The translations under genes and the position numbers were made by a program. From positions 1 through 44,682 of the forward strand of contig NZ_PSTT01000045.1 in assembly GCF_002931235.1 (NCBI RefSeq): a stretch of 44,682 nucleotides of DNA, written 5' to 3'. Positions 1 to 44,682 of the stretch are shown piece by piece; within the stretch, counting starts at the first letter, position 1; each line of letters begins with the position of its first letter. This DNA comes from Subtercola sp. Z020 (GTDB taxonomy: Bacteria; Actinomycetota; Actinomycetes; Actinomycetales; Microbacteriaceae). Under the pieces are notes generated by a model, which searched no databases, was not told where the DNA came from, and was given only the letters and a program-made list of their open reading frames with translations.

Positions 1-21
1 ATGCTGGTGCGGGGGGTGGGG

Positions 22-876
22 TTACTCGGAGAGGGGGGCGGCGGCGATCGTGGCGCGGGCGTTGGCCGCGCGGCGGTCGATCTCGGCGAGGGAGGCGGGA
101 GCCGCCGGCAGGGTCTCACCGCGACGCTTCAGCGCAGCCGCGAGCAGCCAGTCGGCCAGCGCCGGGTTGTTCGCGAGAACCGGCCCGTGCAGGTGGGTTC
201 CCACCAGGTTGCCGACCCAGTAGCCCTCGACCCGGGCATCCGGAGCCACCCGGACGGTGCCCTCAGCGGTCGCGCCCGAGGCCGCGATCGCCGCTGCACC
301 TGCCGTCGCGCCCGCACCGGTCGCCGCGACGTTGCCGCGCCCGTAGACCACCCGGCCGACAGGCGCCGCGTCACGGATGTCGATGTACGACCCGCGGTTC
401 TCGAAACCGACGAGGGTGCCGAGCACCGGCGACTCGACGACGAAGTCGCCGACCACGCGCTCACCGGCGACCACGGTGCTGACCGGGAAGACGCCGGCAC
501 CCGTGAGCACCGTGCCCTCCGCGAGCGTCACCGTCTCGCCGAGCAGCTGAAAGCCGGCTCCGACCGCGAGGAAGGGCACTCCGTGCTGCGCCAGCGCCCG
601 CAGAGGGGGCGCGACGACGCTCAGCCACGGGTGCGTCTCGAGCTGCGCCGAAACGGGGCCGCTGCCGATGAAGACCAGGTCCACCGCCGCGGGCAGGGAG
701 TCGCCGTCTTCGTAGCGCTTCACGTTCACGCTGAGCCCCCGGGCTTCGGCCCGGTGCACGAGGATGTCGACGTTGCCGTTCTCCCCGTTCATGCCGAGCG
801 TGCGCGGGAACAGGTGCAGGATGTTCAGTCGCTCTGCGGCCGGGTGGGCCGAGAGCACGTCTGACCGGTCGCTCAT
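22..876 (-). CDS. gatD: GatD-like amidotransferase subunit lacking the catalytic cysteine
   Basis: In other Gram-positives GatD is the glutaminase half of MurT-GatD, supplying ammonia to amidate the alpha-carboxyl of D-Glu in lipid II. This 284-residue protein has the family shape: FENRG near residue 159, and a THLHGP motif near 228-232 holding the family histidine. The nucleophile elbow, however, reads AVGAGFQLLG (about residues 104-113), where the family has a cysteine (as in ICGGFQ-type motifs); here it is glycine. The protein has no cysteine anywhere. FENH is changed to FENR, and an Ala/Gly-rich insert sits at about 186-206. The start ATG (874-876) overlaps the murT stop by four bases, so the two are surely co-translated. 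Seen: the residues and the overlap. Known: family role. Inferred: it is not a glutaminase, and its role is structural or altered. The gene is intact. Confidence 0.85.
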   Translation of the reverse strand: MSDRSDVLSAHPAAERLNILHLFPRTLGMNGENGNVDILVHRAEARGLSVNVKRYEDGDSLPAAVDLVFIGSGPVSAQLETHPWLSVVAPPLRALAQHGVPFLAVGAGFQLLGETVTLAEGTVLTGAGVFPVSTVVAGERVVGDFVVESPVLGTLVGFENRGSYIDIRDAAPVGRVVYGRGNVAATGAGATAGAAAIAASGATAEGTVRVAPDARVEGYWVGNLVGTHLHGPVLANNPALADWLLAAALKRRGETLPAAPASLAEIDRRAANARATIAAAPLSE

Positions 877-2156
877 GCCTGCCCTCCCCCCTCGAGGTCT
901 TTGAACCCGAGGATCTTGCGGATGCCCATCATCTGCTCGTAGTTCAGGATCATCGTCTTGCGGCCCTTCGTCGGCTTCGGCAGCGCGAGGAACTGCCGCA
1001 CGGCGGCCCGCACGTCGAGATCCACCGTGCCGACCGGGATGCCGGCGTAACCGAGGCGAACCGCGAACTGCCAGGCCTTCGAACCGGTGATGACGTCGAC
1101 GTGCGACAGGTTCGACAGGTCGATGTCGTAGATCCACGACGGATCGGGGGTGCCTTCGTCGATCGCCATGAAGACCTGCTCCGGCTCGGCCTCGAGCGAG
1201 TCGAGGTTCAGCTGCAGGCTCGCCGGGTTCTTCATCATGATGATCTCGATGCTCTCCCCGCCGACCTGCAGCAGTTCACCGCGGCCGTACACGGTCGAGA
1301 GACCGCCGAGGGCCGAGGCGACGCGCTCGGGCTGGAAGTCGCTGCCGAGAATGGATCGGGCCGTCGCGGCGGCGCCCGCGGCATCCAGAGCGTAGTGCAG
1401 CCCCCGCGCGGGCAACCGCACCTCGACCTGATGGCCGTCGATGCTCAGAACCGCGCTGGAGTCGCCGAGGGAGACGACCGTGACTGAGGCCTCGCGCTCC
1501 CCGGCGCCGGCGTGCGAGCTGCCGAAACGGTCGGCCGATGCGACACCGTGCGCGGCACCGGCGATGAGCTCGGGCGAGGCGCCGAAGAACGACACGGCGC
1601 GAGACCCCGGAATACGCTGGTCGAGGTCGACCAGATGGTTGTCGTCGCGGTTCAGGATGAGCGCGTCGGTCGACGTCATGGCGACCTCTTCGAGCATGCG
1701 CACGACCCTGTCGGGCTCGTGGTACCGGTTCAGCTGGTCGATCTGGATGTTCAGGAGCAGCACTGTTCGCGGCTGCAGCAGCTTCGCGATCTTCGGGCCG
1801 TAGCCCTCGTCGACCTCGAGGATCGCAATGTCGGCGTCGAGCTTGCCCGAGAGCGAGACGCTCGACAGCACCGAGGAGGCGATACCCTGCGGCAGGTTGC
1901 CGCCGGACGGGTTCGTGAAGACCTTCAGCCCGTGCTCGCGGAGGATCGCCGCCAGCATGTTCGTGGTCGTCGACTTGCCGTTGGAGCCCGACACGGCCAC
2001 GACGCCGCGCGGAATGGCGGCGATCGTGTTCTGGAGGAACCGCGGCGAGATGTTCAGCGCCACCGTTCCGGGAATCGCAGAACCGCCCCCGCGCAGACGC
2101 GCGGCGACTCGTACAGCGCGGCCGACTGCGACGGCAGCGCTGGTGCGAACGCCCAC
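873..2156 (-). CDS. murT: MurT-like Mur ligase without zinc ribbon
   Basis: MurT is the ATP-dependent Mur-ligase half of the lipid II amidase, activating the D-Glu alpha-carboxyl. The 427-residue product has a P-loop SGSNGKSTTT (about 56-65; family usually GTNGKTT), EVDEGYG (114-120), DQLNRY (140-145), and a C-terminal DUF1727-like part with MMKNPASLQ (307-315), DPSWIYDID (338-346) and VRLGYAG (366-372). The segment at about 190-250, where family members carry a four-cysteine zinc ribbon, holds none; the whole protein is cysteine-free. The GTG start lies five bases after the sigA stop and the gene overlaps gatD, so the three form one operon. Assignment to the family is secure. Whether it amidates D-Glu or joins another amine to it is open; loss of the glutaminase site in its partner argues against standard amidation. 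Confidence 0.88.
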   Translation of the reverse strand: MGVRTSAAVAVGRAVRVAARLRGGGSAIPGTVALNISPRFLQNTIAAIPRGVVAVSGSNGKSTTTNMLAAILREHGLKVFTNPSGGNLPQGIASSVLSSVSLSGKLDADIAILEVDEGYGPKIAKLLQPRTVLLLNIQIDQLNRYHEPDRVVRMLEEVAMTSTDALILNRDDNHLVDLDQRIPGSRAVSFFGASPELIAGAAHGVASADRFGSSHAGAGEREASVTVVSLGDSSAVLSIDGHQVEVRLPARGLHYALDAAGAAATARSILGSDFQPERVASALGGLSTVYGRGELLQVGGESIEIIMMKNPASLQLNLDSLEAEPEQVFMAIDEGTPDPSWIYDIDLSNLSHVDVITGSKAWQFAVRLGYAGIPVGTVDLDVRAAVRQFLALPKPTKGRKTMILNYEQMMGIRKILGFKDLEGGGQA

Positions 2157-2160
2157 CGGT

Positions 2161-3555
2161 CTACTCGAGGTAGTCGCGCAGCGACTGCGACCGCGACGGG
2201 TGCCGGAGCTTGGCCATGGTCTTCGACTCGATCTGACGGATGCGCTCGCGCGTCACACCGAACGTGTCGCCGATCTGGTCGAGGGTCTTCGGCATTCCGT
2301 CGCCGAGGCCGAAGCGCATGCGGATCACGCCGGCCTCCCGCTCGGAGAGCGAGTCGAGCAGCGACTCCAGCTGCTTCTGCAGCATGGTGAAACCGACGGC
2401 GTCGGCGGGAACGACCGCCTCGGTGTCTTCGATCAGGTCGCCGAACTCGCTGTCACCGTCTTCACCCAGTGGAGTGTGCAGTGAGATGGGCTCGCGGCCG
2501 TACTTCTGTACCTCGACGACCTTCTCGGGTGTCATGTCGAGTTCGCGGCTCAGCTCTTCGGGCGTGGGCTCGCGACCGAGGTCCTGCAGCATCTGTCGCT
2601 GCACGCGGGCGAGCTTGTTGATGACCTCGACCATGTGCACCGGGATGCGGATAGTGCGGGCCTGGTCGGCCATGGCACGCGTGATCGCCTGCCTGATCCA
2701 CCAGGTGGCGTAGGTGCTGAACTTGAAGCCCTTGGTGTAGTCGAACTTCTCGACGGCACGGATGAGGCCGAGGTTGCCCTCCTGGATCAGGTCGAGGAAC
2801 TGCATGCCGCGACCGGTGTAGCGCTTCGCCAGGCTGACGACCAGGCGCAGGTTGGCGCCGAGCAGGTGGCTCTTGGCGCGCTGGCCGTCTTTGGCGACCC
2901 ACTGCAGCTCGCGCTTGACCTGCGGGGTGAGGTTGTCGGCGTTCGCCAGCTTGTCTTCGGCGAACAGGCCCGCCTCGATGCGCATGGCGAGCTCGACCTC
3001 CTCGGCAGCGTTCAGCAGGGCGACCTTGCCGATCTGCTTCAGGTAGTCCTTGACGGGGTCGGCTGTCGCGCCGGTGATGGCGCTCGAGTAGACCGGAACG
3101 TCGTCATCGTCGTCGACGATCGAGAGCACGAGGGCGCCCGAGGGCAGCGTCTCTGCGCCGGCCGGGGCCTTGGTCTCCTCGTCTGTGTCGTCGTCGGTCG
3201 CGACGGCCTCGGGGTCGACGACGACCACGGCGGCCACGACGTCGTCGGTGTCGTCGCCGCTGGTCTCGTCGGTGCTCGAGTCGTCGGTGTCGACCTCTGT
3301 CACGTCATCGATGTCGACGACGTCTTCTTCGTCGGACTCGGGGCCGGCCTTCGCCTTGCTGGCGGTCGCCTTGCCCTTGGCGGCGGTCTTGGTCGCCGTG
3401 CCGGCGGGCGCCTTGGCGCCGGCGGCGGTCTTCGCGGCGGCGGCAGCCTTGGCGGCAGCAGCCTTCGTCGGAGCCTTGGCGGCGGGGGTCTTGGTCGCGG
3501 ATGCGGGAGTCTTCGTGGCAGCGGCGGTGGCCGCGGGAGCCTTCGTGGTGGCCAT
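2161..3555 (-). CDS. sigA: Primary RNA polymerase sigma factor (SigA/RpoD)
   Basis: Housekeeping sigma-70 factor of 464 residues. Region 2 is clear ([33 protein letters not shown], then the 2.4 helix with [12 protein letters not shown]), region 3 follows, and region 4.2 ends in [12 protein letters not shown]. The N-terminal 160 or so residues are low complexity: Ala/Lys/Thr/Pro-rich for about 80 residues, then very acidic with DD/EE runs, as in other actinobacterial SigA proteins. I chose ATG at 3553-3555 because AAAGGTGA sits five bases upstream; a GTG three codons earlier is in frame but overlaps that site. It leads murT and gatD. The upstream region has unusual repeats (3616-3772). Confidence 0.97.
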
Positions 3556-3615
3556 ACTGATCACCTTTCACACTGGAGGAGGTAACGGGAGGAACCGAAC
3601 GGCACCCCCGCGCCA

Positions 3616-3772
3616 ATGTCAACCAGAGTTGTTTTTTGACATTACTAAGACCCATGTCAAGTGCCGGGTTTTTGCGTGGCCGACGTACAGGCCACCCCAA
3701 CACAAGAACGGGTCTCTGGTGACAATTATTGCACGGATTGCGAACCTTGGCTGACAAGTGGCGCTCTTGTCA
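3616..3772 (-). promoter_or_regulatory. sigA upstream region with clustered TGACA-type repeats
   Basis: The 210-bp gap before sigA holds six copies of a TTGACA/TTGTCA-like heptamer within 160 bp: ATGTCAA at 3616-3622 and 3654-3660, TTGACAT at 3636-3642, TGACAAT at 3720-3726, and a perfect palindrome TGACAAG-N7-CTTGTCA at 3752-3772 that also covers the stop codon of the MFS gene. Some copies may serve as -35 boxes for sigA (minus strand), but the inverted arrangement suggests operators. No convincing -10 could be fixed. The region is more AT-rich than its surroundings. Confidence 0.45.
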
Positions 3773-5083
3773 AGTCCGCTTTCTGGTCCATGCTGCAGAG
3801 AGTGCAACCCACAGGGGGCCGACCGATATTCCCTCGTCCTCCTCCAGCTGCAGTCGCGCCCGGCGTCGTGCGTTCAGCAGGAACAGCACTCCGATGCCGA
3901 TCACGACGTACTGAACGGCGAACGCGACGCGAAAGGCGCTGACGTCGTAGAGGTTGGCGCTCCACCCGGCGCTGTGCAGGGCATCCAGAATCACCCCGAT
4001 GAGAAAGAGCATCACGAAGCTCGCCGTGAACCCGCCCACGTTCACCACGCCGTTCGCCGACCCGAGCGTCTGCGGGGGGTTGAAGGTGCGGGCGAAGTCG
4101 AACCCGATCAGCGAGCCGGGGCCGCCCGCTCCCATCGCAACGACCAGCAGCACGATCAGCCAGAGCGGTGGAGTGCCCGGCCAGACGAGCACCGCCGTCC
4201 ACACGACGCCCAGCATGACCACGATGCCGAGCACCAGGTTCGAGCGGCGCATCGGGAACCGCGCCGTGAGCAGCCCGAGGATCGGTCCCGAGATGAGACC
4301 GACCACGACGATGACCACGAGCAGCCCCGAGGCGAGCGTCGGGCTGTACCCGAGGGCCGAGACCATGAACGGAAAACCCCAGAACAGGGCGAAGACCGTT
4401 CCCGACGACTGGGTCACGAAGTGCGACCAGAAGCCCAACTGTGTGCCCGGTCGCCGCAGGGTCGGGCCGAGGCGCTTCAACACCGCCGCGAGCGTGGGCG
4501 TCTCGATCGCCGCGACCCCGGCCGGCCGGTCGCTCAACACGATCAGGCTCAGGATGAACGCCAGCAGCGCCACGGAGGCCGCCGAGGTGAACGCGACCGA
4601 CCAGCCGGCGGAGTGCAGCACGATCGCGAACGGAACGGCGCTCAGAATCTGCCCGATCGCCCCGAGGTTGCCCATCCACTGCGACAGCTGAGGCACGATG
4701 CGACCCGAGAACCACGAGTTCACGAGCCGGATGACCGAGATGAAGATCGCCGAGTCGCCGGCGCCGACCAGCACGCGGCCGAGGATGGCCGGACCGATGT
4801 CGGTCGAGAACGCGAGAGTGAGCTGGCCGACCACCATAATGGCCGTGCCGGCGACCACCAGGGCCTTCGGCCCGATCCGGTCGATCAGGATGCCGTTCGG
4901 AATCTGCAGTGCGGCGTACACGATCAACTGGACGACGGCCAGACTCGACAGAACAGCCGCCGACGCGTCGAACCGTTCGGCCGCAGAGACGCCGGCGACC
5001 CCGAGGGTGCTCCGTTCGAGCACGGCGGAGACATAGGCCACGGCGGCCACGGCGAAGACGAACCACGACCGCTTTGAGTTCAC
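3770..5083 (-). CDS. MFS family transporter
   Basis: A 437-residue polytopic inner-membrane protein with about 12 hydrophobic segments and two six-helix halves. After helix 2 there is a GILIDRIGPK loop (about 64-73), which matches the MFS G-x-x-x-D-R-x-G-x-K signature. It starts at GTG (5081-5083) as MNSKRSW, and the C-terminal tail is basic and charged. Substrate cannot be told from sequence; the family includes nitrate/nitrite, sugar phosphate and drug carriers. It stands alone on the minus strand upstream of sigA, and its stop lies inside the palindrome at 3752-3772. No weak initiation or frame damage was seen beyond the GTG start. Confidence 0.85.
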   Translation of the reverse strand: MNSKRSWFVFAVAAVAYVSAVLERSTLGVAGVSAAERFDASAAVLSSLAVVQLIVYAALQIPNGILIDRIGPKALVVAGTAIMVVGQLTLAFSTDIGPAILGRVLVGAGDSAIFISVIRLVNSWFSGRIVPQLSQWMGNLGAIGQILSAVPFAIVLHSAGWSVAFTSAASVALLAFILSLIVLSDRPAGVAAIETPTLAAVLKRLGPTLRRPGTQLGFWSHFVTQSSGTVFALFWGFPFMVSALGYSPTLASGLLVVIVVVGLISGPILGLLTARFPMRRSNLVLGIVVMLGVVWTAVLVWPGTPPLWLIVLLVVAMGAGGPGSLIGFDFARTFNPPQTLGSANGVVNVGGFTASFVMLFLIGVILDALHSAGWSANLYDVSAFRVAFAVQYVVIGIGVLFLLNARRRARLQLEEDEGISVGPLWVALSAAWTRKRT

Positions 5084-5143
5084 CCACCAAGTTTACCGGC
5101 GGGGCGGGAGGGGCGCGTCTCAGCCGGCCCTCCCCGTTTGCCG

Positions 5144-6079
5144 CTACAGCCCGACGAAACCGGGACCCGAGTCATCGCCCCGGCGCTTGATCGCGAGAAA
5201 GTTCTCGAGCTCGGCGGCGATCTCGTCGGCCGACGGCAGCTCGCCGTCTTCATCGGTGAGCGGCGACCGCAGGCCGGCGTTCTCCATATAGCTGTCGTGC
5301 CGCTCTTCGAGGGTGCCGACGAGCTTCTCGAGTTCGGTGTTCGACTTCACCTGCTGGTCGATCTTCGTCAGGAACTCCCGACCCTCTTCGCGCAGCCGGT
5401 CAGTCGGAAAGATCAACCCGGTCGCCGCACTGATGCTCTCGAGGGAGGCGACCGCGGCCAGCGGGTACTCCGTGTCTGCGAGGTAGTGCGGGATGAGCAG
5501 AACGAACCCCGCGACCGGGTGCCCGAGCTGCTGCAGCCGATACTCGACGAGGTGCAGGGCGTTGGCCGGCACCTGCGTGTGCGGCCGCCAGACCGACATC
5601 GCATCGGTCAGCTCGACACGGTTGCCGCTCACGGTCACACTGATCGGCCGCGTGTGCGGAACGGGCATCGGAATGGCGTGCACCCACGTCGTGGTCTTCA
5701 CCTGGAAGCGATCGACAAGGCCGAGCACGGCCGCCGTGAACTGCTCCCAGCGGAAGTCGGGCTCGAAGCCGTGCAGGAACAGGAACTGCTGCCCGATCTC
5801 GTCGCTGACGAGAAAGAGACGGAGGGTCTGCGGCTGGTAGTCGGTGAGGTGGTCCTGGTCGAAGTCGACGATCGGCCGGCGAGCCCGGTAGTCGAGCAGG
5901 GTGTCGGCGTCGAACTCGGCGACCACACGGTTGTTGAGCGTGTCGAGCACGTAGTCGCCGAACTGGCTGACGGCCGCCCCCGCGTCTGTGAAGCCCGTGA
6001 GGGCGGCCACGAGCGGCAGGCCCTCCGGGATCATGCCGACCTCGTCTGCCAATTCGAACAACTCAGTCGGATCCTTCAT
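5144..6079 (-). CDS. PAC2 family protein (proteasome assembly chaperone-like)
   Basis: The 311-residue product matches actinobacterial PAC2 (DUF75-type) proteins, with ALTGFTDAG near residue 26, SDEIGQQFLFLHGFEPDFRWE near 91, VPHTRP near 141 and HLVEYRLQQLGHPVAGFVLLIPHYL near 175. The family is named for eukaryotic proteasome assembly chaperones; the bacterial function is not established. The C-terminal third is charged and probably helical. The start ATG (6077-6079) is six bases after a TAGAGT box, giving a likely leaderless mRNA divergent from pepA. Some phages of the name in databases call it ATP-grasp-like, which I see no motif to support. Confidence 0.85.
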   Translation of the reverse strand: MKDPTELFELADEVGMIPEGLPLVAALTGFTDAGAAVSQFGDYVLDTLNNRVVAEFDADTLLDYRARRPIVDFDQDHLTDYQPQTLRLFLVSDEIGQQFLFLHGFEPDFRWEQFTAAVLGLVDRFQVKTTTWVHAIPMPVPHTRPISVTVSGNRVELTDAMSVWRPHTQVPANALHLVEYRLQQLGHPVAGFVLLIPHYLADTEYPLAAVASLESISAATGLIFPTDRLREEGREFLTKIDQQVKSNTELEKLVGTLEERHDSYMENAGLRSPLTDEDGELPSADEIAAELENFLAIKRRGDDSGPGFVGL

Positions 6080-6085
6080 GTTTCC

Positions 6086-6091
6086 ACTCTA
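6086..6091 (-). promoter_or_regulatory. -10 box, leaderless start of PAC2 gene
   Basis: TAGAGT on the minus strand, six bases before the ATG at 6079. With the usual 6-7 nt from -10 to transcription start, the mRNA would begin at or next to the start codon. No ribosome-binding site precedes the ATG. Confidence 0.6.
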
Positions 6092-6203
6092 ATCAGCTTG
6101 CCGCCCGGCTGGCCCGGGTGGCGTCCGCCCGTGGCGAACGTTCCCCCGGCACAGCGGGAAGGCAGGCCCGGGCGGCCCGCCTCGCACTGCACATCGGCGT
6201 AGC

Positions 6204-6209
6204 TAGGGT
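6204..6209 (+). promoter_or_regulatory. -10 box, leaderless start of pepA
   Basis: TAGGGT followed by seven bases and the ATG at 6217, with no purine-rich Shine-Dalgarno in between, as expected for a leaderless transcript. It lies in a shared divergent promoter region with the PAC2 gene. Confidence 0.6.
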
Positions 6210-6216
6210 TAAGCAC

Positions 6217-7740
6217 ATGAGTCTTCCGAGTATTTCCGTCAGCCCCCAGCCCGCCGCAGAGATCGACGCCGACGCCCTCGTGCTCGCCGCCGCGAGTGTC
6301 GACGATCGTGTGGTGATCCTCGGCGACGATGCCGTGCCCCACGAGGCGCGATCCGCGCTCGAAGCCCAGTTCGAGGGCCTCGGGTTCGGCGGCAAGAAAG
6401 ACGAGGTGCAGCGCATCGGGTCGGTCGCCGGCATCCATTCGCCCATCGTGATCGTCGTCGGGCTCGGCCAGCAGGAGGCGACTCCGGATGCCCTCCGGTA
6501 CGCCGCAGGTGCCGCAACGCGCCGGGCGCGGGGCTTCGAGACGGTCGCGCTCGGTCTGCCCGTCACGAGCGCTGCGGATGCTCGGGCCGTGCTGGAGGGC
6601 GCAGCCATGGGTGCCTACGACTACACCGAGTACCGGGCCTCGTCGCTCGAGGGCCGCCCGGTCGCTGCCTCATCGCTCGTGCTGGGCGCATCCGGAACCG
6701 CCTCTGTCTCGACCGACGACCTCGAGGCGGCCGTCGCGGCCGCCCTCGAGACCGCCCGGGCCGTCGCGCTCGTGCGCGACCTGGTCAACGCCTCGCCCCT
6801 CGATCTGTACCCGGCGTCGCTCGTTGAGCGAGCGCAGGCCGCGGCGGAAGGCCTCCCGGTGACGCTGAAGGTGTGGGAGGTGCCGGAGCTCGAGGCAGAC
6901 GGGTTCGGCGGCATCCTCGGTGTCGGGCAGGGTTCGACCCGGCCGCCCCGCCTGATGCGCGTCTCGTACGAGCCCGAGGGAGCATCCCAGCACCTGGCCC
7001 TCGTCGGCAAGGGCATCACGTTCGACTCGGGCGGACTCTCGCTGAAGCCGGCCGCCTCGATGATCGGCATGAAGAACGACATGACCGGGGCCGCCACCGT
7101 TCTGGCCGTCGCCCTCGCCGCCGCTGCTCTCGCTCTGCCCCTGCGGGTCACAGCCTGGCTCTGCATCGCGGAGAACATGCCGTCGGGGTCGGCGATCCGG
7201 CCGGGCGACGTGCTGACGATCCACGGAGGGAAGACGGTGGAGGTGCTGAACACCGATGCGGAGGGTCGCCTGGTGCTCGCCGACGGGCTCGTCGCCGCCA
7301 GCGAGGAGCAGCCGGATGCGATCATCGACGTCGCCACCCTCACCGGCGCCCAGGTGACGGCCCTCGGCAACCGGTACGTCGGAGTGATGGGCTCGAACGA
7401 ACTGGTCGCGTCGGTACTGGCGTCGGCGGCGGGCACGGCGGAGACGCTCTGGCACATGCCGATGCCTGCAGAGCTCCGACCCCTGCTCAACTCGGACATC
7501 GCCGACCTGCAGAACATCAAGCCCGGCAACACCGCAGGCGGCATGCTGATCGCGGCAATCTTCCTGCGGGAGTTCGTGGGGCAGACCGCAGACGGCAGCG
7601 GGCCGATCCCGTGGGCGCATCTCGACATCGCGGGGCCGGCCGTGAACGGCGGCGACGGGTACGGCTTCACCGGGAAAGGCCCCACGGGAGTGGCCGTTCG
7701 CACCCTCATCGACCTGGCAGAACGGATGTCGGGGAAGTGA
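6217..7740 (+). CDS. pepA: Leucyl (cytosol) aminopeptidase, M17 family
   Basis: A 507-residue cytosolic di-metal aminopeptidase that trims N-terminal residues, especially Leu, from peptides. Motifs: GKGITFDSGGLSLKP (about 263-277, metal-binding Lys and Asp), MKNDMTGAATV (about 285-295), the M17 signature NTDAEGRLVLADGL (about 345-358, metal Asp/Glu and catalytic Arg), and TLTGAQVTALG. The N-terminal 180 residues form the variable family domain. I used ATG at 6217 because a TAGGGT box sits seven bases upstream and the conserved N-domain begins here; an in-frame extension to 6118 reads as Arg/Ala-rich noise. It is convergent with nothing and is followed by the lpd promoter within 8 bases of the stop. 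Confidence 0.96.
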   Translation: MSLPSISVSPQPAAEIDADALVLAAASVDDRVVILGDDAVPHEARSALEAQFEGLGFGGKKDEVQRIGSVAGIHSPIVIVVGLGQQEATPDALRYAAGAATRRARGFETVALGLPVTSAADARAVLEGAAMGAYDYTEYRASSLEGRPVAASSLVLGASGTASVSTDDLEAAVAAALETARAVALVRDLVNASPLDLYPASLVERAQAAAEGLPVTLKVWEVPELEADGFGGILGVGQGSTRPPRLMRVSYEPEGASQHLALVGKGITFDSGGLSLKPAASMIGMKNDMTGAATVLAVALAAAALALPLRVTAWLCIAENMPSGSAIRPGDVLTIHGGKTVEVLNTDAEGRLVLADGLVAASEEQPDAIIDVATLTGAQVTALGNRYVGVMGSNELVASVLASAAGTAETLWHMPMPAELRPLLNSDIADLQNIKPGNTAGGMLIAAIFLREFVGQTADGSGPIPWAHLDIAGPAVNGGDGYGFTGKGPTGVAVRTLIDLAERMSGK

Positions 7741-7747
7741 GTCGTAG

Positions 7748-7753
7748 TAGGCT
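7748..7753 (+). promoter_or_regulatory. -10 box for lpd
   Basis: TAGGCT a few bases after the pepA stop. A start about 7 nt downstream would give a leader of roughly 80 nt before the lpd GTG at 7842. Confidence 0.45.
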
Positions 7754-7785
7754 CGGAAGGGCGAAAAAATAACTCGCCGTCAAGA

Positions 7786-7805
7786 CACCTGCGCAGCTGC
7801 GGGTG
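7786..7805 (+). other. Hairpin in lpd leader
   Basis: CACCTGC and GCGGGTG pair (seven pairs, one G-U) around the six-base loop GCAGCT, inside the likely 5' leader of lpd and 36 nt before the start codon. No T-run follows, so it is not an ordinary terminator; its role is unknown. Confidence 0.35.
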
Positions 7806-7841
7806 CAGTCACCATGCTCGATGCATAAGGGAGTCTCTCAA

Positions 7842-9215
7842 GTGTCGGAAACCAATTTTGACATCGTCGTTCTCGGCGGGGGAAGCGGTGGCTACGCTGC
7901 TGCCCTCCGAGCCGTTCAGCTCGGCTTCACCGTCGCACTGATCGAGAAGGACAAACTCGGCGGCACGTGCCTGCACCGCGGGTGCATCCCGACGAAGGCG
8001 CTGCTGCACTCGGCCGAGGTCGCCGATGTGTCGCGCGAGTCGGCCAAGTACGGCGTCAACACGACGTTCCAGGGCATCGACATCGCCGCGGTCACCGCCT
8101 ACCGCGAAGGCATCGTCTCCAGCAAGTTCAAGGGCCTCGAGGGGCTCATCAAGGCGCGCAAGATCACGGTCGTGCGCGGCGAGGGCAAGCTCGTCGCCCC
8201 GAAGACGGTGCAGGTCGGCGACGATCTCTACACCGGCAAGAACATGATCCTCGCGACGGGCTCGTACTCGCGCACGCTCCCCGGCCTCGAGATCGGCGGG
8301 CGCGTCATCACGAGCGAGACCGCTCTGGCCCTCGACTACATCCCGAAGAAGGTCGCCATCCTCGGCGGTGGCGTCATCGGCGTCGAGTTCGCCAGCGTGT
8401 GGAAGTCGTTCGGCGCCGACGTGTCGATCATCGAGGCGCTCCCCCACCTCGTTCCGAACGAGGAGGAGTCGATCTCGAAGCAGTTCGAGCGCGCGTACCG
8501 CAAGCGCGGCATCGAGTTCTCGCTCGGCATCCGGTTCCAGAGCGTCACGCAGAACGACCAGGGAGTCGTCGTCACGCTCGAGAACGGTGCGACCGTCGAG
8601 GCCGACATCCTTCTCGTCGCCGTCGGCCGTGGCCCGTCGACCGCCGGGCTCGGCTTCGAAGAGGCCGGCATCACCATCGACCGCGGCTTCGTCATCACGA
8701 ACGAGCGGCTCCAGACCAACGTCGAGGGCGTCTACGCGGTCGGCGACATCGTGCCCGGCCTGCAGCTGGCCCACCGCGGCTTCCAGCAGGGCATCTTCGT
8801 CGCCGAGGAGATCGCGGGCCTGAAGCCGCAGATCGTCGAAGACGTGAACATTCCGAAGGTGACCTACTCCGACCCGGAGGTCGCCTCCGTCGGCTACACC
8901 GAGGCGAAGGCTGCCGAGAAGTACGGCGTCGACAAGATCTCCTCCTACGACTACAACCTCGCCGGCAACGGCAAGAGCCACATCATCGGCACCTCGGGGT
9001 CGGTCAAGGTGGTGCGGGTGAACGACGGCCCTGTCGTCGGGATCCACATGATCGGCGCCCGCGTCGGTGAGCTCATCGGTGAAGGCCAGCTGATCGTCAA
9101 CTGGGAGGCCTACCCCGAAGACGTCGCCTCGCTCGTTCACGCGCACCCGACGCAGAACGAGGCCCTCGGTGAGGCCCACCTCGCTCTGGCCGGCAAGCCC
9201 CTGCACGCCATGTAG
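7842..9215 (+). CDS. lpd: Dihydrolipoyl dehydrogenase (E3)
   Basis: FAD-dependent E3 of the 2-oxo acid dehydrogenase complexes; it reoxidises dihydrolipoamide and passes electrons to NAD+. The 457-residue product has the FAD motif LGGGSGGYAAALRA (11-24), the redox disulfide GGTCLHRGCIPTKALL (Cys43, Cys48), the NAD-binding LGGGVIGVEFASVW (about 172), a YAVGDI FAD motif, and the C-terminal HAHPTQNEALGE (His-Glu pair near 434-439). GTG at 7842 is chosen because AAGGGAG lies eight bases before it; ATGs at 7803-7823 only add a non-conserved tail. The partner E2 follows 165 bp downstream with its own promoter, and E1 (aceE) is 26 kb away. Confidence 0.96.
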   Translation: MSETNFDIVVLGGGSGGYAAALRAVQLGFTVALIEKDKLGGTCLHRGCIPTKALLHSAEVADVSRESAKYGVNTTFQGIDIAAVTAYREGIVSSKFKGLEGLIKARKITVVRGEGKLVAPKTVQVGDDLYTGKNMILATGSYSRTLPGLEIGGRVITSETALALDYIPKKVAILGGGVIGVEFASVWKSFGADVSIIEALPHLVPNEEESISKQFERAYRKRGIEFSLGIRFQSVTQNDQGVVVTLENGATVEADILLVAVGRGPSTAGLGFEEAGITIDRGFVITNERLQTNVEGVYAVGDIVPGLQLAHRGFQQGIFVAEEIAGLKPQIVEDVNIPKVTYSDPEVASVGYTEAKAAEKYGVDKISSYDYNLAGNGKSHIIGTSGSVKVVRVNDGPVVGIHMIGARVGELIGEGQLIVNWEAYPEDVASLVHAHPTQNEALGEAHLALAGKPLHAM

Positions 9216-9219
9216 TACC

Positions 9220-9253
9220 GGAGGTCCGCTGCCCGATCGGGCGACGGGCCTCC
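9220..9253 (+). terminator. GC-rich hairpin after lpd
   Basis: GGAGGTCCG (9220-9228) pairs with CGGGCCTCC (9245-9253), with an inner GCCCGATCGGGC palindrome. It lies just after the lpd stop but lacks a T-run, so termination may be weak or factor-dependent. Confidence 0.45.
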
Positions 9254-9317
9254 ACCGGTCGGCGCGCATCCTGCGATGTGCCCGACCGGGCTTCACCCTG
9301 CGAGGGGGCTGCCAGCC

Positions 9318-9323
9318 TAAACT
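9318..9323 (+). promoter_or_regulatory. -10 box for the E2 gene
   Basis: TAAACT with a TTCACC-like -35 at about 9293-9298 (19-bp spacer). It would give a leader of about 50 nt. A small CAGA/TCTG stem followed by five T residues (about 9347-9362) lies in this leader and could act as a weak attenuator. Confidence 0.4.
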
Positions 9324-9380
9324 CGTATCGACACACTGAAAATGCAGACAGAATCTGTTTTTCGAAGAGGAGACAAACTG

Positions 9381-10933
<1,553 letters not shown>

Positions 10934-10934
<1 letters not shown>

Positions 10935-10971
10935 GCCGGCAGGCGCGCCGCTACTCGCGGCGCCGCCGGCC
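10934..10971 (+). terminator. Hairpin between convergent E2 and pseudokinase genes
   Basis: GGCCGGC (10934-10940) pairs with GCCGGCC (10965-10971) with further GC pairing inside. It starts on the last base of the E2 stop codon and sits between two convergent genes, so it could serve both strands. No T-run. Confidence 0.5.
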
Positions 10972-10987
10972 GCTCTCAGGGTCACTG

Positions 10988-13015
10988 CTACCCCTCGAAG
11001 ATCGCCCTGATTCGCCAACCGGCCTCGCCCTTCACCAGAAGGAGCGAGGCCGGTTCTCGTTGTGCGGCCTTCGCCTTGTCGCTCAGCGCGGCGTCGGCCG
11101 CCACGGCGCTCGGACCAGCTGCCGCTGCGGCGCCCGAACCAGCCGCCGCGCCAGCGCTCTTCGTGGATGCAGACCCCGCGCCGACCTCTGCTCCGCTTGG
11201 CTCCGCGGCCATTGGTGACGCAGTGCCCTCCCCCGACGAGGCGTCGGTCTCCGTCGTCTCCAGCAGCGCAGTAGCGCCAACGGTCTGCACGAGTCGCAGC
11301 GCGGCCCCGGCGACATCCGCGCCGGCGGTTGAGCCAGGGGTCGCGATGCGGGCGTTGATGGCGGCGCTGTCTGCGGAGATCACAGCCGACCCAGGCTGAT
11401 CGGCTCCGTCGAGGCACGGTACCGACAACGCGGCAAGGCAGCGCGCCCGAACAGCCAGCAGCGCCACCCCGGCGGCCACGGGGTCGGAGCCGGTAACGGC
11501 GGCGCGATCGACCTCGCTCTCGGCAGCAGCTGCTGGCCCGCTGTCCTGCCGACCCATGCTGCCAGGCCGGGCCACTGTTGCGACCGGCGACATGATGTCG
11601 GACGAGGTCGCATCCTCCGCTCCGACGTCCCGCGTCTTGGTGCCTCCTGGCGGGGAGTCACTAGGTGCGACGATGCCCGGTGCGTTGTTACCCGGGGTCT
11701 CGCGGGACCCGACCGCAGGCGGGGCGGGCGGGGAGGCGGTCGACGTGGAGCCGCGCGCGCCGACCGCGGGTGGTGTGGACTCGGCAGGCGTCGAGGCAGA
11801 GGGCGCAGTGTCCGCGGGTGCGGAGCCAATGGGCGCGGCGCCTGCGGGCGAAGTGTCCGCGCGCACAGTATTGGCGGGCGCAGTGACGGCGGGCGGGGCC
11901 GTTTGGCTCGGGGCTGCTGGTTGCCCGCGACCGGGAGGGGCGTCGGGCGCATCGACACGCTGGGGTTCGGCGGATGTCGGGGGAAGTGCGAACGTCGCAC
12001 CGGCGACGGCACAGCCTGCGACGAGAACGGCGACGAGGACGGTTCGCGGCTTGGGGCCTCGTCGGGCGCGGCCGGCGGGCGTGTCACCGCTGGCACCGGT
12101 CGCCCAGCCACGCAGCGCGGCGGCACGCTGGACGATGGCGCGTCGCGACCATGCGAAGAACACTCGAAGACGCACACGAAGGCGTCGTGCCTGCAGGTCG
12201 TCGCGCTCCAGTTCGTTCACGTCGTCCGTGACAGCAGCCAAGACAGCGGCACGCTGCGCACCCCAGTCGAACTCCGGCTCGTGCGGGCCAGCCCCGGAAC
12301 TGTCTGCACGACCGGCTTCGGCGCTGGCTCCGGGGCGAGCCTCGGAGGCGAACGGCGACGCCGCCGCCTGGGCAGTGTGCCCATCGGCAGCATGAGCTGG
12401 CAGAGGCTCGCCGAGATTGATGGGCAGCGGGGAGGCCAGGGCGAAGAGGGCCGCCTCGCACTCGCGCACGAAGGGTTCGCGGCGGCCCCGTTCCAGCCGT
12501 GCCAGCTCCGCAGCGAGAAACGCTGGAGAGCGCGGCGCCACAGCAGTCCGGTCCGCGAGGCCCGCGCGGTCGAGTGTTGCCCTGGCCAGCGTGACGAAGG
12601 CGCGATAGTCGTCGACCATGGCCGCGCGGAAGGTCGGTGCCCGCGTCTCGCCGCGGCGGTGCTCGACGCATCCCTGCCAGTCGGCGAAGGTCGGTCGGCC
12701 GCCTGGGTCGAAGACCACGGCCTCGAGCGACACGCGGCCATGGGTGCAGTCGAGCGCGTGCAGGTCGTCGAGGGTCTGCAGCAGGGGCACCAACACGGTG
12801 ACGGCTTCACCCAGCTCGAGTCGACGCCGAGCGAGAAGCGCCGCAAGCGTCACGCCGACGGTTCCAGGGCTGGCGGGAGCCGAAGCCACCCCAGACGCCG
12901 AAGACGGCGGAGACGCATCAGACGCCACAGAAGACACAGCCGACGAAAGCCGCGACGACACGGATGCGCGAGTCAGGGCAGAGGGGCGGAAAGGGGCGGG
13001 AGCAGGTCGGGTCAT
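10988..13015 (-). CDS. Membrane-anchored pseudokinase-like protein
   Basis: A 675-residue protein, named here from what is visible. Residues 1-50 are Ser/Ala/Pro-rich. Residues about 68-115 look like the C-lobe of a Ser/Thr kinase: LVPLLQTLDDLHALDCTHGR then VVFDPGGRPTFADWQGC, where kinases have an H-x-D catalytic loop and DFG. The catalytic Asp is absent (HGRVSLEA), DFG reads DWQG, and there is no glycine loop or N-lobe lysine, so it is probably not a kinase. A transmembrane helix follows basic residues at about 325-344, then an exported Pro/Ala/Ser/Thr-rich stalk and a C-terminal domain ending LLLVKGEAGWRIRAIF. I start at ATG 13015; an in-frame extension upstream is antisense to the DUF4191 gene. 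The gene sits alone between the E2 and DUF4191 genes. Confidence 0.7.
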   Translation of the reverse strand: MTRPAPAPFRPSALTRASVSSRLSSAVSSVASDASPPSSASGVASAPASPGTVGVTLAALLARRRLELGEAVTVLVPLLQTLDDLHALDCTHGRVSLEAVVFDPGGRPTFADWQGCVEHRRGETRAPTFRAAMVDDYRAFVTLARATLDRAGLADRTAVAPRSPAFLAAELARLERGRREPFVRECEAALFALASPLPINLGEPLPAHAADGHTAQAAASPFASEARPGASAEAGRADSSGAGPHEPEFDWGAQRAAVLAAVTDDVNELERDDLQARRLRVRLRVFFAWSRRAIVQRAAALRGWATGASGDTPAGRARRGPKPRTVLVAVLVAGCAVAGATFALPPTSAEPQRVDAPDAPPGRGQPAAPSQTAPPAVTAPANTVRADTSPAGAAPIGSAPADTAPSASTPAESTPPAVGARGSTSTASPPAPPAVGSRETPGNNAPGIVAPSDSPPGGTKTRDVGAEDATSSDIMSPVATVARPGSMGRQDSGPAAAAESEVDRAAVTGSDPVAAGVALLAVRARCLAALSVPCLDGADQPGSAVISADSAAINARIATPGSTAGADVAGAALRLVQTVGATALLETTETDASSGEGTASPMAAEPSGAEVGAGSASTKSAGAAAGSGAAAAAGPSAVAADAALSDKAKAAQREPASLLLVKGEAGWRIRAIFEG

Positions 13016-13144
13016 GACCACAGCGTGCCTCCGTGAGGGCGCTGCCGAGCATCCAGAACCGGGATCTGTGGAGAGTTCGCCCAGAGCACCACAGGTGGAG
13101 GAGGAGACCGGCCCTGAAGAGCATCCAGTGTCGGTGCGACTCGG

Positions 13145-13150
13145 TACCAT
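13145..13150 (+). promoter_or_regulatory. -10 box, leaderless start of DUF4191 gene
   Basis: TACCAT six bases before the ATG at 13157, with no Shine-Dalgarno in the gap. Confidence 0.55.
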
Positions 13151-13156
13151 AGAGCT

Positions 13157-13879
13157 ATGGCACGCAGTAATGAGAAGGCTCCGAAGGCTCCCAAGAAGCC
13201 GAAGGAAGACGGTCGCATCAAGCAGATGTGGCAGGTCTTCCAGATGACCCGTCGGTACGACAAGAACATCGTGCTGCTGCTGGTCCTCAGCATCCTCGTG
13301 CCTGTGGCCATCGGCCTCGTGCTCGCCCTGCTGCTGAGCGAAGGCAACGGTTTCGTCATTGCCATGTGGGTCGTCGCGGGGCTGCTCGCGGGCATCCTGA
13401 TCGCCCTCATCGTGCTCGGGCGACGTGCCGAAGCAGCCGCCTACGGGCAGATCGCCGGCCAGCCCGGTGCCGTGGGCGCCGTGCTCCGCAGTTCGCTGAA
13501 GCGCAGCTGGCGCGGCAGCGAGATGCCGGTTGCCGTGAACGGCAAGACTCAGGATGCCGTCTACCGCGCCGTGGGGCGCGGCGGTGTCGTTCTCATAAGC
13601 GAAGGCCCCAAGTCGCGCACAACGCGCATGCTCGAGGACGAGCGCCGCAAGGTTCTGCGCGTGCTGCCGAACGTTCCCGTGACATTCCTCTACGTGGGTC
13701 CCGACGACGATTCGGTTCCGCTGCACAAGGTGCCGGCGCGACTGAACCGCATCAAGCCGAACCTCACCAAGCCCGAGGTGCTGGCCGTCAGCAACCGGCT
13801 CACCTCGCTCGGCGCGGGCAACCTGCCGATCCCCAAGGGTGTCGACCCGATGAAGGCGCGTCCGCAGCGCGGGCGCTGA
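13157..13879 (+). CDS. DUF4191 family membrane protein
   Basis: A 240-residue protein with a basic lysine-rich head (APKAPKKPKEDGRIKQMWQVFQMTRR), two transmembrane helices at about 38-60 and 66-88, and a cytosolic C-terminal domain (about 95-230) containing GEMPVAV-like and LPNVPVTFLYVG segments. This is the actinobacterial DUF4191 family, found next to the RDD gene and glnA1 as here; its function is unknown. The last 11 codons and stop are repeated in the next 33 bases (see repeat at 13861-13926). It is convergent with the RDD gene. Confidence 0.88.
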   Translation: MARSNEKAPKAPKKPKEDGRIKQMWQVFQMTRRYDKNIVLLLVLSILVPVAIGLVLALLLSEGNGFVIAMWVVAGLLAGILIALIVLGRRAEAAAYGQIAGQPGAVGAVLRSSLKRSWRGSEMPVAVNGKTQDAVYRAVGRGGVVLISEGPKSRTTRMLEDERRKVLRVLPNVPVTFLYVGPDDDSVPLHKVPARLNRIKPNLTKPEVLAVSNRLTSLGAGNLPIPKGVDPMKARPQRGR

Positions 13880-13926
13880 CCCGCACCGCCACTTCCGCAG
13901 CGCGGGCGCTGACCCGCACCGCCACT
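13861..13926 (+). repeat. Perfect 33-bp tandem duplication at the DUF4191 stop codon
   Basis: The 33 bases at 13861-13893, which include the DUF4191 stop codon, are repeated exactly at 13894-13926. A third, decayed copy follows to about 13955 (CCGAACCGCGGCGCGCTGACA). The unit contains CCGCAGCGCGGGCGCTGACC. It lies in the 97-bp gap between two convergent genes. Confidence 0.9.
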
Positions 13927-13976
13927 CCCGAACCGCGGCGCGCTGACACGTACCGGCAGAACCCAAGCGGGGCGGC

Positions 13977-14402
13977 CTAGCGGCGAACGAGCACCGTTCC
14001 CGCGAAGACATCGTGCAGTCCGCGCTGGTCGGAATCCCAGATCAGGGCGGGAATGGTCAGCACCAGCAACCCCGTGCGGATGATGGGGCGCCACCAGCCC
14101 GCGAAGGTGCCGTCGACCTTGACCAGCCGGAGGCCCAGGATCAGGTGGCCGAATCCGCTGCCCGTGAAGGCGAGCAAAATGACCTGCTCGATGATGAAGA
14201 TGATCGTGGCGGCCCAGGGGTTGCCGAAGAAGAACGCCGCGTACACGACGAAACAGACCGCCCAGTCGATGAGCAGGGCGAAGATTCGACGGCCGGGCCG
14301 GGCGACCGAGCCGCGCCCCTCCTCGGGGAAGCCGAGCCGCTCACCGGGCCAGACGCTCGGTGCGGCGCCGGACCATCGGGCAGGGGGCTTCGTGTTCGAC
14401 AC
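13977..14402 (-). CDS. RDD family membrane protein
   Basis: A 141-residue protein with a hydrophilic N-terminal 38 residues, an RIFALLIDWAVCF segment carrying the RDD-type Arg-Asp pattern (about 40-52), and three to four hydrophobic helices ending in PALIWDSDQRGLHDVFAGTVLV, which is the family's terminal D-x-R-x-x-H-D motif. The family's function is not settled. The GTG start (14400-14402) is six bases after TAGAAT, so it is likely leaderless. Its neighbours (DUF4191, glnA1) are the usual actinobacterial order. Confidence 0.9.
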   Translation of the reverse strand: MSNTKPPARWSGAAPSVWPGERLGFPEEGRGSVARPGRRIFALLIDWAVCFVVYAAFFFGNPWAATIIFIIEQVILLAFTGSGFGHLILGLRLVKVDGTFAGWWRPIIRTGLLVLTIPALIWDSDQRGLHDVFAGTVLVRR

Positions 14403-14408
14403 CCGACG

Positions 14409-14414
14409 ATTCTA
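14409..14414 (-). promoter_or_regulatory. -10 box, leaderless start of RDD gene
   Basis: TAGAAT on the minus strand, six bases before a GTG start, with no ribosome-binding site between. Confidence 0.55.
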
Positions 14415-14441
14415 GGTGAGACACCTGCGGCCTTCCTGCGC

Positions 14442-14479
14442 GTAACAAGCCGGAAACAATGGCGACACGGCCGAGTAAT
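14442..14479 (+). promoter_or_regulatory. GlnR-type operator upstream of glnA1
   Basis: Four half-sites in the actinomycete GlnR layout with exact 6-bp spacing: GTAAC at 14442-14446, GAAAC at 14453-14457, GACAC at 14464-14468 and GTAAT at 14475-14479. The first pair matches the known consensus (GTnAC-n6-GAAAC) exactly; the last is degenerate. Its place just upstream of the glnA1 -10 region suits an activator of nitrogen-limited expression. Confidence 0.7.
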
Positions 14480-14489
14480 GGCCGCCCTG

Positions 14490-14495
14490 TACCCT
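14490..14495 (+). promoter_or_regulatory. -10 box for glnA1
   Basis: TACCCT, directly downstream of the GlnR-like box, would give a leader of about 60 nt. No good -35 is visible, which fits an activator-dependent promoter. Confidence 0.4.
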
Positions 14496-14563
14496 GACGG
14501 AGGTTGTACCAACAGCCCGAACGTACAAAGCCATTCAGTACCAAGCCATTTGGAGTCTCTCAA

Positions 14564-15988
14564 ATGTTCAGCGATTCTTCCGAGGTGCTCAAGTTCATCA
14601 AGGACACCGACGTCAAGTTCCTTGATATCCGCTTCACCGACCTTCCCGGCGTGCAGCAGCACTTCAACATCCCTGCCTCAACTGTTGACGAGGACTTCTT
14701 CTCCGTCGGCCAGATGTTCGACGGCTCGTCGATCCGTGGGTTCGCGTCGATCCACGAGTCCGACATGCAGCTCATCCCCGATGTCTCGACGGCATACATC
14801 GACCCCTTCCGCGTCGAGCGCACCCTGATCGTCATCTTCGACATCTACAACCCGCGGAACGGCGAGATCTACTCGCGCGACCCGCGCCAGGTTGCCAAGA
14901 AGGCCGAGAAGTACCTCGCCTCGACGGGTATCGCCGACACAGCGTTCTTCGCCCCCGAGGCCGAGTTCTACATCTTCGACGATGTGCGCTACGAAGTGAA
15001 GCAGAACAAGAGCTTCTACTCGGTCGACTCCAGCGAGGGCGCCTGGAACTCGGGCCGCGAAGAAGAGGGTGGCAACCTCGCCAACAAGACTCCCTTCAAG
15101 GGCGGCTACTTCCCGGTCAGCCCCGTCGACCAGCACGCTGACCTCCGCGACGACATCTCGCTGAAGCTCATCGACTCCGGCCTCATCCTCGAGCGCGCCC
15201 ACCATGAGGTCGGCACCGCCGGCCAGGGCGAGATCAACTACCGCTTCGACACCATGGTGCACGCGGCAGACGACATCCTCAAGTTCAAGTACATCGTGAA
15301 GAACACGGCCAGCCAGTGGGGCAAGACCGCCACGTTCATGCCGAAGCCGCTTTTCGGTGACAACGGATCGGGCATGCACACCCACCAGTCACTCTGGAAC
15401 GACGGTTCGCCCCTGTTCTACGACGAGGCCGGCTACGGCGGGCTCAGCGACATCGCGCGCTGGTACATCGGCGGCCTGCTGAAGCACGCCCCCGCAGTGC
15501 TCGCCTTCACGAACCCGACAGTCAACTCGTACCACCGTCTGGTGCCCGGCTTCGAGGCTCCGGTGAACCTGGTGTACTCGGCCGGCAACCGTTCGGCGTC
15601 GATCCGTATCCCGATCACGGGAACGAACCCGAAGGCGAAGCGCATCGAGTTCCGTGCTCCGGATGCCTCGGGCAACCCGTACCTCGCATTCGCCGCGCAG
15701 CTCATGGCGGGCCTCGACGGCATCCAGAACCGTATCGAGCCGCACGAGCCCGTCGACAAGGACCTCTACGAGCTGCCGCCCGAGGAAGCGAAGAACATCC
15801 CCCAGGTTCCCGCATCGCTCGGCGAGGCCCTGCTGGCCCTCGAAGCCGACAACGAGTTCCTCACCAAGGGAGGCGTCTTCACGCCCGACCTGATCGAGAC
15901 CTGGATCGAGTACAAGCGCGAGAACGAGATCAAGCCGATCGCGCAGCGCCCGCACCCGTTCGAGTTCGAGCTCTACTACGGCGTCTAG
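14564..15988 (+). CDS. glnA1: Glutamine synthetase type I-beta (adenylylatable)
   Basis: Makes glutamine from glutamate, ammonia and ATP; a cytosolic dodecamer. The 474-residue product begins [12 protein letters not shown] and has DGSSIRGF (about 62), [12 protein letters not shown] (metal Glu, about 136), [27 protein letters not shown] (about 271, ammonia/metal site), NRSASIRIP (about 344) and the adenylylation site [11 protein letters not shown] with Tyr402. That tyrosine and the length fit the I-beta class regulated by GlnE, whose gene is in this window. ATG 14564 follows GGAGTCTCTCAA; the GGAG is nine bases upstream. A GlnR-like operator precedes it and an intrinsic terminator follows. Confidence 0.98.
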
Positions 15989-16007
15989 TCGTCGCACCAC
16001 CTCGGCA

Positions 16008-16043
16008 GGGCCGCGCTTCTTCTTCGAGGCGCGGCCCTTCCTT
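16008..16043 (+). terminator. Intrinsic terminator of glnA1
   Basis: GGGCCGCGC (16008-16016) and GCGCGGCCC (16029-16037) form a perfect 9-bp stem with a 12-base loop, followed by TTCCTT. Confidence 0.8.
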
Positions 16044-16121
16044 GTGAGTGCGGTCTGAACCTCAGGCCCCACTCTTCGAAGATTCTCAGCCGTGTCACCC
16101 GAATGGGGGGTGTCGATGACC

Positions 16122-16127
16122 TAGGCT
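16122..16127 (+). promoter_or_regulatory. -10 box for small membrane peptide gene
   Basis: TAGGCT lies about 76 bases before the ATG at 16204. A GTG at 16132 in the same frame could instead give a 71-residue product; its gap to the box is only 4 bases. Confidence 0.4.
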
Positions 16128-16203
16128 GGATGTGTCCGGGTACGGCATCCGGTCCGCACTCGCAGGTGCGCGCGGGCCGCGGGCGGCCATCGAAGGGGTC
16201 TTC

Positions 16204-16347
16204 ATGTCGTCGAGCAGCAACGGGCACAGAATCCGGCTGAAGGGTTCGTTCTGGCGCAGCCAGACCTGGGTCGCGCTACAGATCGGTGGGCTCCTGGTCG
16301 GCGCCGGTATCGCGCTGACACTCGTACTGCTGGCGCTCCGCCGCTGA
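16204..16347 (+). CDS. Small single-span membrane protein
   Basis: A 47-residue predicted peptide: polar, basic head (MSSSSNGHRIRLKGSFWRS), one transmembrane helix (about 21-45, WVALQIGGLLVGAGIALTLVLLAL) and a short RR tail. AAGGGG sits five bases before ATG 16204, which is why I prefer it to the GTG at 16132. It lies between glnA1 and a convergent SHOCT-like gene. I do not recognise a family. The good ribosome site and membrane pattern make it a credible gene. Confidence 0.5.
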   Translation: MSSSSNGHRIRLKGSFWRSQTWVALQIGGLLVGAGIALTLVLLALRR

Positions 16348-16385
16348 CTCGCCCGCCGCTGACTCCCCCGCCGCTGGCAGGCGAC

Positions 16386-16631
16386 TCAGCTGAGCACCCG
16401 CCGGGCGACGACCGGGCTCAGGATGCTCTGCCGACGGGCCTGGAACTCCCGTTCCGAGAGCTCCCCTTCTCGACGGAGTCGGCCGAGTTCGTGCAGGTCG
16501 TCATCGATGGCACGGAGATGCGACCGTTCCGCTGCTGCCGCCAGCGCCCGCTGGGCGCGGCGCTGGGCCTTGAGAAGTCGGGAAGCTTTCACAAGAGAGT
16601 GTTTCGGAGCCCTCCGAAAGTCGGTTTGCAC
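16386..16631 (-). CDS. Small SHOCT-like protein
   Basis: An 81-residue basic, helical protein. The C-terminal part, LHELGRLRREGELSEREFQARRQSIL (about 46-71), resembles the SHOCT motif, a short helical pair that often ends larger proteins or stands alone. The N-terminal half is Lys/Arg/Ala-rich. The start is a GTG (16629-16631) with a weak upstream GATGGG; a GTG downstream at KASRLL is possible. It follows DUF1877 on the same strand, 33 bp away. Function unknown. Confidence 0.5.
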   Translation of the reverse strand: MQTDFRRAPKHSLVKASRLLKAQRRAQRALAAAAERSHLRAIDDDLHELGRLRREGELSEREFQARRQSILSPVVARRVLS

Positions 16632-16664
16632 CCATCAACAAACTTTTCGAAACCGTTTCCGCCG

Positions 16665-17171
16665 TCAACCGATCTCGACGATGATGTTCATCTCGTGCAG
16701 CACGGCGCCGCGGAAGAAAGCTTCCAGTGTCGTCAACTCCTCTGCGCACTGAGCCAGTAACTGCTGGATCGCGTCGGTGGACCAGTGCGCTCCCGGGTAG
16801 ATCGCCGCCTGTCTGAACTCCTCCACGGTGCGTCTGGCCAGCAGGCCGGGCACGTCCTGCTGCTCGAGAGCGCCCACGATTGCCCTCAGTCGTTCTGTAG
16901 TCGTATACGCGACGAAGCTGACATCCGATCCGAGCAGACGCCCCTCACCCGTGATCGCTTCGCTCAACGCATCGCCGTGTCGTGCATGGCGAGCCGATAC
17001 CCCGGTCAGGAGAAAATGAACACCGTCCCACGCCGTACCGATATCCAATTCGGGTACGTTTTCGCCCTCTGATAAGTCGAAGACGCGGTCCTCGATCTGA
17101 CTCAGAGGCAGCGATCTGATGTCAACCAGCTCGGCATCGCTGACCTGCGTGTAGATCCCGTAGAGGCCCAC
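16665..17171 (-). CDS. DUF1877 family protein
   Basis: A 168-residue cytosolic protein. The opening MGLYGIYTQVSDAEL and the LDIGTAWDGVHFLLTG segment (about 42-57) are typical of DUF1877 (YfbM-like) proteins, whose function is not known. The GTG start lies 15 bases after the upstream YbjQ-family gene stop, so the two are probably one transcript. Its base composition is lower in GC than the flanking genes, which could reflect recent transfer, but it is intact. Confidence 0.8.
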   Translation of the reverse strand: MGLYGIYTQVSDAELVDIRSLPLSQIEDRVFDLSEGENVPELDIGTAWDGVHFLLTGVSARHARHGDALSEAITGEGRLLGSDVSFVAYTTTERLRAIVGALEQQDVPGLLARRTVEEFRQAAIYPGAHWSTDAIQQLLAQCAEELTTLEAFFRGAVLHEMNIIVEIG

Positions 17172-17186
17172 AGTGCGCGCGCCCGA

Positions 17187-18359
17187 TCACTGCTGGTTCT
17201 GCGTCAGCGTCACCCCGTACGACGCCTCCGCGCTGTTGAAGAAGGTGTCGCGGTCGCGCACGATCGCCTGGGGCGGCAGTTGCTCCGAGCGCGTCGTCGC
17301 AGTCGTCGAGCGTGCGACGGCCGTGCCGATCGCCAGGAACTCGATGAGCCCACCGCCGAGGTCGTAGACGTACGTCTTGATGCCGATCACATCGTCGGCG
17401 CCGACCGCGGTGGCCTGCTGCTGCACCTTGGCGAGCGACTCCTCCCTGGCGCCGTAAATCAGCTGAGTGAGCTCGCTGATCTCCCCCTTCACCAGGTTCT
17501 TGAAGGCCGACGTGATGCCCCCCACGAATCCGAGGGAGTAGACCGATGTGCCCATCACGAGTTTGAGCGGCACGTAGCCGATGCGCGCGAGACTCCACAT
17601 CTCTTCGGCCGTGAGATCGCTCGTCACCACCCCGATCGCCTCGACGAGCGGGTCGCGGTTGTCGTGCCGCGAGGCCGTGCCCACCATGAGCATCTCCTGC
17701 ACGGCGGTGCCACCGAAGGGCAGGATGTTCGTGGTGATCCCGACGACCGCGTTGGCGCCGACCGACTGCGCCTCCCCCACGATGCGCTGCAGGGCGAGGT
17801 TTCGCGTGTGCGAGAAGAGGTCGCTGTATTCCTTCACCTCTCCGCGGGCGAGCTGCCGGAAGGCGCCGGTGATGCCGCGCCCGACACCGATGGAGTAGGC
17901 GACGTTACCCATGACGAACGAGACCGGCTGGTAACCGGCATCCATCTGGCAGAAGAGCTCCTGGCCGTCGCTCGACGTCGTGAACGCGACCGCCGGCACG
18001 CCCTCCTTCTGGTGAACCGTCGAGGCGACCGACAGGAACTCGATGTTCTGGGCGTGGAAGATGAGCTCGGTGGTCACGCTGGTCGCCCCGTGGCCCTGGC
18101 TCTGCTGCATCTCGCCGATCAGGCGCTGCATCGAGAGGTGACGGCCCTGGGTGATCATCTCGGTGATGGCGGTGACCTCACCCCCGACCATCCCGCGGAA
18201 CCCCGCGCTCAGCGACCCGAGAAACCCGCGCGAGAAGACGCTGTTGCCGACCAGGAGGTTGCCCGGGTGGTAGCCGAGCAGGTCGATGCAGTACATCTCG
18301 TTGCCCGACAGCCCGCTGAGCACGGAGGGTCGCCGGGTGGGTGTCGTCGGGTCTGTCAT
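17187..18359 (-). CDS. Protein with three tandem YbjQ (heavy-metal-binding-like) domains
   Basis: A 390-residue protein made of three related segments, each about 95 residues, at about 22-118, 132-228 and 255-350. Each has a GY-x-P-x-x-LVxGxxVxS opening, an FRxMxxGE/ FxxLxxGE middle, a long helix with R-x-x-AxxRxxxEAxxxGAxAVxGIxT, and an E(F/M)LxxGTA ending. That pattern is the YbjQ/DUF74 family, normally one domain of about 105 residues that oligomerises into rings. ATG 18359 has AAGGACG upstream. The promoter TAGACT overlaps the glnE stop. Function unknown; metal binding is suggested only by the family name. Confidence 0.8.
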   Translation of the reverse strand: MTDPTTPTRRPSVLSGLSGNEMYCIDLLGYHPGNLLVGNSVFSRGFLGSLSAGFRGMVGGEVTAITEMITQGRHLSMQRLIGEMQQSQGHGATSVTTELIFHAQNIEFLSVASTVHQKEGVPAVAFTTSSDGQELFCQMDAGYQPVSFVMGNVAYSIGVGRGITGAFRQLARGEVKEYSDLFSHTRNLALQRIVGEAQSVGANAVVGITTNILPFGGTAVQEMLMVGTASRHDNRDPLVEAIGVVTSDLTAEEMWSLARIGYVPLKLVMGTSVYSLGFVGGITSAFKNLVKGEISELTQLIYGAREESLAKVQQQATAVGADDVIGIKTYVYDLGGGLIEFLAIGTAVARSTTATTRSEQLPPQAIVRDRDTFFNSAEASYGVTLTQNQQ

Positions 18360-18396
18360 GGTCGTCCTTCCAGAACGCTCGGAATGAGTGATGCTC

Positions 18397-18402
18397 AGTC
18401 TA
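18397..18402 (-). promoter_or_regulatory. -10 box for YbjQ-repeat gene
   Basis: TAGACT on the minus strand, overlapping the glnE stop codon (18400-18402). It would give a leader of about 30 nt. Confidence 0.45.
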
Positions 18403-21400
18403 GAGCGAACCGTAGAAGTCCCGCTCGAAGACGGCGCGGGACCGACGCGTGACGGCGAGATAGTCCTCTTCGAGGGCGGTGGCCGACCCGGGCGGGTACT
18501 CCAGGAGGCGGGCGACACCCTCGAGTTGGCGACGGTCGACGGGCAGCACGTCGCCCGTGCGGTTCGTCCACAGGGTCATCGCCGAGCGCGCCCGCGACGC
18601 GAACAGCCAGGCATCACGGAGCTTCGCGGCATCCCGCTCATCGACGAAGCCTGCGGCGACCTCTGCATCGAGCGCGTCGAGCGTCGACGTCGTACGGAAG
18701 GAGGGATGCTCGGCTCCGTGCTCGAGCTGCAGCAGTTGCACGTACCATTCCACATCGCTCAGCGACCCGCGCCCGAGCTTGAGGTGCCGTGCAGGGTCGG
18801 CTCCCTGCGGCAGCCGCTCCTTCTCGACGCGGGCCTTCAGACGCTTCACCTCGCGCACCGCATTCGCGTCGATGGCCCGGGGGTACCGCACGTCGTCGGC
18901 GACCCGCTCGAAGTCGCGCATGAGCGCGGCATCACCCGCGACACCGCGCGCCCGCAGCAGAGCCTGCGCCTCCCAGGTCAGCGACCAGCGCTGGTAGTAG
19001 GCCCGGTAGCTGTCGAGCGACCGCACGATGATGCCGTTCTTGCCCTCGGGGCGCAGGTCGATGTCGAGCTCGAGGGGCAGCCGGTGGTCCTCGGTCAGCC
19101 GAACGAGTTCGTTCACGATGAACCGGGCCACCGACTGCGCTGTCTCCGGGTCGACGGAGACCGGGCGGTATACGTACATCACGTCGGTGTCGGAGCCGAA
19201 GCCGATCTCCCGGCCGCCGTAGCGGCCCATGCCGATCACGGCGAACTCGATGCCGTCCCCTCGGGCGAGCGCCGCGGAACCCCGGATGGCGTCGAGCGTG
19301 CCCTGCAGGAAGACCGTGGTGATGTCTGTCAGGCCGCGCGCGATCTGCTGCACCGAGATGAGGCCGAGAATGCCTCCGCAGGCGACCCGCAGCACCTCGC
19401 GCCGGCGGGCGGTGCGCAGGGCGGCGGCCACGGCATCCGGCGTGTCGTGCCGCGCGATGATCGCCGCGGTCTCGCCCAGCAGTACCTCGAAGGGCCGGGG
19501 CACGAGTTCGTCGTCGTTCTCGAGCCACGCGGCGGCCTCGGGGATGCGTTCGAGCAGCTCGGCCGCGAACCGCGAGCCCGAGAGCACCTGGGTGAGCCGC
19601 GCGGCCGCACCCGACGAGTCGCGCAGCATGCGCAAGAACCAGTACGTCTCCCCCAGCGTGTCGCTCAACCGCCGGAAGGCGAGCAGCCCGTAGTCGGGGT
19701 CGGCGCCGTTGGCGAACCACTGCAGCATCACGGGCAGCAGGTGGCGCTGGATGGCGGCCCGCCGCGAGACCCCCGCCGTCATGGCGCGAATGTGCCCGAG
19801 CGCCCCCTTCGGGTCGAGAAAGCCGATGGCGGCGAGCCGCGCGACGGCCTGTTCGCTCGTGAGGCTGATCTCGTCGGGGCCGAGCGCGGCGACGGCAGCC
19901 AGCAGCGGACGATAGAAGAGGCGCTGGTGCAGCGAACGCACCCGCAGTTTGATTCCGTTCCAGATCTCGAGCAGGGCGGGAGCGCTCGGCGCCAGCTCCG
20001 TCGCGCGGGCCAGCACGCGCTGGCCGAACTCGTCGCGGGGCACGAGGTGGGTGCGGTGCAGGGCCCTCAGTTGCAGCCGGTGCTCCATCAGGCGCAGAAC
20101 CCGGTAGTCGCGCCCGAACTCCCTGCTCTCGACCCGGCCGATGTAGCCCTGGTCGGCGAGGGCCTCGAGCGCGGGCAGGGTTCCGGCCTGCCGGACCAGG
20201 GGGTCGTTCTGGCCGTGCACGAGCTGCAGGAGCTGCACGGTGAACTCGATGTCGCGAAGGCCGCCGGGCCCGAGCTTCAGCTGGTAGTCGACCTCATCGG
20301 CGGGAATGTGGTCGGTGACCCGTTCCCTCATCTTCTGCACCGACTCGACGAACCCCTCACGCGAGGCACTCGTCCACACCATCGGGCCGACCGCGGCAAC
20401 ATAGCGTTCGCCGAGCTCACGGTCGCCGGCGAGCGGTCGCGCCTTCAGCAGAGCCTGGAACTCCCAACTCTTCGCCCAGCGCTCGTAGTAGGCCACATGA
20501 GAGGCAAGAGAGCGCACCAGGGCACCCGCCTTGCCCTCGGGCCGGAGGTTGGGGTCGACCTCCCAGAGGGCCGGCTCCATCGTCGTCTCCATGATGCCGT
20601 GCATGGTCATCATGGCGAGGGCCGTGGCGATGTCGATGGCTCGGGCTGCATCGAGGCCGGCCGCCTCGTCGCCCTCTGCGACGAAGATCACGTCGACATC
20701 GCTCACATAGTTCAGTTCGTGAGCGCCCGACTTGCCCATGCCGATGATGGCGAGCCTGGTGGCGGCGACCTCGGCGTGGGTGAAGTTCCAGCGGCTCCGA
20801 CCGGGGGTGGATGCCCGGCTCCGCGCGCACGCGAGCGACGCGTCGAGGGCGGCCGCGGCCAGGTCGGCGAGCGTGTGTGCGATGGCGTCGACCCCCGCCA
20901 CCGCATCGGCCTGTTCGAGGTCGAACGCGGTGATCTGCGCCAGCAGCCGGCGGTAGCGGATGCGGAGCAGCGTCCAGTCCGCGTCGGGCGCACCGGCACC
21001 GGCGCCGCGCACCCCGGACTCGCCGCCGACGATGGTCGCGAAACCGTCGACCGACGCGACGGCGTTCAGCAGATCATCCTGCAGCTCGCCGGCCGTCGGC
21101 AGCCGGTCGATGCGCGAACCGAGGCAGCCGAGCTCTTCGGGGTGCCGGAGGAAGAAGTCGCCGAAGCCGGCCGACGCGCCGAAGACCCGCAGCAGCCGGG
21201 TTCGCGACGGTTCGTCGGCGAGCAGGACCACGACCGGGGTCGCCGGCAGGCGCAGAACCCGCACCAGGAAAGTGAGCGCCTGGTCGGGGTCGGCGGTGAG
21301 CCGCAGCGAGGCCAGCAGCTCTTCGATGCCGACCGCGCCCAGCTCGCACGCGAGTTCGAGGTCGCGGGTGGCCTGCTCCAGTTCGGAGAAGCCGACCCGC

Positions 21401-21441
21401 GCCAGCTCGGTGAGGCTCAGAGGGCCCGTGATGCGCGCCAT
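18400..21441 (-). CDS. glnE: Bifunctional glutamine synthetase adenylyltransferase/adenylyl-removing enzyme
   Basis: GlnE adds AMP to, and removes it from, the regulatory tyrosine of glutamine synthetase, so shutting GlnA1 down when nitrogen is plentiful. The 1013-residue protein has the two nucleotidyltransferase-like domains of the family: N-terminal GMGKSGAHELNYVSDVDVIF (starting near 232, de-adenylylase) and C-terminal GMGRYGGREIGFGSDTDVMY (starting near 736, adenylylase). Both keep the G-S-x11-D-x-D metal pattern. LKLGPGGLRDIEFTVQLLQL and HLKLGRGSLSDVEWYVQLLQL are the paired family helices. Start ATG 21439-21441 lies 10 bases after the glnA2 stop, so glnA2-glnE is an operon. The substrate GlnA1 is encoded at 14564. 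Confidence 0.98.
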   Translation of the reverse strand: MARITGPLSLTELARVGFSELEQATRDLELACELGAVGIEELLASLRLTADPDQALTFLVRVLRLPATPVVVLLADEPSRTRLLRVFGASAGFGDFFLRHPEELGCLGSRIDRLPTAGELQDDLLNAVASVDGFATIVGGESGVRGAGAGAPDADWTLLRIRYRRLLAQITAFDLEQADAVAGVDAIAHTLADLAAAALDASLACARSRASTPGRSRWNFTHAEVAATRLAIIGMGKSGAHELNYVSDVDVIFVAEGDEAAGLDAARAIDIATALAMMTMHGIMETTMEPALWEVDPNLRPEGKAGALVRSLASHVAYYERWAKSWEFQALLKARPLAGDRELGERYVAAVGPMVWTSASREGFVESVQKMRERVTDHIPADEVDYQLKLGPGGLRDIEFTVQLLQLVHGQNDPLVRQAGTLPALEALADQGYIGRVESREFGRDYRVLRLMEHRLQLRALHRTHLVPRDEFGQRVLARATELAPSAPALLEIWNGIKLRVRSLHQRLFYRPLLAAVAALGPDEISLTSEQAVARLAAIGFLDPKGALGHIRAMTAGVSRRAAIQRHLLPVMLQWFANGADPDYGLLAFRRLSDTLGETYWFLRMLRDSSGAAARLTQVLSGSRFAAELLERIPEAAAWLENDDELVPRPFEVLLGETAAIIARHDTPDAVAAALRTARRREVLRVACGGILGLISVQQIARGLTDITTVFLQGTLDAIRGSAALARGDGIEFAVIGMGRYGGREIGFGSDTDVMYVYRPVSVDPETAQSVARFIVNELVRLTEDHRLPLELDIDLRPEGKNGIIVRSLDSYRAYYQRWSLTWEAQALLRARGVAGDAALMRDFERVADDVRYPRAIDANAVREVKRLKARVEKERLPQGADPARHLKLGRGSLSDVEWYVQLLQLEHGAEHPSFRTTSTLDALDAEVAAGFVDERDAAKLRDAWLFASRARSAMTLWTNRTGDVLPVDRRQLEGVARLLEYPPGSATALEEDYLAVTRRSRAVFERDFYGSL

Positions 21442-21451
21442 CGGGGCCTCG

Positions 21452-22789
21452 CTACAGCATCTCCAGGTTGCTCTGCAATTCGAACGGCGTGACCTGGTCG
21501 CGGTACGCAGCCCACTCCTGCCGCTTGTTCAGCAGCACGTAGTTGAAGACATGCTCGCCGAGCGTCTCGGCGACGAGCTCGCTCTTCTCCATCTCGCTGA
21601 TCGCCTGGTCGAGGCTCGCCGGCAGGGCGTTGTAACCCAGTGCGCGGCGCTCGGTGTCGCTGAGGCTCCACACGTTGTCTTCGGCCTCTGCGGGCAACTC
21701 GTACCCCTCCTCGATGCCCTTCAGCCCGGCTGCGAGCAGCAGGGAGTAGGCGAGGTACGGGTTCGCCGCCGAGTCGATGGCGCGGTACTCGACCCGCGAC
21801 GACTGGCCCTTGTTCGGCTTGTAGAGCGGAACGCGCACGAGGGCCGAACGGTTGTTGTGCCCCCAGCAGACGAAGCTCGGCGCTTCGTCGCCGCCCCAGA
21901 GGCGCTTGTACGAGTTCACGAACTGGTTGGTGACGGCCGTGATCTCGGGCGCGTGCTTCAGCAGGCCGGCGATGAACTGGCGGCCGATCTTCGACAGCTG
22001 GTACTCGGCGCCCGCCTCGAAGAACGCGTTCGAGTCGCCTTCGAAGAGTGACATGTGGGTGTGCATGCCCGATCCCGGATGCCCGGAGAGCGGTTTCGGC
22101 ATGAAGGTGGCGTAGACGCCCTGCTCGATCGCGACCTCTTTGACCACCGTGCGGAAGGTCATGATGTTGTCGGCGGTCGTCAACGCATCCGCGTAGCGCA
22201 GGTCGATCTCGTTCTGGCCGGGGCCGGCCTCGTGGTGGCTGAACTCCACCGAGATGCCGAGGTCTTCGAGCATCCGCACCGACCGGCGACGGAAGTCGTG
22301 CGCCGTGCCGCCCGGAACGTTGTCGAAGTAGCCGGCCTTGTCGACCGGCTCGGGGCCGTCTTGCCCGTACTGCGACGACTTCAGCAGGTAGAACTCGATC
22401 TCGGGGTGCGTGTAGAAGGAGAAGCCCCTGTCGCCGGCCTTGGCGAGGGTGCGCTTCAGCACGTTGCGCGGGTCGGCGACGGCCGGCTGCCCGTCGGGCG
22501 TCGTGATATCGCAGAACATCCGGGCGGTCGGGTCGACCTCGCCCCGCCACGGCAGGATCTGGAAGGTCGTGGGGTCGGGATGCGCGAGCACATCCGCCTC
22601 GAACGAGCGCGTCAGGCCCTCGATCGCCGAGCCGTCGAAACCGAGGCCCTCGGCGAACGCGCCCTCGACCTCGGCCGGGGCGATGGCGACGGACTTGAGG
22701 GTTCCGACGACGTCGGTGAACCACAGCCGAACGAACTTGACACCGCGTTCTTCAATGGTTCGAAGAACGAAGTCGCGCTGCTTATCCAT
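21452..22789 (-). CDS. glnA2: Glutamine synthetase type I-alpha (GlnA2)
   Basis: A 445-residue GSI paralogue. It has FTDVVGTLKSV (about 24), GFDGSAIEGL (about 49), EIEFYLLKSSQYG (about 129), GSGMHTHMSLFEGD (about 240), NNRSALVRVP and NPYLAYSLLLAAGLKGI. The region matching the GlnA1 adenylylation site reads AEDNVWSLSDTERRALG and has no tyrosine, so GlnE should not regulate it. In actinobacteria GlnA2 can be secondary to GlnA1 in ammonia assimilation; I cannot tell its preferred substrate. It is the promoter-proximal gene of the glnA2-glnE pair. The start ATG is preceded by AGAGG at a long 12-base spacing, so initiation may be weak. Confidence 0.95.
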   Translation of the reverse strand: MDKQRDFVLRTIEERGVKFVRLWFTDVVGTLKSVAIAPAEVEGAFAEGLGFDGSAIEGLTRSFEADVLAHPDPTTFQILPWRGEVDPTARMFCDITTPDGQPAVADPRNVLKRTLAKAGDRGFSFYTHPEIEFYLLKSSQYGQDGPEPVDKAGYFDNVPGGTAHDFRRRSVRMLEDLGISVEFSHHEAGPGQNEIDLRYADALTTADNIMTFRTVVKEVAIEQGVYATFMPKPLSGHPGSGMHTHMSLFEGDSNAFFEAGAEYQLSKIGRQFIAGLLKHAPEITAVTNQFVNSYKRLWGGDEAPSFVCWGHNNRSALVRVPLYKPNKGQSSRVEYRAIDSAANPYLAYSLLLAAGLKGIEEGYELPAEAEDNVWSLSDTERRALGYNALPASLDQAISEMEKSELVAETLGEHVFNYVLLNKRQEWAAYRDQVTPFELQSNLEML

Positions 22790-22830
22790 CGACGGCTGAT
22801 ACCTCTTTCCGGCACGTGTTCTGCCGCTAT

Positions 22831-22836
22831 TAGGCT
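22831..22836 (+). promoter_or_regulatory. -10 box, leaderless start of nadE
   Basis: TAGGCT, seven bases before the ATG at 22844; no ribosome-binding site between. It lies in a 54-bp divergent gap shared with glnA2. Confidence 0.6.
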
Positions 22837-22843
22837 AGTGGCT

Positions 22844-24592
22844 ATGCCGAGACTTCGCTTAGCGCTGGCCCAGACCAACCCGATCGTCGGCGACCTCGAA
22901 GGCAACTCCGCCGAGATCGTCGCTGCGGTGCGCCGAGCCCGGGATGCGGGCGCCGACCTGGTCGCGTTCGGTGAGATGGCGCTCTCGGGCTATCCCATCG
23001 AAGACCTCGCCTCGCGGCCGTCGTTCCTCGCCGCCTGCCGGGCGCGGGCCGACGCCCTCGCCACCGAGCTCGACGAGGCCGGTCTCGGCGACATCGTGGT
23101 CGTCGTCGGGCACCCCGACGGGCCGTTCGAACCGCGGGCGTTCACGACCACCAACGCGCCCACCGCGATCGCCCAGAACGTGGCCTCGATCATCCAGAAC
23201 GGACGCATCAAGGCGCGCTACGCGAAGCACCACCTGCCGAACTACTCCGTCTTCGACGAGTACCGCATCTTCATCGCGGGCGACGAGCTTCTGGTGCTGC
23301 GGATGCGCGGGGTCGACGTCGCCCTCATCATCTGCGAAGACCTCTGGCGTGACGGGGGGCCCGTGAACCGGGTCGCGTCGGCCGACGCGGGCGTGCTGCT
23401 GGTCATCAATGCGTCGCCGTACGAGCGCGACAAGAACGAGGTGCGCCTGCCGCTCGTGGTGCGCCGGGCCGTCGAGAACGACACGATCGTCGCCTACGTC
23501 AACATCGTGGGCGGGCAGGATGATCTGCTCTTCGACGGCGACAGCGTCGTCGTCTCGGCCGAGGGGTCGATCCTCGCCCGCGCGCCGCAGTTCCAGCCGC
23601 ACCTGCTCGTGGTCGACATCGACCCCGAAGCGGCCACGCTCGACGACCTGCCGCCCGATGTCGCCCGGGTCACTCTGGCACTGCCCCCGACCGGTTCCGA
23701 GACGCCGCAGACCCCGCTGAGCGCCGACATCGCCGTGGTGCCCGACGAGCTGGAGCAGGTGTGGAACGCCCTGGTGCTCGGCCTCGGCGACTACGTGCGC
23801 AAGAACGGATTCCGCTCGGTCATCCTCGGGCTCTCGGGCGGCATCGACTCCTCCGTCGTCGCCTCGCTGGCAGCCGACGCGATCGGCGCCTCGAACGTGT
23901 ACGGCGTCTCGATGCCGAGCCGCTGGTCCTCCGACCACTCCCGCTCCGACGCCGACGACCTCGCCGAGCGCATCGGCGTGCACTACGAGACGCAGGCGAT
24001 CGCCGACCTCGTGCTGCCCGTCGAGAGCCAGCTCGGCCTCGACGGCGTCGCCGCCGAGAACCTGCAGGCGCGCATCCGGGGCATCATCCTGATGGGGCTC
24101 TCGAACCAGAAGGGGCACCTGGTGCTCACCACGGGCAACAAGAGCGAGCTGGCGGTCGGCTACTCGACGATCTACGGCGACTCGGTCGGTGGGTTCGCGC
24201 CCCTGAAAGACGTGCCGAAGATGCTGGTCTGGCAGCTCGCCCGCTGGCGGAACGCCTTCGCGGCCCGCCGGGGCGAGACCCCGCCGATCCCCGAGAACTC
24301 GATCTCGAAGCCGCCCTCCGCCGAACTGCGGCCCGACCAGACCGACCAGGACTCGCTGCCCGAGTACGAGATTCTGGATGCCCTGCTGGAGGACTACATC
24401 AACGGCGGCTTCGGGCGTGACGAACTCGTCGCCCGCGGCTTCGACGCGCCCACCGTCGACCGCATCATCTCGCTCGTCGACCACTCCGAATGGAAGCGGC
24501 GGCAGAGCGCGATCGGCACCAAGATCTCCCGCACCGCCTTCGGCCGCGACCGCCGCCTCCCCATCACCTACCGCCCCACCGCCGTCGACTGA
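22844..24592 (+). CDS. nadE: Glutamine-dependent NAD+ synthetase
   Basis: Last step of NAD+ synthesis: amidates nicotinate adenine dinucleotide using glutamine and ATP. The 582-residue protein fuses a nitrilase-type glutaminase (Glu44 in FGEMALSGYP, Lys128 in YAKHHLPNYSVFDE, Cys164 in IICEDLW) to an NadE ATP-pyrophosphatase domain (LGLSGGIDSSVVASL near 330-344; LTTGNKSELAVGYSTIYGD near 425). All three glutaminase catalytic residues are present. The start is ATG 22844, directly after the TAGGCT box; an in-frame extension to 22055 is antisense to glnA2. Co-linear with panB, another cofactor gene. Confidence 0.97.
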   Translation: MPRLRLALAQTNPIVGDLEGNSAEIVAAVRRARDAGADLVAFGEMALSGYPIEDLASRPSFLAACRARADALATELDEAGLGDIVVVVGHPDGPFEPRAFTTTNAPTAIAQNVASIIQNGRIKARYAKHHLPNYSVFDEYRIFIAGDELLVLRMRGVDVALIICEDLWRDGGPVNRVASADAGVLLVINASPYERDKNEVRLPLVVRRAVENDTIVAYVNIVGGQDDLLFDGDSVVVSAEGSILARAPQFQPHLLVVDIDPEAATLDDLPPDVARVTLALPPTGSETPQTPLSADIAVVPDELEQVWNALVLGLGDYVRKNGFRSVILGLSGGIDSSVVASLAADAIGASNVYGVSMPSRWSSDHSRSDADDLAERIGVHYETQAIADLVLPVESQLGLDGVAAENLQARIRGIILMGLSNQKGHLVLTTGNKSELAVGYSTIYGDSVGGFAPLKDVPKMLVWQLARWRNAFAARRGETPPIPENSISKPPSAELRPDQTDQDSLPEYEILDALLEDYINGGFGRDELVARGFDAPTVDRIISLVDHSEWKRRQSAIGTKISRTAFGRDRRLPITYRPTAVD

Positions 24593-24603
24593 GGCCGGGC
24601 CGG

Positions 24604-24609
24604 TAGAGT
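24604..24609 (+). promoter_or_regulatory. -10 box, leaderless start of panB
   Basis: TAGAGT, six bases (GGGGAT) before the ATG at 24616. It lies just after the nadE stop, so panB can be transcribed separately. The GGGGAT gap could also act as a poor ribosome site if the start is upstream. Confidence 0.5.
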
Positions 24610-24615
24610 GGGGAT

Positions 24616-25440
24616 ATGACGGAGCAGTCCCCCGCACCCCGCAAGCGCGTTCGCACCCGGCACTTTCAGAACGCGAAGGAGCAGGGCATCCCGATCGTGG
24701 GCCTGACCTCCTACGACATGCTGAGCGCAGCCATCTTCGATGCCGCCGACATCGACTTTCTTCTGGTCGGCGACTCCGCGGGCAACAACGTGTTCGGCAA
24801 CGAGACCACGCTGGCTGTCACGGTCGACCAGCTGATCCCCCTGGCCCGCGCCGTCGCCGGAGCCGCGAAACGCGCACTCGTCGTCGCCGACATGCCGTTC
24901 GGCTCGTACGAGGGCGGCCCCGACGATGCCCTGCACACCGCCGTGCGGTTCATGAAGGAGTCGAACGCGCACGCCGTGAAGCTCGAGGGCGGCGTGCGGA
25001 GCGCGCCGCAGATCCGCCGCATCGTCGACGCCGGCATCCCGGTGATGGGCCACATCGGCTTCACCCCGCAGAGCGAGCACGGGCTCGGCGGCCACATCAT
25101 CCAGGGCCGCGGGGAGGGTGCAGAGCAGCTGCTCGCCGACGCCCACGCCGTGCAGGACGCGGGAGCGTTCGCCGTGGTGCTCGAGATGGTGCCGAGCGAC
25201 ATCGCCGGGCGCGTGACGAAGGAGCTGAGCATCCCGACCATCAGCGTCGGAGCCGGCCCGAACACCGACGGCCAGCTGCTCGTCTGGACCGACTTCGCCG
25301 GCTTCTCGCAGGGCCGCACGCCGCGCTTCGTGAAGCAGTACGCGAACCTGACGCAGGTGCTGTCGGATGCCGTCACCGCGTTTCGCGCCGACGTCGCGTC
25401 AGGCGCCTACCCGGCCCCCGAGCACGAGTACACCGACTAG
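24616..25440 (+). CDS. panB: 3-methyl-2-oxobutanoate hydroxymethyltransferase
   Basis: First step of pantothenate and coenzyme A synthesis: transfers a hydroxymethyl group from methylene-tetrahydrofolate to ketoisovalerate. The 274-residue protein has the TIM-barrel motifs LTSYDMLSAAIFD (about 30-42), LVGDSAGNNVFG with the metal Asp (about 50-61), ADMPFGSYE (second metal Asp, about 95), VKLEGG (about 120) and VMGHIGFTPQS (about 144). It ends with a short acidic tail. It is convergent with the small SPOR-like gene 53 bp downstream. Confidence 0.96.
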   Translation: MTEQSPAPRKRVRTRHFQNAKEQGIPIVGLTSYDMLSAAIFDAADIDFLLVGDSAGNNVFGNETTLAVTVDQLIPLARAVAGAAKRALVVADMPFGSYEGGPDDALHTAVRFMKESNAHAVKLEGGVRSAPQIRRIVDAGIPVMGHIGFTPQSEHGLGGHIIQGRGEGAEQLLADAHAVQDAGAFAVVLEMVPSDIAGRVTKELSIPTISVGAGPNTDGQLLVWTDFAGFSQGRTPRFVKQYANLTQVLSDAVTAFRADVASGAYPAPEHEYTD

Positions 25441-25493
25441 CACGAGCCACCGACCAGCACGGGCATACCCGAAAGCGCGGGGCGCCGCGGCGG

Positions 25494-25679
25494 CTACTCG
25501 TTCGCTGCGTCTTCCTCGGCCCACTTCGCGGAGTTGGCGCGGAGCGTCTCGAGGGCGTGCTCGGCCTCGGCCTTGGTCGCGAACGGGCCGACGCGCTCGG
25601 GCGCGGGCGACACGTAGCCGAACTCCACGTCACCGGTGGTGAGGTTGTACCAGTACTGCTTCGAGGGGTCGCCTGACAT
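25494..25679 (-). CDS. Small SPOR-like protein
   Basis: A 61-residue soluble protein: [20 protein letters not shown]..., then [20 protein letters not shown], resembling a SPOR-type fold (the V-G-P-F-x-x-x-x-x-A pattern). Such short proteins occur beside map in actinobacteria; SPOR domains normally bind denuded glycan strands, but no export signal is visible here, so that role is only a guess. ATG 25679 has GGAG five bases upstream. It faces panB and shares a divergent region with map. It may well act in the cytosol. Confidence 0.75.
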
Positions 25680-25744
25680 GAGATCTCCAAGGGTCGTGAC
25701 ACGGATGTCGCGGGCGGCCAGAGCGTCACCGCCGGGGCCGCGGC

Positions 25745-25750
25745 TACGAT
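25745..25750 (+). promoter_or_regulatory. -10 box, leaderless start of map
   Basis: TACGAT followed by seven bases (AGATCCT) and the ATG at 25758; no Shine-Dalgarno in the gap. Confidence 0.55.
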
Positions 25751-25757
25751 AGATCCT

Positions 25758-26636
25758 ATGCCCAAGGACTCCGCCGGCCACATCACTCCGGGCCGGGTCT
25801 CCCCCCTCCGCCCCGTCCCCTCCGACATCGAACGACCCGAGTATGTGGGGCGCCGCGAGCCGAACGAGGGCGGCGGCAGCGACGTCTACTCCGGCCGGCA
25901 GCTGCAGAGCATCCGCGAGTCGTCGCGCATCGCCGCAGAGGCCCTCGCGTATGTCGGTGCCCATGTGCAGCCCGGTGTCACGACCGACGAGCTGGATGCT
26001 CTCGGCCACGCGTATCTCGTCGAGCACGACGCCTACCCCTCGACGCTCGGCTATCGCGGCTACCCCAAATCGCTCTGCACGAGCGTGAACGAGGTCATCT
26101 GCCACGGAATCCCCGACAGCACCGTGCTGGCCGACGGCGATCTCGTCAACATCGACATCACCGCCTACCGAGGCGGCGTGCACGGTGACACCAACGCCAC
26201 GTTCTTCGCCGGCACCCCGAGCGATGAGGCCCGCCTGCTGGTCGAGCGCACCCGCGAGGCGATGAACCGCGGCATCAAGGCGGTTGCGCCCGGGCGGCAG
26301 GTGAACGTGATCGGCCGCGCGATCGAGTCGTACGCGAAGCGGTTCGGCTACGGCGTCGTGCGCGACTACACGGGGCACGGGGTGGGCACCCAGTTCCACT
26401 CGGGCCTGATCATCCCGCACTACGACTCGGCCCCCCGCTTCGACGACGTGATCGAGGTCGGCATGGTCTTCACGATCGAACCGATGCTGACGCTCGGCGA
26501 CCAGGCGAGTGAGCTGTGGAGCGACGGCTGGACCGTCGTCACCCGCGATCGCAGCCTCAGCGCCCAGTTCGAGCACACACTTGTGGTCACCGAGCGCGGC
26601 GCCGAAGTGCTGACCGTCGCCGGCACGACAGAATAG
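25758..26636 (+). CDS. map: Methionine aminopeptidase type I
   Basis: Removes N-terminal methionine from nascent proteins. The 292-residue protein carries the five metal ligands and key histidines: Asp133 ([10 protein letters not shown]), Asp144 (HGDTNATF), His207 ([10 protein letters not shown]), Glu241 (TIEPMLT) and Glu272 (QFEHTLVV), with His116 and His214. A Pro-rich N-terminal extension of about 40 residues precedes the catalytic fold, as in type Ic enzymes of actinobacteria, where it contains a P-x-x-P-like ribosome-contact region. Start chosen from the TACGAT box. It is followed by ppgK with its own ribosome site. Confidence 0.97.
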
Positions 26637-26683
26637 AACCGCCGGCCGCGTCTCACGGCCGAGACAGAGAACGAGGGAACACG

Positions 26684-27511
26684 ATGACTGGCAGCACAGA
26701 CTCACCGATCGCCATCGGTATCGACATCGGCGGCACGGGCATCAAGGGTGCCATCGTCAACACCGAGACGGGAGAGCTGCTGAGCGACCGCATCAAGCTC
26801 GACACGCCGGAGGGCGGCAAGCCGAAAGATGTGGTCGCGACGGTCGAGAAGCTGCTCACGCAGCTGACGGATGCTCCCGCCGACGCCCCGATCGGCATCG
26901 ACTTTCCCGCCGTCGTGCAGAACGGCAAGACCATGTCGGCCGCGAACGTGTCGAAGAAGTGGATCGGTCTCGAGGCCGAGAAGCTGTTCGAAGACGCCCT
27001 GCAGCGCGACATCACCTTCGTGAACGATGCTGATGCCGCCGGCTACGCCGAGGTGCGCTACGGGGCAGCGAAGGGCAAGAACGGCCTCATCGTGATGACC
27101 ACGCTCGGCACGGGCATCGGTACGGCGATCATCTACAACGGCGTGCTGATCCCTAACGCCGAGCTCGGCCACATCCAGATCGACGGCGGCGACTACGAGC
27201 ACAAGGCCTCGTACGCGGCCAAGGAGCGCGACGATCTCAACTGGACGCAGTGGGCGGCGCGGCTGCAGACCTACTACGCCGAACTCGAGAAGCTGCTCTG
27301 GCCCGACCTGTTCATCGTCGGTGGCGGAGTCTCGAAGAGCTACCAGGAGTTCCTGCCGAAGATCTCGATCAACACCGAGATGGTGCCGGCGACGCTCCGC
27401 AACAACGCGGGCATCCTGGGCGCGGCGTCTCTCGCACTCGAGCCGAAGGTGCTGCCCAACGCGAACCAGCTCGTCGGCGAGGTCGGCGAAGACGCCGTCA
27501 GCGTGCGATAG
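26684..27511 (+). CDS. ppgK: Polyphosphate glucokinase
   Basis: Phosphorylates glucose using polyphosphate (and usually ATP), the main non-PTS route into glycolysis in many actinobacteria. The 275-residue ROK-family protein shows IGIDIGGTGIKGAIV (11-25, phosphate-binding), FVNDADAAGYAEV (catalytic Asp) and TTLGTGIGTAI, with ELGHI following. The WTQWAARLQTYYAELEKLLWPDLFIVGGGVSK segment is characteristic of PPGK rather than ATP-only ROK glucokinases. ATG 26684 has GAGGG seven bases upstream; an upstream in-frame extension is antisense-like and rejected. It ends 33 bases from the rnpB 3' end, which is on the opposite strand. Confidence 0.9.
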   Translation: MTGSTDSPIAIGIDIGGTGIKGAIVNTETGELLSDRIKLDTPEGGKPKDVVATVEKLLTQLTDAPADAPIGIDFPAVVQNGKTMSAANVSKKWIGLEAEKLFEDALQRDITFVNDADAAGYAEVRYGAAKGKNGLIVMTTLGTGIGTAIIYNGVLIPNAELGHIQIDGGDYEHKASYAAKERDDLNWTQWAARLQTYYAELEKLLWPDLFIVGGGVSKSYQEFLPKISINTEMVPATLRNNAGILGAASLALEPKVLPNANQLVGEVGEDAVSVR

Positions 27512-27544
27512 CAGCACCGCCCAGCCAACGGGGGGGGCCGGGCA

Positions 27545-27965
27545 CGAAAGGGCCGGCTGCTACGCCGGGTTCTGTCTTGGGCGTGCGTGCCGGAGCACGC
27601 GCGCCCATGGACGGCCATCTATCTACGACGTACGTTGCCGCACGCCTCCAGCGGTCTACCCGAAGGCACGACGAGCAGCCGTGTCGCCTTCTGTCTGACC
27701 TTGCTCCGGGCGAGGTTTACCGAGCCCGCCATGTCACCATGGCCGCTGGTGGTCTCTTACACCACCGTTTCACCCTTACCCCACACACCGCGAGCGGCGC
27801 CTGGGGCGGTCTGTTCTCTGTGGCACTGTTCTCTCGGGTTGCCCCGGGTGGGTGTTACCCACCGCCCTGCTCTCTGGAGCCCGGACGTTCCTCGGCATCT
27901 CCCGCAGTCGATTCGTTGAATCGTCTACTGAGAGATGACGCGACCGTCTTGCCGACCCTTTCGCG
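27545..27965 (-). ncRNA. rnpB: RNase P RNA (M1 RNA, type A)
   Basis: The catalytic RNA that cuts the 5' leader from tRNA precursors. The ends form helix P1: CGAAAGGGTCGGC at the 5' end (27951-27963) pairs with GCCGGCCCTTTCG at the 3' end (27545-27557), 13 pairs with one G-U. Inside are the conserved RNase P core pieces GGGTAAGGGTGAAA and GGTAAACCTCGCCCGGAGCA, and the 3' part GATAGATGGCCGTCC and CAGAACCCGGCGTA. The exact ends are estimated (about +/-3). A -10 box (27972-27977) supports the 5' end. No T-rich terminator was seen after the 3' end; an 8-G run lies there. Confidence 0.93.
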
Positions 27966-27971
27966 CTCCTC

Positions 27972-27977
27972 AGTCTA
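27972..27977 (-). promoter_or_regulatory. -10 box of rnpB
   Basis: TAGACT on the minus strand, six to seven bases before the RNase P RNA 5' end. The -35 region (ATCGAC, 17-bp spacer) falls inside the inverted repeat at 27986-28048. Confidence 0.65.
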
Positions 27978-27985
27978 CGCGGCCG

Positions 27986-28048
27986 AATCGACTCGTCGAT
28001 TTCTGTCGCTCTGGCCGGCTGCAGCCGACAGAAATCGCCGAGTCGATT
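27986..28048. repeat. 23-bp inverted repeat between DUF164-type gene and rnpB
   Basis: Arms 27986-28008 and 28026-28048 are complementary over 23 bases with one mismatch (T versus G at the eleventh base of the arm); the loop is 17 bases. The first arm also contains its own palindrome, AATCGA-CTCG-TCGATT. It begins three bases after the stop of the DUF164-type gene and overlaps the -35 region of rnpB. It could be a terminator of the upstream gene (no T-run), or an operator or structured DNA element. Confidence 0.8.
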
Positions 28049-28051
28049 GCG

Positions 28052-28786
28052 TCAGAGGCCGGACTCCTCCGTGCGCACCAGGATGCAGCTGCTGTCGGGG
28101 TCGAGCACCACATCGTCTGGTGCGGCCAGCCTGATCTTCGCAAGGTCGCTCTCGTGCAGCTTCACGTTGCTGCCCATCGACACGCCGCGTGTCAGGAGCG
28201 CCGCCCCGATGCCGTACCGCGCCCGCTGCCGGTCGTAGAGAGCCAGCAGTTCGTCGCCGATCGCGCCCGCGATGAGGTCCCGGTTGACCTGCACGCCCTT
28301 GCGTTCGGCGTCGAGCGTCGCGAGCGATGCGTCCCGACTGGTGCGGAGGGCATCCTGCTCGGCTGTGAGCCGACCCATCTCCTCGGTTACGACCGCGAGC
28401 CGGGCAGAGATCTCGTCGATGCGCTCCATCACGGCGAGCTCGATGTCTTCGAGGTCGCTCTGGCGCTTCTCGAGCGAGGCGATCTCGTGCTCGAGGCCCT
28501 GGATGTCTTTCGGGGAGGTGCTGGTCTGCAGTCGCGACCGGTCCCGATCCATACGGGTGGTCACCACGGCGACGTCGGACTCCACCCGGGAGATCTCGAG
28601 TTCGGCGTCTTCGAGTTCGCCCCGAACCGATGCGAGCCGGTGGGAGACCAGGCCGATCTCGGTGGCCAGTTCGGCCAGTCTCTTCAGCTCGGGAAGCGTC
28701 TTGGCCTGGTGGCCGAGCTGGCTGAGCCGCGTATCGGCGGCCTGCAGGTCGAGCAGTGACCGTTGCTCAGAGACAGGTGCTTTCAT
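28052..28786 (-). CDS. Coiled-coil DUF164-type protein with a degenerate zinc ribbon
   Basis: A 244-residue protein. The first 185 residues form a long coiled coil (for example LLDLQAADTRLSQL, LTAEQDALRTSRDASL). The C-terminal 50 residues match the family's zinc-ribbon region in layout (GAALLTRG...LHESDLAKIRLAAPDDVVLD...CILVRTEESGL), but the usual two Cys-x-x-Cys knuckles are gone: the first reads VSMGSN and only one cysteine (PDSSC) remains at the second. The fold may persist without zinc. The family function is unknown; it often lies beside a Nif3 gene, as here. ATG 28786 has GAAGGA upstream. Confidence 0.85.
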   Translation of the reverse strand: MKAPVSEQRSLLDLQAADTRLSQLGHQAKTLPELKRLAELATEIGLVSHRLASVRGELEDAELEISRVESDVAVVTTRMDRDRSRLQTSTSPKDIQGLEHEIASLEKRQSDLEDIELAVMERIDEISARLAVVTEEMGRLTAEQDALRTSRDASLATLDAERKGVQVNRDLIAGAIGDELLALYDRQRARYGIGAALLTRGVSMGSNVKLHESDLAKIRLAAPDDVVLDPDSSCILVRTEESGL

Positions 28787-28878
28787 GGGGTGTCCTTCGG
28801 TTCTGTATGGAATTCTGCGGTGCTGCCGTGCTGCGGTGTTGCGCCGGGGTGGGCCGGTTCTGGATGCCGGGGGCCGGC

Positions 28879-29724
28879 CTACTGCGTCACGACGAAGTCC
28901 CACGGGTCGGTGCGCAGGTCGCTGACCGTGACGGTCGTGCCGGGCAGCGCCTTTCGCAGTTGCGCGGCCGCGACATCCAGCCACAACCACTCGCTGGCCC
29001 AGTGTGACACGTCGATGAGGGCGGGGCCTCCGCCGAGCGCGGCCTGTTCCTTCGCCTCGGAGGCGGGGTGGTGCCGGAGGTCGGAGGTGATGTAGACGTC
29101 GGCGCCGAGCACCGCGGGCTCCCGCAACAGCGAGTCGCCCGCCCCACTGCAGAGCGCCACGCGGGAGATGGGCCGGTCGTAGGAGCCCGCGACCCGGATG
29201 CCGGTGGCGGTGGCCGGGAGCAGTTCGGCGAGTTCCAGGGCGAGGCGGCCGAGGGCGACGGGTGCGGCGAGCGACCCGACCCGGCCGATTCCTGTGCCCG
29301 GCACCGCCGAGGGCCCGGAGGCGGGAACGATGGGCCGGGCATCCAGAACCCCGAGCCGCGACGCGATCACGTCGGAGACCCCGTTCTCGACGATGTCGGC
29401 ATTCGTGTGGGCCGCGACCAGCGCGCAGCCGCCGCGGATGAGGCGGGCGAGCAGCGCACCCTTGTACGTGGTCTCGGCCACGGTCATCACGCCGCGGAGG
29501 AGGAGCGGATGATGCACCAGCAGCAGGTCGGCACCGAGCTGCAGGGCCTCGTCGACGGTCTCGGCGACGGCGTCGACGGCGAGATGGATGCTCGTCACCG
29601 GCGCTTCGGGCGAGCCGCTCAGCAGCCCCGGTGCATCCCAACCCTCTGCATTGGCGAGCGGCCAGAGGCTCTCGATGAGGGCATTGACGCTCGCGACGGT
29701 GGATGCCGGCTCGGTGGAAGTCAC
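28879..29724 (-). CDS. Nif3-like dinuclear metal protein
   Basis: A 281-residue YbgI/NIF3-family protein. Motifs for the di-metal site are visible: LLLVHHPLLLRG (about 67-78, His-His), AAHTNADIVENG (about 104-115) and YITSDLRHHPASE (about 215-227), plus a C-terminal VSHWASEWLWLD. Some Nif3 proteins have been linked to GTP cyclohydrolase-like or DNA-damage roles, but biological function is not settled. GTG start 29724, six bases after TAGGAT, suggests a leaderless mRNA. Next gene downstream, 93 bp away, is the DUF164-type protein, a common partner. Confidence 0.9.
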   Translation of the reverse strand: MTSTEPASTVASVNALIESLWPLANAEGWDAPGLLSGSPEAPVTSIHLAVDAVAETVDEALQLGADLLLVHHPLLLRGVMTVAETTYKGALLARLIRGGCALVAAHTNADIVENGVSDVIASRLGVLDARPIVPASGPSAVPGTGIGRVGSLAAPVALGRLALELAELLPATATGIRVAGSYDRPISRVALCSGAGDSLLREPAVLGADVYITSDLRHHPASEAKEQAALGGGPALIDVSHWASEWLWLDVAAAQLRKALPGTTVTVSDLRTDPWDFVVTQ

Positions 29725-29730
29725 GTTCCG

Positions 29731-29736
29731 ATCCTA
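29731..29736 (-). promoter_or_regulatory. -10 box, leaderless start of Nif3 gene
   Basis: TAGGAT on the minus strand, six bases (CGGAAC) before the GTG start at 29724. Confidence 0.55.
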
Positions 29737-29796
29737 GCGAGGTGGCCGTGGAAGGCGGGGTGTGCCGGGGTGAAGCGCTTGGCTTATACGGGCCGA

Positions 29797-29817
29797 ATAT
29801 CAGCTGTGGGCTGATAT
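29797..29817. repeat. 8-bp inverted repeat at the end of the DUF3307-like gene
   Basis: ATATCAGC-TGTGG-GCTGATAT spans the stop codon of the DUF3307-like gene. Just below it (29774-29788) is AGCGCTTGGCTTATA, which resembles AGCGCTTATA upstream of satD (31283-31292), and both regions contain AGCTGTG. It could act as a terminator or as an operator for a SatD-type regulator. Confidence 0.6.
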
Positions 29818-30561
29818 CGCGATGAGGCCGACGGCCGCTCCCGCAACCGTCCAGCTGACCAGACTGCCGACGAGGAAGTACTCGGCCTTCGTCCCCGAGA
29901 GGCCGTCGCCCTTTCGCACGTCGTCGGCGATCTCCGGGAAACGCACGATTCCCTTCGCCGCGACGAGGGCGGCCACGATGGGCGGGAAGCCGGTCAGCAC
30001 GAGGGCCACGATGAGCAGCCGCTCGAGCGGCCCGATGAGGCGCCCGCCCTTCAGGTCGACCCGGGTGAGATCGGTCTCCTCGGGCTCGGCGCGGGACGAC
30101 TGCGCCGGGGAGCGCAGGGCAATGCGCACGACGATGTTGGCGCTCTCGCAGAGGAACAGGGCCGCCCCGAGCACCGTGGCGACGGCGGCCAGCGGCGCCT
30201 CCCGGAGCAACGCCGACGCGGACCCCCGGTGACCGTCGACGAGGTACCCCGAGGCGCCGAGCGCGGTGCGATCGAAGAGGAAGAGGAGCACGACCAGCGC
30301 GAGCAGCCCCACGACCGCCGCGCGACCGGCGCGACCGGCCTCGTGCTCGTCGGGAGTGGTCAGCCAGAGCCAGGCTCCGGCGGCGAGCACGCAGAGGGCG
30401 ACCAGCTGCAGCGGAACGCCCAGCCCGGTCGTTGCGAGCACCACCACCGCGACCCACCCGGCCGCGATGCCGACGACGACGAACACGGTGCCCCGCGCCC
30501 TCCCCCAGCTGCGCCAGAGGTCGGCAGACCCGATGAGCGCCAGCAGCACCGCGGTCAGCAC
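29800..30561 (-). CDS. Membrane protein paired with SatD (DUF3307-like C-terminal part)
   Basis: A 253-residue polytopic protein with about seven hydrophobic segments. The last third (GGRLIGPLERLLIVALVLTG, AAKGIVRFPEI, KAEYFLVGSLVSWTVA) resembles the C-terminal part of DUF3307 proteins, a family that commonly accompanies SatD; this is from memory of the family, not a search. Loops are acidic/basic, for example SSRAEPEETDLTRV. It starts at GTG 30559-30561 and overlaps the satD stop by seven bases, so the pair is co-translated. Function unknown; a membrane partner of the SatD sensor is a reasonable guess. Confidence 0.6.
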   Translation of the reverse strand: MLTAVLLALIGSADLWRSWGRARGTVFVVVGIAAGWVAVVVLATTGLGVPLQLVALCVLAAGAWLWLTTPDEHEAGRAGRAAVVGLLALVVLLFLFDRTALGASGYLVDGHRGSASALLREAPLAAVATVLGAALFLCESANIVVRIALRSPAQSSRAEPEETDLTRVDLKGGRLIGPLERLLIVALVLTGFPPIVAALVAAKGIVRFPEIADDVRKGDGLSGTKAEYFLVGSLVSWTVAGAAVGLIAISAHS

Positions 30562-31271
30562 GGCGCACCCTCAGCCACACCAGCTCGTGCGCCCGCACCC
30601 GCGTCCGCGTCCGCTTCCGCCTCCGCCTCCGCACCCGCGTCGCGCAGCTGCTGCATGCCGGCCTGCAGGGCCGTCACCCCCGACCGCCTCAGCGACTGCG
30701 ACACGGCGGACTGCGAGATCTGCTCCTCGGCGGCCAGCGCGGCCTGCGAACGACCGAGCCAGGTGCCGAGGGCAAGCCGCCGCTCACGCGCACCCATAGC
30801 GCTCACGAGATGGTCCCGGGAGAGGAGGTAGGCGTTCACCGTCGCCATCGCAGAAGCATCGCCCGCAGATGACCGATACCAGCTGCGCAGCGACGGCACG
30901 CGGGTGTCGGCGCGCCGATGCGCCTCGTCGATCGCTTCGCGGGCCGCCCACCACGCGGTACCGTCCTGCAGAATGCCGGTCATGCCGGTGCCCACGGGCC
31001 GGATGTCGCCGGCCCCGATTCCGAAGCGGCAGTCGACGGCATCGGGCATCGCGAGCCGCGCGAGCAGCGTGGCCTCGAGCGCGTCGGTGAGGTTCGCGTA
31101 CACCGCCTGGAACTCGTCGCCGACGGTCGCGGTCAGCGGCTCGACCGGCGCCGTTCGTTCATCGACGACGGCGAAGGCCCGTTCGAGGTCGGCCTGAACC
31201 CGCGACCGGTCGGCGAGCTGCCGCGAGTCGACGATGTCCAGAATCACCGCGATCTTCTTTCCCTGCGTCAT
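30555..31271 (-). CDS. SatD family protein (cyclase-like domain plus HTH)
   Basis: A 238-residue protein. The opening VILDIVDSRQL (9-19), GDEFQAVYANLTDALEATLLAR (51-72) and FGIGAGDI (83-90) recall class III nucleotide cyclase or GGDEF-like folds; a helix-turn-helix (about 175-205, AALAAEEQISQSAVSQSLRRS) follows. SatD was first named in a streptococcal acid-tolerance operon; its biochemistry is not known. The C-terminal tail (about 211-236) is an Ala/Glu/Asp/Gly low-complexity run that is encoded by a 6-bp-repeat tract. ATG 31271 is six bases after TAGGAT, giving a leaderless mRNA, and a palindrome lies at 31286-31308. Confidence 0.75.
   Translation of the reverse strand: MTQGKKIAVILDIVDSRQLADRSRVQADLERAFAVVDERTAPVEPLTATVGDEFQAVYANLTDALEATLLARLAMPDAVDCRFGIGAGDIRPVGTGMTGILQDGTAWWAAREAIDEAHRRADTRVPSLRSWYRSSAGDASAMATVNAYLLSRDHLVSAMGARERRLALGTWLGRSQAALAAEEQISQSAVSQSLRRSGVTALQAGMQQLRDAGAEAEAEADADAGAGARAGVAEGAPC
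30591..30640 (-). repeat. Imperfect 6-bp tandem repeat in the satD tail
   Basis: About eight units of TCCGCN-type hexamers (on the plus strand, GTCCGC, TTCCGC, CTCCGC). It encodes the AEAEAEADADAG run of SatD. Units are 6 bp, so slippage would change length but not frame. Confidence 0.75.
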
Positions 31272-31277
31272 ATCTTA

Positions 31278-31283
31278 ATCCTA
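31278..31283 (-). promoter_or_regulatory. -10 box, leaderless start of satD
   Basis: TAGGAT on the minus strand, six bases (TAAGAT) before the ATG at 31271. Confidence 0.6.
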
Positions 31284-31285
31284 GC

Positions 31286-31308
31286 GCTTATATTCAGCAT
31301 TTATAAGC
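31286..31308. promoter_or_regulatory. Palindrome GCTTATA-N9-TATAAGC upstream of satD
   Basis: Seven-base arms at 31286-31292 and 31302-31308, immediately upstream of the satD -10 box, where a repressor or autoregulator would bind. Much more AT-rich than the surroundings. Confidence 0.55.
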
Positions 31309-31321
31309 TGTGATCTGATAC

Positions 31322-32470
31322 CTAAGTAGGCGGCGCAATAGAGGCAATCACCGTGAACTTCGGATTCTGCCCCCAGACCTCCGAGGAGCCGACGAGCCGC
31401 TGCAGCTCGCTCCGGTGGGCGAGGTGCGAGTTGAAGACCGTGACCAGCAGGCCCCCCGGCCGAAGCACCCGGCCCGCCTCACGGAACAGCGCCAGCGCCA
31501 CCCCCGTGTGCACCGCGCTGCCCACATGGAACGGAGGATTGCAGACGATCAGCGCCGCCGATCGGTCGGCCTGGTTCGAGAGACCGTCGTCGCGCACCAC
31601 CCGCACCCGGTCGTCGAGACCGTTGGCACGCATCGTCGCCGACGCCGACGCGACGGCCGCCGCGGACTGGTCGGTCGCCAGCACACGGAGGCCGGGATGC
31701 CGCTCGGCCAGCCGGGCGGCGATGATGCCGGTTCCGCAGCCGAGGTCGATGGCCGTCGCATCGGGGCCGAGGCCCTGCACCGTCTCGACCGCCCGGTCGA
31801 CGAACTCCAGCACGAAGCGGGTGCCGATGTCGAGCGTCGCCCCGGCGAAGGCGCCGCCGTGCGCGGCCACGACCAGCCCGAGCTCGGCGTTCGGCACCAG
31901 CACAGGGTAGGGAACGGCATCCACAGGTCGCCGGGCACCACGCGCGACCAGCACCCGCGACTTCTGCCGGGCCAGCGACGCCCGTACGTCGTCGAAGTGC
32001 ACGGCGAGCGTGTCGTTCATGGCCCGGGTGAGGTGCTTGATACGGCCACCGGCGAACAGCACCACGCCCGGGTCGGCCCAGCGCGCTATGGCGTCGGCGA
32101 TCTCGTCGAGCTCGACCAGCCCGCGCGGCAGCTGCAGCAGCACGACGCGGGCGCCCGTGAGCAGTTCTTCGCCGAGCGGGAGCGACACGAATCGGTCGGA
32201 GAGACCGGCCCGTTCGGCATTCTGCGCGAGGGCGATCTCGCCCACCAGCCTGTCTTGGTGGCTTCGGATGCCCGACAGCGCGTACGCGTCGGCCGCGCCG
32301 AGCGTCAGCGCCCCATACCGGTCGCCGATCACCACCACCTCGCCGGGCCCCGCTGCCGACAGCGCGCCGGCCGCCTCGTCGAGCACCAACCGGTCGGCCG
32401 TGTCGCTCGCGAACAGGTTCGGCGCCTCGATGTCGGGGTCACGCCGCAGCGTGTCGAGCAGTTCGTACAT
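31322..32470 (-). CDS. RsmC/RlmG-like class I methyltransferase
   Basis: A 382-residue S-adenosylmethionine-dependent methyltransferase. The C-terminal half has the SAM motif DLGCGTGIIAARLAERHPG (about 242-260), and NPPFHVG (about 311-317), the (N/D)PP(F/Y) motif of base N-methyltransferases. The N-terminal half resembles a non-catalytic duplicate domain, as in the rRNA guanine-N2 methyltransferases RlmG and RsmC (usual length about 340-380). Which rRNA site it modifies cannot be told. ATG 32470; GAGG is just upstream at short spacing. It is divergent from the DUF1624-like gene. Confidence 0.85.
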   Translation of the reverse strand: MYELLDTLRRDPDIEAPNLFASDTADRLVLDEAAGALSAAGPGEVVVIGDRYGALTLGAADAYALSGIRSHQDRLVGEIALAQNAERAGLSDRFVSLPLGEELLTGARVVLLQLPRGLVELDEIADAIARWADPGVVLFAGGRIKHLTRAMNDTLAVHFDDVRASLARQKSRVLVARGARRPVDAVPYPVLVPNAELGLVVAAHGGAFAGATLDIGTRFVLEFVDRAVETVQGLGPDATAIDLGCGTGIIAARLAERHPGLRVLATDQSAAAVASASATMRANGLDDRVRVVRDDGLSNQADRSAALIVCNPPFHVGSAVHTGVALALFREAGRVLRPGGLLVTVFNSHLAHRSELQRLVGSSEVWGQNPKFTVIASIAPPT

Positions 32471-32525
32471 GCCCTCAGTCTCGCGCACACCACCGACATG
32501 TCCGGCACGCCAGAGAACCCGCCGG

Positions 32526-32531
32526 TAGCAT
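32526..32531 (+). promoter_or_regulatory. -10 box, leaderless start of DUF1624-like gene
   Basis: TAGCAT, six bases (CGTCGC) before the ATG at 32538. Confidence 0.5.
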
Positions 32532-32537
32532 CGTCGC

Positions 32538-33599
32538 ATGAGCGATGGGGGCATCCGGGCAGCGACCAGACGACCACACGGCCGTCGGCGGGTCTCGCGC
32601 TCCCGCCCAACCGGGCGCCTCGTGGGGCTCGACATCGCGCGCGGCATCGCCGTTCTCGGCATGTTCGTCGCGCACACCTGGCCCGACTCCCCCGGGCTCT
32701 TCTCGACGGTGCTCACGAACCTCGCCGGCGGAGAACGCCCGCGCACCCTCTTCGCCGTCGTCGGCGGCATCTCCCTCGCCCTGTTCGTGCAGAGCCTCGC
32801 GGGCCGGCCCGGCTTCGACAGCCGTCGCATCCGGCAGACGGTGGCGGTGCGCGGCGTCGGTCTCGTCGCCCTCGGCCTCTTTCTCCAGACCATGTACAGC
32901 GGCGTCTCGATCGTGCTCGACACCTGGGGGCTGCTCTTCCTCTTCTTTCTGCCGTTGCTGAGGGTGCCGACCCGCTGGCTGGTGGGCGGCGCCGTCGTTG
33001 CTCTTCCCATTGGTGTCGCCCTGCAACTCGGCAGCGAGGGCTGGGACGCACGCCTCCGACTGAACGGTAGCCTCTTCACGCAGCCACTCGACTGGTTCGT
33101 CAACGGCAGCTACCCTCTGCTGATCTGGATCGCCTTCCTCGCGGCAGGGTACGTGTTGGCCCGTTTCGACATCACGCGTCGACGCACGCAGCTCTGGATG
33201 CTCGGCGGCGGGCTCATCGTCGGCGTGCTCGGCCAGCTCGTGCAAAAGTTCGCCCTCACCCCGGAGTCCTACCCCGCCGAGGTGGTGCTGCACCTCTCAG
33301 CGGTCGGAGTCGCGGCCGCGATCGTCGGCGCCCTGTGCCTCGCCTCTGCGAGCAGGATGGTCCGCGGCATCCTGTACCCGCTCGCCTCGGTGGGGATGAT
33401 GCCGCTCACGATCTACACCGGCCACGTGCTCGCCCTGTCGTACCGGTACTGGCTCGACCCCAGCCAGCCCGTGAAGAACCAGCTCGTCTGGGTGGTGCTG
33501 ACGCTCGCCAGCCTGCTGTTCGCGACGGCGTGGCGACTGACTCTCGGCCACGGGCCGCTCGAACGGGCCCTGCGGGCGCTCGACGGCAGTCGGCGCTGA
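32538..33599 (+). CDS. Polytopic membrane protein, DUF1624/DUF418-like
   Basis: A 353-residue protein with an Arg-rich head (about 1-27) then about nine to ten transmembrane helices. VGLDIARGIAVLGMFVAHTW (about 28-47) is the L-D-x-x-R-G-x-A opening shared by DUF1624 (heparan-alpha-glucosaminide acetyltransferase-like) and acyltransferase-3-like proteins, and PLTIYTGHVLALSYRYW near 292-308 resembles the DUF418 end. It may transfer an acyl group to envelope sugars, but no substrate is indicated. Start from the TAGCAT box. It runs toward the exported beta-helix gene on the other strand. Confidence 0.65.
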   Translation: MSDGGIRAATRRPHGRRRVSRSRPTGRLVGLDIARGIAVLGMFVAHTWPDSPGLFSTVLTNLAGGERPRTLFAVVGGISLALFVQSLAGRPGFDSRRIRQTVAVRGVGLVALGLFLQTMYSGVSIVLDTWGLLFLFFLPLLRVPTRWLVGGAVVALPIGVALQLGSEGWDARLRLNGSLFTQPLDWFVNGSYPLLIWIAFLAAGYVLARFDITRRRTQLWMLGGGLIVGVLGQLVQKFALTPESYPAEVVLHLSAVGVAAAIVGALCLASASRMVRGILYPLASVGMMPLTIYTGHVLALSYRYWLDPSQPVKNQLVWVVLTLASLLFATAWRLTLGHGPLERALRALDGSRR

Positions 33600-33631
33600 G
33601 CGCGGGCTGACCTCCCTCGTTCGAGCGAGAA

Positions 33632-34945
33632 TTACGAGGGCCAGGCGACCGTCTTCACCGCGGTGCCGAAGTCGTCCACCGTTCGGATGCCGCTGTTCGC
33701 GACCACCGTGTCGTAGCTCGCAGAGGAATCGTTCGGCAATGCCACACGCTCCACCCGCGTATCGATGGCGTCGGGACCGACGACCACCGCCTTCTGGGAG
33801 GGATAGAGGTTCTGCCCCATGAACATCGTGCCTCGGCCGATGAGCGAGTTGCGCGCGGTTTTCGTTCCGCCCAGCTGCGTGACCCCTACGCCGATGCCGT
33901 GCGCACCCTTGTCTCCCGAGGTGATGATGTTGTAGCCGTTGACAGTCGCCCCGACACCGCCGCCCAGCTCGAGCTGGTAACCACCCAGTGCTGAGTTGCC
34001 TTCGAGCCGGAGGCCGTTGATGTTCAGCTCGGAGACGCTCGATGCCGTATTGCTGGTCGGGATGGCCAGGAATCCCCGGCCGGCCTTGTTGCCTTGCCCA
34101 CAACCAATGATGCGAACGTTGTCGAAGCGAGCGTTCGTCGGAGCGATGCGCACCCCGCCCGAGACGCAGTTGATGATCTCGGTGTCCCGCATCACCACGT
34201 CGATCGCGTTGATCCCATCGCAGTCGAACCCCCACGTCGCTGCGTTGATGATGCGCAGTCCGTCGATCACGTTCGCATAGTAGTACTCGTCGTTCGCGAC
34301 GGTGAAGACGGCCCTTGCGGCGAGGAAGCCTGCCTTCCCTGCCCCCGAGATCTCGAGATCGATGAAGCGGCTGTGCATCAGAGAACGGGTGTAGAGCCCG
34401 TGGCGACCCGACGGCGTGCCGAAGATGCTGAAGTTCTTAAGCGTGACTCTGGCCTTGTTGTTCGCGCCAGGGCCGGTGTTGGTGCTGGTCTTGCCTTTCA
34501 CGACGAAGACATCGCCGGTGGCACCGGAGATCTGCCGGATTCGGGTGACCCCCCGGCCATATCCCTCGAGGACCACCTCGGGAAAGCCGTAGGGCACACC
34601 CGACCCGACCTGCTTTGCGATGGCGGCGTTGTCGTAGTCCAACCCGATGCTCCGCACCCGGATGTCGCCGGGCGGAAGGTAGCCGTGCCCGCCTGTCTTC
34701 ATCAGCGCCAGGAAGAAGGCATTCATTGCCACCGTGTGGTCTGCATCACCCGCTTTGAAGCCGAACTGCTCTGGGTAGTAGACGCGAGAGAGATCACCGA
34801 CCACCGTCGCGGCCTCCGCACTCGACGCGGGCAGTGCCACGGCGGCCACCCCGGCGGTGGCCGCGGCGGCTTTGAGGATGCCCCGGCGACTGAATGCCCG
34901 CCGAGTGGTCAGAGCGTCGTTCTCAGGGTTCGATTCAGGAGTCAT
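33632..34945 (-). CDS. Tat-exported right-handed beta-helix protein
   Basis: A 437-residue protein. The N-terminus has a Tat signal: RRAFSRRGILKAAAA (about 15-29; twin Arg followed by G-I-L-K), a hydrophobic Ala-rich stretch and a likely cut after SSAEAA (about 46). The mature part begins FGFKAGDADHTVAMNAFFLALM and GYLPPGDIRV, the opening of Pectate_lyase_3-type beta-helix proteins, then has repeated strand/turn units rich in Asn, Gly, Ile and Val (NFSIFG, DLEISGAG, IDGLRIINAA, VVMRDTEIINC). Fold is likely; substrate (pectin, polysaccharide or none) is not. Its GC is lower than the neighbours. It sits alone, just before a tRNA gene. Confidence 0.75.
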   Translation of the reverse strand: MTPESNPENDALTTRRAFSRRGILKAAAATAGVAAVALPASSAEAATVVGDLSRVYYPEQFGFKAGDADHTVAMNAFFLALMKTGGHGYLPPGDIRVRSIGLDYDNAAIAKQVGSGVPYGFPEVVLEGYGRGVTRIRQISGATGDVFVVKGKTSTNTGPGANNKARVTLKNFSIFGTPSGRHGLYTRSLMHSRFIDLEISGAGKAGFLAARAVFTVANDEYYYANVIDGLRIINAATWGFDCDGINAIDVVMRDTEIINCVSGGVRIAPTNARFDNVRIIGCGQGNKAGRGFLAIPTSNTASSVSELNINGLRLEGNSALGGYQLELGGGVGATVNGYNIITSGDKGAHGIGVGVTQLGGTKTARNSLIGRGTMFMGQNLYPSQKAVVVGPDAIDTRVERVALPNDSSASYDTVVANSGIRTVDDFGTAVKTVAWPS

Positions 34946-35001
34946 GGGCGTATCTCTCTTCGAGTGTTGAAGCACCTACAAGGGGAGATGGACGAGCAAG
35001 G

Positions 35002-35074
35002 TGGGCCCTACCGGGATCGAACCGATGACATCCACGGTGTAAACGTGGCGCTCTACCAGCTGAGCTAAAGGCCC
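35002..35074 (-). tRNA. tRNA-Val (anticodon UAC)
   Basis: 73-nt cloverleaf on the minus strand. Acceptor stem GGGCCTT pairs with AGGGCCC (one G-U), the D arm is GCTC AGCTGGTA GAGC, the anticodon arm is CCACG-TTTACAC-CGTGG with anticodon TAC, and the T arm has GGTTCGATCCC. The discriminator base is A and CCA is not encoded. Confidence 0.95.
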
Positions 35075-35087
35075 TGGTGCGAAAAGA

Positions 35088-35561
35088 CTACACGGAGGCC
35101 GGTTCGAGCTCGTCGAGCGCCGCCCGGTAGGCCTCGATCGAACGGGCCTCGCCCGGCGCGGTGATGAAGGAGGCGCGGATGATGCCGCGCGTGTCGATGA
35201 CGAACGTCGCGCGGTTCGAGAAACCCTTGCCGTCGAGGAAGACGCCGTACTCCTTCGCGACCTCGCCGTGCGGCCAGAAGTCGGCGAGCAGGTTGAAGTC
35301 GAAACCCTTCTCCTCGCTCCAGGCGCGGAGGGCCGACTTCGAGTCGACCGAGATGCCGAGCAGCTCGACGCTGTTGTCGCGGAACATGCCGATGTTGTCT
35401 TCGAGCGTGCACAGCTCGCTGGTGCAGACGCCCGAGTAGGCCAGGGGGAAGAAGACGAGAACGACGGGCTTGATGCCCCGGAACTGGCTCAGCCGCACCT
35501 TCTCGCCGAACTGGTTCGACAGTTCGAAGTCGGGGGCGAATGTGTCGTTTTCGAGTGCCAT
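35088..35561 (-). CDS. ahpE: Peroxiredoxin, AhpE type
   Basis: A 157-residue thiol peroxidase of the AhpC/TSA family that reduces peroxides. FFPLAYSGVCTSELCTLEDN (about 37-56) places the peroxidatic cysteine at Cys46, with a second cysteine at 51. LLADFWPHGEVAKEYGVF and NRATFVIDTRGIIRASF match the mycobacterial AhpE subfamily. ATG 35561 has AAGGAT about seven bases upstream; the 15-residue extension upstream is not conserved. It ends 13 bases from the tRNA-Val gene on the same strand. The promoter region is divergent from aceE. Confidence 0.9.
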   Translation of the reverse strand: MALENDTFAPDFELSNQFGEKVRLSQFRGIKPVVLVFFPLAYSGVCTSELCTLEDNIGMFRDNSVELLGISVDSKSALRAWSEEKGFDFNLLADFWPHGEVAKEYGVFLDGKGFSNRATFVIDTRGIIRASFITAPGEARSIEAYRAALDELEPASV

Positions 35562-35695
35562 GACGGCGATCCTTCCGGTGGCGGGTACCTTGCCCGCCAG
35601 ACCCAAGCCTCCAGTCTATTCCTCCAATCCGCCTGCAATCCCCTCGCAACCCCGCCCGAGGGCGTGTCTGCCGGTCGTGATTCACTAGGCTTGTC

Positions 35696-35701
35696 GGTGG
35701 T
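35696..35701 (+). promoter_or_regulatory. -10 box for aceE
   Basis: TAGGCT, with a likely start near 35708 and a leader of about 60 nt. No clear -35. The adjacent 35715-35725 GGATTCCGTGAACC has weak symmetry only. Confidence 0.4.
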
Positions 35702-35768
35702 GTGGATTCCGTGAACCGGAGCCGCTGCCCATGAATGATCTCTACAACCCAGAAGAGAGAGGTTGACG

Positions 35769-38495
35769 TTGACTGTCAACGATCAAGACCCCTATTCGGT
35801 CACGAACATCGATGCCGATCCCGACGAAACCGCCGAATGGTCTGAATCCCTTGATGCCCTGGTCGCTGCGCGTGGCCACGGTCGCGCACGGGAGATCATG
35901 CTCAGCCTGCTGAAGCGGAGCAAGGAGCTCCACCTCGGGGTTCCGATGGTTCCAACCACCGACTACATCAACACGATCGCCCCCGAGAACGAGCCTGAGT
36001 TCCCCGGCAACGAAGACATCGAGCGCCGGTACCGCGCGTGGATCAGGTGGAACGCCGCGATGCTCGTGCACCGCGCCCAGCGCCCCGGCATCGCCGTCGG
36101 TGGCCACATCTCGACCTACGCCTCGAGCGCGAGCCTCTACGAAGTCGGCTTCAACCACTTCTTCCGCGGCCAGGACCACCCCGGCGGCGGCGACCAGATC
36201 TTCGTGCAGGGCCACGCCTCGCCCGGCACCTACGCCCGCGCCTTCCTCGAGGGCCGGCTCGACGAGCACAAGCTCGACGGCTTCCGCCAGGAGAAGTCGC
36301 ACCCGGGCGGAGGCCTCAGCTCCTACCCGCACCCGCGGCTCATGCCCGAGTTCTGGCAGTTCCCCACGGTCTCCATGGGCATCGGCCCGATCAACGCCAT
36401 CTACCAGGCGCAGGCCAACAAGTACCTCACCAACCGCGGCATCAAAGACGCGAGCGACCAGCAGGTCTGGGCGTTCCTCGGCGACGGCGAGATGGATGAG
36501 GTCGAGAGCCGCGGCCAGTTGCAGGTGGCGGCCAACGAGGGCCTCGACAACCTGAACTTCGTCATCAACTGCAACCTGCAGCGCCTCGACGGGCCTGTGC
36601 GCGGCAACGGCAAGATCATCCAGGAGCTCGAGAGCTTCTTCCGCGGTGCCGGCTGGAACGTCATCAAGGTCATCTGGGGCCGCGAGTGGGACTCGCTGCT
36701 GGCGAACGACACCGACGGCGCCCTGCTGAACCTCATGAACCAGACTCCGGATGGCGACTTCCAGACGTACAAGACCGAAGACGGCGCCTACGTTCGCGAG
36801 AACTTCTTCGGGCGCGACCCGCGCGCGCTGAAGCTCGTCGAGAACTACAGCGACGACCAGGTCTGGGGCCTGAAGCGCGGCGGCCACGACTACCGCAAGG
36901 TGTACGCGGCGTTCAAGGCGGCCAGCGAGCACAAGGGCCAGCCGACCGTCATCCTCGCCCACACCATCAAGGGCTATGGCCTCGGCAAGAGCTTCGAGGG
37001 CCGCAACGCGACCCACCAGATGAAGAAGATGACGCTCGACAACCTCAAGCAGTTCCGCGACGAGATGCACATCCCGATCACGAACGCCCGCCTCGAGGAG
37101 AACCCCTACCTTCCCCCGTACTACAACCCGGGTGAGGGCGACGAGGCCATCGAATACATGCACGAACGCCGCCGCGCGCTCGGCGGCTACGTGCCGGAGC
37201 GCCGCACGAAGCACACCGCGATCACGCTGCCCGACGACTCGGCCTACGCGATCATGAAGAAGGGATCCGGAACGCAGGAGATCGCCACCACCATGGCCTT
37301 CGTGCGCCTGCTGAAGGAGATGACCCGTTCGAAGGACTTCGGCAACCGGGTGGTTCCGGTCATCCCCGACGAGGCCCGCACCTTCGGAATGGATGCGTTC
37401 TTCCCGAGCGCGAAGATCTACAACCCGAACGGCCAGCACTACACCAGCGTCGACCGCGACCTGCTGCTCGCCTACAAGGAGAGCCCCCAGGGCCAGATCG
37501 TGCACGTCGGCATCAACGAGGCCGGCGCCCTCGCTGCATTCACCGCGGCGGGAACCTCGTACTCGACGCAGGGCGAGCCGCTCATCCCGGTCTACGTCTT
37601 CTACTCGATGTTCGGGTTCCAGCGCACCGGCGACGCCCTCTGGGCTGCCGGCGACCAGATGACCCGCGGGTTCATCATGGGCGCCACGGCCGGTCGCACC
37701 ACGCTCACCGGCGAGGGCCTGCAGCACGCCGACGGCCACAGCCACCTCCTCGCCTCGACCAACCCGGCGGTCGTCTCGTACGATCCCGCGTACGGTTACG
37801 AGATCGGGCACATCGTGCGCTCCGGCCTCGAGCGGATGTACGGCGGAACCCACACCGACCCGAACGTCATGTACTACCTGACGCTCTACAACGAGCCGAT
37901 GGTCATGCCGGCCGAGCCGGAGAACGTCGACGTCGAGGGCATCGTGAAGGGCATCCACCACCTGAAGTCAGGGTGGGTCGACGGCCCGAAGGCCAACGTG
38001 CTCGCTTCGGGCGTCGGCGTGCCGTGGGCCCTCGAGGCCCAGCAGCTGCTCGCCGACGACTGGGGCGTGTCGGCCGACGTCTGGTCGGTGACCAGCTGGA
38101 CCGAGCTCCGCCGCGACGGTTTGAAGGCCGAGGAGCACAACTTCCTGAACCCGAGCGAGCAGCCGCACGTGCCCTACCTGACCGACAAGCTGTCGGGGGC
38201 CCAGGGCCCGTTCGTCGCCGTGAGCGACTACATGCACGCGGTTCCCGACCAGATCCGGCAGTTCGTGCCCGGCGACTTCGCGACGCTGGGCGCCGACGAC
38301 TTCGGCTTCAGCGACACCCGCCCCGCCGCCCGCCGGTTCTTCAAGATCGACGGCCCGTCGGTCGTCGTGCGTGTTCTCGAACAGCTGGCCGCTCGCAACG
38401 AGGTCGACCCGAACGCCCCGCAGTGGGCGATCGACAAGTACAAGCTGCACGATGTGACCGCCGGCACCTCGGGCTCAGCGGGCGGCGAGAGCTGA
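35769..38495 (+). CDS. aceE: Pyruvate dehydrogenase E1 component, homodimeric
   Basis: Thiamine-diphosphate enzyme that decarboxylates pyruvate and passes the acetyl group to lipoyl-E2. The 908-residue length matches the single-chain type. [23 protein letters not shown] (about 108-130) and the ThDP/Mg motif [17 protein letters not shown] (about 238) with [17 protein letters not shown] are characteristic; [15 protein letters not shown] follows. The start is a TTG at 35769 because GAGAGG is six bases before it; a second TTG at 35763 is in frame. It precedes fasR by 39 bp and shares a likely transcript. E2 and E3 are at 9381 and 7842. Confidence 0.97.
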
Positions 38496-38534
38496 GCCGC
38501 ACCGGAGTGATCGGCATCACGAGGGCGCGGGCTG

Positions 38535-39740
38535 ATGGCCCGCACTAAAGAACAGACGCTCGCCTGGCTCCGAACGGTGTCGGGCGAGCTGTCGACGGCG
38601 ACAATCAAGAAGCTCGACGAGACGCTTCCCTGGTACGGCGACATGCCGCCGGGGAGGCGCTCGGCCGTCGGGCTGGTCGCCCAGGCGGGCATCAAGTCGT
38701 TCATCACCTGGTACGACGACCCGACGACGACAACCTGGATCGCCTCCGACGTGTTCGGTTCGGCCCCGCGGGAACTCCTCCGCTCGGTCAGCCTGCAGCA
38801 GACGCTCCAGCTGATCCGGGTCGTCGTCGAGGTGGTCGAGGAGCGCATCGCGAACGGCGACCAGTCCCTTCGCGAGGCCATCCTGCTCTACTCGCGCGAG
38901 ATCGCCTTCGCGTCGGCCGACGTCTACGCCCGCGCCGCGGAGGCACGCGGCCTCTGGGATGCCCGGCTCGAAGCTCTCGTCGTCGACTCCATCCTCTCCG
39001 GGGAGTACGACGACGAACTGCCGAGCCGCATCGCCGCCCTCGGCTGGCACGGCCACGGCGCCGTCAGCGTGCTCGTCGGCACCACGCCGCGGATGCTCGA
39101 CGTCGACCAGTTGCGCCGCACGGCCCGCCACCTTTCGGCCGACGTGCTGATCGGCGTACAGGGCGGTCGACTCGTGCTCGTCATCGGCCGATCGCAGCCC
39201 GCGGTGGGAGCGGCCGACGAACCGCTTCCGGGCGCCGCTCCCCTGCCCACCCTTTCGTTCATGGACATCGCCAAGGCGCTGGAGCCGGGCTTCGGCCCCG
39301 GCCACCTCGTTCTCGGCCACGAAGTCGCCAGCCTCGTCGATGCATCCCGGAGCGCAAAGGCGGCCCTCGCCGGCTTCGCGGTCGCGAAGTCGTGGCGGAA
39401 CGCCCCGCGCCCGGTCTACGCCGACGATCTGCTGCCCGAGCGCGCTCTCGCGGGCGACCCGCTCGCCCGCTCGACCCTCGTCAACCGCGTCTACAAGCCG
39501 CTGCAGGATCAGAGCCCCGAACTGATGACCACCCTCTGGTGCTACCTCGACAACGGCCGTTCGCTCGAAGGCACCGCCCGCGAGTTGTTCGTGCACCCCA
39601 ATACCGTGCGCTACCGCCTGAAGCGGGTCTCCCAGGTGATCGGCTGGGATGCGACGGGTGCCCGTGAGGCGCTCATTCTGCAGTCCGCCCTCATCCTCGG
39701 CTCGATGAACGAGCCCGACCCCTCCGCCCGCAGGCGCTGA
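38535..39740 (+). CDS. fasR: PucR-family regulator of fatty acid synthesis (FasR-like)
   Basis: A 401-residue transcription factor. The last 60 residues carry the PucR/CdaR HTH_30: LMTTLWCYLDNGRSLEGTARELFVHPNTVRYRLKRVSQVIG. The N-terminal 330 residues are the poorly characterised sensory part. In Streptomyces the orthologue lies directly before fabD and controls the fab operon, so I give the same name by synteny and fold. A hairpin (39749-39787) and repeats lie between it and fabD, where it may bind. ATG 38535, GAGGG about nine bases upstream. It follows aceE with no promoter visible between. Confidence 0.85.
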   Translation: MARTKEQTLAWLRTVSGELSTATIKKLDETLPWYGDMPPGRRSAVGLVAQAGIKSFITWYDDPTTTTWIASDVFGSAPRELLRSVSLQQTLQLIRVVVEVVEERIANGDQSLREAILLYSREIAFASADVYARAAEARGLWDARLEALVVDSILSGEYDDELPSRIAALGWHGHGAVSVLVGTTPRMLDVDQLRRTARHLSADVLIGVQGGRLVLVIGRSQPAVGAADEPLPGAAPLPTLSFMDIAKALEPGFGPGHLVLGHEVASLVDASRSAKAALAGFAVAKSWRNAPRPVYADDLLPERALAGDPLARSTLVNRVYKPLQDQSPELMTTLWCYLDNGRSLEGTARELFVHPNTVRYRLKRVSQVIGWDATGAREALILQSALILGSMNEPDPSARRR

Positions 39741-39748
39741 CTCAGACC

Positions 39749-39787
39749 CCGACACCGATTCTGGCGGGCCCCTTCCGCCTGTGTCGG
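39749..39787 (+). terminator. Hairpin after fasR
   Basis: CCGACAC (39749-39755) pairs with GTGTCGG (39781-39787), and inside it GGCGG pairs with CCGCC. No T-run follows; it could be a terminator or a regulator site. Confidence 0.5.
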
Positions 39788-39803
39788 AGGGTTCTGACAG
39801 GCT

Positions 39804-39854
39804 TTCCTTGAATCTTCGATAGCTTTTCCACACCGCCATCTCGCCAATCCTTGA
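39804..39854 (+). promoter_or_regulatory. fabD upstream region with direct TCCTTGAA repeats
   Basis: TCCTTGAA occurs at 39804-39811 and 39847-39854, 43 bp apart, which is about four helical turns. The second lies 13 bases before the fabD start. The intervening DNA is AT-rich. Candidate FasR operators or promoter elements; no -10 could be settled. Confidence 0.4.
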
Positions 39855-39867
39855 AAGACTGAACAAC

Positions 39868-40785
39868 ATGATCGTGATCGTCTGCCCCGGCCAGGGCTCC
39901 CAGACACCCGGCTTCCTCGCCCCCTGGGTGTCGGAACCCGCGTTCGCCGAGCATCTCGGCGCCCTCTCCGAGCTCGCAGGCCTCGACCTGCTGAAGCACG
40001 GCACCGAGAGCGATGCCGACACCATCCGTGACACCCGTATCGCCCAGCCGCTGATCGTGGCTGCGGGGCTGGTCGCACTCGGCGCCCTGCTCGCAGACGG
40101 CCGCCGGGCGAGGGTCGGCGGGGTCGCCGGCCACTCGGTGGGCGAGATCACCGCCGCGCAGGCGGCGGGCATCCTGAGCGAGAACGACGCGATGACGTTC
40201 GTGCGGGAACGCGGCAGCGCGATGGCAGACGCCGCCGCACTCACCCCGACCGGTATGAGCGCCGTCGTCGGCGGCGACGAAGACGAGCTGATCGCAGCGC
40301 TCGACGGCCTCGACCTGCAGCCCGCGAACTTCAACGGTGGCGGCCAGATCGTCGTCGCCGGCGCACTCGACAGGCTCGCCGAGCTCCCCGCGGTCGCCCC
40401 GCGAGGTGCCCGCGTCATTCCACTGCAGGTCGCCGGAGCGTTCCATACCCGCTACATGCAGCCGGCGGTGGAGCACCTCACCGAGGTTGCCTCGACACTC
40501 ACCCCCGAGCATCCGACGCTCACCATCTGGACGAATCGTGACGGCGGTGTCGTCGACACCGGCGACGCGTTCCTCGACCTGCTCGTGGGCCAGGTCTCCT
40601 CCCCCGTGCGCTGGGACCGCACCATGGCGTCGTTCCTCGACGCCGGCATCACCGGCATCATCGAGGTCGCGCCCGCGGGTGCGCTCGTCGGGCTCGCCAA
40701 GCGCGGGCTGAAGGGCATTCCGTCTGTGGCGATCAAGACCCCTGACGATCTGCCCGCCGCCTACGAGATGCTGGCCGCGTCATGA
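39868..40785 (+). CDS. fabD: Malonyl-CoA:ACP malonyltransferase
   Basis: Loads malonyl groups onto acyl carrier protein for fatty acid synthesis. The 305-residue protein has CPGQGSQTPGF (6-16), GHSVGEITAAQAAG (nucleophile Ser90) and AGAFHTRYMQ (catalytic His, about 194), with the usual Gln of the oxyanion hole in GQGSQ. The stop overlaps the fabH start (ATGA at 40782-40785), so translation is coupled. First gene of the fabD-fabH-acpP-fabF set. Confidence 0.97.
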   Translation: MIVIVCPGQGSQTPGFLAPWVSEPAFAEHLGALSELAGLDLLKHGTESDADTIRDTRIAQPLIVAAGLVALGALLADGRRARVGGVAGHSVGEITAAQAAGILSENDAMTFVRERGSAMADAAALTPTGMSAVVGGDEDELIAALDGLDLQPANFNGGGQIVVAGALDRLAELPAVAPRGARVIPLQVAGAFHTRYMQPAVEHLTEVASTLTPEHPTLTIWTNRDGGVVDTGDAFLDLLVGQVSSPVRWDRTMASFLDAGITGIIEVAPAGALVGLAKRGLKGIPSVAIKTPDDLPAAYEMLAAS

Positions 40786-41807
40786 CCCAGCCCAGACTGC
40801 AGCAGTCCGTCGGCCATGAGTTCACCCGCATCTACGCCCTGGGTGCGGCCCGCGGCGATCTCGTCGTTCCGAACGACGAGCTGATCGAGGCGATCGACAG
40901 CTCGGACGAATGGATCCAGAAGCGCACCGGCATCATCGAACGCCGGCGTGCGCCCAAGGAGGTGACGGCTGTCGACCTCGCCGTCGAGGCCGGCCGTGAA
41001 GCGATCGAGAAGTCGGGCGTTCCCGCCGAGCAGATCGGCGCCGTCATCGTCGCGACCATCAGCAACCCGGTCGTCACCCCATCCGTCTCGACGCTCGTCG
41101 CCGAACGGGTGGGGGCACGCACCGCCGCCGCCTACGACATCGAAGCCGCGTGCGCCGGGTATGCCTACGCGATCGCGCAGGCCGACTCGCTGGTGCGGGC
41201 CGGTGTCGCCGAATACGTTCTCGTGATCGGAGCCGAGAAGCTGTCGGACTTCGTCAGCCCGACCGACCGTTCGATCTCGTTCCTGCTCGGTGACGGTGCC
41301 GGAGCCGCCGTCGTGGGGCCGAGCGACTTCCCCGGCATCTCGAAGTCCATCCTCGGGTCAGACGGCTCCAAGTGGGATGCGGTCGGCATGAACGGCACCT
41401 ACACGGGGTTCCGCGCCGGCGAGAACGAGTGGCCGACCATGCGCCAGGAGGGTCAGACCGTCTTCCGCTGGGCCGTCTGGGAGATGGCCAAGGTGGCGCA
41501 GCAGGCTCTGGATGCCGCGGGCATCACCGTCGACGACCTGACCGCCTTCGTGCCGCACCAGGCCAACATGCGCATCGTCGACGAGTTCGCGAAGGTGCTG
41601 AAGCTGCCCGAGACCGTTCTGATCGGGCGGGACATCGCCACGACCGGCAACACGTCGGCGGCGTCGATTCCGCTGGCGACGCATCGACTGCTCTCCGAGC
41701 ATCCGGAAGCCGCTGGCGGCCTCTGCCTGCAGATCGGCTTCGGCGCCGGGCTTGTTTTCGGCGCGCAGGTCGTCGTACTACCGGGGAACGGCCCCGCTCT
41801 CACCTAA
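40782..41807 (+). CDS. fabH: 3-oxoacyl-ACP synthase III
   Basis: Starts each fatty acid by condensing an acyl-CoA with malonyl-ACP. The 341-residue protein has the Cys-His-Asn triad: EAACAGYAYAI (Cys124), VPHQANMRI (His, near 263) and TGNTSAASIP (Asn, near 293). An N-terminal extension of about 15 residues is present. In iso/anteiso-branched-lipid bacteria FabH selects branched starters; the sequence does not settle that. A TAAACT box covers its stop codon. Confidence 0.97.
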   Translation: MTQPRLQQSVGHEFTRIYALGAARGDLVVPNDELIEAIDSSDEWIQKRTGIIERRRAPKEVTAVDLAVEAGREAIEKSGVPAEQIGAVIVATISNPVVTPSVSTLVAERVGARTAAAYDIEAACAGYAYAIAQADSLVRAGVAEYVLVIGAEKLSDFVSPTDRSISFLLGDGAGAAVVGPSDFPGISKSILGSDGSKWDAVGMNGTYTGFRAGENEWPTMRQEGQTVFRWAVWEMAKVAQQALDAAGITVDDLTAFVPHQANMRIVDEFAKVLKLPETVLIGRDIATTGNTSAASIPLATHRLLSEHPEAAGGLCLQIGFGAGLVFGAQVVVLPGNGPALT

Positions 41808-41810
41808 ACT
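41805..41810 (+). promoter_or_regulatory. Possible internal -10 box for acpP
   Basis: TAAACT overlaps the fabH stop. It could raise acpP expression above the rest of the operon. The 80-nt leader before the acpP start is otherwise without a clear structure. Confidence 0.35.
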
Positions 41811-41890
41811 GAATGTCGCCTCAAACGACACCGCCTCACCAGAGAGACCAACACCAGCCCTCTCGGGGCACCACCCAAGGAGAAAAAACA

Positions 41891-42139
41891 ATGGCATTGT
41901 CCACCGAAGAAGTTCTCGCCGGCCTCGCCGAGCTCATCAACGACGAAACCGGCATCGCGGCTGACACGGTGGAGCTCGACAAGTCGTTCACCGACGACCT
42001 CGACATCGACTCCATCTCGATGATGACCATCGTCGTCAACGCCGAAGAGAAGTTCGACGTCAAGATCCCCGACGAAGAAGTCAAGAACCTGAAGACCGTC
42101 GGCGACGCCGTCACCTTCATCGCCAACGCCCAGGGCTAG
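41891..42139 (+). CDS. acpP: Acyl carrier protein
   Basis: An 82-residue acidic four-helix protein that carries growing acyl chains on phosphopantetheine. The attachment serine is Ser41 in DLDIDSISMMT. ATG 41891 has a strong AAGGAG about eight bases upstream. It sits between fabH and fabF as expected. Confidence 0.97.
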   Translation: MALSTEEVLAGLAELINDETGIAADTVELDKSFTDDLDIDSISMMTIVVNAEEKFDVKIPDEEVKNLKTVGDAVTFIANAQG

Positions 42140-42148
42140 GTTGCGGAT

Positions 42149-42177
42149 GACCGGGGTCGACCTGCTCGCCCCCGGTC
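42149..42177 (+). other. Hairpin between acpP and fabF
   Basis: GACCGGGG (42149-42156) pairs with CCCCGGTC (42170-42177) around 13 bases. No T-run. It may stabilise the acpP mRNA 3' end or partly reduce readthrough to fabF. Confidence 0.5.
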
Positions 42178-42233
42178 TCCGTGCCGCCCCGCACCACCCG
42201 ATCCACCGCCTCTGATCCACAGGAAGTCCTCAC

Positions 42234-43469
42234 ATGAGCAAACGAATCGTCGTCACCGGCATCGGTGCGACCTCTCCCCTCGGCGGAACGGCCGAGGAGA
42301 GCTGGCAGGCCCTTCTGGGTGGCGCATCCGGCAACCGAACGCTCGAACAGGACTGGGTTGAGAAGTGGCAGGTGCCCATCACGATGGCCGCCCAGATCAA
42401 AGTGCCGTCGGTCGACGTTCTCTCACGCCAGGAGACGAAGCGCCTCGACCCCAACAGCCAGTTCGCCCTGACCGCGGCTCGCGAGGCCTGGGCCGACGCG
42501 GGTGCCCCCGGGGTCGAGCCCGAGCGTCTCGGTGTCGACTGGGCAACCGGGATCGGCGGCCTCTGGACCCTCCTCGACGCGTGGGACACGCTGCGAGAGC
42601 GCGGCCCGCGCCGCGTTCTGCCGATGACCGTGCCGATGCTGATGGCCAACGGGGCCGCAGCAGCGATCAGCATGGACATCGGGGCGCGCGCCTTCAGCCG
42701 CACTGACGTCTCCGCCTGTGCATCGAGCACCGAGTCGATCGCGAACGCCTACGACCACCTGCAGGCCGGCAACGCCGACGTCATCATTGCGGGCGGCTCC
42801 GAGGCGTGCATCCACCCGCTCCCCATCGCCTCCTTCGCCGCGATGCAGGCCCTCTCGAAGCGGCTCGACGACCCGGCGACCGCCTCGCGGCCGTACGACG
42901 TCTCCCGTGACGGCTTCGTGCTCGGCGAAGGGGCCGCAGCCGTCGTTCTCGAGACCTACGAACACGCTGTCGCCCGGGGAGCGAAGATGTACGCCGAACT
43001 GCTCGGCGGTTCCGTCACCAGCGACGCGTACCACATCACCGCTCCCGACCCCCAGGGGTCTGCTGCAGCCCGCGCGATGAAGGCCGCTGTCGAGAACGCC
43101 GGTTACGCCCTCTCCGATGTCGCCCACATCAACGCCCACGCGACCAGCACACCGGTCGGCGACATCGCCGAGTACAACGCTCTGCGCCGCGTGTTCGGCG
43201 AGGCCGTGGAGGGCATCCCGGTCTCGGCGACCAAGGCGTCGACCGGCCACCTGCTCGGCGGGGCCGGAGCGATCGAGGCGATCTTCGTCATCAAGGCACT
43301 GCAGGAGCGGATTGCACCGCCGACGATCAACCTGTCGGAGCAGGATCCGGAGATCCACCTCGACGTTGTGACGTCGCCGCGGGCACTGCCGGCCGGCGAT
43401 GTGGTCGCGATCAGCAACTCGTTCGGCTTCGGCGGGCACAACGCTGTCGCCGCCTTCAAGACGGTCTGA
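42234..43469 (+). CDS. fabF: 3-oxoacyl-ACP synthase II
   Basis: Elongating beta-ketoacyl synthase. The 411-residue protein has the catalytic triad: VSACASSTES (Cys162), NAHATSTPVGD (His, near 302) and STGHLLGGAGA (His, near 337). ATG 42234 has AGGAAGT eight bases upstream. A strong terminator follows the stop, so the fab operon ends here. FabG, FabZ and enoyl reductase genes are not in the window. Confidence 0.97.
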   Translation: MSKRIVVTGIGATSPLGGTAEESWQALLGGASGNRTLEQDWVEKWQVPITMAAQIKVPSVDVLSRQETKRLDPNSQFALTAAREAWADAGAPGVEPERLGVDWATGIGGLWTLLDAWDTLRERGPRRVLPMTVPMLMANGAAAAISMDIGARAFSRTDVSACASSTESIANAYDHLQAGNADVIIAGGSEACIHPLPIASFAAMQALSKRLDDPATASRPYDVSRDGFVLGEGAAAVVLETYEHAVARGAKMYAELLGGSVTSDAYHITAPDPQGSAAARAMKAAVENAGYALSDVAHINAHATSTPVGDIAEYNALRRVFGEAVEGIPVSATKASTGHLLGGAGAIEAIFVIKALQERIAPPTINLSEQDPEIHLDVVTSPRALPAGDVVAISNSFGFGGHNAVAAFKTV

Positions 43470-43497
43470 TTCAGTTCCGGCTTCGAGCCGGGTAGGG

Positions 43498-43532
43498 AGA
43501 GGGGCCACGACATCCCGTGTCGCGGCCCCTCT
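43498..43532 (+). terminator. Terminator of the fab operon
   Basis: AGAGGGGCC (43498-43506) pairs with GGCCCCTCT (43524-43532), with CGAC/GTCG pairing inside; the loop includes TCCCG. It lies between convergent fabF and the DUF3145 gene, so it may work for both. Confidence 0.8.
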
Positions 43533-43550
43533 TCTGCGTTCTGCCCGTCG

Positions 43551-44054
43551 TCAGCCGACGGAGTGCAACCAGACCACCGGGGCGAAGTCGCTGGCGTAGC
43601 GGAACGGCTCGAGCTCGTCGTCCCACGCCTGGCCGAGCGCCAACCGCAGCTCCCGGTGCAGTTCGAGCGCGTTCGTGCCGGCCGACTCCATGGCGGCGCG
43701 CACCCGGTCTTCAGGGATGACGGTGTTGCCGGCACTGTCGGTCTGCGCGAAGTAGATGCCGAGGTCGGGCGTGTGCATCCACCGGCCACCGTCGCGCCCG
43801 GGCGCCGGGTCTTCGGTGACCTCGTAGCGCAGATGCTCCCAGCCGCGCAGAGCTGAGGCGATGGCCGCGCCGGTGCCGGCTGCGCCCTCCCAGTAGAACT
43901 CGGCGCGTTGCGAGCCGCGGAGTACGGGCTGCTCGATCCACTTGAAGTTCACGGCACGACCAATTGCGCGACCTGCAGCCCACTCGACGTGAGGGCAGAG
44001 CGCGCGGGGAGCGGAGTGAACGTAAATCACTCCGCGTGCGACTGATGCCACCAT
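43551..44054 (-). CDS. DUF3145 family protein
   Basis: A 167-residue actinobacterial protein. GVIYVHSAPRALCPHVEWAAG (about 8-28), SALRGWEHLRYEVTEDPAPG (about 64) and QAWDDELEPFRYASDFAPVVWLHSVG (end) match DUF3145, usually found next to the fab operon and of unknown function. I start at ATG 44054, where a GGAG is six bases upstream; an ATG four codons earlier (44066) is also possible. Its 3' end faces the fab terminator. Confidence 0.93.
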   Translation of the reverse strand: MVASVARGVIYVHSAPRALCPHVEWAAGRAIGRAVNFKWIEQPVLRGSQRAEFYWEGAAGTGAAIASALRGWEHLRYEVTEDPAPGRDGGRWMHTPDLGIYFAQTDSAGNTVIPEDRVRAAMESAGTNALELHRELRLALGQAWDDELEPFRYASDFAPVVWLHSVG

Positions 44055-44215
44055 CTTCTTCTCCATTCGTGAGGTACGTCTTCCCCAACGACCTGTGAAT
44101 GGATGCCCGGGCCGACGGCCCTCGAACGGTGACACGTGTGTTCAATTGTGGGTGGTGCTGGTCTCAGTATGCACGACCGGCCGCGCACATCACAAGGCGG
44201 CGAATCGAGCAACCC

Positions 44216-44221
44216 TATACT
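44216..44221 (+). promoter_or_regulatory. -10 box of the PadR-type gene
   Basis: TATACT, close to consensus, with the GTG start 35 bases downstream. A CACAAG-like -35 lies 17-18 bases upstream. The surrounding gap (44055-44255, 201 bp) holds nothing else I could identify. Confidence 0.5.
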
Positions 44222-44255
44222 CAGTAGGTCATTCACGGTTTCGGGAGGTGTGCAG

Positions 44256-44682
44256 GTGTCGGTTCGGTCGAACATCCTCGCCGTGCTGACGCTCGGGCCG
44301 GCGTACGGACTGCAGTTGCATGCCGAGATCGAGGCCCGCACCGACCGCGCCGGCCGCATCAACGTCGGGCAGATCTACTCGACGCTCACCCGCCTCGTCG
44401 AGGCCGGGCTGGTGGGCTCTGCTCCGCGCGGGGAGGACTCGCTGCCGCTCTACGAGTTGACCGACGCGGGGCGCCGCGAGGCTGCGGCGTGGCTCGGGGA
44501 GATCGGCACGGCCGCTCCCTCGTGGGCCGAGATGGTGGAGCAGGTGCTGCTCGTCGCGTCCCTCCCCGGGGTGTCCCTCGATGCGCTGCTCGACGACTAC
44601 CGGGCCTTCTGGTGCGGAGTGGTCGGGGCGGTGTCGGAGGGGCGCGACGAGCAGCACCTGCTCCACCATCTCGGCCCACGAG
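44256..44682 (+). CDS. PadR family transcriptional regulator (partial)
   Basis: The gene runs off the window end, so only the N-terminal 142 codons are seen. GTG 44256 has GGGAGG seven bases upstream. The protein begins MSVRSNILAVLTLGPAYGLQLH, then NVGQIYSTLTRLVEAGLV (recognition helix) and YELTDAGRREAAAWL (wing), the PadR winged-helix pattern. It often represses neighbouring transporters; its target is not in the window. Confidence 0.9.
   Translation, partial: MSVRSNILAVLTLGPAYGLQLHAEIEARTDRAGRINVGQIYSTLTRLVEAGLVGSAPRGEDSLPLYELTDAGRREAAAWLGEIGTAAPSWAEMVEQVLLVASLPGVSLDALLDDYRAFWCGVVGAVSEGRDEQHLLHHLGPR

Follow-up and report, generated by a model that had tools for sequence, protein, structure and literature searches.

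The window, by which the whole stretch of DNA analysed is meant (44,682 nucleotides of Subtercola sp. Z020, contig NZ_PSTT01000045.1), carries the gene order sigA-murT-gatD at its left end on the minus strand. The ATG of the gatD-like gene (874-876) overlaps the stop codon of the murT-like gene, which is itself separated by 4 nt from the stop codon of the sigA-like ORF. The genes and codons referred to in the text are the following:

22..876, minus strand: gatD-like gene, 284 aa, GATase_3 (Pfam, 3.8e-16), class I amidotransferase fold
187..189, minus strand: codon of GatD His230, equivalent to S. aureus His189 (computed as 876 - 3 × 229 and read in the sequence)
559..561, minus strand: codon of GatD Gly106, at the place of the catalytic Cys (computed as 876 - 3 × 105 and read in the sequence)
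873..2156, minus strand: murT-like gene, 427 aa, Mur_ligase_M (Pfam, 4e-12) and MurT_C (Pfam, 2.6e-9)
1143..1145, minus strand: codon of MurT Asp338, equivalent to S. aureus Asp349 (computed as 2156 - 3 × 337 and read in the sequence)
2161..3564, minus strand: sigA-like gene, upstream neighbour and marker of the slot, a primary sigma factor by the look of its translation
3770..5083, minus strand: MFS-transporter-like gene, frequent neighbour, named by eye
5144..6079, minus strand: PAC2-like gene, frequent neighbour, named by eye

A MurT-GatD pair lacking the glutaminase cysteine

Alignment with S. aureus GatD places Gly106 of the window protein at the position of Cys94: the elbow reads FLAVGAGFQLLG, its S. 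aureus counterpart being LTICGGYQFLG. His230, in the motif THLHGP, has been retained and aligns with S. aureus His189. Neither GatD nor MurT of the window contains a single Cys residue. The changes C94G and C94S in S. aureus GatD are described, in the accessible part of the source, as abolishing lipid II amidation in vitro (PMC6113224); the window GatD is thus a natural C94G variant, with the same change as an inactivating mutation. The AlphaFold2 model of GatD (pLDDT 87.6) has GatD proteins of wall amidation as its best Foldseek matches, with TM scores of 0.75/0.86 against 6gs2_A.

The partner enzyme looks catalytic. MurT of the window has the P-loop GSNGKST and is devoid of the zinc ribbon. 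Its residues K61, E114, and D338 align with K59, E108, and D349 of S. aureus MurT, which means that the ATP site and the equivalent of D349 have been kept. A D349N mutation in the S. aureus enzyme abolishes or severely reduces lipid II amidation, as stated in the same accessible text (PMC6113224). The MurT model (pLDDT 85.4) has a Mur ligase fold, and its best Foldseek matches are MurT proteins of wall amidation. Among four genomes of the genus of the window, dN/dS amounted to 0.07-0.24 for GatD and 0.08-0.17 for MurT; the low values for both indicate that both genes are in use, and a pseudogene was rejected on the same basis. It is thereby confirmed that the pair is real, intact, and under purifying selection. 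Only one MurT_C match was obtained in the own genome (98.7% complete), so that no second MurT-GatD pair was seen in it. The nearest named MurT is that of Herbiconiux (76%). No match to FemAB (PF02388) was found in the own genome, the pair itself matching other Pfam families.

The survey of the family Microbacteriaceae covered an even draw of 149 genomes, each at least 90% complete; kinship inflates all counts given here, and this set overlaps with the set of 80 named loci discussed below. Cys-less pairs of two types were encountered. Ninety-five genomes contained only a Cys-less pair of type I, nine (from eight genera) only one of type II, 14 only a canonical pair, and three both a Cys-less and a canonical pair. 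The rest comprised 21 genomes with a CofE-like protein and no MurT, six with neither, and one with a partial murT only; MurT was missing from 27 of the 149. A readable GatD was available in 121 genomes (104 Cys-less only, 14 canonical only, three both). CxxC was absent from all 23 type I MurTs, while two CxxC motifs were present in four of the five type II MurTs examined. All five of the latter carry Asn at the place of D349, and the chemistry of type II may for that reason differ again. None of the type I GatDs read has the catalytic Cys. In 109 distinct Cys-less genes (107 genomes) of the family its place is taken by Gly (73), Ala (17), His (8), Asn (5), Ser (4), or Thr (2). His at the place of His189 was kept in 66 of these 109 genes and lost in 43, and it was present in 17/17 canonical gatD genes of the family. 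The first-pass annotation had proposed a cysteine-less MurT-GatD-like pair, in which MurT would activate the α-carboxyl of D-Glu and its partner no longer makes ammonia. The Pfam matches, Gly106 for Cys94, and the 109 genes bear out the pair, and the lack of Cys in type I GatDs is consistent with a loss of ammonia production, as the conserved K61, E114, and D338 are with a catalytic MurT.

In the same order outside the family, 92 MurT_C matches were obtained. The 30 best-scoring loci all encode a GatD with Cys and His, as do all 19 readable GatDs of 20 further loci, one stretch being without GatD. In the phylum, 156 MurT_C matches were found in 296 genomes; among 20 more loci, mostly low-scoring, Cys and His were present in 15 of the 18 readable GatDs, and two stretches had no GatD. 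The three remaining GatDs are devoid of both Cys and His and are type II-like; two belong to one family (f55) and one to a second (f34), of another class. Taken together, 64 of the 67 readable GatDs from outside the family have Cys and His, a contrast to the 109 Cys-less genes of the family that speaks against a chance loss, and the type I pair was seen in Microbacteriaceae only, as judged from 70 outside stretches of some 240 MurT_C matches.

It had been anticipated that the Cys-less pair would occur in all B-type and in no A-type genera. The first half does not hold: MurT is missing from 27/149 genomes of the family, a canonical pair is the only one in 14, and two named Leucobacter genomes contain a canonical MurT-GatD with Cys and His, away from sigA, plus FemAB. 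With type II-like pairs also occurring in two families of another class (three loci), the Cys-less pairs taken together may not be exclusive to B-type walls. As a universal marker of group B, the pair was rejected on the counts of 27 and 14.

An exchangeable slot next to sigA

In 20 neighbourhoods inspected, sigA directly precedes murT in 16, all of them Cys-less. The other four, without sigA in the stretch, are three canonical loci (L111, L112, and L114) and a second Cys-less pair (L109). Searching named genomes with a consensus sequence of SigA yielded 80 loci, 74 of which are titled Microbacteriaceae or one of its genera. Following sigA, murT was present in 39 and a gene for an F420_ligase (CofE) protein in 37; none had both, and the four with neither at this place are two truncated loci and two of Leucobacter. 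The distance from sigA to murT was at most 100 nt in 34 of the 39 loci and 0.6-1.1 kb in four, one match overlapping. All 38 gatDs that could be read from these loci are without Cys, and one murT locus (L191) yielded no gatD. A gene for an ATP-grasp protein (Pfam ATPgrasp_ST) lies beside 34 of the 37 CofE loci and beside one of the 39 murT loci. MurT was not found anywhere in nine CofE genomes that were searched whole.

The same picture emerged from the 149 genomes, in which CofE at E<1e-90 was present in 21/27 genomes lacking MurT and in 0/122 having it. In 19 of the 21, its gene follows sigA at a distance of no more than 100 nt; in one it is 1.45 kb away, and in one it is on another contig. 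Weaker CofE matches (1e-38 to 1e-44) were obtained in three genomes with MurT, in two of which (G049 and G112) they lie beside a MurT-GatD-like pair. ATP-grasp was found in 19/21 CofE, 1/95 type I, and 4/9 type II genomes. A hidden, diverged murT after sigA was considered and rejected, no ORF with G[ST][NR]GK[ST] being present within 1.5 kb downstream in the 27 MurT-lacking genomes, two of these stretches being truncated at 186 and 981 nt. The CofE-like protein of the slot matches Pfam family PF01996 with 44-49 bits but, at 28 bits, falls far short of the cut-off of 181 bits for the F420_cofE equivalog.

A quick tree was built from SigA and ParE of 66 named loci; the best tree requires seven exchanges between MurT and CofE, five of which are forced by well-supported branches, and Microbacterium, Salinibacterium, and Microcella are among the genera within which exchanges occurred. 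Close relatives with opposite states are Microcella putealis (MurT) and M. alkaliphila (CofE), Salinibacterium soli (MurT) and strain NG253 (CofE), and Microbacterium aoyamense (MurT) and M. kyungheense (CofE). On this tree, MurT and CofE were opposite in five of six independent pairs and showed no difference in the sixth (p 0.0625, six pairs being too few to reach 0.05).

The classical enzymes for adding bridge residues are the known bridge ligases of the FemAB family (PF02388). FemAB was detected in 11/14 genomes with only a canonical pair, 8/104 with only a Cys-less pair (2/104 at a best E of at most 1e-8), 0/3 with both, 1/21 with CofE, and 4/6 with neither, two of these last six thus being without FemAB as well. 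The difference between canonical and Cys-less genomes has a Fisher p of 2.3e-8, uncorrected for kinship. In 26 further genomes, mostly named, FemAB was present only in the two Leucobacter genomes, and it thus accompanies the canonical pair in this genus too.

A candidate ligase for the group B cross-bridge

Group B walls, reportedly described by Schleifer and Kandler (1972), are cross-linked through D-Glu. Canonical MurT acts on the α-carboxyl of D-Glu, the very group through which these walls cross-link. Group B walls occur in the Firmicutes Erysipelothrix and Eubacterium and probably in Leucobacter, and Gly occurs in the bridges of Microbacterium. The accessible parts of the sources name the bridge residues of several genera: in Clavibacter, D-Dab connects D-Glu to D-Ala (PMC9603630), DAB is found in Cryobacterium and Glaciihabitans and D-Lys in Frigoribacterium (PMC7033078), L-DAB with D-Orn in Agreia (PMC5945732), L-Lys, D-Orn, or DAB in Microbacterium (PMC10757982), and Orn in M. 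schleiferi (PMC10978784). No ligase for the group B bridge was among the matches listed in our literature searches, and no paper treating MurT, GatD, and Microbacteriaceae together was found in them, subscription journals being mostly outside their scope.

We lean, with modest confidence, towards the explanation that the pair is glutaminase-dead and that its MurT couples a group B bridge amino acid to a carboxyl, likely the α-carboxyl of D-Glu. It starts from the loss of Cys, the kept ATP site, the purifying selection, the adjacency to sigA, the exchange with CofE, and the near absence of FemAB; the substrate, the amine, and the present role of GatD are what we infer from there. The pair would no longer be a glutamine-dependent amidase. 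MurT would bind ATP and activate a peptidoglycan precursor at a carboxyl, most likely the one that canonical MurT also activates, the α-carboxyl of the D-Glu in position 2. The group joined to it would be an amino acid rather than ammonia supplied by GatD, and most likely the residue with which the group B bridge begins (often its sole residue): a D-diamino acid, or glycine in some species. The Cys-less GatD may have been retained for structural reasons, to complete the active site of MurT, and it may contribute to the selection of the amine. Elsewhere in the family the same place is occupied by a CofE-like amide ligase, usually accompanied by an ATP-grasp ligase, and this CofE-like ligase would probably do the same job. 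Two unrelated amide ligases that swap at one locus, mostly in genomes without FemAB, point to one shared bridge-building step. A dead ammonia centre combined with such a swap at the same spot suggests that the pair probably attaches the cross-linking amino acid.

An unlikely, albeit serious, alternative is that the pair still amidates D-Glu, with MurT taking free ammonia and GatD serving as a dead scaffold. The conserved C-terminal motif and D349 equivalent of MurT fit this, and amidation of D-Glu is listed among the muropeptide modifications of Clavibacter in the accessible text (PMC9603630). Against it, a canonical, amidating pair has been kept beside the Cys-less one in three genomes, and a carboxyl that had been amidated would no longer be available for a cross-link. 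In addition, the same slot also houses a CofE-like ligase, and the known member of the CofE family joins an amino acid, not ammonia. It is distinctly improbable that the pair adds an amino acid outside the bridge to the α-carboxyl of D-Glu, comparable to the glycine that D-Glu carries in some A-type walls. The carboxyl and the chemistry would be the same, and the exchange with another amide ligase would be explained as well, but some other enzyme should then build the bridge, and FemAB is nearly absent from the Cys-less (8/104) and CofE (1/21) genomes. Quite improbable is an enzyme outside the wall, similar to Mur ligases and joining some acid and amine in another pathway: both proteins score far below the NCBIfam equivalog cut-offs, but their best Foldseek matches come from the MurT-GatD enzymes of wall amidation, and the FemAB pattern speaks against it too. 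A relaxed relic with little function, in which GatD is on its way out, is very hard to credit, since the greater divergence of GatD than of MurT across genera is met by the low dN/dS and by a Cys-less GatD beside MurT in 107/121 readable genomes.

More tentative than the bridge-ligase reading itself, and in our judgement possible rather than probable, is the wider proposal that, in this family, the ligase initiating the group B cross-bridge is encoded in an exchangeable slot beside sigA, with three solutions: type I, mostly alone; the zinc-ribbon type II, in four of nine genomes with ATP-grasp; and the CofE-like ligase, in 19 of 21 with ATP-grasp. One ligase might suffice for bridges of one residue (D-Dab, D-Orn, or D-Lys), and two might serve those of two residues (Gly plus a diamino acid). 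That genera with one-residue bridges have MurT alone and most Microbacterium loci have CofE with ATP-grasp suggests one ligase per residue. Four MurT-bearing Microbacterium loci do not fit this idea.

GatD may now use its dead glutaminase site to select the amine. At the place of His189, loci from eight genera with diaminobutyrate carry His. Curtobacterium has Gln there, as do the four Microbacterium loci with MurT, and Frigoribacterium and Agreia have Lys; the papers cited above supplied the diamino acids for only four of these genera, Glaciihabitans, Cryobacterium, Frigoribacterium, and Agreia. Exceptions are Gly in L164 (named Leifsonia) and L170 (named Cryobacterium) and His in Microcella putealis. 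The diaminobutyrate transaminase TIGR00709 was tried as a sign of the diamino acid and discarded as uninformative, as 23/26 genomes match at 1e-60 and two pass the cut-off.

Some observations run against the bridge-ligase reading: the three genomes outside the family with a Cys-less, type II-like GatD, the three with both pairs and no FemAB match, the eight Cys-less genomes with FemAB, the six with neither MurT nor CofE, and the amidated D-Glu among the Clavibacter modifications in the accessible text (PMC9603630). If the wall of Leucobacter is of group B, its canonical pair plus FemAB would mean that such a wall can be formed in the absence of the Cys-less pair and in the presence of an amidating one. 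The role in bridge formation envisaged in the first-pass annotation has therefore been narrowed. The presence of a CofE-like ligase in the same slot and the near absence of FemAB speak for it, and its extension to the whole family has been dropped: the group B bridge is probably the work of the glutaminase-dead lineage in many Microbacteriaceae, although not in all of them, the CofE-like protein being a natural substitute.

The analysis provides named candidate genes for a group B bridge ligase and an example of a textbook glutaminase that has been inactivated naturally and kept under selection. Closely related pairs in which nature has swapped MurT and CofE offer a direct test ground. If the proposal is true, pairs of this kind should not be read as lipid II isoglutaminyl synthases.

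Relation to known ligase systems

The closest solved relatives, both in sequence and in fold, are the MurT-GatD lipid II isoglutaminyl synthases of S. aureus (6gs2/6h5e), S. pneumoniae (6fqb), and S. pyogenes (9sq9). The window pair has in common with them the two-gene arrangement, the domain architecture, the ATP site, the fold, and the D349 equivalent, but is without the catalytic Cys of GatD. Its NCBIfam equivalog scores are 114 of 800 bits for MurT and 80 of 400 and 113 of 450 bits for GatD. Fem-type ligases (FemAB, PF02388) would share the proposed job of adding bridge residues and have a complementary occurrence, but their fold is unrelated, and they use aminoacyl-tRNA whereas MurT uses ATP. 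CofE, the F420-0:γ-glutamyl ligase (PF01996), belongs to the same Pfam family as the slot gene; it has no homology with MurT but would, like MurT, join an amine to a carboxyl in a nucleotide-driven reaction. The Mur ligase fold is shared by MurT with MurD, MurE, and MurF, as judged by Foldseek, and these enzymes use ATP to add amino acids to the stem. Unlike them, MurT has GatD as a partner and, according to the accessible part of the source, is without their full N-terminal part (PMC6113224).

Type II pairs

Type II MurT-GatD pairs, the Cys-less variant with a zinc ribbon, were found at the following loci:
L113, L118, L124, L130 and L136, type II pair
L252-L257, type II pair

Type II MurT has zinc-ribbon-like cysteines, and in the five sequences that were read an Asn takes the place of Asp349 of S. 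aureus MurT. The elbow of the type II GatD reads FTHNA, and the protein lacks both the Cys and the His. Similar GatD proteins, Cys- and His-less, also occur outside the Microbacteriaceae, in families f55 and f34 of another class (L233, L234 and L235 in genomes G529, G704 and G640, respectively).

Canonical pairs, multiple pairs and irregular records

The Leucobacter genomes of loci L228 and L226 carry canonical MurT-GatD pairs, with catalytic Cys and His, away from sigA (L351 and L352, respectively); FemAB bridge ligases are also present in this genus. A canonical and a Cys-less pair occur together in G113 (L082/L020), G050 (L088/L021) and G060 (L083/L017), and G111 (L084/L085) and G145 (L086/L087) each hold two Cys-less pairs. 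Three murT matches are each reported with one in-frame stop:
G011:C1:693938-695143, murT match
G143:C1:217830-219044, murT match
G060:C45:37150-38409, murT match

The contig of L207 is titled Stenotrophomonas maltophilia, yet in the tree of named loci it is placed inside Microbacterium; the record is mislabelled or contaminated.

CofE-like ligase after sigA

Alanine-racemase-like genes lie near the slot in L152 (11934-13088) and downstream of sigA in L166, L171 and L214, named by Pfam for L166 and L171 and by eye for L152 and L214. MurT-like, GatD-like and weak CofE-like genes adjoin one another in L258 (G049) and L259 (G112).

In 37 named loci, including L155, L166, L171, L182, L186 and L214, the position directly after sigA, which murT-gatD occupies in relatives, is taken by a gene for a CofE-like protein (F420_ligase, about 231 amino acids). 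An ATPgrasp_ST protein is encoded nearby in 34 of the 37, and the two proteins are possibly a new wall ligase pair.
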